Part shown: positions 1-64,000 of the stretch, piece after piece
Layout: each line of letters starts with the position of its first letter
Position numbering within the stretch: position 1 is the first letter of the stretch
Translations under genes and position numbers: made by a program
Origin: Spiroplasma endosymbiont of Crioceris asparagi
GTDB lineage: Bacteria; Bacillota_I; Bacilli_A; Mycoplasmatales; Mycoplasmataceae
DNA: 64,000 nt
Assembly: GCF_964020035.1 (NCBI RefSeq)
Contig: NZ_OZ026475.1
Span: 496,001 to 560,000 of the forward strand
Reading direction: 5' to 3'
Notes under the pieces: model-generated
Seen by the model: only the letters and a program-made list of their open reading frames with translations
Told to the model about the DNA's origin: nothing
Database searches by the model: none

Positions 1-113
1 TCTTCTTGAACTATTCCATACATAGTTACACTATGACCATTATCTGAAAGAACATTTGCTAACACTGTTCCATATGCTCCAGTTCCAATAACTGTAAAAT
101 TTTTAATATCCAT
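1..113 (-). CDS. gpsA: Glycerol-3-phosphate dehydrogenase [NAD(P)+], N-terminus only
   Basis: Only the first 37 or so residues are in the window; the gene runs off the left edge. The peptide starts MDIKNFTVIGTGAYGTVLAN, a Rossmann-fold dinucleotide-binding loop (GTGAYG, the GxGxxG type) directly at the N-terminus, followed by a beta-strand/helix repeat (DNGHSVTMYG) typical of GpsA. The family interconverts dihydroxyacetone phosphate and sn-glycerol-3-phosphate for phospholipid synthesis in the cytosol. It starts 2 nt after the stop of der, so the two are almost certainly co-transcribed, and der-gpsA neighbourhood is common in Firmicutes and mollicutes. Another NAD-binding dehydrogenase is possible because only the fold is visible, but context favours GpsA. 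Confidence 0.8.
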   Translation of the reverse strand, partial: MDIKNFTVIGTGAYGTVLANVLSDNGHSVTMYGIVQE

Positions 114-115
114 TT

Positions 116-1426
116 TTAAGTCCTTTCCCTAACAATAATGTTTATTGGCACACCCTTAAAGGCAAATTGATTTCTAATCTGATTTTCAATATATCTTTTG
201 TAAGAAAAATGCATATAGTTAACGTCATTTACAAATAAAACGAATGTCGGAATATATGCATCTACCTGCGATGAATAAAGAATTTTTAATCTTCCTCCAT
301 TGTGGTTTGGTGCAGGATTTAATAATTGTGCTTTATTTATTATCTCATTAAGAACGCTAGTTCTAACTCTTTTTTTCAAAGAAATTTTAATGCCTTCTAC
401 TAAATCGAAAATTTTGTGTACTCTTTGTTTTTCAATAGCACTTGTAAAAATTATTTCTGCATATTTTAAATATTTAAAATAAGCTCTAATTTCTTCTTCT
501 TTTTTAAGAATTGTTGTTGAATTTTTATCTACTAAATCTCATTTATTTGCAATTATTAGAATTGGTTTTTTTTCTTCGAATGCAAACCCACCAATATTAG
601 TGTCATGATCAGTTACTGGTTGTGAAATATCAATTACTAATAACACAACATCTGCTTTGTTAATTGTTGAGATTGATCTCAAATAACTATATTTTTCTAA
701 GTTTTCAAAAATACGGCCTTTTTTACGCATCCCAGCAGTATCTACAAGTGTGTATTCATTGTTTTTGTATACAAAACTTGAATCCACTGAATCAGTTGTT
801 GTTCCAGGAACATTAGAAACAATCATTCTTTTTTCATTTAAAATTGCATTAACTAAACTAGATTTACCAACATTTGGTTTACCAACAATAGCCACTCTAA
901 AATCATTTTCTGATTCTGTTACTTCTGGTTTTTTTATAACTTCAATTGTTTTGTCTAATAAATCACCAACACCAATTCCATGTTCAGCAGAAATCATAAT
1001 TGGCATTCCTAATCCTAAAGTCATAAAATTATATGCTTCGTCAATTTGAGTTTTATTATCATATTTATTAACAATTAAAATAATAGGTTTTTTAGTTTTG
1101 TAAAGAATTTTTGCAACTTGTTTGTCATCTTCTTCAATTCCACGTTTGTAATCAATTACAAAAATAATGGCATCAGCTTCTTCGATGGCAATTTCAGATT
1201 GCATGCGAATCTCTTTTGAAAAATCTGTTTCTTGTAAAGTAATACCACCAGTATCTACTAAAATAAATTCTCTATTCAATCATTCTGCCACTGCATAAAG
1301 TCTATCTCTAGTAACTCCTGGAGTATCATCCACAATTGCTTTTCTTTCTTTAATTATTCTGTTAAACAATGTTGACTTACCAACATTTGGTCTTCCAACA
1401 ATTGCAACAATTGATTTCTTACTCAT
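116..1426 (-). CDS. der: Ribosome biogenesis GTPase Der (EngA)
   Basis: A 436-residue double-GTPase protein acting in 50S subunit assembly. The first G domain begins at once with a P-loop (GRPNVGKS, about residues 10-17) and a DTPGVTRD switch; the second P-loop (GKPNVGKS) with PGTTTDS follows near residue 180. Both NKxD-type motifs and a C-terminal KH-like segment are present. The frame crosses in-frame TGA codons that fall at Trp positions, for example AEWLNREF. The ATG at 1426 is preceded by AGGTG; it sits 2 nt after the cmk stop, the cmk-der pairing known from Firmicutes. Length matches the family. Confidence 0.96.
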
Positions 1427-1428
1427 TG

Positions 1429-2091
1429 TTATTCACCTGATTTTTCTTTAATTATGTTAATGATTTCGTTAATGATTTCTTCTTTAGATTTAATTGATGT
1501 ATCTACTAAAATTGCGTCACTAGTTTTAATTAATGGTCCTACTGTTCTATTTTTATCAGATTCATCTCTATCAAAAATTTGTTGTTCAATATTTTCTAAA
1601 ATATTTGGTTCTATGTTATTTTTTTTATTTTGTTCATATCTTCTTTGAGCTCTTATTTTGTAATTAGTATCAAAATAAAATTTTAAATCTGCATTGGGTA
1701 GAACAACGCTTGTGATATCTCGACCAATCATAATTATTCCCTTAGTTGCTAATTTAGATAAAATATTTGTTAATTTTTCTCTAACTTGTGGAACAGGAGT
1801 AATTTTGTTTATATTTGAAATTACTTCATTGTCAAAAAGATATTCATTATAATTTTGGCCATTCACAAAAACAATATTGTTTTGAAAATAGCAATCAAAT
1901 TTAGAAAGTGAATTTAAGATTGATAATTGGTCATTAAAGTTTGTATTTTGATCTACACAAAATTTTGTGAAAGCACGATATATTTTTCCTGAATCAATTA
2001 TTTCATAATTAATTAATTTAGCTACGTGTTCCATAGTTGAACTTTTACCACTACCAGCTGTACCATCAACAGCAATTACAATCTTATTCAT
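1429..2091 (-). CDS. cmk: Cytidylate kinase
   Basis: Phosphorylates CMP and dCMP with ATP to the diphosphates, feeding RNA, DNA and CDP-lipid synthesis. The 220-residue product starts with a P-loop ([10 protein letters not shown], residues 9-18; the family usually has GPAGSGKS), followed by a GKIYRAFT segment corresponding to the (d)CMP-binding GxxYRA motif, [13 protein letters not shown] (RDIGTVV motif) and a late RDxxDxxR-like stretch (DRDESDKNR) of the lid. It lies upstream of der with 2 nt between them and downstream of a small membrane-protein gene, all in one direction. Identity is secure. Confidence 0.95.
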
Positions 2092-2100
2092 AAACTCCCC

Positions 2101-2772
2101 TTATTTTAAAAACATTATCATAAACAATAACATCATAACAATTAGTATTACACCAATTGTTATTATTAATATATTTATTTTTTTAGAAGCAAATTTTTTA
2201 CTATCTTGTTTTAGTTTAGTATAAATTTTTTCATTTGCCTCATTTGTTACATCAATCATTTTGTTAATTGTTCGTTCATCATTTTGACGCATTGCCTCAA
2301 TTTTATTTGGTTCTAGATCAGTTGTTGCAACAACCCTTTGACTAATTAAAATTGAATTTATACGTTCTTGAAATACTTTTTCAGTGTTTAAAATGTTTTT
2401 ATAAAAATTTTCAAACTTTTCATCATCAATATTAAGATTGTTAGTTGATTCTTCTTCTATAAATAAATTTTCATTTTGATTATTTTTTTCAAAATTAATA
2501 AGTTCTTTGAAATATCTTCTTAATTCATATTTGATTTCTTCTGATATTAAATTAGAACTTTTATCTTTATCTAAATAAGGTCTTTCAATGTCATAATTTT
2601 TTATAAAAGCAGAGACTTTAGGATTAAAGTAATTTTTATCTACAGCAATTAATGTTTCATTAATATTATAGATTGCATTTTTTTGTTCTTCGTTCAAACG
2701 ATGTTGTTCATTTTTCTTAGCAATTTCATTATGAAGTTCTTTGAAACGTTCCATCCTTGTTTGTTGCGACAT
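2101..2772 (-). CDS. Hypothetical tail-anchored protein
   Basis: 223 residues, function not recognised. The first 195 residues are charged, rich in Lys, Glu and Asn, and predicted helical, with no signal peptide. The last 25 residues form a single very hydrophobic helix (about residues 199-222, IILIMMLLF-rich) that ends in Lys, the layout of a C-terminally anchored membrane protein with a cytosolic domain. It ends 9 nt before the cmk start and has its own likely promoter (TATAAT at 2806-2811) and an AGGGG ribosome-binding site. Order and spacing suggest it heads the cmk-der-gpsA operon. I see no catalytic motif. Confidence 0.8.
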   Translation of the reverse strand: MSQQTRMERFKELHNEIAKKNEQHRLNEEQKNAIYNINETLIAVDKNYFNPKVSAFIKNYDIERPYLDKDKSSNLISEEIKYELRRYFKELINFEKNNQNENLFIEEESTNNLNIDDEKFENFYKNILNTEKVFQERINSILISQRVVATTDLEPNKIEAMRQNDERTINKMIDVTNEANEKIYTKLKQDSKKFASKKINILIITIGVILIVMMLLFMIMFLK

Positions 2773-2805
2773 AAAAAATTCCCCTAATGTAATATAACTA
2801 ATACT

Positions 2806-2811
2806 ATTATA
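2806..2811 (-). promoter_or_regulatory. Putative -10 box of the tail-anchored protein-cmk-der operon
   Basis: Perfect TATAAT on the minus strand 34 nt upstream of the ATG at 2772, in the 57-nt gap between two co-directional genes; no clear -35 was seen, as is usual in mollicutes. Confidence 0.5.
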
Positions 2812-2829
2812 TATACATTTTAGAGGGAA

Positions 2830-3627
2830 TTAGTAAGCAAAGTGGTGATTTATAATTCTTGTTTTTGGTTCAATAAAAAATATTGCAATTGAACAAATTG
2901 AAAACCTAATAAATTCAGCGACTAGCAATACCAATAAGTGTCAATTTTTACCATCAAGAAATTGATTTAATGAACCATCTTGTGCTTTGGAATCTTGAAA
3001 TCCATTCATTGCCCACATAGAAATTACTGTTCCCAGTGTAAATAAAATTGTCCCAATAATAATTATAAAAAATTGTGGAAAAATTCTTTTTAAAAAATCA
3101 ATGTGTTTGTTTGTTTCCTTATGATAGTTAGAATTTTTAAATACTACATAATAAAAGAATCATATTATAAAAATCATTACTGGATATACAAATGAATCAA
3201 TCATTGTTTGAAATCAAAAGTGATCAGGATCTATTATCATTCCATGAATCCATGGTAATAAAAATGCAATAATGCAACCAAATAATGGCCCAATTACTGG
3301 TGAGGCAAGAACTAATACTAAAAAGTCTAGTATTCTAATTGGCACTTTTATTCCACCAAATAATGCCTCTAAAGAATCTTCTAGTAAACTATCAAGTCAT
3401 GTAAAAATTAACGCTAGTGCTAAAAAAACACCAGAGGCAGCAATTTTAAAAATTAGCTCTCTTCTATTTCTAAACTGATATGCTCTTTTAATTGAAAAAT
3501 CTTCATCAGTAACATCATCATGTGTTCCGCTTGCTGTAATATGGTGAATTCCATGATAGTGATCTTTTTTTTCTTCAGTTTCAGAATGACCTTCAATTAT
3601 ATGATTTATGTCTTTTTCTTCAATCAT
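2830..3627 (-). CDS. ECF transporter S-component-like membrane protein with His-rich N-terminus
   Basis: 265 residues read with UGA as Trp. The first 60 are cytosolic and rich in His and acidic residues (KDHYHGIHH, GTHDDVTDED); they are followed by about six hydrophobic segments. The stretch from residue 65 on (IAASGVFLALALIF, then a loop, IKVPIRILDF, then SPVIGPLFGCIIAFLLP) has the build of ECF-type substrate-binding subunits: helix, amphipathic loop, and a small-residue-rich GPxxGxxxA helix. The substrate cannot be read from sequence. A second S-component-like gene (3697-4314) lies next to it, but a terminator separates the two. No ECF ATPases lie in the window; in this group they are usually encoded elsewhere and shared. 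A generic membrane protein remains possible. Confidence 0.55.
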
Positions 3628-3663
3628 TTTAGTTTACCCTCTAATATTTTTATTATACACAAA

Positions 3664-3698
3664 AAAATCTAAATTATAAAAATTATAATTTAGATTTT
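3664..3698 (-). terminator. Rho-independent terminator
   Basis: Perfect inverted repeat AAAATCTAAATTATAA with a 3-nt loop, running into T-rich sequence on the minus strand. It overlaps the stop codon of the 3697-4314 gene. Confidence 0.8.
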
Positions 3699-4314
3699 AA
3701 AGATATTTAAGTGCTCGTTGAGTTGCTAAAAAAATTAGTAAGTTAACATAGTATTTACAAATAATAAATCCAGTTAAGATTCAAAAAAAATGAGATGAGT
3801 GTTTTAAACCCGAAACACCATAAATATCTAAAAATATAAAGTAATTAAACATACACATTATGCTTGCACAAATTGCTGAAGGTACTACAAATAAAATAAA
3901 AAACATAATCTTTGCTCTTAATTTTAAAAAGGCAAATTTTTTTTCTTTATTATCTTTACTTTTTAAAATTATATAAAACAGCATATCTACTAAAATTATT
4001 TCAACAAAATCTGCTAACCATAAAACACAAACTCCAATTGGTTCTGATCCTGGAAAATACGCTAATCGTAACCATGAGGCCGCTGTAACTCCAATCAAAG
4101 TATAAAATAAGTTTGTTCTTAATATTAAATAAATATATATAAATCAATTTATTTCAATAACTAAAAAACCTTCAAACGGGATTAATTTAGTTATTAAGCT
4201 AAATAACGAAAATAAAATAGACAAAGCTACGCAAAGTCCTGTGTCTGAAATTTTAGAAACTGTAGGTTTAAAATAATTTACTGCTTTTTCTATTTTAAGA
4301 CGAAAAAAAATCAT
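3697..4314 (-). CDS. Integral membrane protein, ECF S-component-like
   Basis: 205 residues. I chose the ATG at 4314 (MIFFRLKIEK) because GGAAGTGG lies just upstream; an in-frame start at 4374 would overlap ppa. After about 30 charged residues come about five transmembrane helices: TGLCVALSILFSLFSLITK, then FLVIEINWFIYIYLILR, then TLIGVTAASWLRLAY, a VCVLWLADFVEIILVDMLFY helix, and a C-terminal pair. The small-residue helix after a short amphipathic loop resembles S-components of ECF vitamin transporters (FolT, RibU), but no signature fixes the substrate. It is divergent from ppa, sharing a 58-nt promoter region. Confidence 0.5.
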
Positions 4315-4342
4315 TGTTCCACTTCCACATTTAAATATATTA

Positions 4343-4348
4343 TATAAT
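4343..4348 (+). promoter_or_regulatory. Putative -10 box of ppa
   Basis: TATAAT 24 nt upstream of the ppa ATG inside a TA-alternating tract; the reverse strand of the same tract can serve the divergent membrane-protein gene. An AAGGAG ribosome-binding site follows at about 4363. Confidence 0.5.
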
Positions 4349-4372
4349 ATAAGAAATGTGTTAAGGAGAAAC

Positions 4373-4948
4373 ATGGCAAAAAATAATGAAGAATTAATTG
4401 TGGAAATGATTGTAGAAATTCCTAAAGGGAGTTCAAATAAATATGAATATGATGAAGTAAGTAAGTCAATTTCATTAGATAGAGTGTTGTATGGAGCAAA
4501 CTTTTATCCAGGAGAATATGGTTTTATACCTGAAACACTTGACTGAGATGGTGATGCATTGGATGTTATTTCTTTAATTACCTACCCTACTTTTCCTGGT
4601 GTAAAAGTTAGAGTTCGTGTTTTAGGAACTATTAAAATGATTGATGCTGGTGAGATTGATACAAAACTATTTGGTGTTTTAGCAGATGATCCAAGATTTA
4701 AAGATTTTAATGAACTAGGTGATGTTCCCCAACATTTAAAAGATGAAGTAGAAAATTTCTTCTTACAATATAAACAATTACAAAAAAAATCAGTTGTTAT
4801 AAATGGTTGAGGCGATAAAAAACATGCTATTCAAGAAATTGCAGAATGCAAAGAAAGATACCAAACTTATAAAGATAGATTGCAAGTTCCTGGTGGAAAA
4901 GAAGCCATCTTAAAAGAATGAGAACAAAAAGGATTAGGTAAAGCCTAA
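4373..4948 (+). CDS. ppa: Inorganic pyrophosphatase (family I)
   Basis: Hydrolyses pyrophosphate to phosphate in the cytosol, pulling nucleotide polymerisation and tRNA charging forward. The 191-residue product carries the family I core: YPGEYGFIPETLDWDGDALD with the metal-binding DGDALD (D-x-D-x-x-D arrangement), then VLGTIKMIDAGEIDTK and GVLADDPRF. Three in-frame TGA codons encode Trp (DWDGDALD, NGWGDKK, KEWEQK). Start is the ATG preceded by AAGGAG; the in-frame upstream ATG (MLRRNMAK) lies ahead of that site and is rejected. Length is near that of bacterial homologues. It is one of four plus-strand genes and is convergent with the 4955-5740 gene. Confidence 0.96.
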
Positions 4949-4956
4949 TCTTTTTT
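4932..4956 (+). terminator. Rho-independent terminator of ppa
   Basis: Stem GATTAGG / CCTAATC with a TAAAG loop, followed by TTTTTT. The stem includes the last ppa codons and the stop; the T-run overlaps the stop of the convergent gene. Confidence 0.85.
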
Positions 4957-5740
4957 ATATCATTGCAAAAGGACCAAAATACTTTACATTTTCTGTTTTT
5001 ACATTTAATCTAATAATTTGAAAATCAACTTTTGGAATATTAACTGAATAAGTTCTTGCAGCAACAATATCTTCAACATAGCCACGTAATTCAGTTTTAA
5101 AGAATGCTGCCATGTCTTTTTCATACATACTTTCAATAATTGTTTTTTTGTTGTTGGCATAAAGTATGCAAAATAAATAAATAAAAAACATTATAAAAAA
5201 GATAAACAATAAAAATAATAAAATTATTTCAATTAATATATGGTGTTTTGCTAAAAACATTTTGTTTGAATAATGATCTAATAAATATAAAGAAGCAATA
5301 AAGACTGCACTAATTAAAAATAAATTTCTGCAAAATGAAGGAATTGTTGTTGTGACTAATTTTCAAAATCTGATTGCTTTATTTTTTTTAAATAACATAG
5401 CATTAAATCAAATTGAAGCCAATACATAATCTAACTCATAACCTGCAGAAACTTGTTTTCATTGCGGAACAATAATTTTTTTTTGTTTTTTATTTAAATG
5501 ATTATAAATTGATGAATAATAATATTCATTAGAATATTCAAAGGTTAAATCAGAATTTAAATACTTAATTGCTGCATCACCAGTTTCTTGAATAATTTTA
5601 TCACTCACTGTTAGTGAACCATTATTAATACTAGGAACTTGTGCTCTACCATAAATAAATGTAATACTTATTTTTAAACTTAAATAAAACAAGAAAATTG
5701 CAATATCAATAAAAAATATAATCTCAATAAGTATTCCCAT
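4955..5740 (-). CDS. Membrane protein, possible degenerate YugP-like metallopeptidase
   Basis: 261 residues. One transmembrane helix at residues 4-26, a soluble stretch of about 100 residues, then two hydrophobic hairpin helices (about 130-150 and 165-195) and a C-terminal soluble tail. No family is certain. The order N-terminal helix, a segment with an ETGD motif (residues 52-55), then a motif at 101-105 (YELDY) flanked by SAG and VLAS recalls the YugP family of membrane zinc peptidases, whose catalytic motif is HEVGHA. If so, both metal-binding His are Tyr here and the enzyme would be inactive. That alignment is by eye. It starts at a good RBS (AAGGTG) and ends convergently against ppa. Confidence 0.6.
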
Positions 5741-5771
5741 AATATCACCTTACTTTGATTATATATCTTTA

Positions 5772-6485
5772 TTATTCTTTTACATTGTGATATAAATTTT
5801 GCACATCTTCTAGTTCATTTAATTTATCACATAATTTTTCAAATTTAATTTTATTTTCACCATCTAATATAACTTCTTCATTAGCTAACATTGTAGTTTC
5901 TGCAATTTTGTAATTTTTAATTTTTTTATCTAAAGCTTTTTTTACATCATTAAATGCAGTAAATGGTGCATAAACTATTGTCATTTCATCTTCTTCAACA
6001 ACATCATTAATTTCAACTTCTGCTTCAAATAAATATTCAAATGTTTGTTCTACATTCATTTCATCAAATCCAAAAACACTACAATCATGGAATGCATAAC
6101 TAACAGCTCCTGCTGTTGCTAATTTTCCGCCATTTTTATTAAACACATCTCTAATTTCTGAGATTGCTCTATTCACGTTTGATGTTAATGAATCAACAAT
6201 AATCATTGACCCACTAGGTCCATAACCTTCGTATCTATTTGACACATAGTTTTCATGATCATTTCCTTGAGCTCTTTTAAGTGCTCTTTGAATTGTATCA
6301 TTCGGAACTTGTTTAGTTTTTGCTTTATCAATAGCTGCACGCAAAGCTAAATTCGCATTGGGGTCAACTGATCCACCCTGTTTGGCAGCTAAATAAATTT
6401 CTTTTGCTGCCCTTCCATTAATAGCTGATTTCACTGCCCCAGTTTTGGCCATTGATTGTTTTCTAACTTCAAATGCTCTTCCCAT
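5772..6485 (-). CDS. yebC: YebC/PmpR-family protein
   Basis: 237 residues, starting MGRAFEVRKQSMAKT, the variant start seen in mollicutes and Firmicutes of the YebC/TACO1 family. It contains the hallmark YEGYGPSG motif near residue 85 and the conserved ALRAAIDKAK and PNDTIQRAL segments before it. Members bind DNA as transcription regulators or the ribosome, where newer work implicates the family in translation of proline-rich stretches; the sequence does not decide between these. It begins 3 nt after the stop of the kinase gene upstream and is last in a run of ten co-directional genes. Confidence 0.95.
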   Translation of the reverse strand: MGRAFEVRKQSMAKTGAVKSAINGRAAKEIYLAAKQGGSVDPNANLALRAAIDKAKTKQVPNDTIQRALKRAQGNDHENYVSNRYEGYGPSGSMIIVDSLTSNVNRAISEIRDVFNKNGGKLATAGAVSYAFHDCSVFGFDEMNVEQTFEYLFEAEVEINDVVEEDEMTIVYAPFTAFNDVKKALDKKIKNYKIAETTMLANEEVILDGENKIKFEKLCDKLNELEDVQNLYHNVKE

Positions 6486-6488
6486 AAT

Positions 6489-7091
6489 TTATTCCTTTAA
6501 TTGTGAAATTATAGAATTTACTTTTAATTCTATATCATCTTCGTTTGCATCAATAACAATAAATTTATATTTATCTTTTAATGATTCATAACATTCTTCA
6601 TATTTTTTATTTAATGTTTCTCAATATAATCTTTCAACATTTTGTTCTTCTGGACGATTTCTTTGCTTGACACGTTCAATTGCTTTATCTGTTGTTACTT
6701 TTAAATAAACTATATAATCAACATCTAATTTATGAGTTAATTTTAATGCAAACTTAATAACGTCATTAAAAAAACTTTTATAAGTTTCATGATCTCTTTT
6801 ACTAATTAATCCCAGTTCTCTTTGAACTTCAACAAAAATTGGATCTTCTAAAATTATTCTGTCAAAAATTATGTTATTTGTATTTTTTGATTGAATTAGA
6901 AACTTAGACTTGTTCATTAAGATATAAGTTTGCATATGAAATGTTCACTTTTTAATATCTTTATAATAATCCTTTCAATAAGGATTTTCGTCATATGGTT
7001 CTAAAAAAAGTTGATAACCTAATTTTTTAGACAAAGAATGTGAAATAGTAGTTTTACCTGAACCAACCGTACCAAATACCGCTATCTTCAT
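6489..7091 (-). CDS. Deoxynucleoside kinase (dAK/dGK type), copy 1
   Basis: Phosphorylates deoxynucleosides, probably deoxyadenosine and/or deoxyguanosine, for salvage of dNTPs. The 200-residue product has a P-loop (FGTVGSGKTT, residues 6-15), LEPYDENPYW, the catalytic DR pair in FDRIILEDPIF, a KQRNRPEE lid and a late YEECYESL segment, as in mollicute and Bacillus dAK/dGK. In-frame TGA encodes Trp in YWETL. Its ATG abuts the stop codon of the paralogue at 7092-7697 (TAAATG), so translation is coupled. The two copies probably differ in base preference, which cannot be assigned by eye. Confidence 0.9.
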
Positions 7092-7697
7092 TTACTTAGT
7101 CAATTTTTTTAAGTGTTCAATCACTTCACTTGCCTTTTTTTCTAAATTATCATTTTCTGCATCAATTACTAAAAAATTAAACTTGTTTTTGTTTTTTTGG
7201 TAAAAATCTTCATATCTTTTATTTAACAATTCTCAATATGAATGATCAGCGGCCACTTCTTGTGGACGACCTCTTTCAACAATTCTTTCAATTGATTTTT
7301 CTGCAGATAATCTTAAATATACAACTACATCAAAATTTGCTCTTTCTTGTAGTGAAGGTAAAACTACTTCATTATAAAAATTATTATATGTTTGAAAATC
7401 AATATCATTCATTCTTTTTAAATCATGATTAACTTGCACAAAAATTGGATCTTCTAAAATTGTTCTATCAAAAATTACATTTTTAATGTCCATTGCGTGA
7501 ATTAATTGACGACTTCTTGCTGTCAACATTCATATTTGCATTTTAAATATAAAATTTGGCATATCTCTATAATAATCATCAAAGTATGGATTATTATCTA
7601 CTGGTTCTGGAAATATTTCAGCATTTAACTTTTTTGAAAGTATTTCAGACATTGTTGATTTTCCGGCACCAACTGTACCAAAAAGCGCTATTCTCAT
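7092..7697 (-). CDS. Deoxynucleoside kinase (dAK/dGK type), copy 2
   Basis: 201 residues, a paralogue of the downstream gene. It shows P-loop FGTVGAGKST (residues 6-15), FPEPVDNNPYF, FDRTILEDPIF with the catalytic DR, ERGRPQE lid, and SYWELLNKRYEDFY. Role as for its neighbour: first step of deoxyribonucleoside salvage. The start codon lies inside the last codons of rluB (10-nt overlap), and the stop codon touches the ATG of copy 1, giving a tightly coupled set. Tandem duplication and divergence is the simplest origin. One copy is likely the deoxyguanosine and the other the deoxyadenosine enzyme by analogy with B. subtilis Dgk/Dck, an inference. Confidence 0.9.
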
Positions 7698-8446
7698 TTT
7701 TGTTTTTCTCCTATGTTTTGTATCTTTATTTTACCAAACAATTTGCTTAATTCTTCCTTTGTTATACTTCTAAATTCACCAGGTTTTAAATTTCCTAAAT
7801 CAAGTATGTCAATATTAGTACGTTTTAATTTTATAAGTTCAATAAAGGCAGACTTTAACATATTTTTAACATGATGTTTGTGTCCTTCGTTAATTGTTAA
7901 ACTGATAAGTGATTGGTTTAATTTTGAATCATAACTGATGATTTTTGCTGCATTTGCTTTAGCTTTATAATTATCTTCAATAATTACACCACTTAATAAA
8001 TTAGTGATTTGTTGCTTACTAACTTCTCCATCGCACAAAGCTTGATAAGTCTTATTAAAATTATATCTTGGATGAGAGATATAATTTGCAAAATCACCAT
8101 CATTTGTCATAATTAATAATCCTGAAACATCATAGTCTAAACGCCCCACTGGAAACAAACGAATTTTTTCTTTTTTAAAAAAATCTGCAACAGTTTTTCT
8201 TTTTTTTGGATCAAACATTGTTGTTACCACACATCTTGGTTTGTAAAAAATATAATATTTTTTAATTGTAGTTTCTAATAGTATTTTTCCATTAATTTCT
8301 ATTTTGCAATCTGTTGAAAATTTAGATCCTAGTTCAGTAATTGTTTTGCCATCAACTTTAACTCTTCCTTCAAGCATAAATTGCTCTGCCCTTCTACGGG
8401 AGCAATAACCTCTTGAGGCAATAATTTTTTGTAATCTATCTTCCAT
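7688..8446 (-). CDS. rluB: 23S rRNA pseudouridine synthase (RluB/RsuA family)
   Basis: Converts a specific rRNA uridine to pseudouridine. 252 residues: an N-terminal S4 RNA-binding domain (RLQKIIASRGYCSRRRAEQF, residues 4-23, and the VKVDGKTI loop) followed by the catalytic domain with GRLDYDVSGLLIMTNDG, whose Asp is the nucleophile. The true C-terminus runs through a TGA (Trp) and ends IGEKQKWE at TAG 7688-7690, so it overlaps the kinase gene by 10 nt; a standard-code reading would stop 2 codons early. It starts 2 nt after the scpB stop, the scpA-scpB-rluB order of Firmicutes. Confidence 0.93.
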
Positions 8447-8448
8447 TA

Positions 8449-9024
8449 TTATTTATCTCGATTCGCTGCGAAAATATCTTTATCTTCATTATCTACTTCT
8501 TTTATTTCTTTTAGTGCTGGTAATTCATCTAAACTATTTATATTAAAATATTTCATAAACTCATCTGTTACACCAAATAAAATTGGTCTACCAGGACCTT
8601 CACTTCTACCAATTTCATGAATTAAATTTCTAAGTCTTAATTTATAAATAACACCATCGCAATTTACACCACGAATATCTTCTATTTGGGCTTTAGAAAT
8701 TGGTGATTTATAAGCAATAATAGAAAGCACCTCTAAAGATGCTGGAGATAATTTAGCTTCTAATTTTACATTTTCTAATTTTAAATAATAATTATAATTT
8801 TCTTTTTTGACAATCATACGGTATTTATCACCAGCAAAATTTTGTATATCTAATCCTGAAAATTTATCATTTTGATATTTTTTTATTAAACTGTTTATTA
8901 TTTTTGTGACTTCAGAACTAGACTTCATTCCTAATAATGTTTTTATATCAGAAACACTAGCTCCAGCATCTCCACTTAAAAATAATAAACCTTCAGTTAA
9001 AGCAATTTTTTTATTTATATCCAT
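8449..9024 (-). CDS. scpB: Segregation and condensation protein B
   Basis: 191 residues forming the winged-helix dimer of the SMC-ScpA-ScpB condensin. It shows the usual ScpB sequence order: an N-terminal helix ALTEGLLFLSGDAG, the VLSIIAYKSPISKAQIEDIRGVN core motif region (residues about 105-127) and GRPILFGVTDEFMKYF near the end. It is part of scpA-scpB-rluB, with 15 nt to scpA and 2 nt to rluB. The tail after residue 175 is acidic and variable. Start ATG is supported by AAGGATACTTG-type purine-rich spacing and by homologous length. Confidence 0.94.
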   Translation of the reverse strand: MDINKKIALTEGLLFLSGDAGASVSDIKTLLGMKSSSEVTKIINSLIKKYQNDKFSGLDIQNFAGDKYRMIVKKENYNYYLKLENVKLEAKLSPASLEVLSIIAYKSPISKAQIEDIRGVNCDGVIYKLRLRNLIHEIGRSEGPGRPILFGVTDEFMKYFNINSLDELPALKEIKEVDNEDKDIFAANRDK

Positions 9025-9039
9025 ACAAGTATCCTTTTA

Positions 9040-9777
9040 TTATTTTATATTTTTTACAAATATATTTTCATTTTCTTGAATAATATTTATATGACCATTT
9101 CTTGCTAAATCCAAAATTGCCAAAAACGTTGCCACCAACATTTGCAATGTAAAGTTTTGTGCAAAAATAAGATCTTCTAAAGCCACAAGTTCATTATTTT
9201 TTGTCTCAAGATATTCCCTAATAGAATGCGCAATTTCTTCGGGCGATACTTCAACTGTTGTCAATGTTTTAATTTCTGGTTGTTTTAGTTTTTGTTTATC
9301 TAACAGTTTTAAAAATATTTTTGCAAATCTATCAATATTGAAATCTATTTTTGCTAGTGGTAAATCTAAATCATCTATTTTTTCAATTTCAATTGAAGTT
9401 TTAGTTTTTGAAATTAATTTAGTTGTTTCTTCTTGAGTTTCTTTAAAATATTTAATAGACTCTTTAATTTTGTGATACTCAATTAATTTTTGTAATAATT
9501 CATTGTGATTTTCTTCATAATTATCTTCAATATCTACAACTTGTTTAGGAATTAATAATTTAGATTTTAATTCAATCAAATATGCTGCCATAACAAGATA
9601 TTCACTTGCAATCTCAATATTTAAATTAATTGTTGATTTGATGAAGTCTAAATATTGATTTGATATTTCTATTAAATCAACACTCATAATGTCCATGTTT
9701 TTTTCTTTTATTAAATGTAATAAAAGATCTAACGGACCTGTAAAATTATTTAATTTGACTTCATTTCATTTATTCAT
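9040..9777 (-). CDS. scpA: Segregation and condensation protein A
   Basis: The kleisin subunit bridging the SMC heads. 245 residues, beginning MNKWNEVKLNNFTGPLDLLL, where FTGPLDLLLHLIKEK is the family hallmark, then AAYLIELKSKLLIPK. The C-terminal winged helix ends FLAILDLARNGHINI, again typical. The start at 9777 lies one nucleotide after the stop of the HEPN-motif gene and precedes an in-frame TGA Trp at codon 4. Standard-code reading would miss the first 27 residues that carry the hallmark. It works in the cytosol on chromosome segregation with ScpB encoded just downstream; SMC is not in the window. Confidence 0.95.
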
Positions 9778-9779
9778 AA

Positions 9780-10610
9780 TTATTTTTTCTCTTTTAATTT
9801 ATTTAATGTTAATTTAATTTCTTCTTCTGACATCAATGTTTCTTTTAATAAGATAATTATTCGTAAAACATAAATCATTAATAAATCAATTGCAAAAGCA
9901 ATATTATGTTCTGCAAGCGGATTAATAAAATCGTGTTCTATGTGATTTCTTAATTTTCTAATTAAATGTCAACCACTTGAAAAACAAATACTATCAATAT
10001 TATTTTTCAATTTATTATATGCATCTTTATCTTTTGTTAAAAAATTAATATCATGAGAAAAATTTTGATAAAACTTAAGCATTTCTTTTTGATTATCATC
10101 ATTTGATTTTATTAAATATTTTCGATATAAATGATCAGCTATATATGATAATTTGTCAAATACAGAAAATAAATATTTAAATGTTTCATTTTGTTGATGA
10201 TATTCTTTTGAAGATATTTTATGTTGTATTTCAAAATCTAAAATTTCTTCCGATCATTTGATTTTTCTATATGTATACTTTGTAATTTCGAAAACTTCTT
10301 TAAAAATATAAAAATTAAAATAATCTTGATTTTTAAAAATTATTCTTGCCATAGTTTTTTTAATATTTGTTAGATAATTATAAATCTGTAATTTCGTTAA
10401 ACTAACATTTTGCGTTTTATTAAAACTTAAATTTATTTGAAATGATTGTTCATTTAAAAATTCGCAAATATTTTTTGTAATAATATCATTTTGAAAAATT
10501 AAACTATCAACATATTGCATTATTTCAACTAATTGGTTATCAAAATTAGGGTTTGTTTCTAATAAATTACTTTTGTCATAATTAATTTTTATTAAATCAT
10601 TTAACGTCAT
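9780..10610 (-). CDS. Hypothetical helical protein with a HEPN-type RNxxxH motif
   Basis: 276 residues, predicted almost entirely helical, cytosolic, with no signal or membrane helix. Not matched to a named family. Near the C-terminus SSGWHLIRKLRNHIEHDF contains RNHIEH (residues 221-226), the exact R-N-x-x-x-H spacing of HEPN ribonuclease active sites, placed between two helices as in those domains. The rest is Lys, Asn and Phe rich and looks lineage-specific. It sits between an aldose-epimerase-like gene and scpA with gaps of 6 and 2 nt, so it is constitutively part of the scp operon and no partner nucleotidyltransferase (the usual antitoxin) is adjacent. Function unknown; HEPN is inferred from one motif. 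Confidence 0.7.
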
Positions 10611-10616
10611 AAGAAC

Positions 10617-11459
10617 CTACTTTGCCTTGAAGTTAATATTCAATGATGTAACTTTTGATTTATTTATTGCAAGCGATTGAATGTGAGGTTTTTCAGAAAT
10701 TTCTTTTATTTCTTGTTCTACTTTGTCGGGGAAACCCTTTCAAGGTTCAAAACATAGTCATTTATTATCACTGTCTTTTGATCAAAAACAAAAAACATCA
10801 AACTCTTTTGTGTTAATGCTGAATTCTTTTTGAGCATCTTGATAACTAACCATTTCTGTTTGAAAAGTATTTGAAGCCAAACATAAATCACTATTTCATT
10901 TAATATCACTAACTTTAAAATCTTTTAATTTTATATATTCTTGTTCAACAGCCTTTAATCCTTCTTCAAAATTATGGAAAAATTCCTCTTCTTCATTTAA
11001 AGATATTTGGCCGTCTTTGGTAACTATAAAGGCTGGGTGAAAACCAATTGAATAATAAATTTCTTGTGTATCTTCATTAATTATTTTTAAACTAATTTGT
11101 ATTTCATTTTCTGTTAGTAATTCAAATTTAGCAACAATACTAAATTTGAAAGGATATTTTATTATGGTTTCTTTATTTCAAGAAGTCTCAAATTCTACAC
11201 TATCATCTTTTTTTGAAACAATTTTTCAATGATTAAAATTTCTTAAAAATCCGTGTTTTTCTAAATTGTAAATTTTATTATCATAAATAAATTTATCATC
11301 TTTTAATCTTCCACAAATTGGAAATAATATTGGTGATGTTTGTGGTCAACCACCATCTCTTTGATAAAGAAATTCAGTACCATTATTTTTTAAACTCACA
11401 ATTTCAATTGTTTCTTCGCTTATTAATGCTTCAGAATTGCCATTAAATATTTTTATCAT
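10617..11459 (-). CDS. Aldose 1-epimerase (galactose mutarotase)-like protein
   Basis: 280 residues of the galactose-mutarotase-like beta-sandwich superfamily, closest in pattern to the LacX/YihR-type branch. Visible family marks: LFPICGRLKDD (residues 45-55), KHGFLRNF with the substrate His, GFHPAF with the catalytic-type His, and CFEPWKGFPD near residue 245. Members interconvert alpha and beta anomers of hexoses or hexose phosphates in the cytosol. Several Trp are encoded by TGA, which breaks the gene in the standard code. It starts 12 nt downstream of the MFS-like transporter stop, suggesting a sugar-related pair. The exact sugar is unknown. Confidence 0.85.
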
Positions 11460-11471
11460 GCTGTCTCCCTT

Positions 11472-13166
11472 TTAGAATTCATCACTGTCTAGTGCAAATT
11501 CATCTATTTCATCTATTTCATTTTTATTTTTTTTATGAGGTTCAACAACTTCATCTATTAAAACATCATAACTTAAAAAGTTACTGTTTTTGACCTTTGG
11601 ATCGTTTTCTAAATTTTCATTTAACAAAATATCACTTTCAAAATCATAATTAGATTTATTCAAAGTTAAAGGGATTTTTGATTTTTCAATTATTGATAAT
11701 TGCACAAGTTTTTTTGATAACTGTCTGCTTTTTGAAAAGTTATCTATTTCAGAAATAATTTCAGATTTTGCAAAGTGAAAAATTATTAATCACACCATCA
11801 TTATTATTGCTGCCACTAATAACATAATTGTTCCGATCAAATCCATTTTTGAATATTTATCTGAATCCATACCATTTGTTTCATAGTAAGCAAAGAATTT
11901 GTGTGTGTTATAAAAAACTGTATTTGAACTAATATCTAATATTGCAATAAGAATATTTATTACATAAACACCAATTATTGAAGAACTTATAATAATACTT
12001 GATAAAGCAAAAAACTTAGTACGATACTGTCAAGATAACGCTAGTGAAAATAACATATACATTAATTGAGAAAAAACAAAATTTGAAATAAATAGTAAAC
12101 CTAGCATTACCATGCCATCTCTAACAAAAATCATTCCAATATAATCGATAATAATAATTCCGATAAAAGAAGCAATTGTATAACTTAAAAGAATTTTTTT
12201 AATAATGAAATGATATATTGGATAACTTAATATTGCTGCTAAAGCAAAATAACTAATAAAAAATGCTCTAGAAACCATATTATAATTTGCGCTTGTTAAA
12301 TGATCGCTTTGTGCCAAAAAAGACAATATAAGATTTTCAACAATAGCTGAATTGTTAATTCCAAAAATGAAACCTAATAAAATTGCCATTAAAATAAGTA
12401 AAAACCCAATGCGTTTTTTATATGGTCTTAAGTTTGTTAAGAATACTTCATCATATATTCCAGATAATTTGGGATCTTCTTTAATTTTTTTTGTAGCATA
12501 AACAACAAAGAAAACGATTAATAACATAAAGATATGTATATATATATTTGTGGCCTTTGACATGTAAAGCGGTGCATTAGGACCCAAATCTTTTTGTGTT
12601 AAACAAAATATATAAAGTCCAATAAAATTTCCCAAAAAAGATGATGTAACAATTATTCAAGTAATTGCTTGCGCTGAAATTTTATAGAAAAACTGTTCAT
12701 TAAAAAAAAGAAACTCTGTTGTAGAAACAGATATACATCCTCCATAGCAAATGCTGGCAAGGACAATTAAAAGTGTGTGACTACTTTCAAGATTTTTGTT
12801 TAAGAATAGTAATAAAATCATAAACACTTGAAATAAGTAAACTAAATAAAATAATTTTTTTTGTTTTTTAAAAATTTTAAAAACCAAAAAGCTATAAATT
12901 GGTCTTAAAACAATTGATAAAAATACAGTTCCAAAAATTGACATGACCATAAATAATGAATTATTAAATGCGCCTGATGGTACTATGTTAGATTGTTTTA
13001 AAATTTCAAATCCCGAAAACCCCGTTACTATTCAAAAAAAGATTGTTTTAAAACAAAATAACAATCTATCACCTTTTAATTTTTCTTTTTGAATAACAAA
13101 AAAAAAGGAAACAAATCCTAATATTATAAAAATTGGATACAAAATATATAAATCAAAATTTGCCAT
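11472..13166 (-). CDS. MFS-like multi-pass membrane transporter
   Basis: 564 residues with about 12 hydrophobic helices between residues 5 and 480, then a cytosolic tail of about 80 residues that is Asp/Glu/Asn rich and ends DEFALDSDEF. Overall layout is that of major facilitator superfamily members annotated in Entomoplasmatales, but I see no clean MFS A-motif, so the substrate is unknown. Start is the ATG at 13166 after AAAGGAAAA. It lies between argS (10 nt) and the aldose-epimerase-like gene (12 nt), so sugar uptake or export is plausible by context only. The acidic C-terminal tail is unusual. Confidence 0.7.
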
Positions 13167-13176
13167 TGGTTTTCCT

Positions 13177-14835
13177 TTACATTTTATTAACTACATCTAA
13201 TCCTAATAAGTTAAATACATTTCTAACAAGTTTATATGTTGCATAAACTAAATTTAATCTTTGTGCTGAAAGCTCTAAATTATTAGTATCAATGATTTTG
13301 TTGCTATTATAATTTGAATGAAATAATTTACATATGTTTTGTACATAATCACAAACTAAGTTGGGTGATTTATTAACAGCAGCATCTCTAACTATTTTTT
13401 GGAAATTATCTATTTGTAAAATTAATTCAATTTCTTTTTTATCAGTTAGTAAATTAACATTTTTTGAAGGTTTAATATTATTTTCTTCAGCCTTCATTAT
13501 AATTTGATTTGCACGTGCTGTTGCATATTGTAAGTAAAAAATTGGATTGTTTAAAGATTTTTGTGTAATTAAATCAATGTCAAAATTCATATGTGTATTT
13601 GAATTTTTAGATGCCATCATATATCTAATTCCATCTTTACCAACCATTTCATAAAGATCGATTAATCAAACTGCAGTTCCTGCTCTTTTAGACATTTTAA
13701 ATTCTTTTCCAGCTTTAGTTAATGAAACCATTTGAATAATTTCAAACACAAACTTAGAACCATCTTCACCTAATAATTGCAATCCCGCCTTCATTCTTGG
13801 AACATAACCATGATGGTCTGCACCCCAAACAAAAATATATTCATCTGCATTTTCTCTTTTAAATCTTTGTCATTGTGAAGCAAGATCTGGCAAAATATAT
13901 GCAAAAGAACCATCTGATTTTACTAATACTCTATCTTTGTCATCCCCAAAAGTTGTTGATTTCAATCATATAGCACCATCTTTTTCATAAGAAGCATTAT
14001 TTTTACTTAAAAAATCTAGAGTTTTTTGAATTGCTCCTGAATCATACATAGATTTTTCACTTATAAATTTTTCAATATTTATATCCATTAATTTTAAATG
14101 TTCTTTAATTATTTTTAAAAAGAAATTAATTGATTTGCTTTTAAAAAATTCATGCACTTCTGGATTAACAATTTTATTATCTTTAATTATGTTATTGGCA
14201 TATTTATCACCAATTTCTTTTTTTAATTCTTCCCCCGCTTTAATGTATATATCGCCTTCATACATTTCTTCAGGTTTTGCAATTTCTTGGTTTAATGCTT
14301 TTTTATAAAAATAAAACAATGTTGCTGCTGAAATATTTATTTGATTACCAAAATCATTTGTATAATATTCTGTTTCAACATCATATCCAGCAAAACGCAT
14401 TATTCTTGCAATAACATCGCCAATAACACCATTTCTTGCATGACCAATGTGTAAATATCCGGTTGGATTAGCGCTAACTAATTCAATGCTTATTTTTTTA
14501 TTATTACTTTTACTTGAACCATATTTTAAATCTTGTGACTCAATTTCTGAGAAAACTTTTTTAAAAATATATTCTTCTTTTAAAAATAAATTAATAAAAC
14601 CTTGACCAGCAATTTCTACTTTACTAAATATTGTTTCTTTTTTTAAAAGATCAATTAAAGTGTTTGCTAATTCTATCGGTTTTAGTTGATTAACCTTTGC
14701 ATTAATTAATGCAAAATTTGTTGAAAAATGTCCATTTTGAAAACTTTTTGTTTTTTCAACAATTACTTTTCCTTTTAATTTGTTTTTTGTAACAATATTA
14801 TTTATTAAATTTTCTAATTCATAAATTAATGCCAT
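13177..14835 (-). CDS. argS: Arginyl-tRNA synthetase
   Basis: Charges tRNA-Arg with arginine. 552 residues: an N-terminal Add-1 domain (residues 1-100), the class I HIGH motif in [18 protein letters not shown] near residue 125, KMSKRAG near residue 385, and a DALR anticodon-binding C-terminal domain ending [10 protein letters not shown]. The frame crosses TGA codons, so a standard-code reading breaks between residues 289 and 397. Length is typical of mollicute ArgRS. It heads the long run of genes down to yebC; a promoter lies in the AT-rich 14836-14870 stretch (TATATATAA) next to the ldh terminator. Confidence 0.96.
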
Positions 14836-14873
14836 TTAAATCACCATATATTTATTATATATAAATAATCAAC

Positions 14874-14895
14874 AAAAAAACCCTTTAAAAAGGGT
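14874..14895 (-). terminator. Rho-independent terminator of ldh
   Basis: Stem ACCCTTT / AAAGGGT with a TTTA-type loop, followed by a run of T on the minus strand, 17 nt after the ldh stop. Confidence 0.85.
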
Positions 14896-14911
14896 CTTGT
14901 TTAAAAAATAA

Positions 14912-15862
14912 TTAAATTGCTTTTTCAGCTTCTTTGTAAACTTCTTGAAGTTGTGCAAATGATTTATTAAATAATTCTTGTTCTTCATTAGATAATTTTC
15001 ATTCAATGATTTTTTCTCAACCATTAGCTCCAATGATTGCAGGAACTCCAGTATATAAACCTTTGCATCCGAATTCACCATTTAATAATGCTCCAACCAT
15101 TAAAGTTGCTTTTTCATTTTTAAGTACAGCTTTTAAAATTCTTGCCAAACATACACCAATTCCATAAAATGTTGCACGTTTTTTTTCGATAATTTTGTAT
15201 GCCATATTAACTGCATCAACTTTGATTTTTTCTAAATCATCTTTTGATACAACTTTTTCATCAATATATTCTTGTAATGGTTTACCCATAACTGTTGCAT
15301 TTGATCAAGCAGCAACTGCTGAATCACCATGTTCTCCTAATAAATATGCATTTACTGAAGATGGGTGAACATTAATTTTTTCACCTAATAATCTTCTCAA
15401 TCTAGCTGAGTCAAGAGTTGTACCTGAACCAATAATAGTTTTTGGATCAAATTTTGTAATTGTTTCATATACTTTTGTTAATACATCAACTGGATTTGAA
15501 GCAATAATTGTAATTCCTTTAAATCCTGATTTTTTAACTTCTGTAGCAATGTCTTTCATAATTTTTGCATTGTCACAAACCATAGCTAATCTTGTTTCAC
15601 CTGGTTTTTGTGGTCTTCCTGCTGTAATTACAACAACATCTGCATCTTTACAATCTTGGTATTCACCAGCTTTAATTTTTGTAAATGGACTTGGTAAAAC
15701 AGCCATTGTGTCTGCTAAATCCATTTCGTTACCGATTGCTGCATCTTTAAAAACGTCAATTAAAACATATTCTGATGCCAATCCTTGGTTGATTGATGCA
15801 TATAAGAAACTTGTTCCTACAGCTCCACAACCTATTAATACTACTTTATGTCCTTTTTGCAT
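14912..15862 (-). CDS. ldh: L-lactate dehydrogenase
   Basis: Reduces pyruvate to L-lactate and regenerates NAD+ at the end of glycolysis. 316 residues: GCGAVGTSF coenzyme loop (residues 11-19), VLIDVFKD with the NAD-ribose Asp, ITAGRPQKPGETRLA with the substrate-loop Arg, ASNPVDVLT, and LGEHGDSAVAAW holding the catalytic His. Trp at this last site and in the ANGWEKIIEW region is encoded by TGA. The gene has its own promoter overlapping the frr stop and its own terminator, so it is a single-gene unit. Allosteric fructose-1,6-bisphosphate control is common in the family but cannot be judged here. Confidence 0.96.
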
Positions 15863-15880
15863 AACTATCCCCCAATTCTC

Positions 15881-15886
15881 ATTATA
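15881..15886 (-). promoter_or_regulatory. Putative -10 box of ldh
   Basis: TATAAT on the minus strand (context AGTATAATGAG) 18 nt upstream of the ldh ATG; it precedes a GGGGGAT ribosome-binding site and abuts the frr stop codon at 15887-15889. The implied 5' untranslated region is very short. Confidence 0.6.
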
Positions 15887-16438
15887 CTATAATGAAAGTA
15901 TTTCTTTTTCTTTTGCTTTAAAAATTTTATCGATTTCATTAATAAATTTTTTTGTTAATTTATCAACTTCTTCTTCTAAACTAATTTTTGTTCCTTCTGG
16001 CAAGTTGTCAATTTTTTTTATTTGATCAAAAAAATGTCTTCTTTTATTTCTAACTTGAACTCTGTATCCTTCAGTATCTTTATTTAATTCTTTAGCAATA
16101 GTTTTTCTTGTGTCTTCAGTCAAAGGTGGCACTTTAACCCTAACTCCGTTTCCTTCTACAGATAAATTTAAACCCGAATTGTAATGTGCTATTGCACTTG
16201 CAACTTCTTTTACTAAACTATGATCATATGGTTTTACAAATAGTTGTTGCGGATCTGGATAACTAATTTGACTCATATGAGTTAATTGTGTTGGTGCACC
16301 ATAAAGATTAACCATAACTTTTTCTAATAATGAAGCATTTGCTCTACCTGTTCTAAATTTTGTAATATGGTTTTCGTAATTTTCAATTACTTCACCCATT
16401 TCTAACTCACAATTTTCAATTATTTCTTCGTAATTCAT
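15887..16438 (-). CDS. frr: Ribosome recycling factor
   Basis: 183 residues, dissociating post-termination ribosomes together with EF-G. Hallmarks: FRTGRANASLLEKVMVNLYG (residues 28-47), NLSVEGNGVRVKVPPLTEDTRK, and VQVRNKRR. Full family length with a normal start 13 nt after pyrH, the conserved pyrH-frr pair. It ends at TAG inside the ldh promoter region. Confidence 0.97.
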   Translation of the reverse strand: MNYEEIIENCELEMGEVIENYENHITKFRTGRANASLLEKVMVNLYGAPTQLTHMSQISYPDPQQLFVKPYDHSLVKEVASAIAHYNSGLNLSVEGNGVRVKVPPLTEDTRKTIAKELNKDTEGYRVQVRNKRRHFFDQIKKIDNLPEGTKISLEEEVDKLTKKFINEIDKIFKAKEKEILSL

Positions 16439-16451
16439 TTTAATACCTACC

Positions 16452-17165
16452 TTATTCTATTAATGTTGACTCAATTTTATTATTGATTAATTTAATTATA
16501 TTCCCTTTTGGAACAACATCGAAAACAACAATTTTGATGTTTCCATCACGACAAACAGTGATCGCTGTGGGGTCCATAATTTGTAGACCTTTAACTAAAA
16601 CATCTTGAAAACTAAGATGTTTAAAAAAGACAGCATTGTTATTAATTTTTGGATCGCTGTCATAAACACCTTTAACACCATTTTTTCCAAGCAATAAAAC
16701 ATCTGCTCCAATTTCAATAGCTCTTAAACTGGCTGCGGTGTCTGTTGTAAAATTTGAATATCCGGTTCCACCAGCAAATATTACAACATAACCATTATCT
16801 AAATATTCTCTAGCATCACGATAATTATATGGTGATGTTACATTTTTAATTTCTAATGCAGAATAAAGTTTAACCTTATTAAAACCAACTGATTTAAATA
16901 CGCCTTCTAAAGCAAGTCCATTCATAATTGTTGCCATCATCCCCATATAGTCAGCATCAATTTTGTTTAAGCGCAATGTCCCAGCTAATTTACCTCTTCA
17001 AATGTTACCGGCACCAATTACAATACCTGGTTGAATTCCTTGTTTTTTTAATTCAATAATTTGTTCAACAACTTCAACCATTTTTTCTTGGCTATAAATT
17101 TCGTGATCTGAATCAGATTTTAATGATTCCCCAGAAATTTTTAACAATACTCTTTTATAATTCAT
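16452..17165 (-). CDS. pyrH: Uridylate kinase (UMP kinase)
   Basis: Phosphorylates UMP to UDP; a hexameric amino-acid-kinase-fold enzyme. 237 residues, starting MNYKRVLLKISGESL, the family start, then GIVIGAGNIWRG with TGA as Trp, DADYMGMMATIMNG, VVIFAGGTGYSNFTTDTAA with the ATP loop, and MDPTAITVCRD. The upstream neighbour is a flavin-binding-like gene rather than tsf, so the usual rpsB-tsf-pyrH-frr block is split. In-frame TGA at the conserved Trp of the UMP-binding loop splits the gene in the standard code. Confidence 0.95.
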
Positions 17166-17193
17166 TTTAAAATCCACCTTAAATAATTTTATA

Positions 17194-17724
17194 TTATTTT
17201 ATAGGTTTTTTTTCTAATCTATAGTAATTTCTAAATTTATAAATTAATGGTCTAATATTTTTATCAATAATATAACCTTCTTCATCCAAACAATCTTGTT
17301 TGACAAAAACGTTTTTAATTTTAAAACGCACAAAATGAACACTTTCTGCATCAACACTAGAAATATTTTCTGCATATAAATCCATTGAAATTGGACACTC
17401 TTCATATCTAGATAAATTTGCAAATTGACTTTCAGAAACGGTTAATCAACTATTGATTGGTTCTTTTGTTTTATAACTTTTGTCAACTCTTCTATAATTA
17501 TTTTCATCTAAAATATTTAAAACTGCATTTTCACTACTTAATATATTTTTATAGGCGCTTGAATTTTTTTGTAATGCCACCACAATAAAATTCTTGAAGT
17601 TCATTAAAGAAGTTACAATAGTAACCTCCTCAATTTGTTTTTCATTATTATAAGTATTTAATAAAGCGATTGGAAAACCTCATTGAATACTTTGTGATTT
17701 AATTTTTATAAACTTTTTTTGCAT
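17194..17724 (-). CDS. Flavin reductase-like (FMN-binding split-barrel) protein
   Basis: 176 residues resembling the flavin reductase / RutF family. The opening WGFPIALLNTYN, then VTIVTSLMNFKNFIVVALQKNSSAYKNI and a segment near NAVLNIL follow the family's order (PVxLVTT, ASxxPP, SxTxxNIxxSGxFxVN). Members bind FMN and reduce it with NAD(P)H or act as flavoproteins. Catalytic residues cannot be pinpointed and mollicute members are divergent, so activity is uncertain. It has its own promoter (-35 TTGAAT at 17787-17792, 18-nt spacer, -10 TAAAAT at 17763-17768) and a GTGGAGATAAAT leader before the ATG. It ends 28 nt before pyrH and is likely co-transcribed with it. Confidence 0.7.
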
Positions 17725-17762
17725 ATTTATCTCCACTAATTGATAACATTGTTTATGCATAT

Positions 17763-17792
17763 ATTTTATCACATAATGGTACTATTATTCAA
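17763..17792 (-). promoter_or_regulatory. Putative promoter of the flavin reductase-like gene
   Basis: -35 TTGAAT (17787-17792), 18-nt spacer, -10 TAAAAT (17763-17768), 39 nt upstream of the ATG. The -35 lies in the left arm of the inverted repeat at 17784-17884, so folding or protein binding there could affect it. Confidence 0.5.
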
Positions 17793-17884
17793 AATAAGCA
17801 CTCATTTCGAACTTTTTTTTTTTTTTTTAGTAAGTTGTCACAAGAAGTTAAAAATAGTGCTTAAATGGGTTTATTTTGAATAAT
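17784..17884. repeat. Long imperfect inverted repeat with a T16 tract in its loop
   Basis: Left arm 17784-17802 (ATTATTCAAAATAAGCACT) pairs with AGTGCT (17856-17861) and TTATTTTGAATAAT (17871-17884), with a 9-nt insertion in the right arm. The loop holds a run of 16 T at 17813-17828. It fills the gap between the flavin reductase-like gene and the terminator of the upstream membrane-protein gene. No ORF lies inside. Confidence 0.7.
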
Positions 17885-17887
17885 TTA

Positions 17888-17916
17888 TAAAAAAAATAAG
17901 TTTGAAACTTATTTTT
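17888..17916 (-). terminator. Rho-independent terminator
   Basis: Stem AAATAAGTTT / AAACTTATTT with a 1-nt centre and a T-run on the minus strand; it includes the stop codon of the 17909-18490 gene. Confidence 0.75.
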
Positions 17917-18490
17917 CTAGTTTTAAATTAAATTCGTATTCTTTAACTCATTGTTTTTGATTTGTCTCAATGGGTTCTAAATCAATTCATGATTTATTAT
18001 CAATAATAGTTTTTGCAAAATCTGAATTAAGCTTTAAAGAAATACTTTTAATATTTGATGAAGCACAATAATTTATAAATATTTTTTTGACTTCATTATC
18101 TATTATTATTGATTTAATTTCTGAAAATTTAATACTTGATCCAAAAAACACAAGTTTTTTACTATTATTATTAATGCTTAAAGCAACTTTTTCTAAAAAT
18201 GTTCAAATCATTGAAAATAAAATGATAGTTAAAATGATAGTTAAATAAATTAAAATTTTACCCTTTTGAGAATCACTATTATTCTTAATTGTAATAAGTG
18301 TTAATAATGAAAAAATAAAATAAACACTTACTATTATTAAATTAATTGAAAGCATTAAAACATTAATTTTATACACGTTACCTTTTTGTTTTCAAAATTG
18401 AAATAAAGTACCAAAATTTGCTATTAATGCAACAACTGAAATTATCATTAAAATAACCGCGATTACTAATGTGGGATTGTTGTTTGTCAT
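17909..18490 (-). CDS. Hypothetical membrane protein downstream of tsf
   Basis: 193 residues, not recognised. Three hydrophobic helices occupy the first half: about residues 8-30, 43-66 and 78-98. A cytosolic part of about 95 residues follows (KKLVFFGSSIKFSEIKSI onward) that looks like a small beta-strand-rich PH-like domain, ending in a Lys/Glu tail. The ATG overlaps nothing; it starts 3 nt after the tsf stop and its own stop lies in a terminator, so it ends the rpsB-tsf unit. Trp codons are TGA. Lineage-specific small membrane protein is the honest description. Confidence 0.75.
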
Positions 18491-18493
18491 TTA

Positions 18494-19375
18494 CTAACCT
18501 TTTAATTGCGCAGCAACTTCAGCTGCAAAATCAGTAACAACTTTTTCTATTCCTTCACCAACTTCAAATCTTTTCATAGAAATTAAGTTTGTTTTTTTAG
18601 ATTCTAAAAATTGTTTAATTTTTAATTTTTCATCCATTACAAATGCTTGTTCTAGTAAAACAATTTCTGAAATTTTTTTGTTTAATTTTCCATTTAAAAT
18701 ATTTTTGGCAATATTTTCTGGTTTTCCTGTAACATCAGTTGTTTCTTTAATTATATGCATTTCAGAATCTTTGAATGATTGTGGTACATCATTTACAGAT
18801 AAGTATTTAGGTGACATTGCAGCAATATGCATTGCAATATTATAAGCATCATCTTTTGAAATTGATCCTTCAAATTCAACTAATACTGAAATTCTTTTGT
18901 TAGAGTGATTATATGTTGAAATTATTTGTTTTTTTGCTAAGTCAACAAATTCAACTCTTCTAAATTCAATTTTTTCACCTATTGTAGCAGTTGCAGCAAT
19001 ACAAGCTTCTTCAATTGTTTGTTTACTTTTTAATTGAATTTTTAAAGCTTCTTCACGATTTTTAAAATCATTTTTTAATAAAGCGTCTGCAATTTCATCA
19101 ATTAAATCTAAAAAGTTTTGATTTTTTGAAACAAAATCTGTTTCTGAATTAACTTCAAATATAATTGCTTTTTTAGAATTTGATTTAGCACAAGTAACTC
19201 CTTCAGCAGCTACTCTGTCAGCTTTTTTTGCAGCTTTAACTAAACCATTTTCTCTTAATCAAACAACTGCTTCATCAATGTTTCCATTTGTTGCATCTAA
19301 TGCTTTTTTACAATCCATCATTCCAGCGCTAGTGATTTCTCTTAATTTTTTAATTAATTGTGGTGTTGCTCCCAT
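18494..19375 (-). CDS. tsf: Translation elongation factor Ts
   Basis: Guanine-nucleotide exchange factor for EF-Tu. 293 residues, starting [26 protein letters not shown], i.e. the UBA-like domain with the family's [10 protein letters not shown] motif, followed by the coiled dimerisation region and a C-terminal [10 protein letters not shown] (MHIAAMxPxYL) motif. It begins 1 nt after the rpsB stop, the universal rpsB-tsf pair. Full length, no oddities. Confidence 0.97.
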
Positions 19376-19376
19376 A

Positions 19377-20258
19377 TTATTTATCTCCTAGTTTTTCTTC
19401 TGTACTTTTTTTATCAGAAGTTTTTGTATCAACAGTTTTTGCTTCTGTACGTTTATATTCTGTACGTTTGTTATCTGTAAATTGTCTACGTTCTGAATTG
19501 TATTTGTTTTCGTATTTATTTTCAGTTTCTTCTTTTTTAGGTGTTATTGTTCTTAATTGAGATGGTGATAATTTCATATCTGCACCAACTGCATAACATT
19601 CAGCTAAATAATTAACAATAATGTTGATTGATTCTGAAACATCATCATTTGCAGGAATTACAAAGTCCACCAAGTCTGGGTTTACGTTTGTATCACAAAT
19701 TGCAATAACTGGAATTTTTAAAACTCTAGCTTCTTTAACGGCAATTTCATCATGAATTGGATCTGCTACAAAAATTGCTGCTGGCAATTTGTGCATATAT
19801 CTAATTCCACCAATAATTCTTTCTAATTTTTCTTTTTCTTTTCTAATTAAAATTTGTTCTTTTTTAGGTCTTAAATTAATTTTTCCTGTTTTTTCTTCAT
19901 TTTCAATATTTCATAAAGCTTTGAATCTTAATGAAATAGTTCTCATGTTTGTAAGTGATCCACCCAATCAACGAACATCAACAAAAAAGTTTTGTGTTCT
20001 TTGAGCTGCTTCCTTAACTGCTGCTTGAGCTGCTTTTTTTGTTCCTACAAAAATAATTTTTTCTTTTGACTTACCAATTTCAGTCATGAATTTTCCAACT
20101 TCTTCTAATATAGAAACTGTTTTTTGTAAATCGATAATATGTACTTTGTTTTTTGTTCCATAAATGTATGGTTTCATTTTTGGATTTCAATTTCTTGTGT
20201 TGTGACCATACTGAGCACTTGCTTCATATAGATCATCTCTTGTTAGTGATTTTGGCAT
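19377..20258 (-). CDS. rpsB: 30S ribosomal protein S2
   Basis: 293 residues. The core has [20 protein letters not shown] (TGA Trp), [18 protein letters not shown], and [20 protein letters not shown], then [25 protein letters not shown], all S2 hallmarks. After residue 240 comes a C-terminal tail of about 53 residues that is extremely charged (Lys, Glu, Thr, Arg rich, with near-repeats of the type [10 protein letters not shown]). Such tails occur in mollicute S2 but vary in length. The gene is preceded by a leader of about 115 nt that may be autoregulatory, and a good promoter. Confidence 0.96.
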
Positions 20259-20376
20259 ATTTAATTTCCCTTTCGTTATGCTTCCATTAAGTTCTAAATG
20301 AGACCACCATTTGATTATTCAAATAGCACTGGGTATCAAAATTCCTTAATGTGTTTACTATTGATATAAACTACAT
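20259..20376 (-). promoter_or_regulatory. Structured 5' leader of rpsB (possible S2 autoregulatory RNA)
   Basis: About 115 nt between the promoter and the ATG with no ORF. On the minus strand it contains ATTTGA-ATAA-TCAAAT, a small hairpin, flanked by GC-richer stretches (TACCCAGTGC and GGTGGTCTCA) that stand out from the surrounding AT-rich DNA. Ribosomal protein S2 leaders that bind S2 are known in other bacteria; I cannot match this to a specific family. Confidence 0.45.
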
Positions 20377-20381
20377 AAGTT

Positions 20382-20410
20382 ATTATATATAGATATGAAA
20401 AAAATGACAA
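20382..20410 (-). promoter_or_regulatory. Promoter of rpsB-tsf
   Basis: -35 TTGTCA (20405-20410), 17-nt spacer, -10 TATAAT (20382-20387): close to the sigma-70 consensus, the best promoter in the window. The -35 touches the folA terminator. Confidence 0.75.
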
Positions 20411-20440
20411 AAAAAACTAGAATTAATCTAGTTTATTTTT
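20411..20440 (-). terminator. Rho-independent terminator of folA
   Basis: Stem AAACTAGA / TCTAGTTT with an ATTAA-type loop and T-run on the minus strand; includes the folA stop codon. Confidence 0.85.
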
Positions 20441-20905
20441 TCTTAAATATGTTTTGACACAAAATCCATCATATTGTTTTTCTTCTAATAAAATAAATTT
20501 TTCAAAATCAACTTTAGGTGCAAACACATCACCCTCATATTCTTGATTAATTTCACTAATAATTAATTTATCGGCTAAATCAAGTGTGCTTTGATAAACA
20601 CTTAAACCACCAATTATAAATAATTCTTGATTACTGTTTTTAAAATCAATAATTTCATCTAGATTATTAATAATTTTTAGATTTTGAAAAGCTTGATTAT
20701 TTTTCATTGTTTTAGACAAAACAATGTTTTCACGATTTGGTAAAGGTTTAATTTTTAAAGACTCTCAAGTTTTTCTTCCCATTAACACAGTTTTATTTTT
20801 TGTTACATTTTGAAAATGTTCCATTTCAGCCTTAATATTTCATGGTAAAAAATTATCCCTACCAATAACTTTGTTTTTAGATTCTGCCCATATTAAAATA
20901 ATCAT
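20423..20905 (-). CDS. folA: Dihydrofolate reductase
   Basis: Regenerates tetrahydrofolate with NADPH after thymidylate synthesis. 160 residues: MIILIWAESKNKVIGRDNFLPW with the substrate-binding Trp (TGA), then TVLMGRKTWESL, LPNRENIVLS and LFIIGGLSVYQS (the IIGG NADPH loop). The active-site acid is a Glu or Asp in helix B (KAEMEHF). It follows thyA by 55 nt and ends in its own terminator, so thyA-folA is one unit that supplies dTMP. Length is typical. Confidence 0.95.
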
Positions 20906-20960
20906 TCTTTACCTACCTTAATTATTATTTCATAATTATAAAAAATTTATTTGTTTATTA

Positions 20961-21827
20961 TTAAACAGCAATTGGTGCCACAATTTTGCTATGATGTTTG
21001 TAGTTTTTTAATATTATATCTTCGTGATCAATTTCAAAAATATTTTTGTTTGAAGTTATTTCTATATTTGATAATTTATATGGTTTTCTTTGAATTTGAC
21101 ATTTTACTTGCTCTATGTGATTTTTGTAAATATGTGCATCTCCAATTGTGTGAATAAAATATCTTGGGATTAAATTAACCTCTCTTGCAATTAGTATCAA
21201 AAGCAAAGAATAACTGGCAATGTTAAATGGCGCTCCCAAAAACATATCAGCACTTCTTTGATACATTTGAAGGTCTAAATACTTATCTTCAGCAACATAT
21301 AATTGAAATAAAGTGTGACATGGGGGTAACAACATTTTATCCACTTCATTTGGATTTCATGCAGAAACTATATGCCTTCTTGAATTAGGATCTTTTTTTA
21401 AGTTTTCAATTAATTTTTTAAATTGATCTACACCATTAAAATCTCTTCATTGTTTACCATACACTGGCCCTAAATCTCCATATTTTTTTGCAAAACTTAC
21501 ATCATTTTTAATTTTTTCAACAAACTCAGCAAGTGTTTCATTTTTGTAATCTTTTGATTTTGTAAAATTTTGATATGGTCATTCGTTTCATATATTTACA
21601 TTATTATCAACAAGGTATTTAATGTTTGTGTTTCCTCTTATAAACCATAATAATTCAACCAAAATAGCCTTAAAATATACTTTTTTTGTTGTTAATAATG
21701 GGAAACCCTTTCTTAAATCATATCTTTGTTGCACACCAAATTTTGAGATAGTTCCAACCTTAGTTCTATCTTCTTTATTATTATTTTCTTTTAAAATTTC
21801 TTTTAAAATGTTTAAATATTGTTTCAT
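20961..21827 (-). CDS. thyA: Thymidylate synthase
   Basis: Methylates dUMP to dTMP using methylenetetrahydrofolate. 288 residues: start region [35 protein letters not shown], a nucleophile motif in [14 protein letters not shown] (Cys in PCH), [20 protein letters not shown] and DAHIYKNH. Several Trp (WNPNEVD, HEWPYQNF) use TGA. It is the first gene of a thyA-folA unit; the roughly 230 nt upstream (21828-22060) are AT-rich with no ORF and must hold its promoter. Confidence 0.96.
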
Positions 21828-22060
21828 TATTTTCCTTTAATTATTTTTTGTCTAAATTAATATTTTAAAATTAAGTAATCTTAATTTTATATTGCATAAT
21901 TTTTTAGTTTAAAAATGCTTTTAAAACGAGAATTTAAATTTATCTATTAAAAATAAAAAAACCATTTAAATAAACTGATTTTTTTGCTCTTAAATTAGCT
22001 ATATCTTTTTTATTCCTTACCCTTATTTTAAATCAAATGATATAACTTTTATCATAAAAA

Positions 22061-22087
22061 ATAAAAAATAGTCATTTGACTATTTTT
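22061..22087 (-). terminator. Rho-independent terminator of the L21-Prp-L27 operon
   Basis: Perfect stem AAAAATAGTCA / TGACTATTTTT with a 2-nt centre, T-rich on the 3' side of the minus strand; the stop codon of rpmA is within the stem. Confidence 0.85.
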
Positions 22088-22364
22088 GTTCAATAACTGT
22101 TACTCTTGTTTTATCTTTTCCAAATCTTTGGTATTTAACAACCCCTGATTTTAATGCGAATAAAGTGTCATCTCCACCTCTTCCAACATTAATTCCTGGA
22201 TGAATTTTTGTTCCTCTTTGTCTAAAAATGATTGAACCTGCATTTGCAAATTCTCCATCAGCTTTTTTAGCACCTAATCTTTTTGATTCTGAGTCTCTAC
22301 CATTTCTTGTAGAACCAGTTCCTTTTTTAGAGGCAAAATATTGTAACCCTAATAAAAATTTCAT
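22080..22364 (-). CDS. rpmA: 50S ribosomal protein L27
   Basis: 94 residues. It begins [19 protein letters not shown]: the first residues up to LQYF form the N-terminal extension seen in Firmicutes L27, which is cut before ASKKG by the Prp protease; mature L27 then starts with the Ala-Ser-Lys-Lys that reaches the peptidyl-transferase centre. The rest ([30 protein letters not shown]) is standard. The ATG overlaps the prp stop by one base (TAATG), so translation is coupled. Order rplU-prp-rpmA is that of Firmicutes. Confidence 0.97.
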
Positions 22365-22672
22365 TATATCTCCTTTAATTCAAAATATGTTGGATATTGT
22401 TCAAAAATTGTTTTCAATTGTATTTTGACAAATTCCAGTGTTTTTTGCAATTCATTTGAATCACTTTTAACAATAATTTGAATTTCATTTTCTAAAACAT
22501 TTAATGTTGCTTGATCATTATACAAAATATCAATTGCATTTAATGCTCCAACCATTATTGCAGTAACCCCTGCACAAACAATATCTTTACCACTATTGGC
22601 ATAATTTGCATGTCCATTTACCACAATACTTTTAATTTTATTATTATCACTTTTAATAAGTGCTTTTATCAT
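22364..22672 (-). CDS. prp: Ribosomal-processing cysteine protease Prp
   Basis: 102 residues. Removes the N-terminal extension of L27. Key features: [21 protein letters not shown] (residues 19-39) with the catalytic His in GHANYA and Cys in VCAGVT, the family signature. It sits between rplU and rpmA as in Bacillus and Staphylococcus, and its substrate's extension (LQYF before ASKKG) is present in the next gene, so function is well supported. Confidence 0.93.
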
Positions 22673-22684
22673 AAAATCTAACCC

Positions 22685-23278
22685 TTATTTTTTAGCTGCT
22701 GGTTTTTTAGTTGCAGTTGTTTTTGTTGCTGCTGGCTTAGCTGCTGCTGGTTTTTTAACTGCAGTTGCTTTTGCTGCTGCTGGTTTTTTAGTTGCAGTTG
22801 TTTTTGTTGCTGCTGGCTTAGCTGCTGCTGGTTTTTTAATTGCAGTTGCTTTTTTTGCTGCTGCTGGTTTTTTAACTGCAGTTGCTTTTGCTGCTGCTGG
22901 TTTTTTAACTGCAGTTGCTTTTTTTGCTGCTGGTTTAGAAACTTTTTTTAACACTTCTGGTATTTTAATTCCAGCTCCATCAATTGATATTTGATCAATT
23001 TCAACTTTTGTATAAGGTTGTCTATGACCATAAGTTTTATTTATATTTTTCTTTGGATGGTATCTTATTACTTTAATTTTCTTTTGTTTACCTTGTTTAA
23101 TGATTTTTCCAACTACTACTGCTGATTTTAAAAATGGTTTTCCAAATTTATCATCAATCATTAATACATCAGTAAAGTAAACTTTATTGCCTTCTTTTTC
23201 TGGCAATTTTTCAACATATATGGTTTCTTTTTCTTGAACCATTATTTGTTTTCCACCTGTTTGTATAATTGCAAACAT
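22685..23278 (-). CDS. rplU: 50S ribosomal protein L21 with long Ala/Lys/Pro repeat tail
   Basis: 197 residues. Residues 1-111 are ordinary L21 (MFAIIQTGGKQIMVQ, VVVGKIIKQGKQKKIKV, HPKKNINKTYGHRQPYTKVEI). Residues 112-197 are an added basic low-complexity tail built from variants of KKPAAAKATAV and KPAATKTTAT repeats, similar in style to histone-H1-like and AlgP tails. The DNA under it is a set of near-identical direct repeats that can recombine or slip. L21 is normally close to 100 residues. It lies first in the rplU-prp-rpmA operon behind an L21-type leader. Confidence 0.95.
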   Translation of the reverse strand: MFAIIQTGGKQIMVQEKETIYVEKLPEKEGNKVYFTDVLMIDDKFGKPFLKSAVVVGKIIKQGKQKKIKVIRYHPKKNINKTYGHRQPYTKVEIDQISIDGAGIKIPEVLKKVSKPAAKKATAVKKPAAAKATAVKKPAAAKKATAIKKPAAAKPAATKTTATKKPAAAKATAVKKPAAAKPAATKTTATKKPAAKK

Positions 23279-23360
23279 AATTTCCTCCGTTTATACTCGC
23301 CCATTACGTGTGTTTGTAAAAAACATCTTTGATACGTTAAAGGTGCGGTTGAAACTTTTT
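23279..23360 (-). promoter_or_regulatory. L21-type ribosomal protein leader (putative)
   Basis: About 80 nt between the likely promoter region (AT-rich, 23360-23405) and the L21 ATG. The minus strand holds GTTTCAACCGCACC, then GTAATGGGCGAG just before CGGAGG, unusually G/C-rich for this genome. Position and composition fit the L21 leader RNA known in Firmicutes, which represses rplU in response to L21. I cannot fold it reliably by eye. Confidence 0.5.
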
Positions 23361-23409
23361 TTCAACTAATAATTATTTTATATTATTTATTTTAAAAATT
23401 TTATAAAAA

Positions 23410-23697
23410 TTAAATAATTGAAGAATTATTTGAATACATATGATCAATTTGTGACTGTGTCATATGTGAATGTCCATCACCATGTTTTGTACTAAATGAT
23501 GCATTACCAATTTTATAAGACATGTCAGTTGAATGGTCATGTTCTTTTCCAGATAAAATTGTTGTGTTAATTGCACCAATTAAATTTATTAAACCGCTAA
23601 ATGGTGCCTCAATAACTTTAGCTATTCCATCAAAAAAGGCTCCAGTTATTGCACCACCTTCAATTTTTTCTAATTCATTGTCGGTTAGTTTTGTCAT
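23410..23697 (-). CDS. Small double-glycine-leader (bacteriocin-like) peptide
   Basis: 95 residues. It starts MTKLTDNELEKIEGG (residues 1-15), a textbook double-glycine leader of class II bacteriocins and related secreted peptides (LxxxELxxIxGG). The predicted mature part of 80 residues begins AITGAFFDGIAKV, continues as a small-residue-rich hydrophobic helix with GxxxG-like spacing (about residues 16-50), then turns polar and His-rich (HDHS, KHGDGHSH). A strong RBS (AGGGGTGAT) precedes the ATG. No C39-peptidase transporter or immunity gene lies beside it. Its neighbours are housekeeping (rplU operon, rsmI). Secretion and antimicrobial or signalling activity are inference from the leader. Confidence 0.75.
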   Translation of the reverse strand: MTKLTDNELEKIEGGAITGAFFDGIAKVIEAPFSGLINLIGAINTTILSGKEHDHSTDMSYKIGNASFSTKHGDGHSHMTQSQIDHMYSNNSSII

Positions 23698-23725
23698 CTT
23701 ATCACCCCTTATGGTAAATCGATGA

Positions 23726-24616
23726 TTATTTAGAATTAATATACATTTTATATAATGTTTTTTTGTCTAAATTGTTATTTGAAGCAACTTCCTTAACTGA
23801 TTCGTTTAATTTAAAACCTTTTTTTACCAATTCATCTATTAAAGCAAAAATTTCATTCATATCTTCGATAGTTTTTGTAATTCATTTTGGTTTTACAACA
23901 ACTACAAATTCTCCTTTGTCAACAAAATTTTTCGAACCAACAAATTCACTAACTTCAGTTAAATTTCCTCTAATTATTTCTTCATTTAATTTTGTAATTT
24001 CTCTACAAATCGCAACTAAAGAATCTTCTGTAAAAACTGTTTTTAATAAATCTATTGTATCTTTAATGCGATGAACAGATTCATAAAAAGTAAATAATAT
24101 ATCTTCTTGATTATTAATTGCGTTTTTATATTTTAAAAATTCTTCTTGAATCTTGGTTTTTTTTCTTTCTAAAAAACCCAAAAAAATAAAATTATGAAAA
24201 TAAATACCTGCAGAAATTAAGGCGTAGTTTAGTGCACTTCCAGCTCCCACAGTAACTATGTTTACTTCTATATTATCTTTATATAAAAGTTGTTCAATTG
24301 TTTTTAAACCCGGATCTGAAAAACCCGGAACACCTGCATCACTAATAATTGCAATTGATTGATTTTTTTCAATATATTGTTTTAAGGTATTTAACATTTG
24401 TAGTTCATTAAATTTATGAAACGCAAATGTTTTGTTGTGAATATCAAATTTATCAAGTAATTTTTTAGATGTTCTTGTATCTTCACAAAAGATTGCACCA
24501 ACTTCTTTTAAAATATTTATTGCTCTAAAATTAAATTCATTTAAATTACCAATTGGTGTTGTGACAAAATAAATTGTAGAATTTTTATTATTAAATGATT
24601 TTTGCACTTGTAACAT
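23726..24616 (-). CDS. rsmI: 16S rRNA 2'-O-methyltransferase RsmI
   Basis: Methylates the ribose of C1402 in 16S rRNA using SAM. 296 residues: YFVTTPIGNLNEF start motif (tetrapyrrole-methylase fold), CEDTRTSKKLLDKF, SDAGVPGFSDPG, FLGFLERKK and FTFYESVHRI. The frame continues through a TGA Trp (KPKWITK) into a C-terminal helix-turn-helix-like segment ending NNLDKKTLYKMYINSK, typical of the Bacillus/mollicute form; the standard code would cut it 50 residues short. I chose the ATG at 24616 because GGGAG lies 6 nt upstream; the in-frame TTG at 24628 is inside that site. Confidence 0.93.
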
Positions 24617-24649
24617 TTTTACTCCCAAACAAAAAAACCATGTTGTTGA

Positions 24650-25123
24650 TTATTTTATAGAAATAATTTCAACATCATATGGTTTTTTAATATTTTTAAT
24701 TCTAGCTTTTTCGCCAACACCTTTACCAATTAAAGCTTCAGCAATTGGTGATTCATAAGAAATTTTAGAATTGAAAGGATCAGCTTCAATAGGACTCACA
24801 ACTTTAAAAGTCATATTTTGTTTTGTTAAACTATTTGATACTGTAACTGTACTTCCAACTTTAACTTCTTTTTTACCCGAACTTTTAGAATCAACAATTT
24901 TTGCTTTCATTACTAAAGTTTCAAGTTCTTTAATTCTTGCTTCTACTTCTGCTTGACGATTTCTAACCGCATCATAATCTGCATTTTCTGACAAGTCTCC
25001 CTGTGAACGTGCTTCAACAAGTTCTTCAATAACTTGTGGTCTTATAACATTGATTAAATTTTCTAATTCTTCTTTAATTTTTTTATAACCTTCGCTTGTT
25101 AAAACAATATCTTTTGCATTCAT
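24650..25123 (-). CDS. greA: Transcription elongation factor GreA
   Basis: 157 residues. Rescues backtracked RNA polymerase by stimulating transcript cleavage. N-terminal coiled-coil hairpin with LTSEGYKKIKEELENL and SENADYDAVRNRQAEVEARI (the acidic tip DxxE in LSENADYD), then an FKBP-like C-terminal domain with ISYESPIAEALIGKGVGE. Start at MNAKDIV is set by AGAGGTAATA upstream; the longer frame (MCIINKSRG) covers the RBS. TATAAT at 25145-25150, near the end of the MATE gene, is a likely -10. Confidence 0.95.
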   Translation of the reverse strand: MNAKDIVLTSEGYKKIKEELENLINVIRPQVIEELVEARSQGDLSENADYDAVRNRQAEVEARIKELETLVMKAKIVDSKSSGKKEVKVGSTVTVSNSLTKQNMTFKVVSPIEADPFNSKISYESPIAEALIGKGVGEKARIKNIKKPYDVEIISIK

Positions 25124-25162
25124 ATTATTACCTCTTGATTTATTAATTATACACAAAAAATG

Positions 25163-26647
25163 TTAAATTTTTTTGGCATATTTTTGTCAAGTCCCCTTTC
25201 TTCATCTTCTTTGATAAACTAGTGAACGAATAAGTGGATCACATAAATTACATGAATAAATTAATAATAAAAATATTCCATTATTAGTTCCATTTGTAGT
25301 GTTTGACACAAATTGAAGTAGTATTAATGGTCCCACAACCATTCCAATCCCCATGGTGAATAAAGAAAGTGTTATTGGGAATCATAAGTCATTTGAGCTT
25401 CACAATGCTCTTAATATTGTCATATTAACTGTATCAAATAATAATTTAATTAATAGTACACCAAATAAAACAAATCCCCATTTTAAAATAATGTTGCTTG
25501 GGACATTAAATGCTAACATAATTGGATAAGTTAACATAAACATAACTATCCCAGAAATTACTGAAGCATAAATTGCTAATTTTCAGCAATTTATTCCCTC
25601 TCTATATGCTCCCTCTTTGTCATCTTCACCAATTTTTCTTGAAACAAAAACAGAGGTTACCGTTCCCATTGCCGAAGTAAAAGCACTTGAGTATTGTTGA
25701 ATTGATGTTATATTTCTATGAAATACTAACCAAGTATAATGTGTTTCTTTTTTTCCCACACCATTGGAAATTACATCTGCATCTCCTAATTTTGAAATTG
25801 TCATAGAAGTAACAAAACTAAATAAAAATCATGTTCCCATTTCCATTGTTATTGGTAATCCCATTTTTAAAGTATCTTTTGCAAATTTAGGATTAAACGC
25901 AAAAAACTTAGAAGTAGAAAAATCAATAAACTTTATACAAAAATAACCCATATATAAAAGTAAAAAAACACTGGTTAATATCAAAGAGGTGGCACTTCAA
26001 ACAGGGCCTAAATCAAAGATAAATAACATTCCTAAAATTAATACTAAATTTAAAAATCCAGAAATTATTGATCCAATTGTTACATAAATTGATTTTTTCA
26101 AAGCTTGTAAACCAGCTACAAACACTTGAATAATTGAGAGCATTAAGAACTGCACATTTAAAATTCTATAATAATTAATAGAAATATTCATTAACTCTTT
26201 TTTTTCTTCGGCACTAATATCAACATCTGCTTTTGGACTTAATAAATTGATAATATTTTCAGAAAATATTTGTGTAAATGCAAAGATAAATAAAACTATA
26301 AAAAAGTTAAGAACTAATCCTGTTTTAAGAACTTCTGACAATTCTTTTTTTCTACCTTGTCCAATTAGGTTTCCCATAACTATTAGTGTTCCAGATGCAA
26401 TTAAAGTTGGCACAAATTGCAATGTAAAATAACAAACAATTGCTTTATTAACTGCATCGCTATAATATCCCCTATCATAATAATTCATTGCAATTTGATT
26501 AATTTGAGCAACAAATACTGAAAACAACATTTGAATAAATATTGGTATTGCCATCGTTAAAATTGCTTTTTTATTATTGACTCTCCAAAATGGTTGATCT
26601 ATTTTTGCAAACTTTTTAATTTCTATATTCTTATTTTCTCCAAACAT
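25163..26647 (-). CDS. MATE-family efflux transporter
   Basis: 494 residues with about 12 transmembrane helices in two halves. After 30 cytosolic residues comes AILTMAIPIFIQMLFSVFVAQINQIAMNYY, the usual MATE first helix pair; internal repeats such as GSIISGFLNLVLILGMLFIF and GTVTSVFVSRKIGEDD follow the same pattern in the second half. The family exports drugs, flavins or metabolites using Na+ or H+ gradients; substrate unknown. It ends in a basic tail (QRRWRKGTWQKYAKKI). The ATG abuts the uvrC stop (TAAATG), so the two are co-translated. Confidence 0.88.
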
Positions 26648-28384
26648 TTATTTATTCCTTTTAATAAATTCAATTAAATTATCTAGTGTATTCTTATTGG
26701 TAATCATTTCTTTAATCAAATCAATATTAGCACTAAAAAGTGAATTATTATCAGGAAATTTATTTCTTATTTTTAAAATTTGTTTTGGACCCAAACCTTT
26801 AACTTCATACAACATATCTTTTTTGATAGCTGACTCTTTTTTGAATCTAAAAACACTTATTGTATATTCATGAACTCTTTCTTGCATTGCGGCAAGAAAA
26901 TTAAATAGTCTTTTATTCTTTTTAATGTCTACTTCATGTCCTAAATAATTTATTCCTTTTTCGGTTTTGTGTTTGTTATTTTTAACAAGTCCAATTACAT
27001 TAATATTTAAATTCAATTCATTTAATTGTGACATTGCGGCATTAAATTGAATTTTACCGCCATCTACAATTATTAAATCTGGCAATATTCTTTTCTCCAT
27101 TAATGATTTTTGATATCTTCGATAAATTACATTTTGCATTCTATGAAAGTCATCACCTTGTTCAATTTCAATTTTATAAGCTCTAAATTCATTTTTAATT
27201 GGCTTTCCATTTTTAAAAACAACAACTCCGCCCGTCACAAATTCTTTACCAATATTAGCAATATCAAATACTTCGATATGATTTGGGTATTTATTTAAAT
27301 CAAATGATTTTTGCATATCTAATAATACATCATAAGAATCATTGATAGTTTTTTTAGAATATAAAAATTCTTTAGAATTTTCTTTACATAAATCCAAAAG
27401 TTTTTTTGAAATTTTTGTTTTATTATCAAATTTTAATTTTAACTCTTCAAGAACATACAAGTTATTAAATTGCTCAGGAAGATTCAAAAGATCTGGTTGC
27501 GTATTTTTTTCATAAAATTGAAAAATAAATGATTCGAGAGTTTCTTCTAAACTTTGAAAATTGTTAGGAAAAATTTCTTGTTCTTTAAATGACAATTTAC
27601 CATTTAAGTAAAATAAAACAGAAATACAAATATTGTTTTCATCTTGATAAAAATTAATAACATGGCGGTTGATTTTTTCTTGTAGTTCAACATTTTGTGT
27701 TCCAACTAGAAAATCAATATGATCTAAAATTTCTTTATACCTTTTTGCTTGTTCAAATTGAAGATTATTTGCAGAAACAGAGATTTTTTCAAACAATCTT
27801 TTTTTAACAAATTCTGTATCACCTTTAAAAAAATTTTTAATTTTTTTAATTTGTTCTTTGTAATAATCTTCAGAAACATCTTTAAAGCAAGCTCCAGAAC
27901 ATTCATCAATTTGAAAATAAAGACATGGTTTTCCCAAATTACCTTTGCATCTCCTTAAGGGAATAAGTGTTTCTAGGGTTTCTAATATTTGTCTAGCATT
28001 GCTTCCACTAGGAAATGGTCCAAAAACATTTTTATACTTATGATTATTTTTTCTAATATATACATATTTGGGATCTTTTTCATTTGTGATGGCAATATAT
28101 GGATATCGTTTATCATCATTTAATAAAACATTAAATCTTGGAGAATATTTTTTGATTAAGTTTTGTTCTAAAAGTAATGATTCCTTTTCATTGTTGGTAA
28201 TAATTGTTTCAACTTTTTCAATTTCACTTATTAATTTTTCAGTTTTAAAATTTTGTGATTTTATAAAATAAGATGAAACTCTTTTTTTTAAATTTTTAGC
28301 TTTACCAACATAAATTACCACATTGTCTTTATTAAAATATAAATAACAACCTGGTTTTTGGGGAATGTTTTTTAGATTAATCAT
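26648..28384 (-). CDS. uvrC: UvrABC excinuclease subunit C
   Basis: Makes both incisions in nucleotide excision repair. 578 residues: GIY-YIG domain (PGCYLYFNKDNVVIYVGKAK, residues 11-30), a Cys-containing CSGACFK loop, a UVR motif (NNLQFEQAKRYKEILDHI, about residues 211-228), an RNase-H-like C-terminal nuclease core (IEVFDIANIGKEFVTGG; LIIVDGGKIQFNAA), and terminal helix-hairpin-helix (VKGLGPKQILKIRNKF). It contains no in-frame TGA at all. Its start follows the FtsX-permease stop by 8 nt, with AGGTAA between. Confidence 0.96.
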   Translation of the reverse strand: MINLKNIPQKPGCYLYFNKDNVVIYVGKAKNLKKRVSSYFIKSQNFKTEKLISEIEKVETIITNNEKESLLLEQNLIKKYSPRFNVLLNDDKRYPYIAITNEKDPKYVYIRKNNHKYKNVFGPFPSGSNARQILETLETLIPLRRCKGNLGKPCLYFQIDECSGACFKDVSEDYYKEQIKKIKNFFKGDTEFVKKRLFEKISVSANNLQFEQAKRYKEILDHIDFLVGTQNVELQEKINRHVINFYQDENNICISVLFYLNGKLSFKEQEIFPNNFQSLEETLESFIFQFYEKNTQPDLLNLPEQFNNLYVLEELKLKFDNKTKISKKLLDLCKENSKEFLYSKKTINDSYDVLLDMQKSFDLNKYPNHIEVFDIANIGKEFVTGGVVVFKNGKPIKNEFRAYKIEIEQGDDFHRMQNVIYRRYQKSLMEKRILPDLIIVDGGKIQFNAAMSQLNELNLNINVIGLVKNNKHKTEKGINYLGHEVDIKKNKRLFNFLAAMQERVHEYTISVFRFKKESAIKKDMLYEVKGLGPKQILKIRNKFPDNNSLFSANIDLIKEMITNKNTLDNLIEFIKRNK

Positions 28385-28392
28385 TGATTTAC

Positions 28393-31326
28393 CTACTCTG
28401 CAAATGAAGATATATCTTCAACTTTAATTTTTCTATAAGTTGCTATTAGTGAATAAATTAATATTACTATAAAAGAAACTGCAAACACTAATGGAATTAG
28501 TGACGTTTCTAATGTAAATACAGAAGAAATTTTTAATTTCATTTTTTCTAAAATTGTATCGCTTAGCGCATTAATTGTATATGAGCTAGCATACAAGGAA
28601 ACAAAATAAGAAATTATTATTGCAATTGGATAAATTGATAAAATCATTAACACTGTCTTTTTACGTGAATATCCCAATGTTTTTAAGACTAGTAATGTAC
28701 GTTTATTTTCAATAATAATAATTAAATCAATTACCATTAACATTAAAATTGTGAAAATAATCATTCCATATGTTCCAATTAAAATTAATGAATAATAAAT
28801 CCCGATTAATTTTTTAATCATGTCAGTAATTACTGGAAGCGAAACAAATTTAAAATCTAAATTATTTTCAAGTTTATTATCTTTTTTAACAAAAAAATCA
28901 TCAGGACTTTTCCCATCGGCATGTTGCTTCATCATTGGAACAGTTAAATATTTAATTGTTCATGGTGTTTTACCACTATCGAATATTGCATTAGGTTTTA
29001 AATTTAATATTTCATTTGAAGAAAACACTTTTTGATCAATAACTGCTTCGTTATCACTTAAAAGTTGATAATTAATATTTTTGACAACAAACTTTAATGT
29101 TTGGGGATTTTCATTTTCGTGTTTTTTAAAAGTCATAGTAAATTTGCTTCCAATATCATAATGTTCAGAATATTGAAAATTATAATTAATTGAAACTCCA
29201 TGATAGCCATCTGGTACACCATCATCTAAATGAGAATTTTTTTCACCATATACTCTTGCTTTATCAGACGTTCAAATAGTTGTGCTATTTTTTAAATCAT
29301 ATCCTTTTGGTAAAATTGCATTTTTAAATGTAATAACTGGATCAATAGCATCACCCTTAAAAGTATCTTTATATATTTTATAGTTATTGATTAAATTAAC
29401 TAAAGTTGTATTTTCTTTTACTTTTTTATCATCTTTATGTTCAAATAAATATTCCATAAACTCGCCTGATATTTCATGAGGAATATAATGATCTATTGGT
29501 GGATAATCTTTTAATTTTTCTCATGGAGAATCAGAATCAACAAATTCTTTTGCCTGTTCTAATGTATATGGTTTTAATAAGTCTTTATAATTATCTTCTG
29601 TTAATACTTCGTTATTTTTATAATATTGTTCTGTTCACTGATAATCATCATATTGTAAAAATCCAACTGACTTATTGTTATGAAAAACTGGTTTGTAATA
29701 TGATTTAGAAGCAGCATTAATTCCACCAGATAATTGCAACGATAATCCAAGACCAGCTAAAGCAAGACATGTAATTATTAAAACAAATAGACCTTTTACT
29801 AAGTTAGAAACTTGAAATGCAATAATGGGTGCAAATTTACTTTTTTGAATTAAGCGATTATCTTTAATTTTTAAAATTGCTAACTCAAAATTACTTATTT
29901 TTTTATTATGAATTGATAATTTGTCACCAGTAATACTAAAGTATGTAATTATAAAAGCTGATAAAGAAATGCATAAAAGCATTATTCCATATGCAATATA
30001 AAAATCCCCACCACTAGGAAACGCTGGTAGTAAAAAGCTATCTGTATATCCAATGGTTTTCGCCAATATTGTATAAGTTATGAAACTAAATAAATAACCT
30101 ACAATTGAAGCTAAAAATACAAATATAATTGAGGAAAATAAAATATAGTAAACTAGAGAAAAATTACTAAATCCCATTGATTTTAAAAATGATAATTTTT
30201 TTAAATTTTTATCAATCGTGTGTTTTTCTACGAAAAAATAAGAAATGATAACAACAATAAGTACGACTGACGCAATCATTAAACTAACAACACGATAAAT
30301 GAATAATTGATTATTAAAATCAAATTTGGGTGTATCTTCATAACGAAATTCGCCAACTAATGATTTAGAAAATGACGAATTATCACTTTTAGCACTAGCA
30401 AAAGTGTTTTTAATTAAATTACTAAAATATTTTTTGTCATTGTTAATTACTTTAATTAAAGCATTTTTAGATATATTTTTTTTAATGTCTTTTGTGTTGT
30501 ATAAACAAATACCAATTCATTTTGACTTATGGTGAATCTGCGATAATGTTTGTATAAACTCTTTATTATTTAAATAAATTTTGTTCACATTAGTTTTAAA
30601 TGCTTCATTTGCTGTATATGCACTACCTACTATTGTGTAATCCGAAAAGTTTTTGTTTTCTAGTGAAAAAGAAATTTTATCACCTAATTTTAATTTGTGA
30701 TAACTAAGAAAAGTACTTCCAACAATTATTGACTTACTATTTACATCTCTAACTAATTTATCAAAATTTTTAACCTTAGAAGTAACCTTTAATGGATTAA
30801 ACTCATAACGAGAATCAATATTAAAATTATATTCTTGAATTTGACATTTATTAGCGTCATATAAACCTTCTATTTTCTCGGGCATAATATTCTTTTTGTA
30901 TTTAGAATTCAATAAATTTTTTGGTGATAAAACTTTATTATAAACATAATCAACAATAATGTTGTTATAAAATTTTTCAGAACCCTTGTAGCTTACAAAA
31001 CCTTGTTTTTTAGTAACAATATCATTTATATTAGCTTCATTGCCAACCTTTTCATTTTGTTTAGCATACATTTCAAAATCAGTGCCGCTAAAATCTGGTT
31101 TTTCAATTGAACTTAACCTAGTAGAATTTATTGCATAATTATATGTTCTTTCAAATCTTGAATCAGATGCCCTTCTTCCATCATTATTAAATGTTGAATA
31201 AAATTGAAAAATTCCGATTGAAAAAGCAATTCCAAACATTAAAAAAATCAAAAAAGAAAAAAACAGAATTGATTTTTTCTTCATGTCATGTATAGCTTCT
31301 TTAGTAAGTAGTTTTATGTTTTTCAT
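28393..31326 (-). CDS. FtsX-type ABC transporter permease with two permease domains
   Basis: 977 residues read through several TGA Trp codons. Topology: one helix at residues 18-41, a large extracytoplasmic domain (about 45-345), a three-helix block (about 350-465), another helix at about 505-528, a second extracytoplasmic domain (about 530-820), and three final helices (about 830-970). The three-helix blocks have the FtsX/MacB/LolC pattern (LKKLSFLKSMGFSNFSLVYYILFSS; LLVLKTLGYSRKKTVLMIL). Such permeases with an ATPase move lipoproteins or peptides, or transmit force. No ATPase is adjacent, so the partner is elsewhere. It lies between ftsK (17 nt) and uvrC (8 nt). Confidence 0.85.
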
Positions 31327-31343
31327 TAATATTTACCTTTAAG

Positions 31344-33986
31344 TTATTCAAAGTCTATGTCGCCTTGAATAAAAACTTCTCGTGGTTTTGAACCATTTTG
31401 TGGACCAATAACTCCCGCTGCTTCCAATTCGTCAATTAGTTTAGCCGCTCTATTATATCCAATTGAAAATTTTCTTTGTATTAAGCTTGTTGAAGCTTTT
31501 TGTGTGTCAATAACAAACGCTTTAATTTCATTAAACATTGGATCAACTCCACCAGATGATTTACCTAAATTATTTGAATTTCCCTCATGTTCATCTGCTT
31601 TTGTAAATTCTTCATTAAATAATTGTCGTTGTTGAGAGGCACAATGATCAACAATTTTTTCAATTTCTGCATCACTTATATAAGCGCCTTGAGCTCTTAA
31701 TAAATTTGAACTTCCTGGAGGCATATATAACATATCCCCTTTTCCTACTAATTTTTCAGCACCAGGACTATCTAAAATAGTTCTTGAATCAATTGAACTT
31801 GTAACTGAAAATGAAATTCTTGTAGGAATATTTGATTTAATAACTCCTGTAAGTACATCTGTTGAAGGTCTTTGAGTTGCTACAATTAAATGAATTCCCG
31901 CAGCTCTTGCCATTTGAGTTAATCTCATAATTGAATCTTCAACATCTTTTTTATTAGCTGTCATCATAAGATCTGCTAATTCATCAATAATTACTACATA
32001 AAATGGAAGCTTGTCTTCTTCATTAGTTTGCTTAGAATTAAACCCAGAGATATTTTTTACTGCATTTTGAGTAAATAACATATATCTGCGATCCATTTCA
32101 GCAATAACTTTTTTCAATACATTATTTGCCAATGACATATCATTAATAACTGGTGTAATCAAATGAGGAATTCTTGCATAAGCAGCAAGTTCAACTTTTT
32201 TAGGATCAACCATAATAAACTTAACTTCATGAGGTTTAGCTCTCATTAATATTGAAGAAATAATTCCATTAACCATAACTGATTTACCACTACCAGTTGA
32301 ACCAGCAATTAATAAATGGGGCATTTTATCTAACTCACCAAACATTAAGTCACCAGTCACCGATTTACCAATCACAAACAATAATTTTGATTGCTCAGAA
32401 CCACTTGGTGGTGTTTGTAATACCTCACGCATAGAAACTGGTAAACCTTTATCGTTTGGAATTTCAATACCAACTGCTGCTTTACCTTGAATTGGTGCTT
32501 CAATACGCACATTTTGACTTGCTAAAGTTAGTTTTAAATCATTTTCTAACTTAGTAATGCTATTAACTTTTGTTCCTGGTTCAGGAGTGATTTCAAATTT
32601 AGTAATTGTTGGTCCAGTATTAATTGCAGTTACTTTAGCATTAACGCCAAATTGTTGAAATAATAAATTAATACTTGCTGCTTTTTGTTCTGCAATAAGT
32701 CTAGCTTCAGCCATTTCTTTTTGACCAGCAGTGTTTTGTTTTAAAATATCAATTTTTGGTAAAACATATCTTGAATTAACAAATTCTTTTTGTTCTTTTT
32801 TAATAACTGGTTTTGCAACAACATTTGGAGCTTGTTGTGTTACTGTGTTTTGTGGCATTGGACGTGGTCTAATGATTGGTTGTTGTACTAAAGTTGGGTC
32901 TTCTTCATAAATTACTTCTTCAGTTTTAGAAACTATGTTCATATTAGTTCTAGAATTAGTAAATTCATCATCATTGATAGTTTTTAACTGTGTGTGATCT
33001 ATTTTTGTATTTGTAACACTTTGATATTCGTAATCATTGTATGGGCTTTCGATATCATTTGCGGGAATTAATTCATCATTAAATTCTATAGTTGCTAAAT
33101 TATCTTTATTTTTTAAATAACTAGGAAACTCAATTGTGACGTCTGATTCATTTGAAGAACTAGCTATTTCTAACTCATCAATCTCATTTCTTAAATTAAT
33201 TACATTAACAATTGCACTTCGTTTACTTTTACCATTAGATTTTGATTTTAAAGAAAGGATTCTTAAACGTTTATATTTCTTTTTATTTTTTAAAGGTAAA
33301 AAATATAAAGGGTGACCTTTAAAAATTCATGCTCAGTTCATTATCAAAAACATTATTGAAACAATGATTGCTACAATGATTGATAAATATGAAAATACTC
33401 CACATAATAAAGCACCAATTATTCCCCCACCTGCTCATGGATTAAAATATGTATTAATGTTTGCAATTCATCAATGTTCTGATTTAAATCCTTGATTATG
33501 GGTAAATACTGATTTTTCTTTTCAATTATTAATATAATTATCTAAAAATATATTAAAGATATCTTTATTTCAAAATTTTCCATGAATCTCTGAATCACTA
33601 ACTATTGCAATTTGAGTAAAATATAAAATAGAACTTATAAAGAAACAAATAGTTGAGAACGTAATAAATACCATCAAAAGAAATCGTTTTTTAAATTTAA
33701 ATTTAATTCCTGAATAAATTAAAACAGCAGTTGAAATTGCTAACAAATAAATAATGTATTTAAATCAACCAAAAATAAAAGCAAATAATACATCATCTAA
33801 AAATTGCCCAACTATAGTAACTCTTAAAGCACAAATAATAGTTATAAAAAAAATTAATGTCGAAGAAACCATTCAACCAATAGCGTCACTTCTATGAGGT
33901 TTTTTTTCAATGGTAAAAGCAGTAGTAAATTCTTGTGAATTTTCATATATGCTTTTTTCAGTATCGTTGTTTTCTAAATTTTTCAT
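31344..33986 (-). CDS. ftsK: DNA translocase FtsK/SpoIIIE
   Basis: Hexameric dsDNA pump that clears chromosome ends during division. 880 residues: four or five membrane helices in the first 230, a Pro/Gln-rich linker, the alpha/beta motor with Walker A (AGSTGSGKSVMVNGI, about residues 561-575), Walker B (FYVVIIDELADLMMT), and a C-terminal gamma winged helix (LIQRKFSIGYNRAAKLIDELE) that reads orientation sequences. Start chosen at the ATG preceded by AAAGGGC. The membrane part contains many TGA Trp codons and disappears in the standard code. It heads an operon with the FtsX permease, uvrC and the MATE gene. Confidence 0.95.
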
Positions 33987-34042
33987 AACATGCCCTTTCT
34001 TATATTATAGTTATAAACCCTACTTATATTGCTACTTATTAT

Positions 34043-34070
34043 AAAAAAAGATGTGCAACATCTTTTTTTA
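34043..34070 (-). terminator. Rho-independent terminator of the RNase J-like gene
   Basis: Stem AAAAAGATGT / ACATCTTTTT, 3-nt loop, T-run on the minus strand; includes the stop codon. Confidence 0.85.
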
Positions 34071-35771
34071 TCTTTTTCCATCTAAATAATATCTATCTTC
34101 TTCTAATTCGTTAATAACAACTAATATGATAGGTTTTTTACCAGTTTCAGTTTTAACTATTTGTCCGATTTTTAAATTAATTTCTTTTTTAAGATTTTCT
34201 TGATCATATTCTTTTGGTGTTTTTTTAAATAATTCTGTATGTTTTGCAATAATATCAATAACTTGTTTTTGCATTATTTTAAATATTGGTGAATCTTCAA
34301 AAATATAAACTAAACCACGCATTTGAATATCAATTAAAGAAGCGATTTCTTTTGTTTTTGAATCAACATTAACACCAACTACTAGAATTCCATTAGTTGA
34401 TAATTGTTTTCTTTCATTTAAAACAATTGAAGATACATCACCAACGCCCACAACATTAACATAAACATCGTTAACTTTAATTTTTTCATTTTCATAAACT
34501 AAGCGATCTTTTGATAATTTTAATGTTTGACCGTTTTTTAAGATCATTACATTTTTAGAAAAGATACCAGCTTCAATTGCGGCTTTTTCTGCACATAAAA
34601 AGTTTTTATATAATCCTTTAACAGGAATAAAGTATTTTGGTTTAAAAATATTAACCATTAATTTAATATCTTCATAACTAGCTCTCATAGATCAAATGGC
34701 TTTATCTGATAAAGAAATTAGTTCAGCATTAGTTCTTGCTAGTTCATCAAGAGTTTGGGCGTGTCTTTTTTCAACACCCGGCATTGGAGCAACTGCTAAA
34801 ATAATTGTGTCATTTTCATCAAATGTAATTGATTCATCACCATCATTGGCCATTTTATCAAGTCTTGAATAAAGAATATCTCCAGTACCATTAATAATAA
34901 TTACACAATCAGGATATTTACTTACCTCTGAAGTTTTAATAATATCTGATGGTTTTAAATCCAATTCTTCTTGTACTGTTTTGTTTTGAATTATTTTTAA
35001 TAAAGTTTTTCCATAAATTGCTACCTTACGCCCAGATTCTTTTGCCAAACGAATAATTTCATACATTTTATAAACATCTTCTTCAAATATTCCAATTACT
35101 AATCTTTTTTTAAGATTTTTCATATGCGAAGAAATAAAACGTTCAATTTTATGATTTGGGGTAGTAAAGTCCATTCTGTTTGCATATTCAGAATCTCCAA
35201 TAAATGCTAATACTTCTGATTTAATTTGATCTCTTGCTCACAAAGTGTCTGCTTCAAAACTTGCTTCATTGTTTGCTTGAATCATATAATCACCCATATA
35301 AATAATTGTTCCATTTTCAGTTGGTAATGAAAATCCAAATGTATTAGGAAATGATGCAGTTACTCTAAAAATGTGCACTGATGTTTCTTTAAATTTAATA
35401 ATGTCTTTGTGTTTAATTACTTTAAAACTTGAATCATTGTATCTAATTTTAGACTTCATCATTCTTTCTTTTAAAACTTCAACAGCCACTTCACTACAAT
35501 AAATAGGTACGTTTGGTAAATCTTTTAAGAAGTACCCCACACCACCAGCATTATAAATACTTGGATTAGAAATAAATACCCCTTTTACACGCGGTGAATT
35601 ATCTTTTAAATAAGTAAAGTTTGGGGTAACCATATCAATTCCTAAAACTGATTTTTCGGGATATTTAATTCCACAATCAAATACATATATTTCTTTATTT
35701 ATTTCTACACAAAAAAGGTTTTTACCTCTTTCGTCTTGCCCACCAAGAGCAAAAAACTTAATATCTGCCAT
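34068..35771 (-). CDS. RNase J-family protein, catalytic motif lost
   Basis: 567 residues with full RNase J architecture: metallo-beta-lactamase core opening ALGGQDERGKNLFCVEI (the family GGxxExGKN), a beta-CASP domain (HMKNLKKRLVIGIFEEDV), and a C-terminal domain (GKKPIILVVINEL). The metal-binding HxHxDH site is replaced by NPSIYN (residues 69-74, context ISNPSIYNAGGVG). The later SGHAS motif reads WSMRAS (about 360-365) and PVHGE reads PVKGL, so all visible metal ligands are gone. It should be an inactive partner, comparable with the degenerate RNase J2 role in Firmicutes, for an active RNase J encoded elsewhere. Identity as a family member is firm; inactivity is inferred from residues. Confidence 0.9.
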
Positions 35772-35922
35772 TTATATTCTCCTTATTATTTCATAACAAA
35801 TTGTTCTTCTAAAATAGATTTTAATAAGTTAATTATATTACATTTTTTGAAATATTTAAAAAATTATCTTCTTAATTTTAGTTTTTAAAATATTGCATTA
35901 AAATTATATTAGAGGGGAAGAA

Positions 35923-36573
35923 ATGATTAAGAATTTTCAAAACAATGATTTTAATAATGTTAATGCTTATTTAGTTATTGACGATAATAAAAATGCAATT
36001 TTGTTTGATGTTGCTGATAAGGCTCAAAAAATTAGTGATTATTTAAAAAATGATAATCTTAAATTACTAGCGATCTTTATTACACACTCACATTTTGATC
36101 ATGTGCTTGGTTTAAAAGTTTTTCAAAATGAGCACAATGTGCCAATTTTTATTGGTGAAAATGATTATAAAAATTTATTTGATTGTCAAAAAAATCTTTC
36201 TTTTAAAAGAAATTTAGATTGGCAATTAACTAGTAATAAAAATATTTTTAAAATTTCAGAAGAAGAAATAAAAACTTTAGAAAAATTTAATATTAGATGT
36301 TTACAATTTGGAGGCCATACTCCCGGAACAACATTTTATATATTAAATGATAAACAAATTTTTGTTGGTGATACTTTTTTTAAAAATAGCATAGGATTCC
36401 ACAATGTAGCTATTGGTACGAATATTAAACGCTTTTATGAATCATTAGTTTGAATTTGAAAAAATGCTTGCAAATAAGACATATATCCTGGTCATTGAGA
36501 CTTTGGTTTTAATTTAAAAAGCATTAATTTAACAACTCATCCAATAATGGAGGTATTAAATGAATTTAATTAG
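35923..36573 (+). pseudogene. Metallo-beta-lactamase-fold hydrolase interrupted by a nonsense codon
   Basis: Starts MIKNFQNNDFNNVNAYLVID after an AGAGGGG site. It carries the metal site ITHSHFDHVLGL (H55, H57, D59, H60), GGHTPGTT and VGDTFF, as in glyoxalase II-like hydrolases. The frame hits TAA at 36475-36477 after 184 residues (ending IWKNACK). Beyond the stop the same frame goes on with DIYPGHWDFGF and ends at TAG 36571-36573, 14 nt inside the rhodanese gene. The lost part contains the PGH motif, whose His is a metal ligand in the family. So the ancestral gene was 216 codons and a single base change (for example CAA to TAA) truncated it; sequencing error is the alternative. TGA Trp codons precede the stop. 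Confidence 0.8.
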
Positions 36574-36859
36574 TAATAAAGATTTTGACAAAATTAAGGA
36601 CAAAGCTATTGTTGTTGATGTGCGTTCTGAGTTTGAATATTCAAGTTTAGAAAAAATTGAACCATCAATTAATTGTCCAATTATGAAATTTCTAAAAAAT
36701 TATGAAGATATTGTTGGAACTGATAAATCTCGCTACATTGTCACTATTTGTAATGGCGGTAATCGAAGTGGTGAGGCTGCTATTTTTTTAAGACAACAAG
36801 GATATAAAAATGCCTACGTTTTAGAACGAGGCATCTACGGTTATAAACATTTAATTTAA
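36560..36859 (+). CDS. Rhodanese-like domain protein
   Basis: A 99-residue single-domain rhodanese. IVVDVRSEFEYSS (the CH2A-like DVRxxxE motif) and VTICNGGNRSGEAAIFLRQQGY, an active-site loop CNGGNRS with the catalytic Cys. Members transfer sulfane sulfur or handle persulfides. Its ATG lies within the 3' end of the ancestral MBL reading frame and has GGAGGT upstream; MBL-rhodanese pairs are a known persulfide-dioxygenase/sulfurtransferase arrangement, so joint sulfur chemistry is plausible. It converges on nadK and overlaps its 3' end by 4 nt. Confidence 0.9.
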   Translation: MNLISNKDFDKIKDKAIVVDVRSEFEYSSLEKIEPSINCPIMKFLKNYEDIVGTDKSRYIVTICNGGNRSGEAAIFLRQQGYKNAYVLERGIYGYKHLI

Positions 36860-37644
36860 TCAAGATCATCTTGAACAAAAACATTTCTTAAAATTTTTGT
36901 TTCATTATTGGTTACAAAGTTAGAGATTATTTTTAATTTTGCTTCAGCAATTTTAATGATAATCTTTTTATTTTTTAATTTTTGTTTTATTGTGTCTTGA
37001 AAAACATAAAATTCTGAAGGTGTTTCTAATGAAAGTACATCATTTTTTGTCAATATAATTGAGGAGTTTAATGTGCGATAACGATTTGAATTAATTGGCG
37101 CTATTTCAATAAATTCATAAATTCCTTGATTTTTTGGTAAAATAATCGATCCGCCAACTGAACGCATATACCCAGTCGAACCAGTTGCTGTCGAAGCACA
37201 CACCCCTTCACCTTTAAATTTTTCTAAAAACACATCATTAATACTAATAACAAATTCAATTGGGTGTGAAGAATTTCCCATTTTAATTTCATTAACGACA
37301 TAAGTTTTTTTATTATCTATTACAACTTCTAATAGATCGTATTCAATTGGTTTTTTTACTTCATTAATAATTCGAGTTTTAATATTTGCTAAATCAATCA
37401 TTCGATTTTTATTAGTGTAATAACCAACTCCGCCGGAATTAAAAGGAACAAAAATAACATCATTTAAGATTTGATTATACAAAGATGTTGCACGTAAAAA
37501 TGTTCCATCACCACCAATGACAAAAACATACTTAGGATTTTTCACATCTACTTGAAAGTTTTCTTGATCTAGTTCAGCAATCAATGCCTTTTCGAAGGTA
37601 ATTGATTTCTCATAATTATTTCTAATAATATTATATGTAATCAT
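36856..37644 (-). CDS. nadK: NAD kinase
   Basis: Makes NADP+ from NAD+ and ATP (or polyphosphate). 262 residues: VFVIGGDGTFLRATSLY with the GGDGT signature (residues 43-47), FNSGGVGYYTN, NEIKMGN, and GVCASTATGSTGYMRSVGG corresponding to the family TGSTAY loop. Length is typical of the short Gram-positive form. It is divergent from trpS with a palindromic promoter region and overlaps the rhodanese gene tail-to-tail by 4 nt. Confidence 0.95.
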   Translation of the reverse strand: MITYNIIRNNYEKSITFEKALIAELDQENFQVDVKNPKYVFVIGGDGTFLRATSLYNQILNDVIFVPFNSGGVGYYTNKNRMIDLANIKTRIINEVKKPIEYDLLEVVIDNKKTYVVNEIKMGNSSHPIEFVISINDVFLEKFKGEGVCASTATGSTGYMRSVGGSIILPKNQGIYEFIEIAPINSNRYRTLNSSIILTKNDVLSLETPSEFYVFQDTIKQKLKNKKIIIKIAEAKLKIISNFVTNNETKILRNVFVQDDLD

Positions 37645-37662
37645 TTATTCACCTTATTTTAA

Positions 37663-37695
37663 TTGTATAATTTATTTATTAAGTAAATTATACAA
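37663..37695. promoter_or_regulatory. Palindromic divergent promoter region nadK/trpS
   Basis: Arms TTGTATAATTTA (37663-37674) and TAAATTATACAA (37684-37695) are perfect inverted repeats around a 9-nt centre. Each arm contains TATAAT on the strand reading towards its gene, about 43-45 nt upstream of each ATG, so the palindrome may simply be two mirrored -10 regions or also a regulator site. Confidence 0.6.
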
Positions 37696-37715
37696 CAACG
37701 AGGATATAGTATTAA

Positions 37716-38708
37716 ATGAAAAAAAGAATTATTAGTGCAATTACTACTACAGGAAAAATTACCTTAGGAAATTACATTGGTGCAATTAAGCAAATTGTTG
37801 ACTATCAAAAAGATTATGAGGTTTTTATGTTTGTGGCTGACTTGCATGCATTAACTACTCCTTTTGAACCAAAACAACTTCAAGAAAATATTCGTCATGC
37901 AGCAGCACTTTATCTTGCATGTGGTTTAAAACCAGAAAGTGCTACTATTTTTATTCAAAGCCAAGTTAAAGAACATGCTAATTTAGGATGGGTCTTGAGT
38001 TGCCACACAACTATGGGTGAATTGCAGCGCATGACACAATTTAAAGATAAGGCTAATATTAAAACTGCTAATGGGACTGAAAAAATTCCTACAGGAATTT
38101 TAACTTATCCTACTTTAATGGCAGCTGATATTTTATTATATGATGTTGATATTGTTCCAGTTGGACGTGATCAAAAACAGCACATTGAATTAACTAGAAA
38201 CATTGCAACAAGAATGAATAATAAGTATGGGGAAATTTTTAAAATTCCCACTGAATCAATTCAAAAGCACGGTGCAAAAATTATGGATCTTCAAGACCCT
38301 ACTAAAAAAATGTCAAAATCATCTTCTAATGCTAAAGGATATATTTCTTTATTAGATGATGTTAATGTTGCTCGTAAAAAAATTGCAAGCGCTATAACAG
38401 ATTCACTTAATCAAGTTAAATTTGATCCTGAAAATCAACCTGGCGTAAGTAATCTTTTAACAATTTATAGTGTTTTAAAAAATATGTCGATGTCAGATTG
38501 TGAAAAGCAATTTCAAGGGCAAAATTATGGGGTTTTAAAAACTGCTGTGGCCGATGTTGTTTGTGAATTACTAACAACAATTCAAAATAACTTTAAACAA
38601 TTAATTAATTCTTCAAAATTAGATGATATTTTAAAAGAAGGACAACAAACCGCTTCTAAACTTGCCAGTCAAAAATTAGCATTAGTTTATAAAAAAATTG
38701 GTTTATAA
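37716..38708 (+). CDS. trpS: Tryptophanyl-tRNA synthetase
   Basis: 330 residues, class I. It shows TTTGKITLGNYIGAI (HIGH-like TLGN; the usual opening is GIQPTGxLHLGNY), FVADLHALT, VGRDQKQHIELTR and KMSKSS near residue 195 (LQDPTKKMSKSSS). It must charge the tRNAs reading both UGG and UGA in this code. The gene uses a TGG codon in NLGWVLSCH. It is monocistronic between the palindromic promoter and a terminator. Confidence 0.96.
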   Translation: MKKRIISAITTTGKITLGNYIGAIKQIVDYQKDYEVFMFVADLHALTTPFEPKQLQENIRHAAALYLACGLKPESATIFIQSQVKEHANLGWVLSCHTTMGELQRMTQFKDKANIKTANGTEKIPTGILTYPTLMAADILLYDVDIVPVGRDQKQHIELTRNIATRMNNKYGEIFKIPTESIQKHGAKIMDLQDPTKKMSKSSSNAKGYISLLDDVNVARKKIASAITDSLNQVKFDPENQPGVSNLLTIYSVLKNMSMSDCEKQFQGQNYGVLKTAVADVVCELLTTIQNNFKQLINSSKLDDILKEGQQTASKLASQKLALVYKKIGL

Positions 38709-38711
38709 AAC

Positions 38712-38738
38712 AAAAAAAATCACATTCGTGATTTTTTT
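38712..38738. terminator. Bidirectional terminator between trpS and the ABC-2 permease
   Basis: Stem AAAAAATCAC / GTGATTTTTT with a 4-nt loop; A-run and T-run on both sides serve trpS (plus) and the convergent permease gene (minus). Confidence 0.85.
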
Positions 38739-38747
38739 AATATTATT

Positions 38748-39752
38748 TTAAATACTTAAACTTAATTTATCAAATCTATTTACTGACAATAAACCAAATC
38801 CTGATAGTCCAATTATTGAAATTAAATAATCTGCAATATTTTTTGCAATATGACTGTTTTTATGAGCTGATTTTATTCATGTGTCAACTTTAGGGTTATT
38901 ATCTCCATCATAAGTGTAATCAAATGGTTTAGCAATTAAATCATTTATTTCAAAATGCTTTAATCATGATAACGCTTTAATGTCTGCCATGCTGATAATA
39001 GCATTTGCAATTGGGACAAAAATAATTCATACAATTATTAAAACTATTAAACCCTTTCTAATTCCAGCCTTATCAACAAATATAATATTAATTGTTAAAA
39101 AGATTGTTAATATAAAGATTCCTGCTAGAAATAACATAACAGTCGAATTAAACATATTTATAAATATATTTCCTGAAGTTAAAAACTCAAAGTATTTAAA
39201 ATCATCTTTGCTAAATGTATATTGATATGGTTTATTTATAGATCAGTTTTCAACAATAACTTTACCATGAATTTTTGTATCAAAATTATTATTTAATGCA
39301 ATTAAATAAAATGTTAATAATAGAAATGATGGCAAAATAATAATTAATTCTTGCACAATAATTACAAGCACTTTATTTAGTAAAATCATTTTACGAGATA
39401 AGGGTAATGACAACCACGAACCAATATAACCCCTTCTAACTTCTTTAACAAACAATTGTGTTGTTGAAGTAAACATAAAAATTGCTAATATAAAGAAGGC
39501 AAATGCGCCAGTGCTAGTTCAATTTAGAATCTTTGAAGCACCATTAATTTCGCCACGATAAGAAGAAACATTTTGACTTTCACCTTTCACATTATAACCA
39601 TAATCGACAACACTGCTAATATTATTGTCGTAATTTAATGTTCCAGAAATAAAAATAGCAATTACATTTATTATAAAAAATAAAACCATAAATACAATTG
39701 CTCTATTCAAATTAAGCTTGAATTGGCTTTTAAAAAAACTTCAATTAAACAT
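38748..39752 (-). CDS. ABC-2 type transporter permease
   Basis: 334 residues, six hydrophobic helices: about 20-40, 85-105, 130-155, 215-240, 245-270 and 305-325. Segments LFVKEVRRGYIGSWLSLPLSRKMILLNK are the coupling-helix region of ABC-2 permeases (GxxxxLLxxPLSRxxxxxxK). A soluble loop of about 40 residues after helix 1 is extracytoplasmic. The ATPase gene is 11 nt upstream, so together they make one exporter of unknown substrate. TGA Trp codons split the frame in the standard code. Confidence 0.85.
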
Positions 39753-39763
39753 CTCGCTGCCCC

Positions 39764-40672
39764 CTAATTCATTTCAATTTTATCGCCATATAATTCGATA
39801 AATTGATCTTCAATATTTGCTTCAATTTCTTTGAAAGCAATTACTTTAAATTGATTCATAATACTAATCAAAAATTCTTGTGTTTGTGTTTGTAAATTAA
39901 AAACTAATTGTAAATTTTCATTTTTAATATCAGTAATTTGTTCTTTATAAGTATTGCAAAATTGCTCAAATAACATTTTATCTTTAAATGTTAATAAATA
40001 ATTGGCTCCATTAAAATTTTTAATCTCTTTCATTAATGAATCTTTAACAAGGTGACCACCTCTAATAAATCCCACACGGTCACACATTTTTTCAATTTCT
40101 GAAAATATATGTGAACTAACAAAAATGGTTGCTTTTTGTTCGGTTTTTAGTTTTACCATTAAACTGTTGAATTGTTGTTGCATTAAAGGATCTAATCCCG
40201 ATGTTGGTTCATCAAGAATTATAATTTTAGGATTATGCATAACTGCTGCAATAATTGCCACCTTTTGTTTCATCCCTTTAGACATTTTTTTAATTTTTCT
40301 TTTGAAATCGAAATCGAAATATTTAACTAATTGTAAAACATAATCTCATTCAACGTTTTTTCTAATTCCGCAAACAATTTTTAAATACTGTTCACCAGTA
40401 TATCCTTCAGGAACAATTGGTTCTCCTGAAATATATCCCATATCTTTCATAATTTCTGCACGTTTAGTTCATGCATCTTTTCCTAAAATATCAATTGATC
40501 CATTATCAGATTTTACAAATCCCATAATTTGACGAATTAACGTTGATTTCCCAGCACCATTTGGTCCAATAAATCCAAATACTTTACCTTCTTCAATATC
40601 AAATTGAATATCGTAATTTCCAGCACCGTTAGGATATTTTTTTGTTACATTTTTTATTTGAATAGCGTTCAT
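39764..40672 (-). CDS. ABC transporter ATP-binding protein
   Basis: 302 residues. Walker A GPNGAGKSTLIRQ (about 36-48), Q-loop region near GYISGEPIVPEGYT, signature LSKGMKQKVAI (SKGMKQK, a common ABC-2 variant of LSGGQ), Walker B IIILDEPTSGLD and H-loop VSSHIFSEIE. Residues after 215 are a variable C-terminal domain typical of exporters. It energises the permease encoded 11 nt downstream. Its gene lies 34 nt beyond the stop of rplT. Confidence 0.93.
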
Positions 40673-40706
40673 AACTAACTCCCTTTATATAAAATATGTT
40701 AATAAT

Positions 40707-41066
40707 TTATTTTTCTAATGCTTTTTTAGCCATTTCAACAATAGCTAAGAATTTTTCATTTTCATGAATTGCTAATTCAGATAACATTTTTCGATTAATA
40801 TTGATGTTTGCCAATTTTAATCCATTCATAAATTTTGAATAGCTTAAACCATGTGGTCTAACCGCTGCATTAATACGAATGATTCAAAGTTTTCTGAAAT
40901 CTCTTTTTCTTAATTTTCTACCAACAAAAGCATATGCCATTGAACGTTGAACTTGTTCATGTGCTTTTTTAAAACTAGTTTTTTTAGTACCGTAGTACCC
41001 TTTTGCCATTTTAATTCAACGTTTTCTTCTTGCTCTTGTAACTTTTCCAAATTTTACTCTTGCCAT
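40707..41066 (-). CDS. rplT: 50S ribosomal protein L20
   Basis: 119 residues. [29 protein letters not shown] and [25 protein letters not shown] include all L20 hallmarks; both Trp are TGA, so no single long ORF shows in the standard code. L20 binds 23S rRNA and in Firmicutes represses infC-rpmI-rplT by binding the leader. It starts 9 nt after rpmI. Confidence 0.97.
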
Positions 41067-41075
41067 ATTACACCC

Positions 41076-41267
41076 CTATTGAATTAACCCTTTCAATCTT
41101 TTCATATCTGATTTGTTAACTATTGTTGATTTCTCTAGTTGACGTTTTTGTTTTGTTGTTTTGTTTTGTGCTAAATGAGAACGGTATGCCTTACCTCTTT
41201 TTAAAGTCCCATTTGGTTTTAATTTAACTCTTTTTGCTAATGCTTTTTTAGTTTTCATCTTTGGCAT
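41076..41267 (-). CDS. rpmI: 50S ribosomal protein L35
   Basis: 63 residues, [20 protein letters not shown] onward, with the conserved KTKKAxAKR start and [13 protein letters not shown] core. The start at 41267 is set by GGAGGTAAAAAAG; it lies inside the last codons of infC (20-nt overlap), so it is translationally coupled. Confidence 0.95.
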
Positions 41268-41820
41268 CTTTTTTACCTCCAGTTTTTTTATTAGGAACAA
41301 TATACATATCTAAGAAACGCATATTTAATTTTGCTTCTTTTTCAATTTTTGCAATATCTTTTACTTTATCAAAAAAACGATCTAGTGTTTTTAATCCAAA
41401 TTCTTGATAAGCAATTTCTCTTCCCCTAAATTTTAATGACACTTTAATGCGGTCTCCATTTAAAAGAAATTCACGGGCTTTTTTTGCCTTTGTTTCAAGG
41501 TCATGTTCACCAATTGCAACAGTTAATCTTATTTCACGATTTTCTGTTTTGTTTTGGTGTTTTTTATTTTCACGTTGTTTACGTTTTTGTTCGTATTTAT
41601 ATTTTCCATAATCTAAGAATTTTACAATTGCGATGTTATTTCCTTGCTGCCCAACTTGAACCATATCAAGTCCATTTTCTTCAGCGGATTTTAACGCTTC
41701 AAATTTGTTTAATGGTCCTTTTCTAGAACCATCTTCATTAATAATTATGACTTCTCTTGATTTAATAGCTTTATTAACTAAATCTTCATTTTTTTTAGCA
41801 GCCTTGTTGCTTTCGATCAT
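41248..41820 (-). CDS. infC: Translation initiation factor IF-3
   Basis: 190 residues. N-terminal domain with [29 protein letters not shown] and C-terminal domain with [38 protein letters not shown], typical of IF-3, plus a basic tail [11 protein letters not shown] start at the ATG 41820 ([10 protein letters not shown]) after GTGGGGGAAAA, rather than a longer in-frame start that would lie in the leader hairpin. It leads the infC-rpmI-rplT operon. Confidence 0.95.
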
Positions 41821-41945
41821 TTTTCCCCCACAAAATAAAAAGTGTGCTCGCTTAAAACAATAGCACACTTAATAAAATATCAAATAAATATTTATAACCA
41901 TGTCCTAAAAGTAATGGTGAGCTAGTGCTTCTTGCTTTAAACTAT
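41821..41945 (-). promoter_or_regulatory. infC operon leader with attenuator (L20-leader type)
   Basis: About 125 nt upstream of infC. The minus strand has a 5' part with small stems (for example CCAT...ATGG around TTACTTTTAGGA) and GAAGCACTAGC, then a strong terminator hairpin AAGTGTGCT / AGCACACTT. The upstream AGCACT can pair with part of the terminator stem, giving possible mutually exclusive folds. In B. subtilis the infC-rpmI-rplT leader is a transcription attenuator controlled by L20; this has the same position and design, though I cannot confirm the L20 site. Confidence 0.65.
41830..41870 (-). terminator. Intrinsic terminator inside the infC leader (attenuator)
   Basis: Stem AAGTGTGCT (41862-41870 read on minus) with AGCACACTT (41840-41848) followed by TTTTATTTTG, only 10-20 nt before the infC ribosome-binding site, so it must be bypassed for infC expression. 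Confidence 0.8.
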
Positions 41946-41982
41946 TTTAATAATACATTAATAATTTTATAAATCAACATTA

Positions 41983-43080
41983 TTAAATTAAATTAAATCT
42001 AAAATGTGATCACGGTTTGACAAAATTTAATAACCAAAGTTCTTCTTGTTTTAAAGAACAAATATAATTGTATTTGCCATTTTTATCAACATAACCATCT
42101 TCTAAAATTATGTGACATTCACCTTTATACTTTTCATCAGTAGAATTAATAATTACAACATCTCCACGATTAAAAGTTTTTTTAGAATTTTGCTTTTTAA
42201 TTAATTCATTTTTAAAGACTACTCTTGTCATAGTTGAACGAATAAACTTATCAGTTATATCACCTCTTCTGAAGTGATTAAATTCTAATATTTGTTTTTC
42301 AACAGGTGTAATATTTTTAGGATTAATATCAAATGTAATTTCATATTTATTAACTGCTGCGACTTTTTCCAATTCTTCTTTTGTGGCATATGCATTACCA
42401 AATAATATTGTGTCAATTTCATTAGTGTAAAACAACAATTTAGCTTGTGCTTCAACACTCATATATCTTTGCATTTCAATTGTTGGTAATTCTTTTCAAC
42501 CCACCGCAGTTGTCATAGTTCCACTATGTGAACCAATAAAAGCAGCAGTTCTTAGACGATATTTTAAATACTTTTTATTTGCTTCCATAAAGAAATCAAA
42601 TGGTAAAGCAGTATCTTCTAAGGGATAAAAATTATGGCACCCTGATAAATTATTAGTAATTGGTTGAAAGTCCATAATATTATCAATAAATGAATCGTTG
42701 TTTGACATGTTAATTTGCACATTAATATTTTCTTTATTATGAGTAAACGCTGAAACTTCTGCTGGCAAACTAGGTGAATCAAGTCTAATGCAATCTACAC
42801 CATTTTCAACTAACACACTCATGTTTGTTGAAGTTATCCCAAGTAATTTCATTGATTCATATTCCACGTCCAAAATTGTATAAAACCCAATTGATTTAGC
42901 ATATTTTAATGCTTTTAAAACTTGTTGTGCTTTAACTTTGGCATCAGGTGATGCAATAAAGTGCAAGATACTTGTAAATACAACTGAGTAACCCAAACTT
43001 TTTGCTAGTTCTAAATATTCTTTATCCTTTTCAAAATTTGATTGTTCTGGATAGATTGATATTCCAATTTTCTTTTCCAT
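41983..43080 (-). CDS. MupG/DUF871-family TIM-barrel protein (6-phospho-N-acetylmuramidase type)
   Basis: 365 residues. MEKKIGISIYPEQSNFEKDKEYLELA start, TILDVEYESM, IRLDSPSLPAEVSAF, and SGCHNFYPLEDTALPFDFF with the GCHNFYP motif are the marks of this family (formerly DUF871); a cyclophilin-like C-terminal domain follows. Staphylococcal MupG cleaves MurNAc-6-phosphate disaccharides taken up by a PTS. The host here has no cell wall, so the substrate may be another 6-phospho-disaccharide or scavenged peptidoglycan fragments. It ends WSHFRFNLI past a TGA Trp. It follows the EIIC gene by 7 nt and is last in the operon. Confidence 0.88.
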
Positions 43081-43087
43081 ATTTTCC

Positions 43088-45187
43088 TTACATTAATTCT
43101 CCAAAGAATTGTTCATCATAATCTTTTAAAATTCTATCTTTTAAACTTAACTCTTTTTCATTATCTTTTATATAAAACTTTTTATATAGTTTATTGTCTA
43201 ATAAAACAAATGGTATATAAACTAAAAACTGTGAAATTAGTATTAGTATTATTGTAACTACAGCCCCAATTGAACCATTAGATGATATAAAGGCTCCTAG
43301 TATTGGTGGTGTTGTTCAAGCAGTTATGTTAGTTGGAATTGGCATTAAATTTTCAATAATAGATATGTGAACAATTATTAATCCCATAACTGGTGCTAAT
43401 ACTAATGGGATTAAGAATGTTAAATTAAATATAACTGGTAAACAATAAATCAATGGTTCATTAATGTTAAATATTGCAAATATAAGTGATAACTTTGCCA
43501 CTAATTTAAAGTCAGTTCTTTTTGTAAAAAATATTAACGCTAAAACGAACACAAAAGTCGATCCAGCTCCGCCACATTGAATAAAGTTATTATTTAACAA
43601 ATTATTTAGTCAATGATGATGATCTTTGTTAATTGCAAATAACAATGAGTCTTGAAATAAAAATCCTAGCACTGATGAAGCATTAATTCCAAATCATGTA
43701 AGTATATTTCAAGAAGAAATTGTCAATATACTTCCTAAAAGATAATTTGATTTACATATTAAGTATATTGGCAATTCAATAATTCATGATAAAACTTCCA
43801 TTAAATTTTTTTTATTAGTCTTTGGAAAATCGTGTGGTGATATTTTATCTAAAAATGGCGTGCAAGTATAAAAAATAAATGCAATAAAAATTGAACCAAA
43901 AATAATTATTGATATTGAAACAAGATTTCTAAATGATTCTTTTAGTTCACTTGCAGCAATATTATTTAAATTAATTTTTTTAATAAATGTCATTTTGCTA
44001 ATCATATCGTTTAATTGCACTACAACAAATGAAATTAAAAAACCAGCAAATATACCTTTGTCAGATAAAATATCTCCAAATGTATATGTATTACTAATAA
44101 ATGGATTGTTTAAAATTATGTAAACTATTACACACAATATTGAATTAATTAATTGATTACAATCATAATATTTTGAAAACTTGTAACTACTAACAAACAC
44201 AATGACTAATCCCAACATACCTATGGTTGCCGACCTTATAAAATTTAATAAATTTGTTATATCTTCAATAATTACTTTGTCGTTATTGGTAAAGTAAAAA
44301 AAGTTAAAAAATGATCCTTCATCAAAGTCTAAAACAACATTAATTATTAAGTTACATAAAGACCCAAATAAAACAAATGGGAGCACCGTCAACATTGTAT
44401 CTTTAATTGTGTTAACATATTTTGATTTAATCATTTTACTATTAGATCAAAAATATGCTTTCTTAATCATTTTAAAAGAAGTAACTTTGTTTGAAGTTCC
44501 TATTGCGGCTTTTTCTAATAAAAGTTCACTTGTTTTTTCTTTTTCAAGACTAATTAATTCATTTCTTTTTAAAATTTCTTCATTAATTTTTTGATTTTTT
44601 CTTTTAAAATTAGACTTTTTAATTAAGTTTATTTTTTCTTTAAACTCTAATTTAATTTTTTTGATATTTTGTTTAGCTTCTAGTTTGGCTTGTTTAATTT
44701 TTTCAATTATTTGTTTTTTATCTGATTGCCTTATTGGGTTAAATTTATTAAATTCTTGCTTAAATTTTTTTTCTAAAAATAACTTATTGTTTTTTTGTTC
44801 TTTAATTTTAAGTCTAAGTTCTGCTAATTCATTTTGCAAATTCAAAATTACTTTTTCTTCTTTTAGAATAACATCATCTTTTTTATTTTTACTTATTTCC
44901 AAATTTACTTCAACTGTATTTTTGTATTCTTCATAAATTTTATTGATGTCTTTTCGCTCTTTTTTAGCAGCGTTTAAATCTTTTTTTAATTTAATTTTAT
45001 ATTTAATTAATTCAGCCTTTTTAAAAGATTTAAAATTCACTTCAACTTCATTTTTAGTTAACTCATTTTCTTGAATTTCATTTTTGACTAACTGAATTTT
45101 ATTTTTTAAAATTAAAATTTCGTTTTTGTATTCAGATATATCTTTACGAATTTTAAATAATTCGGGATATTTATAAAACTTTTCCAT
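43088..45187 (-). CDS. PTS EIIC (lactose/cellobiose family) fused to N-terminal coiled coil, copy 2
   Basis: 699 residues. Residues 1-246 are a Lys/Glu/Asn/Leu-rich coiled coil (for example KIRKDISEYKNEILILKNKI and IKQAKLEAKQNIKKIKLEF), with no signal or membrane helix. Codon 247 is TGA (Trp) and the frame runs on without break into a membrane EIIC domain (residues 252-699, about ten helices) with the family's NINEPLIYCLPVIFN loop, the conserved NEP Glu. EIIC proteins bind and move the sugar during phosphorylation. The family normally starts at the membrane domain with about 430 residues. In the standard code this looks like two separate genes. It lies 8 nt downstream of a paralogue of the same design. 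Substrate unknown. Confidence 0.85.
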
Positions 45188-45195
45188 TTCGCCCC

Positions 45196-47334
45196 CTATG
45201 TTAAATAACTATCAATTTTTTTGTTTAATTTTTTAAGTCGTTCTTTATCAATATTTGCTTTATAAATTAATTCTTTATCAATATTTTTATTAGAAATTTT
45301 AATTACTGGAAAATATATTAACATTTGTAATAAAACAATTATTATTGAAATAAATAAACCTAAAACACTTTTTGTAGTAATTATCGAACCAATAAATACT
45401 GGAAAATTTGAGTTTAAAACTTGTTCATCAAATGATTGAACAATATTATAATACATTGCAAAATAACCAATTCCTGCTCCAATAATTGGAGCAATTAAAA
45501 ATGAAAAAAAGAATATTGGATTTAAAATAATTGGCAAACCAAATAAGATTGGTTCATTAATATTGAAAAACACTGGAATAAATGAAATTAATGCAACAAA
45601 TTTTCATTCTTTTCTTTTCGAAAATAAAATTATTAAAATTAATAAGGCCATAATCCCATCAGAAATACCATGACTTAAAAAGCTTGGATTATAAATACTT
45701 TCAACACTAACTGAACCAAATGAATCATTTACATGTTCAATAGCTGGGTTAATAATATCTGATGATCTCACACCAATAAATCAAAAAAATTGTCAAATAA
45801 TTATAACTATAAATGTGTTAAAAATATTATTTCTTAAAACACTAAAGATTTTTTGAATAATCACTTCAATAACATCAAACATGTTATTGATAATTATTGG
45901 TTTTAATTCCCCAATTTGTATTAATCCAATTTCGCGACCAATTAAATAAACACACGAAGATATTGTTGCATAAATCAATATTAAAACTATTATTAAAATC
46001 ATTGGTTCAATTGCTTTTGTAATTGTTTTATTAATTGCAATAAATCTCATGGTTGCAAATCTATTTAGATTTCTTAATTTGTTATATAAAAAAACTACAC
46101 TCATAGAAACAATTATTGCCATAAACAAACCTTTTGTTCCAAGTAAATCAAAATCAGTTGCAAAGTTGGGAATCATAACAATAAAGCATGCAAGAGTAGT
46201 ACAAGTTGCCACTAGTTTGTTAATTTTATAATAATTTGATAATGAAATAGAAACCGTTATACATAATAAAACCGATATTATTCCATAAGTTGATTTATAT
46301 AAAACTTCACCAAATACATCCAAATTTTTAATTACATTATGAAAACCTTTACTTAAATGAAATAAGCTTAGTCATGAACCTTCCTTATCATTTAAAATAA
46401 TATTATTAAAAAATATTGCAAAGGCACCAATTAATATAAATGGAATTAAACTAAAATAACCACTTCTTAGAGAAGAAATAAACGTACTGTTTGTAAATTT
46501 ATATGTTCTAAAAATTGTATTTTCTCAAAAATTTAATGAGATTTTTTTAATATTAAAATTGGCATATTTTAAATCAATTCGTTTAGAGAAGGCTTTAATA
46601 TTTTCTTTACTTTGTTCAATAACAAATTTTTGTTCGCTTTTAATTTTATTATATTCAACTAATAATTCATATAATTTTTCTTCTTTATCATTTTTAAAAG
46701 GTTTTAATTGCAATAAATTCATTTTAAAGATTTGAAATCTAGGATATTTAATGTCACTATTATTTTTTTCAAATGTTTCAAACAAATCATTAATTTTTTC
46801 TCTGTTTAATTTTTTAAATATTCTTTTTTCTTTATTAACATTTGATTTAACTTCTTTAAATCTAGTTAATGTTTCATTGTATTGTTTATCATTTAATCTT
46901 GCTAAATGAATTTTTTTTATTTCTTCTTTTAAATCATCAATATCTTTTTTAATTTGCATTATTTTGACTTTTAAATTGTCATTTTCAAATTTTATTTGTT
47001 CAATTTTTTCGTAAAGAATAGTTAGTTTTTCAGTTTGTTTATTTTTTAAAAAAAACAATGATTGCATTTGTAAAACTTCTTTTTTGTTAATCTCTTTTTG
47101 TTTGTCTCTAAGCGAAATAGTTTTTTCTGACTTAATTAATTTTATTTCTTGCTTAGTTTCATTTTTTACAGATTTAATTGTTCATGTAACTTCTTTTTTA
47201 AAATGATAAATTTCATCTTTAATGTCTATAATTTTTTTTCGATTATTTTTAATTGCTAATTTTGTATCAAGTATTTCTTTGTTCAAAATATGAATATTTT
47301 TTTTATAATCTAAATTAAAATCTACTAATTCCAT
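45196..47334 (-). CDS. PTS EIIC (lactose/cellobiose family) fused to N-terminal coiled coil, copy 1
   Basis: 712 residues. Residues 1-269 are coiled coil (IHILNKEILDTKLAIKNNRKK; LYEKIEQIKFENDNLKVKI; MQIKKDIDDLKEEIKKIHLA), then TGA Trp at codon 270 (NFWENTIFRTYKF) and an EIIC domain from about residue 285 with roughly ten helices and FNINEPILFGLPIILNPIFF. The junction resembles that of copy 2 (FW.N....K then a first helix with PF.L), so the fusion predates the duplication. A cytosolic tail of about 30 residues ends it. The ATG overlaps the stop of the lipoprotein gene (TAATG). No EIIA or EIIB domain is present. The coiled coil could hold the transporter in an oligomer or bind a cytosolic partner; this is inference. 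Confidence 0.85.
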
Positions 47335-48158
47335 TAATTAATACCTCCATTGTTATGCTCGTTAATATATTTTTTGACTGAATCATCTACCCCAAAGACT
47401 TCTGGATGATTTTTTATTTGTTTTTTTAAATAGCTATCAAACCTTAACTTTCTAAAATATGGTTCTCCAAAAATAATTTTGTCGTTTTCATTTCATACTC
47501 TAAAAATAGGTGCTTGCAAACCCAAAATGGTTGGAAAAAAAATATTTTTCATAAATTTTAATTCCAATCTTTCATCAAGTTCTATTTTTTTGGCATCAGA
47601 TGGATTAATTTCTGTATAAAATTTATAGTTATAAACATTTTTTATTTTCAAATTATTTATTTCTTCTTTTTTAAATTTTGCTTTAACTCTTTTATATGCC
47701 TCTTTAATATTATTTAGATTATTATTTTTATTTGTTCGAATTACTAAACTATACATTAATCCTTTTTCAAAATTTAAATCAGCACCAATAACATTAAAGG
47801 TTTTAGAAACAATATCTTTGCGATCAATAGCATCATTTTCAGAATTATTATTTTCTTTAAGTAATAATTCTGAATATTTGGAATTATTTTGAAAATCAAA
47901 AATTTTTTCATCATTATTTATTTTGAAAAAATTTTTATAAAATGCATTTTCATAACTTTTAAAATCATTAATAACTAAATTAAGAATATGATCAGGATGT
48001 TCTTCAATATTTTCATCATAATATTCTTGATAATTTATTTTATTAATAGCTTTAAGTTTTTTAGTTGAAGGATTGCAAGAAACTAAAAAGATACTTGTTG
48101 AAACAATTGATAAAGTAATTGCTCCTGCTAATAGTGATCTAAAAACTGATTTTTTCAT
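47334..48158 (-). CDS. Lipoprotein of the PTS/ROK operon
   Basis: 274 residues. Type II signal peptide: MKKSVFRSLLAGAITLSIVST then IFLVSC with the lipid-modified Cys at 28, followed by NPSTKK. The mature part is Asn/Lys/Glu rich with a repeated aromatic/charged pattern and no recognised domain; it ends KYINEHNNGGIN. It follows a ROK kinase by 12 nt and overlaps the coiled-coil-EIIC start by one base, so it is translated with the transporter and may present or cut the sugar source at the cell surface. Substrate-binding lipoproteins are not normally needed by PTS, which makes its position odd. Confidence 0.85.
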
Positions 48159-48170
48159 AATTATCCCTTT

Positions 48171-49115
48171 CTATATATTATCTTTCCCAAATTCAAAAGC
48201 ACCTATTGCTCCTGCTAAATTACCTATATTAGATATTCTTAGATTAATTTTTTTAAAAAAATCTGGCAATAAATATTTTTTTAAATGTTCTTTTATTATA
48301 GTTACTAACTTGATTCCTAGTTGTGAGGGTCCACCACCAACTACAATACAAGAAAAATCAAATACGTGTGTTAATATAGCAATTTGTTTTGCAAGTGGTT
48401 CAAGACAATATTTAAATATCTCTATAGTTTCTTGATCATCTTTTTTAAACAAATCTTTTATATCAATTATTTTTATTGTTCTATTTAAAGAACAATAAAT
48501 TTTATTTAGTTCACCATGAGAAGTTTTTGCTTTTTCATTTAAAATTCTTTCAATTCCTGTAGCAGAAGAAATTGGTTCAATACACCCGCTTAATTTGCAT
48601 GAACATTCATTTGTGTTTTGAAAACCACCACCATGTCCTGGTTCACTGGCCAAAAATGCGTTATCGCCAAAAACTAATTTTTTATCAAAAATAACTGCTC
48701 CACCAATTCCGGTGCCAATTGTATACATTAACATTGAAGTTGGTTCTTTGTTTAATGATTTTGACCATTCACCATAAATCGCAGCCTTTGCATCATTTAA
48801 AACAAAAACATTATCCACATTAAAAATAGTTTTAATTTCTTTTTTTAGTGGATAATTTTCTCAACCTAAATTCACTGATAATAAAACGTTTCCAGTTTTG
48901 TTATCAACTACTCCGCATACAGCAAAACAAATATACTCTAATTTATTAATTTTTAAAAAATTATTTAGTTCATTAAACTTTTCAAAAATTCTTTTTACAA
49001 TGTTTGGCTTTTGCCCAGATTCAACAACAAATTCTTTTAAAATTTCGTTATTTTTAAAAACGCAGCACTTCGCTGTGGTAGCGCCCAAATCTACTGATAA
49101 AACATATTTTGACAT
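48171..49115 (-). CDS. ROK-family sugar kinase
   Basis: 314 residues. VLSVDLGATTAKCCVFKN phosphate loop at the N-terminus, LMYTIGTGIGGAVI ATP loop, EPGHGGGF, and the ROK zinc motif CSCKLSGCIEPISSATGIE (residues about 190-208). The class phosphorylates glucose, fructose, N-acetylmannosamine and related sugars; the zinc-binding Cys set favours glucokinase/NanK-like enzymes. A TGA Trp follows VNLG. First gene of the operon with promoter TATAAT at 49155-49160. With EIIC and MupG downstream it would phosphorylate the free sugar released from an imported phospho-disaccharide. Confidence 0.88.
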
Positions 49116-49154
49116 ATATTAAAGCCTTTCATTTGCACTACTTTTCTGTATATA

Positions 49155-49160
49155 ATTATA
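49155..49160 (-). promoter_or_regulatory. Putative -10 box of the ROK-lipoprotein-EIIC-MupG operon
   Basis: TATAAT on the minus strand 39 nt upstream of the ROK start, in the only sizeable gap upstream of the operon, just after the terminator of the preceding unit. Confidence 0.55.
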
Positions 49161-49173
49161 TCATTTTAGAGCA

Positions 49174-49202
49174 TAAAAAAAGCACTTTTAGGTGCTTTTT
49201 TT
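49174..49202 (-). terminator. Rho-independent terminator
   Basis: Stem AAAAAAGCAC / GTGCTTTTTT with a short loop, A/T runs on both sides; placed 2 nt after the stop of the 49204-49971 gene and ahead of the ROK promoter. Confidence 0.85.
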
Positions 49203-49203
49203 G

Positions 49204-49971
49204 CTATTTATTTAGACGTTTTTTAATAACAAAATTATACAATATTGAAAACGAAATAAGGATAAAAACAATAATCATTAATGATAAAAAGAATCATATT
49301 ATATTTTGTCTGACATCCATGAAAAAGTATGGTGTGTTTGTAACTCTTGGTTTATTTGAGGCCACTCTTATTTCATTTCTAATTAAAATATAAATTCCAT
49401 AAATTAATGGATAAACTAAAATTTTAGGAAATTGTTTTTTTAAATATAATTTTGTTGATAAACAATGATTTTCAAAATTCATAAATAATAAAATATATAC
49501 CACTGTTGCAATGGGACCAATGGTATGTAAAATTTCACTGCAAGTTCAGTTACTAAAACTTCAATTTCCTGGATATTTGGGATCGCTATGTTCTTTAAAC
49601 ATTTCCACTGGTAATAACATAAAATTAAATATCAATGATGTTACAGAAATATAAGTTGCAACAGCCACTGAAAAATTAATATTTAATAGTTTCTTTTTGC
49701 CCTCTTTATCATGATTAAATGCAGAATAAAATAATCATCCACAAACCAGCATATTTGATTGAGTTGTAAAAAAAGAAAAGTAATGCACAACAAGAGAAGA
49801 ATAATCATATTGACTATAAAAATTCTTATCATTATCTTGTTTGAAAATAATATCTGGATTTACTAATTGATAAATAAATTGATAAAAAACCGCAACAAAA
49901 ATTAACGTTGCGATTATGAATTTATATCAAAATTTTCATTCTTTAAAAAATTGAAATTTTATTGTGAACAC
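49204..49971 (-). CDS. Multi-pass membrane protein (Pr6Pr/DUF1600-like)
   Basis: 255 residues with about six helices. I start at GTG 49971 (VFTIKFQFFKEWKFWYKF), preceded by GAGGTAAAA; four TGA Trp codons occur in the first 100 residues. The segment HYFSFFTTQSNMLVCGWLFYSAF matches the YFTxQSNxL pattern of a family of small membrane proteins common in mollicutes and actinobacteria (function unknown). A conserved His (GPIATVV context HTIG) follows. It lies 17 nt after the EIIA gene. I know no role for it. Confidence 0.7.
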
Positions 49972-49988
49972 TTTTACCTCAGTTTAAA

Positions 49989-50294
49989 TTATTTTTTAGT
50001 TTCTCATAAATTAATAATTTCATTTGCTAACAATAATATTGTTTCTGTATTTGATATTTGATCTTCAGCATGGATATATAAAACATTATACTCCACCCTT
50101 TCATTGTTTGCTTCTTTTGCAACAACATCTTGATGAAATTTTCTTGCCATGTCTAATTCTGAATGTGCATTCTTTAATATTTCATTTGCTTTTTCAATAT
50201 TGTTTTTTTTAGCCTCACCAATTGCTTCAAAAGCTAATGTACTAGCTGATTTTGAAGCAGTAATAATTCCAAATGATATTTCTTCCCAATTCAT
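49989..50294 (-). CDS. PTS EIIA component, lactose/cellobiose family
   Basis: 101 residues. All-helical EIIA of the Lac family: MNWEEISFGIITASKSASTLAFEAI start, then AHSELDMARKFHQDVV, and YIHAEDQISNTETILLLANEII, where the His in YIHAEDQ is the expected phosphorylation site (family VHAQDHLM). The last residues (WETKK) need TGA as Trp. It receives phosphate from HPr and passes it to EIIB, which is not in the window. It follows the ABC exporter by 15 nt and probably serves the coiled-coil-EIIC proteins encoded about 3-7 kb downstream, but it is in a different unit. Confidence 0.9.
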
Positions 50295-50309
50295 ATATTT
50301 ATATCCTCT

Positions 50310-52121
50310 CTAGACCATTCCTAGTCTATATAGTTTTGCAAACTGACCATCCAGTTTGATTAACTCTGTAAAACTTCCTCTTTCAATAATATTTTTGTTT
50401 CTTCCTAAAACTAAAATTTCATCAACATTTTTAATTGTACTCAATCTATGAGCAATTGCAACCGTCATTCTTCCTTTTGAAAGTTCATCTAAAGATTTTT
50501 GAATTTCTTTTTCAACAACATTATCTAAAGCAGAAGTTGCTTCATCAAGAATTATTAATGAAGGATTTTTTAAAAACATTCTCGCAATAATTAATCTCTG
50601 TTTTTGTCCACCACTCAACATAAATCCGCGTTCACCCAAAATGGTGTCATAACCATCAGATAGTTTTAAAACAAACTCATGAAATGAAGCTTTTTTTGCA
50701 GCCTCAATAACTTGTTCCATTGTTCAGTCTTTAATTGAGTATGTTAAATTTTCTAAAACTGTTCCAAATAAAATTTGTGGTTCTTGGTCAACATATCCAA
50801 CATGTTGTAAGTAATGTGATAAATCAATTTCTTTTAAATCAATACCATTAACTTTTACAACACCTTTGTAAGGATCATATAGTCTTAATAACAACTTAGA
50901 AATAGTTGATTTTCCTATACCTGATTCTCCAACAAAAGCATATGATTTTCCTTTTTTAAAAGTGAAATTAAAATTTTCGATAATTGTTTTTTGACCATCA
51001 TCTTCAGGATAAACAAATGTAATATCTTCAAGTTTGATTTCTTCTATTTCATCAATTGGTTTTTTAGCTTTTGTAAAATCTAATATTGACTTAGGATCAA
51101 TGATTTGTTTTAAACGAAGACAACAATTACAAAATCTCGTTAAACTTCGAATTGTGATTGGAAGTTGTTGAATTGATCATGCCATCATCATTGAAATCAT
51201 TAAAAATGAAGTAATTAATGAAGCAATTTGTACATTTGGGTCATCTTTTCTAAAAATAACAATAAAAGCAATTGACAATGTTGGTATTGCAGTTCCAGCT
51301 AAAACTGAAATTACATTAATAAATGATCCATATCATATTGTTGTATTTACTTTTTTACCTCAATAATCATGAAGTTTATGAAAATTTTTAACTTCTTCAT
51401 TTTCATTTCCTGTAGCTTTGATTAATCTAACATTAACAATTTTATCAGTCATGATCGAATCAACATTTAATCTTGTTTCCATAGCAACAATCAAACTTCT
51501 TCGATAATAAATAAACACTAATCAAGTAATAATAAATAATACAAAAAATATTCCTGTTACAAATGCTGCTAATTCTACATCAATTAAAAATAAACTTGCG
51601 ATTAAGAAAATGTTTAAGAAAACTGTATAAACAAAGTTAACAATAAAGTTCATAAATGTTTCGGCTCCAGCATTAGAATCACCCATAATTTTTGCCATTG
51701 TTTCACCTAGACGGTTTTTTGAATAATAACTCATATCAATTTCAACTAGGTTAACAAGTGCTTGCATTCTTAATCCTACTTCAATAATTTTTTGTGATCT
51801 AAATCCAATATAATCTAAAAAAAACTCTAAAATTACGGTCATTCCATAAACCGCTAAATTAACATAAATTCATTCTTTTCAATTAAGTGCTGTTCCAAAA
51901 AATGTTTTACCACCATTTGAATTTAGGGTGTTTAAAGAGTCAACTAAACTTTTAATTGTAAACGGTGTTATGGCTAAAGTTAATACTTCTGCAAAGCAAA
52001 CAAAAACATACATGAAAAACAAAAATTTGTGATCTTTCATAATGTCTTTAACCATCATGAAACCATCTCACATTTTGCTGAATTTAAATGCTCTTACACT
52101 GTCAAATTTTTTTCTAGTCAC
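50310..52121 (-). CDS. ABC exporter, fused permease-ATPase
   Basis: 603 residues. Six transmembrane helices in the first 330 (ABC_membrane type), then an ATPase with Walker A (GESGIGKST region), LSGGQKQRLIIARMFL signature, Walker B SLIILDEATSALD and H-loop IAHRLST. Start is GTG 52121 (VTRKKFDSV) after GAGGATAAAGAA. No N-terminal C39 peptidase domain, so it is not a dedicated double-glycine peptide processor. It works as a homo- or heterodimer; no second half-transporter is adjacent. Candidate substrates are lipids, drugs or peptides; unknown. It is followed by EIIA at 15 nt. Confidence 0.9.
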
Positions 52122-52155
52122 TTCTTTATCCTCATTAATATAATAAAATTATTTT

Positions 52156-54087
52156 TTATTTTTTTAAATTAATATTTGCTTGTAATTGTTTAATAAACTC
52201 TTTAACAGATAATTCATTTGTATTTTTTTCACCATACAAACGATATGCTACATTTTGTGATTTCAATTCTTTTTCGCCCAATATCACTTGATAAGGAACT
52301 TTCTTAATTTGTGCTTCTCTTATTTTATAACTAAGTCTTTCATCGCGATTATCAATAAATGTTCTAATTCCTTGAACTTTTAATTCATTTCTTATAGCTA
52401 CAGCATATTCATTAAAATCTTCACTTACCGGAATAATTTGGACTTGAACTGGTGCAAGTCATAAAGGAAGTACACCTTTAGTTTGTTCTAGCAAGATTGA
52501 AATAAATCTTTCATAAGTTCCTATTAATCCTCTATGAATCATAACAGCTCTTTCAAGATTATGATTTTTACCAATATAATTTACATCAAATTTTTTAGGT
52601 AATAAGAAATCTAGTTGAATTGTTGAAACAGTAATTTCGTGACCTAACATAGTTTTTGCTTGAATGTCTAATTTGGGTCCATAAAAAGCTGCTTCTCCAA
52701 TCATTTTTTTGTAATTAATTCCTAATTCATTTAAAACTTCTTCTAATTGTTTTTCAGCATCATTTCACATTGCTTCATCTTGATAATATTTTTCTTTGTC
52801 TTTTGGGTCTCTTAAAGATAAAGATAAATAACTAATATCAATTTTAAAAGTATCTAAAACTTCTTTTATTAATTTATAACAATGTTTAAACTCTTGTTTA
52901 ATTTGATCTGGTCTAGCAAAAATATGTGAATCAGTTAATTCCATTGATCTAACACGTTCTAAACCAACTAATGCACCCGATGCTTCATAACGATATAATG
53001 AAGCATGTTCTGCAATTCTTAAAGGTAATTCTTTATATGTTCTTGGTTTATATTTAAATACTTGAATGTGGTGTGGGCAAGCCATCGGTCTTAAAACACA
53101 TTGTTCTTTTGGTAAATCCATTGGAGCAAACATGTCGTCTTTGTAATGATCTCAATGTCCAGAAATTTTATAAAGTTCTGAGGTTCCAATATTTGGTGTA
53201 TCAACTTGTACAAAGTCATATTCAAATTCTTTTGCTTTTAAATAATTTTTAATTTGTTCTTTAATTATTGTTCCATTTGGTAACCAAATTGGCAACCCTT
53301 GACCAATTAGTGGATTGATAGTAAAAATATCTAATTGTTTACCAATTAGTCTATGATCAGATTGCTCTCTTAATTCAATTTCTGCTTTAATATTTTTAAT
53401 TTCTTCAGCACTCCCACAAAGAGCATGAATTTTTTGTAACATTTCATTGTTTGCATCACCAAGTCAATATTCACCTGTTAAATTTATTAATTCAATTTGT
53501 TTTAAGTTAACTGGATTTTCTAGATAAGCATATGTTGCTACAAAGTAATAGTTATTATATTTTGCAACTGAAAATAGATTGTTTTTAGCTTCTTGTAAAA
53601 TAAAATCAACATACTCTTTATTGTTATAAAAGTCATTTAATTCTTTTTTATATTTATTTAAATCATTTGATACAAACTCAATTTTTGTACCTGATTTTAA
53701 TAATTTATTAATTTCTTTTTGCACATCTTTTAGATTTTCAATTTTAATTCTATCTTTTAATAAAAAAGATGCACCAGTTTCCATATCATCTTTTTTTGTT
53801 TCATACATCGAAGAAATTATCGAGTTTTGATATAAATTTTTAATTGCGCATTGAATCAAAATTTTTGCTGAGTATTTTTTAATTTCATTTTTTAATTCTG
53901 ATTTATCAGTAATTATTTCTAATTTTGCATCCTGTGAAATTAGAAAATTTGCAGGCACAATCTTTTCATTAACAATTCCCCCCAAACAAACTTTTCCCAA
54001 ACTAGTAGAAATTGTTTTTGCTATTTCAATTACTGAAATGGGTGCTTTAAATTCTAAATTTTTTCCATCTAATAATAATATTTTCAT
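52156..54087 (-). CDS. thrS: Threonyl-tRNA synthetase
   Basis: 643 residues. N-terminal TGS domain ([34 protein letters not shown]), an SAD-like editing region, class II core with [32 protein letters not shown] (motif 2) and [15 protein letters not shown] (motif 3), and a C-terminal anticodon domain ending [13 protein letters not shown] Trp codons break it in the standard code into four pieces. A leader/small-RNA unit with its own terminator lies immediately upstream (54120-54246). Confidence 0.96.
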
Positions 54088-54119
54088 AATGCTCTCACTT
54101 TTTATATATATATTATCAT

Positions 54120-54246
54120 AATAAAAAAAACTTGGTTTTCACCAAGTTTTGATATTATTCATAAAATATATAAACACATGAAATATTAGGAGTTTTGCTT
54201 GCTATGTTAATCTATTTTTTCTTTTTTATACTTTGTAGTTTCCTAC
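54120..54246 (-). ncRNA. Candidate small RNA or thrS leader/attenuator
   Basis: A promoter (54253-54282) and an intrinsic terminator (54123-54150) enclose about 125 nt without a convincing ORF, between pyk and thrS. The predicted 5' end carries a perfect GTAG-GAAA-CTAC tetraloop hairpin, then an A-rich single-stranded stretch, and ends in the terminator stem AAAACTTGG / CCAAGTTTT. It could be an independent small RNA, or a leader controlling thrS by attenuation. It lacks the T-box consensus (AGGGTGG...) and SRP RNA core, so neither class fits. Confidence 0.5.
54123..54150 (-). terminator. Rho-independent terminator upstream of thrS
   Basis: Stem AAAACTTGG / CCAAGTTTT, TGAAAA-type loop, T8 on the minus strand, 35 nt before the thrS ATG. 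Confidence 0.9.
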
Positions 54247-54252
54247 ATTCTT

Positions 54253-54282
54253 ATTATAAATTAAAATTTCCAAAAAAATCAA
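54253..54282 (-). promoter_or_regulatory. Putative promoter of the small RNA / thrS leader
   Basis: -35 TTGATT (54277-54282), 18-nt spacer, -10 TATAAT (54253-54258). It overlaps the pyk terminator stem. Confidence 0.55.
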
Positions 54283-54294
54283 GTTTTTTGGAAA
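54267..54294 (-). terminator. Probable terminator of pyk copy 1
   Basis: Stem TTTCCAAAAAA / TTTTTTGGAAA starting 7 nt after the pyk stop; followed by AATTTTAATTT, so the T-tract is imperfect. Confidence 0.55.
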
Positions 54295-54300
54295 AATTTT

Positions 54301-55734
54301 TTATAATTTAATTTCTTTAATATTGTCATTGTGTACAAATAAAATTGTTTCGCCTTTTTTAGCTCCTCATTTTAAAGCAACTTCTTTAATTTGAGAATCA
54401 TTTTTTTTGAAGCCATCAAAGTCATTTGTGTGGTTCATGAAGATTGAATGTCATACACCAAAAGCATTTTCTAATTTTTCATCAGAAGTAACACCTAAGA
54501 TAGTTACGTTTGGTCTAAATTTAGAAATTGTTTTTAATAGTTGTCCAGTTTTTGAAGCAACAACTGCATATTCATATTTTCCATCAATTGCCATGTTTGC
54601 TAATTTTTCAGCAATAACCGCTCTTGGACCTTTTGAAGTAGCTTTTGCATCTTCAAGTTGTTTTGCATAGTATAGTTTGTTATAAAATTCTACTTCTGCT
54701 CTTTGACAAATTGTTGCCATAGTTTTAACAGTAATAAATGGGAAATCTCCATTTGCTGATTCTCCAGATAACATTGTTGAATCAGATCCTAATTCAGTTG
54801 CATAATAAACATCTGTCACTTCTGCTCTTGTTGGTTGAGGATTGTCAGTCATTGATTCTAACATTTGTGTAGCAACAATAACTATTTTTCCTTGTTCACG
54901 ACATTTTCTAATAATTTGTTTTTCTCAGTAAGGTACTTCAAAGTATGGAATTTCTAATCCTAGATCTCCACGAGCAATCATGATTCCATCTGATGCATCG
55001 ATAATTGAATCAATATTATCAATTCCTACTTGTGATTCAATTTTTGAAATAATTTGAATGTGTTCAGCGTTTTTTTCTTTTAAGATTGTTCTAATTTGAT
55101 TTACATCTTTTGCAGAGTTTACAAATGATGCAGCAATATAATCAATACCATTTTCAATTCCGAATTTAATATCATTAATATCTTTTTCTGCTAAGAATGG
55201 TAGTGAAAATTCAATACCTGGTAAGTTAACTCTTTTGTTGTTTTTTACCACGTGGCTGTTAAATGCTTTACAAATAACAACTTGTTTTTTAACTTCAGTA
55301 ACATGCATTGTTAATTTACCATCATCAATTAAAACAAGATCACCTTTTTTAATATCTTTTGACATGTCATATGACATTTGAATTTCATTTTCTTTACATT
55401 CTTTTGTAGAAAAATCATCAGGGTTTGTATAAATTGTTACTATTGCATTTTGTTTAATTTCTTGTTTTCCATTAGCAAATTTACCAACTCTAATTTCTGG
55501 ACCTTTTGTGTCTAATAAAATTGAAATTGGTTTGTTAATTTCTTTTCTTAAATCTTTAACTCATTTAATTCTAGCACCGTGTTCTTCAAAATCAGCATGT
55601 GAGAAATTTAATCTAACTGTAGTCATTCCATTATCAAATAGTTCTTTAATATTTTCTTTTGAGTGTGTAGAAGGACCAAGTGTTGTGATTAACTTAGTTC
55701 TTTTTACTTTACCTGTAAAATCATGTATTTTCAT
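54301..55734 (-). CDS. pyk: Pyruvate kinase, copy 1
   Basis: 477 residues. Converts PEP and ADP to pyruvate and ATP. RTKLITTLGPSTHSKENIKEL start, LNFSHADFEEHG, ISILLDTKGPEIRVG, HIQIISKIESQVGIDNID with the catalytic Lys, ARGDLGLEIPYFEVPYWEKQ and MLESMTDNPQPTRAEVTDVY. All catalytic residues look intact. It has its own promoter region after the terminator of copy 2 and is thus separately expressed. Copy 2 upstream is a full-length paralogue. Extra C-terminal PEP-utiliser domain of Bacillus is absent. Confidence 0.95.
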
Positions 55735-55801
55735 ATTTATCTCCTTGTATTACAATAATAAAACTATTATACCAAATCATAATGATTTAAATTAATCAAA
55801 T

Positions 55802-55824
55802 AAAAAAAGAGTTTTCACTCTTTT
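55802..55824 (-). terminator. Rho-independent terminator of the pfkA-pyk unit
   Basis: Stem AAAAGAGT / ACTCTTTT with a TTTC-type loop and T-run on minus, 3 nt after the stop of pyk copy 2. Confidence 0.85.
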
Positions 55825-55826
55825 AA

Positions 55827-57293
55827 TTATTTAATGATTATTTCTCAAGTTTTATCACTACGAGCAACTAACACTTTTGTTCCTGGTTTTAATCCTCAAA
55901 CTTTAGCAATTTTTGATAATTCTTCTTTTGATTCAATTGTTTGTTCAAGAGATTCAACTCTATTCATAAAGATTGAATGTCATACTCCAAATTTTGTGTA
56001 ATTTTCTTTTGATTCACAAATACCTAAGATAGTAACATTTGGTCTAAATTTAGAAATCATTTTTAATAATGACCCAGTTCTTGAAGCAACAATTGCATAT
56101 TCATATTCACCTTCACGTGATTTTATTGCAAGATCATATGCAATTTTCGCTCTTGATGAATCACCTGATGTATCTTTAGCTTTTGCTAAAGCTAGATCAT
56201 AATAAATTTTTCCATAGAACGCTAATTCAGCACGTTTATTAATTGTGCTCATAACTTCAGTTGCTAAAATTGGGAATGTCCCTGCAGCAGATTCTCCAGA
56301 TAACATTGTTGCATCTGCCCCTAACTCAGTTGCGTGGTAAACATCAGTTACTTCTGCTCTTGTTGGTTGAGGGTTATCAGTCATTGATTCTAACATTTGT
56401 GTAGCTACAATAACTATTTTGTTAGCCTTACGACATTTTCTAATAATTTTTTTCTCTCAGTAAGGAACTTCATAATAAGGAACTTCTAATCCCAAGTCTC
56501 CACGAGCAATCATTACACCATCACCGTGTTCAATAATTTCATCAATATTAATTAATCCAATTTTTGATTCAATTTTTGAAATTATTTGAATATGTTCTGC
56601 ATTATTTTCTTTTAAAATAGTTCTTATTTCTTCCACATTTTTTGCATTGTTTACAAATGATGCAGCGATATAATCTACATTTTTTAAGGCTCCAAATTTA
56701 ATATCATTTTTATCTTTTTCTGCTAAAAATGGTAATGTAAATTCAACACCTGGTAAGTTAATTCTTTTGTTATCTTTAATGTTGTGTGTATTAAATGCTG
56801 TTGTTGTAATTTTTTTAGGTTCAACTTTTATAACATTTAAAGTTAGTTTACCATCATCAACTAAAACTGTATCACCAACTTTTAAATCAATTGACATATC
56901 ATATGAAACACTAAATTCTTTGTCTCCACAAATTTTACTGTCAAATTGTTTTTCATCAGAAATAATAGTGATAGTGTCACCTTTATTTACTTTGCAAACA
57001 CCATTTTGATTTTTTCCAACCCTAATTTCTGGACCTTTTGTATCCAACATGATTGAAATTGGTTTTTTAAGTTCTTTTTGAATTTCACGACATGCTTCAA
57101 TAACTTTTCCGTGATCTTCATGATTACCATGAGAAAAATTTAATCTCACAACATTCATTCCTGCTTCATATAATTCTTTAATTTTTTCTTTTGAATTAGT
57201 TGAAGGACCAATTGTTGTAATAACTTTTGTTCTTTTAATTTTTTGTTCTAAGAATTCCGGCTCATAAAATTCAAAATTTTTACTTTTTCTCAT
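55827..57293 (-). CDS. pyk: Pyruvate kinase, copy 2
   Basis: 488 residues, paralogous to copy 1. RTKVITTIGPSTNSKEKIKEL, VVRLNFSHGNHEDHG, ISIMLDTKGPEIRVGKN, IISKIESKIGLINIDEI, ARGDLGLEVPYYEVPYWEKKII and MLESMTDNPQPTRAEVTDVYHATELGADA are all present with catalytic residues conserved. It carries about 13 extra N-terminal residues (MRKSKNFEFYEPEF). It starts 1 nt after pfkA, the pfkA-pyk pair of Firmicutes, so this is probably the ancestral copy and copy 1 the duplicate. Confidence 0.95.
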
Positions 57294-57294
57294 G

Positions 57295-58263
57295 TTAGTT
57301 TCCCCTATTAATTTTTCTGATTGCGTTATATTCTTCTGATTTATTTTTCCTTGCAGCGTTTAATGTTGATTCAATGTCACGTGCAACAATTTTATTTTCT
57401 GATAATCCAATGTAAAGACCACCATTACCTTTTAAAAGTTCATTAACTGCGAAGATTCCAAAGTGTGTTGCTCAATATCTTTCCATTGCTGTAGGCGTTC
57501 CACCACGTTGAATATGACCAAGAATTGTTGCTCTTGTTTCATATCCAGACTCTGCTTGAATTCTTTTTGCTAAAGCATGTGAATCAAATAGTTGTTCTGC
57601 AACAGCCACAACCACACTTCGGTGATTAATACTTTTTAGTCGTTTTGTTTCAGCAACAATTTCATCTTCTGATAAAAATGATTCTTTAGTCGAAAATATT
57701 TCAGCTCCAGTTGCTGTTGCTCCATAAAGAGTTAAGTCTCCACAACCATTACCCATTATTTCCACAACCATACATCTATTGTGTGATTCAATAGTATCTC
57801 TAATTTGATCAATTGATCTAACCACAGTGTTTAGTGCTGTATCAAAGCCAATTGTTAAATCTGATGAAACAATATCATTATCAATAGTTCCCGGAATACC
57901 AATACAATTAATTCCCATTTTTGTAAGTTTTTCAGCCCCTTGATAACTTCCATCTCCACCAATAACAACTAATGCTTCGATTTTACGTTTTTTTAAATTA
58001 GCAATTGCTTTTTCTCTAACTTTTTCTTCTTTAAATTCTGGAAGTCTTGCAGAACCAATAACTGTTCCACCTTTACTTAAAATGTTTTGTGCAAACTTTA
58101 AGTCAACTTCTTCTAAATCATTATTAACTAAACCTCTATATCCATCTTTAACAACAAATGGTTTTATTCCATTGGAAAGTGCTGTTTTAACGACTGCAGC
58201 AATTGCTGCATTCATTCCTGGAGCATCTCCTCCACTTGTCAGAACTGCAATATTTTTAATCAT
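57295..58263 (-). CDS. pfkA: 6-phosphofructokinase (ATP)
   Basis: 322 residues. Commits fructose-6-phosphate to glycolysis. [20 protein letters not shown] start, [25 protein letters not shown] with the catalytic Asp, [28 protein letters not shown] and [26 protein letters not shown] Trp (RYW) cuts the standard-code ORF 59 residues early. The -10 TATAAT lies near 58290, just after the hpt stop, giving a pfkA-pyk operon. Confidence 0.96.
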
Positions 58264-58299
58264 TTTTACCCCTTATTTCATTATGTATATTATAATCTT

Positions 58300-58890
58300 T
58301 TATTTATTTCATTTCCATTTTTTTCACTTAGCTTTATCTAAAGAACCAATGTATGGTAAGTTTCTTAAACGTTCTTCAATATCAAAACCATATCCCACTA
58401 AAAATTGATCTTCAGCAACTTCAAATCCAACAAATTCAGCGTCAATATTTTTATAACGTGGTTCATTTTGAACTCTTCTCATTAGAACTGCTGTTTTAAC
58501 TTCTTTGGGTTCCCCTTGTTGCATGTGGGTTTTAACAAACTGAATAGTTGTCCCTGATTCTAAAATATCTTCCACTATCAATGCATATTTACCAACAAGT
58601 TGAGTATTTAAATCTAATATTAATTTAGGAATAGTTGTTGATTTTGTTTTTCCCATGTAAGAAGAAACCAACATAAAGTCCGCAATAAAATCAAATTTAA
58701 AATGCTTAATTAATTCAGCCATAAATGGAACTGAACCTTTTAAAATACCTACCACTACAATTATGGCATCTGGATCTTTTTTAATAATATCTAAATAGTA
58801 TTCATTAAGTTCTTCTGCTAATTCAACAATTCGATTTTCAAGATCTTCTTTTGAATAAAGAACTTCTTTAATTAATTCGTGTTTTTCCAT
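58300..58890 (-). CDS. hpt: Hypoxanthine(-guanine) phosphoribosyltransferase
   Basis: 196 residues. Salvages hypoxanthine and guanine with PRPP. IIVVVGILKGSVPFMAELIKHF, VSSYMGKTKST flexible loop, and the PRPP motif ALIVEDILESGTTIQF, then FLVGYGFDIEERLRNLPYIGSL. Through two TGA codons and one TGG it ends DKAKWKKWKWNK, an added Lys/Trp-rich tail not seen in typical HPRT. It begins 1 nt after ruvX. Confidence 0.94.
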
Positions 58891-58891
58891 A

Positions 58892-59320
58892 TTATCCTTT
58901 ATTTGCCAAGTAAGTCTCTAAGATTAATTGTGCAGCTAGTGTATCTTTTTTTTGTTTTTGTTTTTGTCTTGAAATATTTGCACTTATCATAATTGATTTT
59001 GCCATTCTAGTTGTTAAACGTTCATCAATTTTAATAATGTCTTCTAAGTTACAAATCTTTTTTTCCGTCAATAAATAAATAATGTGTTCAACCATTTCTA
59101 CTCGATGTCCTAATGTCCCATCCATGTTTTTTGGATATCCAACAATTATTTTTTCTGGTGTTAAGTCTTTTAATTCTGGTGTTAATTTGTTAATACAATC
59201 TTCAAAATCATTTTCGTTAAAATTAATAGTTTTGTATGGAGACACAATTATTCCTTGCGATGTAGCAATTCCCACCGTTTTAGAACCTAAATCTAATCCA
59301 ACATATCTAACTTTATTCAT
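58892..59320 (-). CDS. ruvX: Holliday junction resolvase-like / pre-16S rRNA nuclease YqgF (RuvX)
   Basis: 142 residues, RNase-H fold. VRYVGLDLGSKTVGIATSQ with the first catalytic Asp, IIVGYPKNMDGTLGHR, IKIDERLTTRMAKS with Asp-Glu, and KKDTLAAQLILETYL with the last Asp. Acts in 5' maturation of 16S rRNA in E. coli and possibly recombination. The stop is 1 nt from hpt; the start follows the M13 peptidase gene by 22 nt. Confidence 0.93.
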   Translation of the reverse strand: MNKVRYVGLDLGSKTVGIATSQGIIVSPYKTINFNENDFEDCINKLTPELKDLTPEKIIVGYPKNMDGTLGHRVEMVEHIIYLLTEKKICNLEDIIKIDERLTTRMAKSIMISANISRQKQKQKKDTLAAQLILETYLANKG

Positions 59321-59342
59321 TTGTTTAATTATATATTATTTA

Positions 59343-61256
59343 TTATCAAATTTTAATTCTATTCTGTGGTGATTTGTACATTTTATGATTTTCTTGAATG
59401 TTATAAACCTCAAAAAATTCATCAATGTTTTCTAGTATTCCATTAACACGATATTTACCAGGAGAATGTGGATCAATGTTTACTAAATATTTAGCATATT
59501 CTGGAGTACATTTAGTTTTTCAAATTCTTCCATATGCTTCAAAAAACTCTTTTATTTCATCAGGATAATGTTTTTTAATAATTTCTAAGTTTGCCACAAC
59601 CCCACCAAGGTCAGCAATGTTTTCACCAAGAGTTAGTTCGCCATTTAAATTCACACCCTCAATTGAAAATTCAGAATATCTATCAGCTAATCTTTTAGTT
59701 AATTTATCAAACAATTCTCGATCTTGAGCAGTTCATCAATTATTTAAATTACCATTTTCATCAAATTTTGATCCCTCATCATCAAACCCATGAACTATTT
59801 CATGACCAATAACAACTCCAATTCCTCCATGATTTTTACCTTTAGAATTTTTAATGTCATAAAATGGTTCTTGTAAAATTGCTGCTGGGAACACAATTAC
59901 ATTTTCGGTTGGATTGTAATATGCATTTACTTCTTGGGGATTCATATATCATTTATCAGGATCTACTTTTCCTGTTTGCAATTCTTTTAAAGCAATTTTT
60001 CTTTCATGTTTTGCAACTGAAAGTGCATTTTCATATAAGTTTGAGTTTTCCGCAAATGTCTTAATTTCAACATCAGAGAAATCTTCTCATTTATTAGGAA
60101 ACCCAATTTTTAAATTAAAAGTCTCTAATTTTTTAATTGCCGCTTTTTTAGTAGTCTCACCCATTCATTCTAGGTTAGCAATTCTTTTTTTATAAACTTC
60201 AAACATTTGTTTTATCATTTTAATAACATCATCTTTGGCTTCTTTAGAAAAATGCTTCTTCACATATTCTTTACCAATTAATTCACCAAGATATGCTTCA
60301 ACTTTTGCAATGGCGCGTTCTCTTAATGGTTTGGGTTCTTTAACACCACTAAATGATTTAGAATATTCAAATCCAATTTTTCACAACTCTTCAGTTAAAG
60401 AATTAGAATTTGATCCAATAATTCTTGTTATTAAATAATATTTAAATGTTTCAATATCTACTTCTTGAATTGTTTTATTTAAAGCAGTCATAAAGTCGGG
60501 TTCTTCAACTACAAATTTTCTCGCACAATCTAATTCTCTTGCTTTAAAAAAACGAGCTCATTCAATAATTGGTGTGTGTTTTTTAAAATCATCAATAGTA
60601 AAAATATTGTAAAGTTTTAATGGATCACGTTTCTCTACTGGAGTTAAAGTTGCTAATGCTAATTTAGTTTCAAACTCATAAATTCTATCAACAATCACTT
60701 CCGGGTTAGAAATTGTTTTATCATTTAGTAATAAAAGTGCTTTTAAGTAGTTTTTGTAGGCATTTTGGACTTGTTTTGTATGATCATCATCTTTTGTATA
60801 GTAATCGCGCGTTCCCATCCCCAGTGACACTGAACCAATATATAAAATATTAGTTTGTGAATCTTTTAAATCTTGTTCAACACTTATTGAAAACAATCCT
60901 GACTCAAAATTTTCTGATAAATAAATTAATAAATTTGTTAAATCTTTAATATCTTTAAACTCTTTAATGTGGTTTAAAATTGGTTCAATTGGTTTTAACC
61001 CAACTTTATTTCTGCTTTTAAAATCAATAAAATTGTTATATAAATTAACAATTTTTAATTCATCACTCCCACTAAGATATTTATGTTTATTGGTAATTAA
61101 CTCATCAATTATTAACCCAACATTGTCAACTGATTGTTTGTGCAACTCTTCGAAAGCACCTCATGAAGAATAACCCGTAGGAATTTTTGTTTCTTTTAAT
61201 CATTCTCAATTTAAAGCTTCATAAAAATCATCTTGTAATAATGGTTTATTTTTCAT
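59343..61256 (-). CDS. pepO: M13-family metallopeptidase (PepO/neprilysin type)
   Basis: 637 residues. Zinc endopeptidase with [21 protein letters not shown] (HExxH in GHEIVH), [10 protein letters not shown] (ExxxD with the third zinc ligand Glu), and [23 protein letters not shown] (substrate-binding NAY). C-terminus NRIKIW ends with a TGA Trp before TAA, where the family has the conserved W. No signal peptide or membrane helix, so it should be cytosolic, like lactococcal PepO, degrading oligopeptides taken up from the medium. TGA codons fragment it in the standard code. It starts 22 nt before the eno terminator, i.e. after it. Confidence 0.93.
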
Positions 61257-61291
61257 ATGTTTTTCCTTTAAACCAATTATATATTTGTGAT

Positions 61292-61320
61292 AAAAAAAAT
61301 CTACCATTTAGGTAGATTTA
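61292..61320 (-). terminator. Rho-independent terminator of eno
   Basis: Stem AAATCTACC / GGTAGATTT, 5-nt loop, T-run on the minus strand, 11 nt after the eno stop. Confidence 0.9.
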
Positions 61321-61330
61321 ATTATTTAAA

Positions 61331-62740
<1,410 letters not shown>

Positions 62741-62745
62741 TTATA

Positions 62746-62769
62746 AAATAAGAAATAAAAATCTTATTT
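62746..62769 (-). terminator. Probable weak terminator of the 62788-63639 gene
   Basis: Stem AAATAAG / CTTATTT with a 10-nt A/T loop; the T-tract after it is interrupted (TTATTTTATAAAAG). Lies between the stop of the membrane protein and the eno start. Confidence 0.4.
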
Positions 62770-62787
62770 GTTTTTTAAATGACTATT

Positions 62788-63639
62788 TTATAATTCAAAA
62801 AAATCAATAAATATTGCATCTAAAATTTTTTCAATTCTTTTAAGTTTTATTTTGTGTCAATATTTGACTTTAGTTTTTTGTTTTAAATCTAAAACATTTC
62901 AATAAAAATCTCATAACTCTTTATAATTATTTAAAATTTTTTCATTCATTTTATTAAAAATTTCATAATTAATTTTTTCAAAATTTTTAGGCTTTACAAT
63001 AAATATACCTTCTTTAGATTTAAGGTTAATTTCTTCGAAAACTAGGTTAATATTATTTTCGTCAAAGATGGCATTATTAAAAATATTTTTATGTAAAAAA
63101 TATTGATTTTTTAATAAATTAATAAAACGTGAATCAACACCTTTTTCTACACTTATTAATTCTTGGAAAGAATTTAAAAATGATGGTAATAACATTAAAT
63201 TTAATAATACAAAAACAACAGACTCTCATATTTTATTATCAATTAAATCTTTTGTTGATCATTGCATCATAAATGCAGTTAACATATTAATTAAAATTGA
63301 CATAGCGATAAATCAAAATGATGTAATATCGACATTTCTTTTTAAATTAATTTCTGCATCTTTAAAATTAACAACTAAATTAAATACTTGTATTTTGTAA
63401 TAATAAAGTGATCTTGATAACCAATTTGATAATGTAAATTTAATTAAAAAATAAACTCCTAGTGTAACAATTGTATAAGATACTCATTTTTCTTTATGCG
63501 AAAATGCAGTTAAACTAATAAATAATCCCAAAATTAAAATAAATAAAATAATATCTAAACAATGAATAAAATATAATCATTTAATGTGTTTAAAATATTT
63601 TTTAACAATGTTTTCTTTTTCTTTCAAATACTTTTTCAT
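62788..63639 (-). CDS. Hypothetical membrane protein
   Basis: 283 residues, not recognised. Four hydrophobic helices: about 23-45, 52-72, 105-127 and 137-157. Cytosolic regions are Lys/Asn/Ile rich; after residue 158 a soluble domain of about 125 residues ends IEKILDAIFIDFFEL. TGA Trp codons split it in the standard code (the piece starting MLLPSFLNSF is internal). ATG 63639 (MKKYLKEKEN) follows TTGGAG. It lies alone between a terminator on its left and one belonging to the preceding unit on its right. No clear family. Confidence 0.75.
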
Positions 63640-63682
63640 AAAAACTCCAACTTTAATAATCATTATATTACAAATTTAATAA

Positions 63683-63712
63683 TAAAAAAAAGCAGAAGTC
63701 TGCTTTTTTATA
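63683..63712 (-). terminator. Rho-independent terminator
   Basis: Stem AAAAAGCAGA / TCTGCTTTTT with a short loop, 14 nt after the stop of the partial gene at the right edge; T-run on the minus strand. Confidence 0.9.
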
Positions 63713-63725
63713 AAGTGTTAATTTT

Positions 63726-64000
63726 TTACTCACTTAATGTTCCAGAAATAGTTTTTTCTCCAACAATTGTGTATCCTTTATTAGCACTCAATTGAAGAGT
63801 TCACGTGTCTCCTTCAATTGAATAACTTATTTTAAGTGAATCTTTATATTGTTTTATAATATATTCAAATGTTTCTCCTAAATAATCCATTTTATCTTGA
63901 TCATTATAGCTTCATTTTTCTACTAGTGGTAAATTTGATCATTTTTGATCTATCAATTCAGTTGCGAATTTTTTAACTTCGTCTGAGTTAATATTATTAA
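63726..64000 (-). CDS. C-terminus of a hypothetical, probably exported protein
   Basis: Only the last 90 or so residues are in the window (EVKKFATELIDQKW onward to TISGTLSE at TAA 63726-63728). Three TGA codons encode Trp, including DTWTLQLSANKGYTI. The final 40 residues look like a small beta-strand repeat (SYSIEGDTWTLQLSANKGYTIVG) of the kind ending mollicute surface lipoproteins, but the N-terminus that would show a lipobox is outside. Function unknown. Confidence 0.6.

Follow-up and report, generated by a model that had tools for sequence, protein, structure and literature searches.

Two adjacent genes in a 64-kb stretch of DNA from a wall-less Spiroplasma (the window, by which we mean the whole stretch analysed) each encode, as one open reading frame under NCBI code 4 (TGA read as Trp), a PTS EIIC permease preceded by a long K/E-rich helical rod. 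Textbook PTS permeases start directly with their membrane domain. We propose that these proteins are lactose/cellobiose (Lac/Cel)-related EIICs with a fused, fixed-length cytosolic coiled-coil arm that serves as a spacer or tether for a soluble partner or a second transporter, a reading to which we give about an even chance. The genes and their parts are as follows.

47334..45196, minus strand: P0002, a single 712-aa ORF in code 4
46504..47334, minus strand: N-terminal helical rod of P0002, codons 1-277 (match to profile A4, 1.4e-61)
45196..46503, minus strand: EIIC membrane domain of P0002 (Pfam PTS_EIIC and alignment to the ChbC sites)
47344..47348, minus strand: GGAGG, Shine-Dalgarno-like, upstream of the P0002 start
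45187..43088, minus strand: P0001, a single 699-aa ORF in code 4
44441..45187, minus strand: N-terminal helical rod of P0001, codons 1-249 (composition, AF2 helices and rod profile)
43088..44440, minus strand: EIIC membrane domain of P0001 (Pfam PTS_EIIC and alignment to the ChbC sites)
45192..45197, minus strand: AGGGGG, Shine-Dalgarno-like, upstream of the P0001 start

Code-4 translation bore out an earlier note on this DNA, which had read both genes without a break from coil into EIIC through a TGA-encoded Trp at the junction and had held the architecture to be hidden under the standard code. Each gene contains six in-frame TGA codons, W247 and W270 lying near the junctions, and the need for code 4, together with weak sequence conservation of the coil, may have kept this architecture out of sight. 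Pfam PTS_EIIC (PF02378; curated cut-off, 30.7 bits) matches residues 263-599 of P0001 (49.3 bits) and 292-616 of P0002 (62 bits) over profile positions 2-319 and 3-319, and both proteins carry INEP, as expected of the Lac/Cel-type domain that the note had recognized. Scores against the lactose/cellobiose EIIC model TIGR00410 (143.1 and 122.4 bits) stay below its curated cut-off of 236; judged by these profiles, the window EIICs are related to the lactose/cellobiose subfamily and are not filed as TIGR00410 members. An artefact, with the coil made apart from EIIC or the two joined by a sequencing error, is barely credible. In-frame internal ATGs, and nothing further, speak for it, but none of those in either gene, including ATG 44434 (the separate EIIC start that the note had named as a refutation), has a Shine-Dalgarno sequence upstream, whereas both distal ATGs do, and the junction is likewise open in about 15 independent genomes.

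The 249 (P0001) and 277 (P0002) residues before the EIIC profile are 53-56% K/E/D/R/N/Q and 1% P+G. Rods are strongly positive in net charge, at +12 to +26 per 250 aa, and most orthologues share KYPE(I/V)F at the extreme N terminus. The coiled coil of about 250 residues announced by the earlier note thus stands as a K/E-rich helical region of that size, but the heptad signal of single sequences is weak (z = 0.5 for P0001 and 2.2 for P0002). Over the aligned columns of relatives, mean hydrophobicity repeats at 3.50 residues in helix 1 and 3.60 in helix 2, periodicities reached by 23 and 7 of 1000 shuffles, respectively; there is no repeat in the third segment (899 of 1000). The similarity of the two junctions (FW.N) did not survive alignment: the motifs fall in different columns, and relatives read, e.g., WASGKLSNWKF. 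An EIIB domain within the rods was also considered and rejected for want of a Pfam match.

Rod length is constrained far more tightly than rod sequence. Among 12 single-copy orthologues, the rod measures 279-280 aa with one gap column in the first 280, while its mean identity is 0.39 (minimum, 0.25) versus 0.65 in the EIIC core. Pairwise alignments open gaps about as seldom in the rod as in the core; what stands out in them is a rod length held at far lower identity than that of the core. A length that stays constant while identity drops to 25% is what marks a molecular spacer of fixed length. The window genus differs from these 12 orthologues in that rod length varies there (249, 277, 282, and 343 aa). 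The dN/dS of the rod is 0.13 in the close pair G011/G070, which indicates purifying selection; distant pairs are near saturation and little informative.

AF2 models, built from alignments of 8-17 sequences of a K/E-rich kind that is easily predicted helical, place helices at residues 8-77, 81-191, and 197-229 of P0001 (mean pLDDT, 73.7) and at 8-77, 81-197, and 222-262 of the G018 orthologue (mean pLDDT, 80.2). Most pLDDT values of helices 1 and 2 lie at 85-95, and the turn has the same position in two separately seeded models. The arm would accordingly have a first helix of about 70 residues, a second of 111-117, and a third of 33-41. Since 70 + 41 is close to 117, the helix lengths suggest a rod of about 17 nm in which the long middle helix lies antiparallel to the other two placed end to end, with EIIC joined where helices 1 and 3 would meet, helix 3 leading into the EIIC domain. 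A fold search with the P0001 model returned only EIIC structures as significant (3qnq; E. coli PtsG model, 6.8e-4) and gave the rod no meaningful match.

Searches covered 60 genomes of the family, 298 of the order, and 395 of the class. The same domain order, sought in relatives as the earlier note had suggested, is encoded in about 15 Spiroplasmataceae genomes, with full-length matches in Spiroplasma sp. TIUS-1 (two copies), which is the nearest named relative and by genome search belongs to the window's genus, and, as one copy each, in some 13-15 genomes from a sister genus. More distant rod-EIIC cases occur in G007, G019, and G006. Gene order in relatives is nearly constant (ABC–EIIA–ROK kinase–lipoprotein–rod-EIIC–EIIB–MupG), and the window genes lie among these neighbors.

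41983..43080, minus strand: MupG/GH170-family 6-phosphoglycosidase (Pfam MupG_N, 6.5e-79; MupG_C, 1.2e-33)
47334..48158, minus strand: small operon lipoprotein (N-terminal signal with Cys in the translation)
48171..49115, minus strand: ROK-family sugar kinase (Pfam ROK, 6.9e-46)
49204..49971, minus strand: multi-pass membrane protein between EIIA and ROK, absent from the relatives' operons read
49989..50294, minus strand: EIIA, lactose/cellobiose type (Pfam PTS_IIA, 1.9e-23)
50310..52121, minus strand: MsbA-like ABC half-transporter, synteny kept in relatives

The order in TIUS-1 is EIIC-EIIB-EIIC; the window reads EIIC-EIIC, with an 8-nt gap where TIUS-1 has its EIIB gene. A quick tree pairs P0001 with TIUS-1 P0003 and P0002 with TIUS-1 P0004 (99 and 99% SH-aLRT), so the duplication predates the split of the window species and TIUS-1, in agreement with the claim that the fusion is old and was kept through duplication. 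The MsbA-like gene stands upstream of the PTS operon in nearly all relatives, which suggests a functional link. Two of the sister-genus rod-EIIC orthologues, at L075 (G036) and L199 (G080), are broken, and the gene can evidently decay in some species. At L200 (G071), a rod-EIIC has neither EIIB nor MupG adjacent, and the next ORF, of 993 aa, resembles a P-type ATPase by eye.

The operon substrate is probably a GlcNAc disaccharide with a beta linkage, for example chitobiose. L. paracasei needs the MupG-family enzyme ChbE and a Lac-type PTS EIIC/EIIB/EIIA for N,N'-diacetylchitobiose use (PMC12791066). A chitin-derived disaccharide would suit the arthropod host that the genus makes probable. A muropeptide sugar may be the substrate instead, as MupG of Staphylococcus aureus cleaves MurNAc-6P-GlcNAc (PMC6262408) and MurQ is encoded elsewhere in the window genome, about 240 kb away and adjoining another EIIC. 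The genome also encodes nagA. In the pathway we envisage, the disaccharide would be imported as the 6-phosphate and split by the MupG/GH170 enzyme, and the freed sugar would be rephosphorylated by the ROK kinase.

Extensions of this kind set the Mycoplasmatales proteins apart from ordinary EIICs. Among 93 non-Mollicute control EIICs, taken from the best-matching Bacillota loci, median length is 19 aa for the N-terminal extension (maximum, 78) and 9 aa for the C-terminal one, and coils occur in none, which upholds the view that EIIC proteins normally begin at the membrane domain. In the search of 395 genomes of the class, all matches listed outside the order begin at profile position 225 or later. 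A coil-like terminal run was found in 65 of 113 Lac-type EIICs and, among the 101 other membrane ORFs that these loci contain, in 14. The count was made by a crude criterion on a sample of PTS-centred loci, and several of those 14 runs have the look of normal soluble domains. On the EIIC tree, N-terminal rods require three label changes and C-terminal tails seven, the labels, a few of them debatable, having been assigned by simple rules on length and composition. N-terminal rods of 172 aa, placed apart from the main group, occur at L078, L201, and L202, and C-terminal coils at L079-L082, L203, and L284. In other families of the order, L282/L283 have 342 aa in front of EIIC, with MupG, EIIA, and EIIB as neighbors. 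In other Mycoplasmatales (L285, L286, L299, L300), proteins of 884-1047 aa run from EIIC through a coil into one to three copies of EIIB, the EIIB matches of L286 and L300 being under the Pfam cut-off. Within Mycoplasmatales, EIIC has gained cytosolic coils on several occasions, at the N terminus, at the C terminus, and between EIIC and EIIB.

Several further EIIC forms came to light. The longest EIIC-coil-EIIB protein (L299:1265-4408, G264), a Lac-type EIIC of 1047 aa, carries after its coil three EIIB domains in tandem that are almost the same in sequence. Apparent EIICs of some 700 aa from other Bacilli (L302-L307) were rejected as coil bearers, their C-terminal domain being globular; in these proteins of families f25 and f29 of the class (with a partial one at L308), it resembles by eye an EAL domain (cyclic-di-GMP phosphodiesterase-like). 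A large Spiroplasma EIIC clade (L212, L214, L223, L239, L252, L254) carries a probably extracellular, non-coil insert of 60-200 aa between its halves. Many of its members have a K/E-rich C-terminal tail, and one lies in the window genome at about 321-323 kb (G000).

The window operon lacks EIIB, and both of its EIICs carry substitutions at the sugar site. Sites were called by profile alignment to ChbC, with the numbering of W245, H250, E334, and W382 checked; the first three we take to be substrate-site residues in the ChbC structure. At positions 245/250/334/382, P0001 reads T, N, E, W, keeping Glu334 and Trp382, and P0002 reads W, R, E, S, keeping Trp245 and Glu334. Glu334, the catalytic-site Glu in the NEP of INEP, is retained in 93/93 Bacillota controls and 81/81 relatives, and 85 of the 93 controls have His at position 250, where the window proteins have Asn (P0001) and Arg (P0002). 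EIIB-containing loci aligned at all four sites (G018, G033, G069, G073, G019, and TIUS-1 P0004) read W, H, E, W, and the remaining EIIB-containing orthologues keep His250; the residue is lost from the N-rod loci without an adjacent EIIB (window, G076, G071, G007). His250 is thus kept in 13/13 EIIB-adjacent proteins versus 0/5 without (Fisher, 1.2e-4), a figure that ignores kinship and reflects two to four independent events. TIUS-1 P0003, which has Asn despite an adjacent EIIB and whose neighbor P0004 keeps His, was excluded from this count. The joint loss of EIIB and His250 offers a clear test of phosphotransfer residues against residues that serve the fold only.

What this erosion means can be read in two further ways. 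With the operon EIIB gone and His250 lost from the sugar site, rod-bearing EIICs of the window and of at least one or two other lineages might no longer be ordinary phosphotransfer permeases and be kept for the rod, as pseudo-transporters that organize the membrane or other enzymes; P0001 keeping Trp382 and P0002 keeping Trp245, the two could even be complementary subunits of a pair. We regard this as rather doubtful. It is unlikely, too, that both window EIICs are what is left of a decaying PTS that the genome is about to lose. The missing EIIB, the eroded Trp245, His250, and Trp382, branches as long as 1.4-1.5, and the broken orthologues in G036 and G080 would all fit such decay, but 1411 codons have stayed open behind good ribosome sites despite some 65-75% amino acid divergence from TIUS-1, Glu334 persists in both copies, and the EIIA, ROK, and MupG genes are intact.

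If the rod is a spacer or tether, as we propose, it would keep its partner, soluble or another transporter, at a set distance from the side of EIIC that faces the cytosol. The likeliest ancestral partner would be the phosphotransfer protein EIIB, or its EIIA, because a comparable coil joins EIIC to EIIB in other Mycoplasmatales. Recruitment of EIIB, among the roles offered by the earlier note, gains indirect support from those fusions, although the window operon itself has no EIIB. In the window species, EIIC is duplicated, the operon has lost its EIIB, and both sugar sites are degraded while the rods are kept. That rods persist in the loci that lost EIIB (window, G076, G071, G007) implies that EIIB is not their sole reason, unless the EIIB of another operon serves. 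Other Lac-type EIIB genes of the window genome, at 320648 and 412571, lie beside other EIICs, and their products could serve the window EIICs in trans.

The same persistence of rods after the loss of EIIB and His250 lends some weight to a role independent of phosphotransfer, in which the rod would oligomerize EIIC dimers into clusters or anchor them, be it at the fibril/MreB ribbon of Spiroplasma or in some other zone of the membrane. Such an anchor would be expected to work from either terminus, as the coils do, and a strong positive charge would suit it. A rod-only profile run against the whole window genome, however, matched the P0001 and P0002 genes and no other protein, and the EIIC-coil-EIIB fusions sit better with a role in the PTS; we consider anchoring possible, although on the unlikely side. 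Already disfavored, and improbable in our estimate, is that rods are low-cost additions, cheap K/E/N-rich helices of AT-rich Mollicute genomes with little specific function. Poor sequence conservation, recurrence in Mycoplasmatales, and coil-like runs on some other membrane ORFs would fit, but neutral padding agrees poorly with a single gap column in 280 across 12 genomes, with the low dN/dS, and with the absence of rods from the controls and from many EIICs of the same genomes.

That wall-less bacteria have repeatedly added long cytosolic coils to EIIC, and that one large group holds their length constant, points to a physical organization of sugar uptake and its phosphate relay in minimal cells. 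A partial literature search found no published description of a coil-bearing EIIC or of an EIIC-coil-EIIB protein, and comparisons must be drawn with parts of known systems. The Lac-type PTS and the GH170 6-phosphoglycosidase in one cluster are shared with the chb operon of L. paracasei (ChbC, ChbA, ChbB, ChbE; PMC12791066), to which the Spiroplasma operon adds the ROK kinase, lipoprotein, and ABC genes, while the window lacks EIIB; chbD was not identified in the Spiroplasma operon. A MupG-family enzyme likewise adjoins a PTS permease in S. aureus, but MurP there combines EIIB with EIIC and is encoded beside murQ (PMC6262408), whereas the murQ of the window genome is about 240 kb away. Golgins and Ndc80 are spacer coiled coils of conserved length (PMC5082667) that, like the rod, hold their length under sequence drift; both are eukaryotic and unrelated, and the analogy is functional only. 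The EIIC of ChbC, specific for N,N'-diacetylchitobiose (PDB 3qnq), aligns with the window domains end to end by profile (1.6e-68), sharing Glu334 of NEP, but ChbC begins at the membrane domain, whereas the window proteins place a rod of 249 or 277 aa in front and lack His250. The EIIC-coil-EIIB proteins (L285, L286, L299, L300) also bear a long K/E-rich coil on a Lac-type EIIC; theirs is C-terminal and runs into EIIB, whereas the rod of the window proteins is N-terminal.
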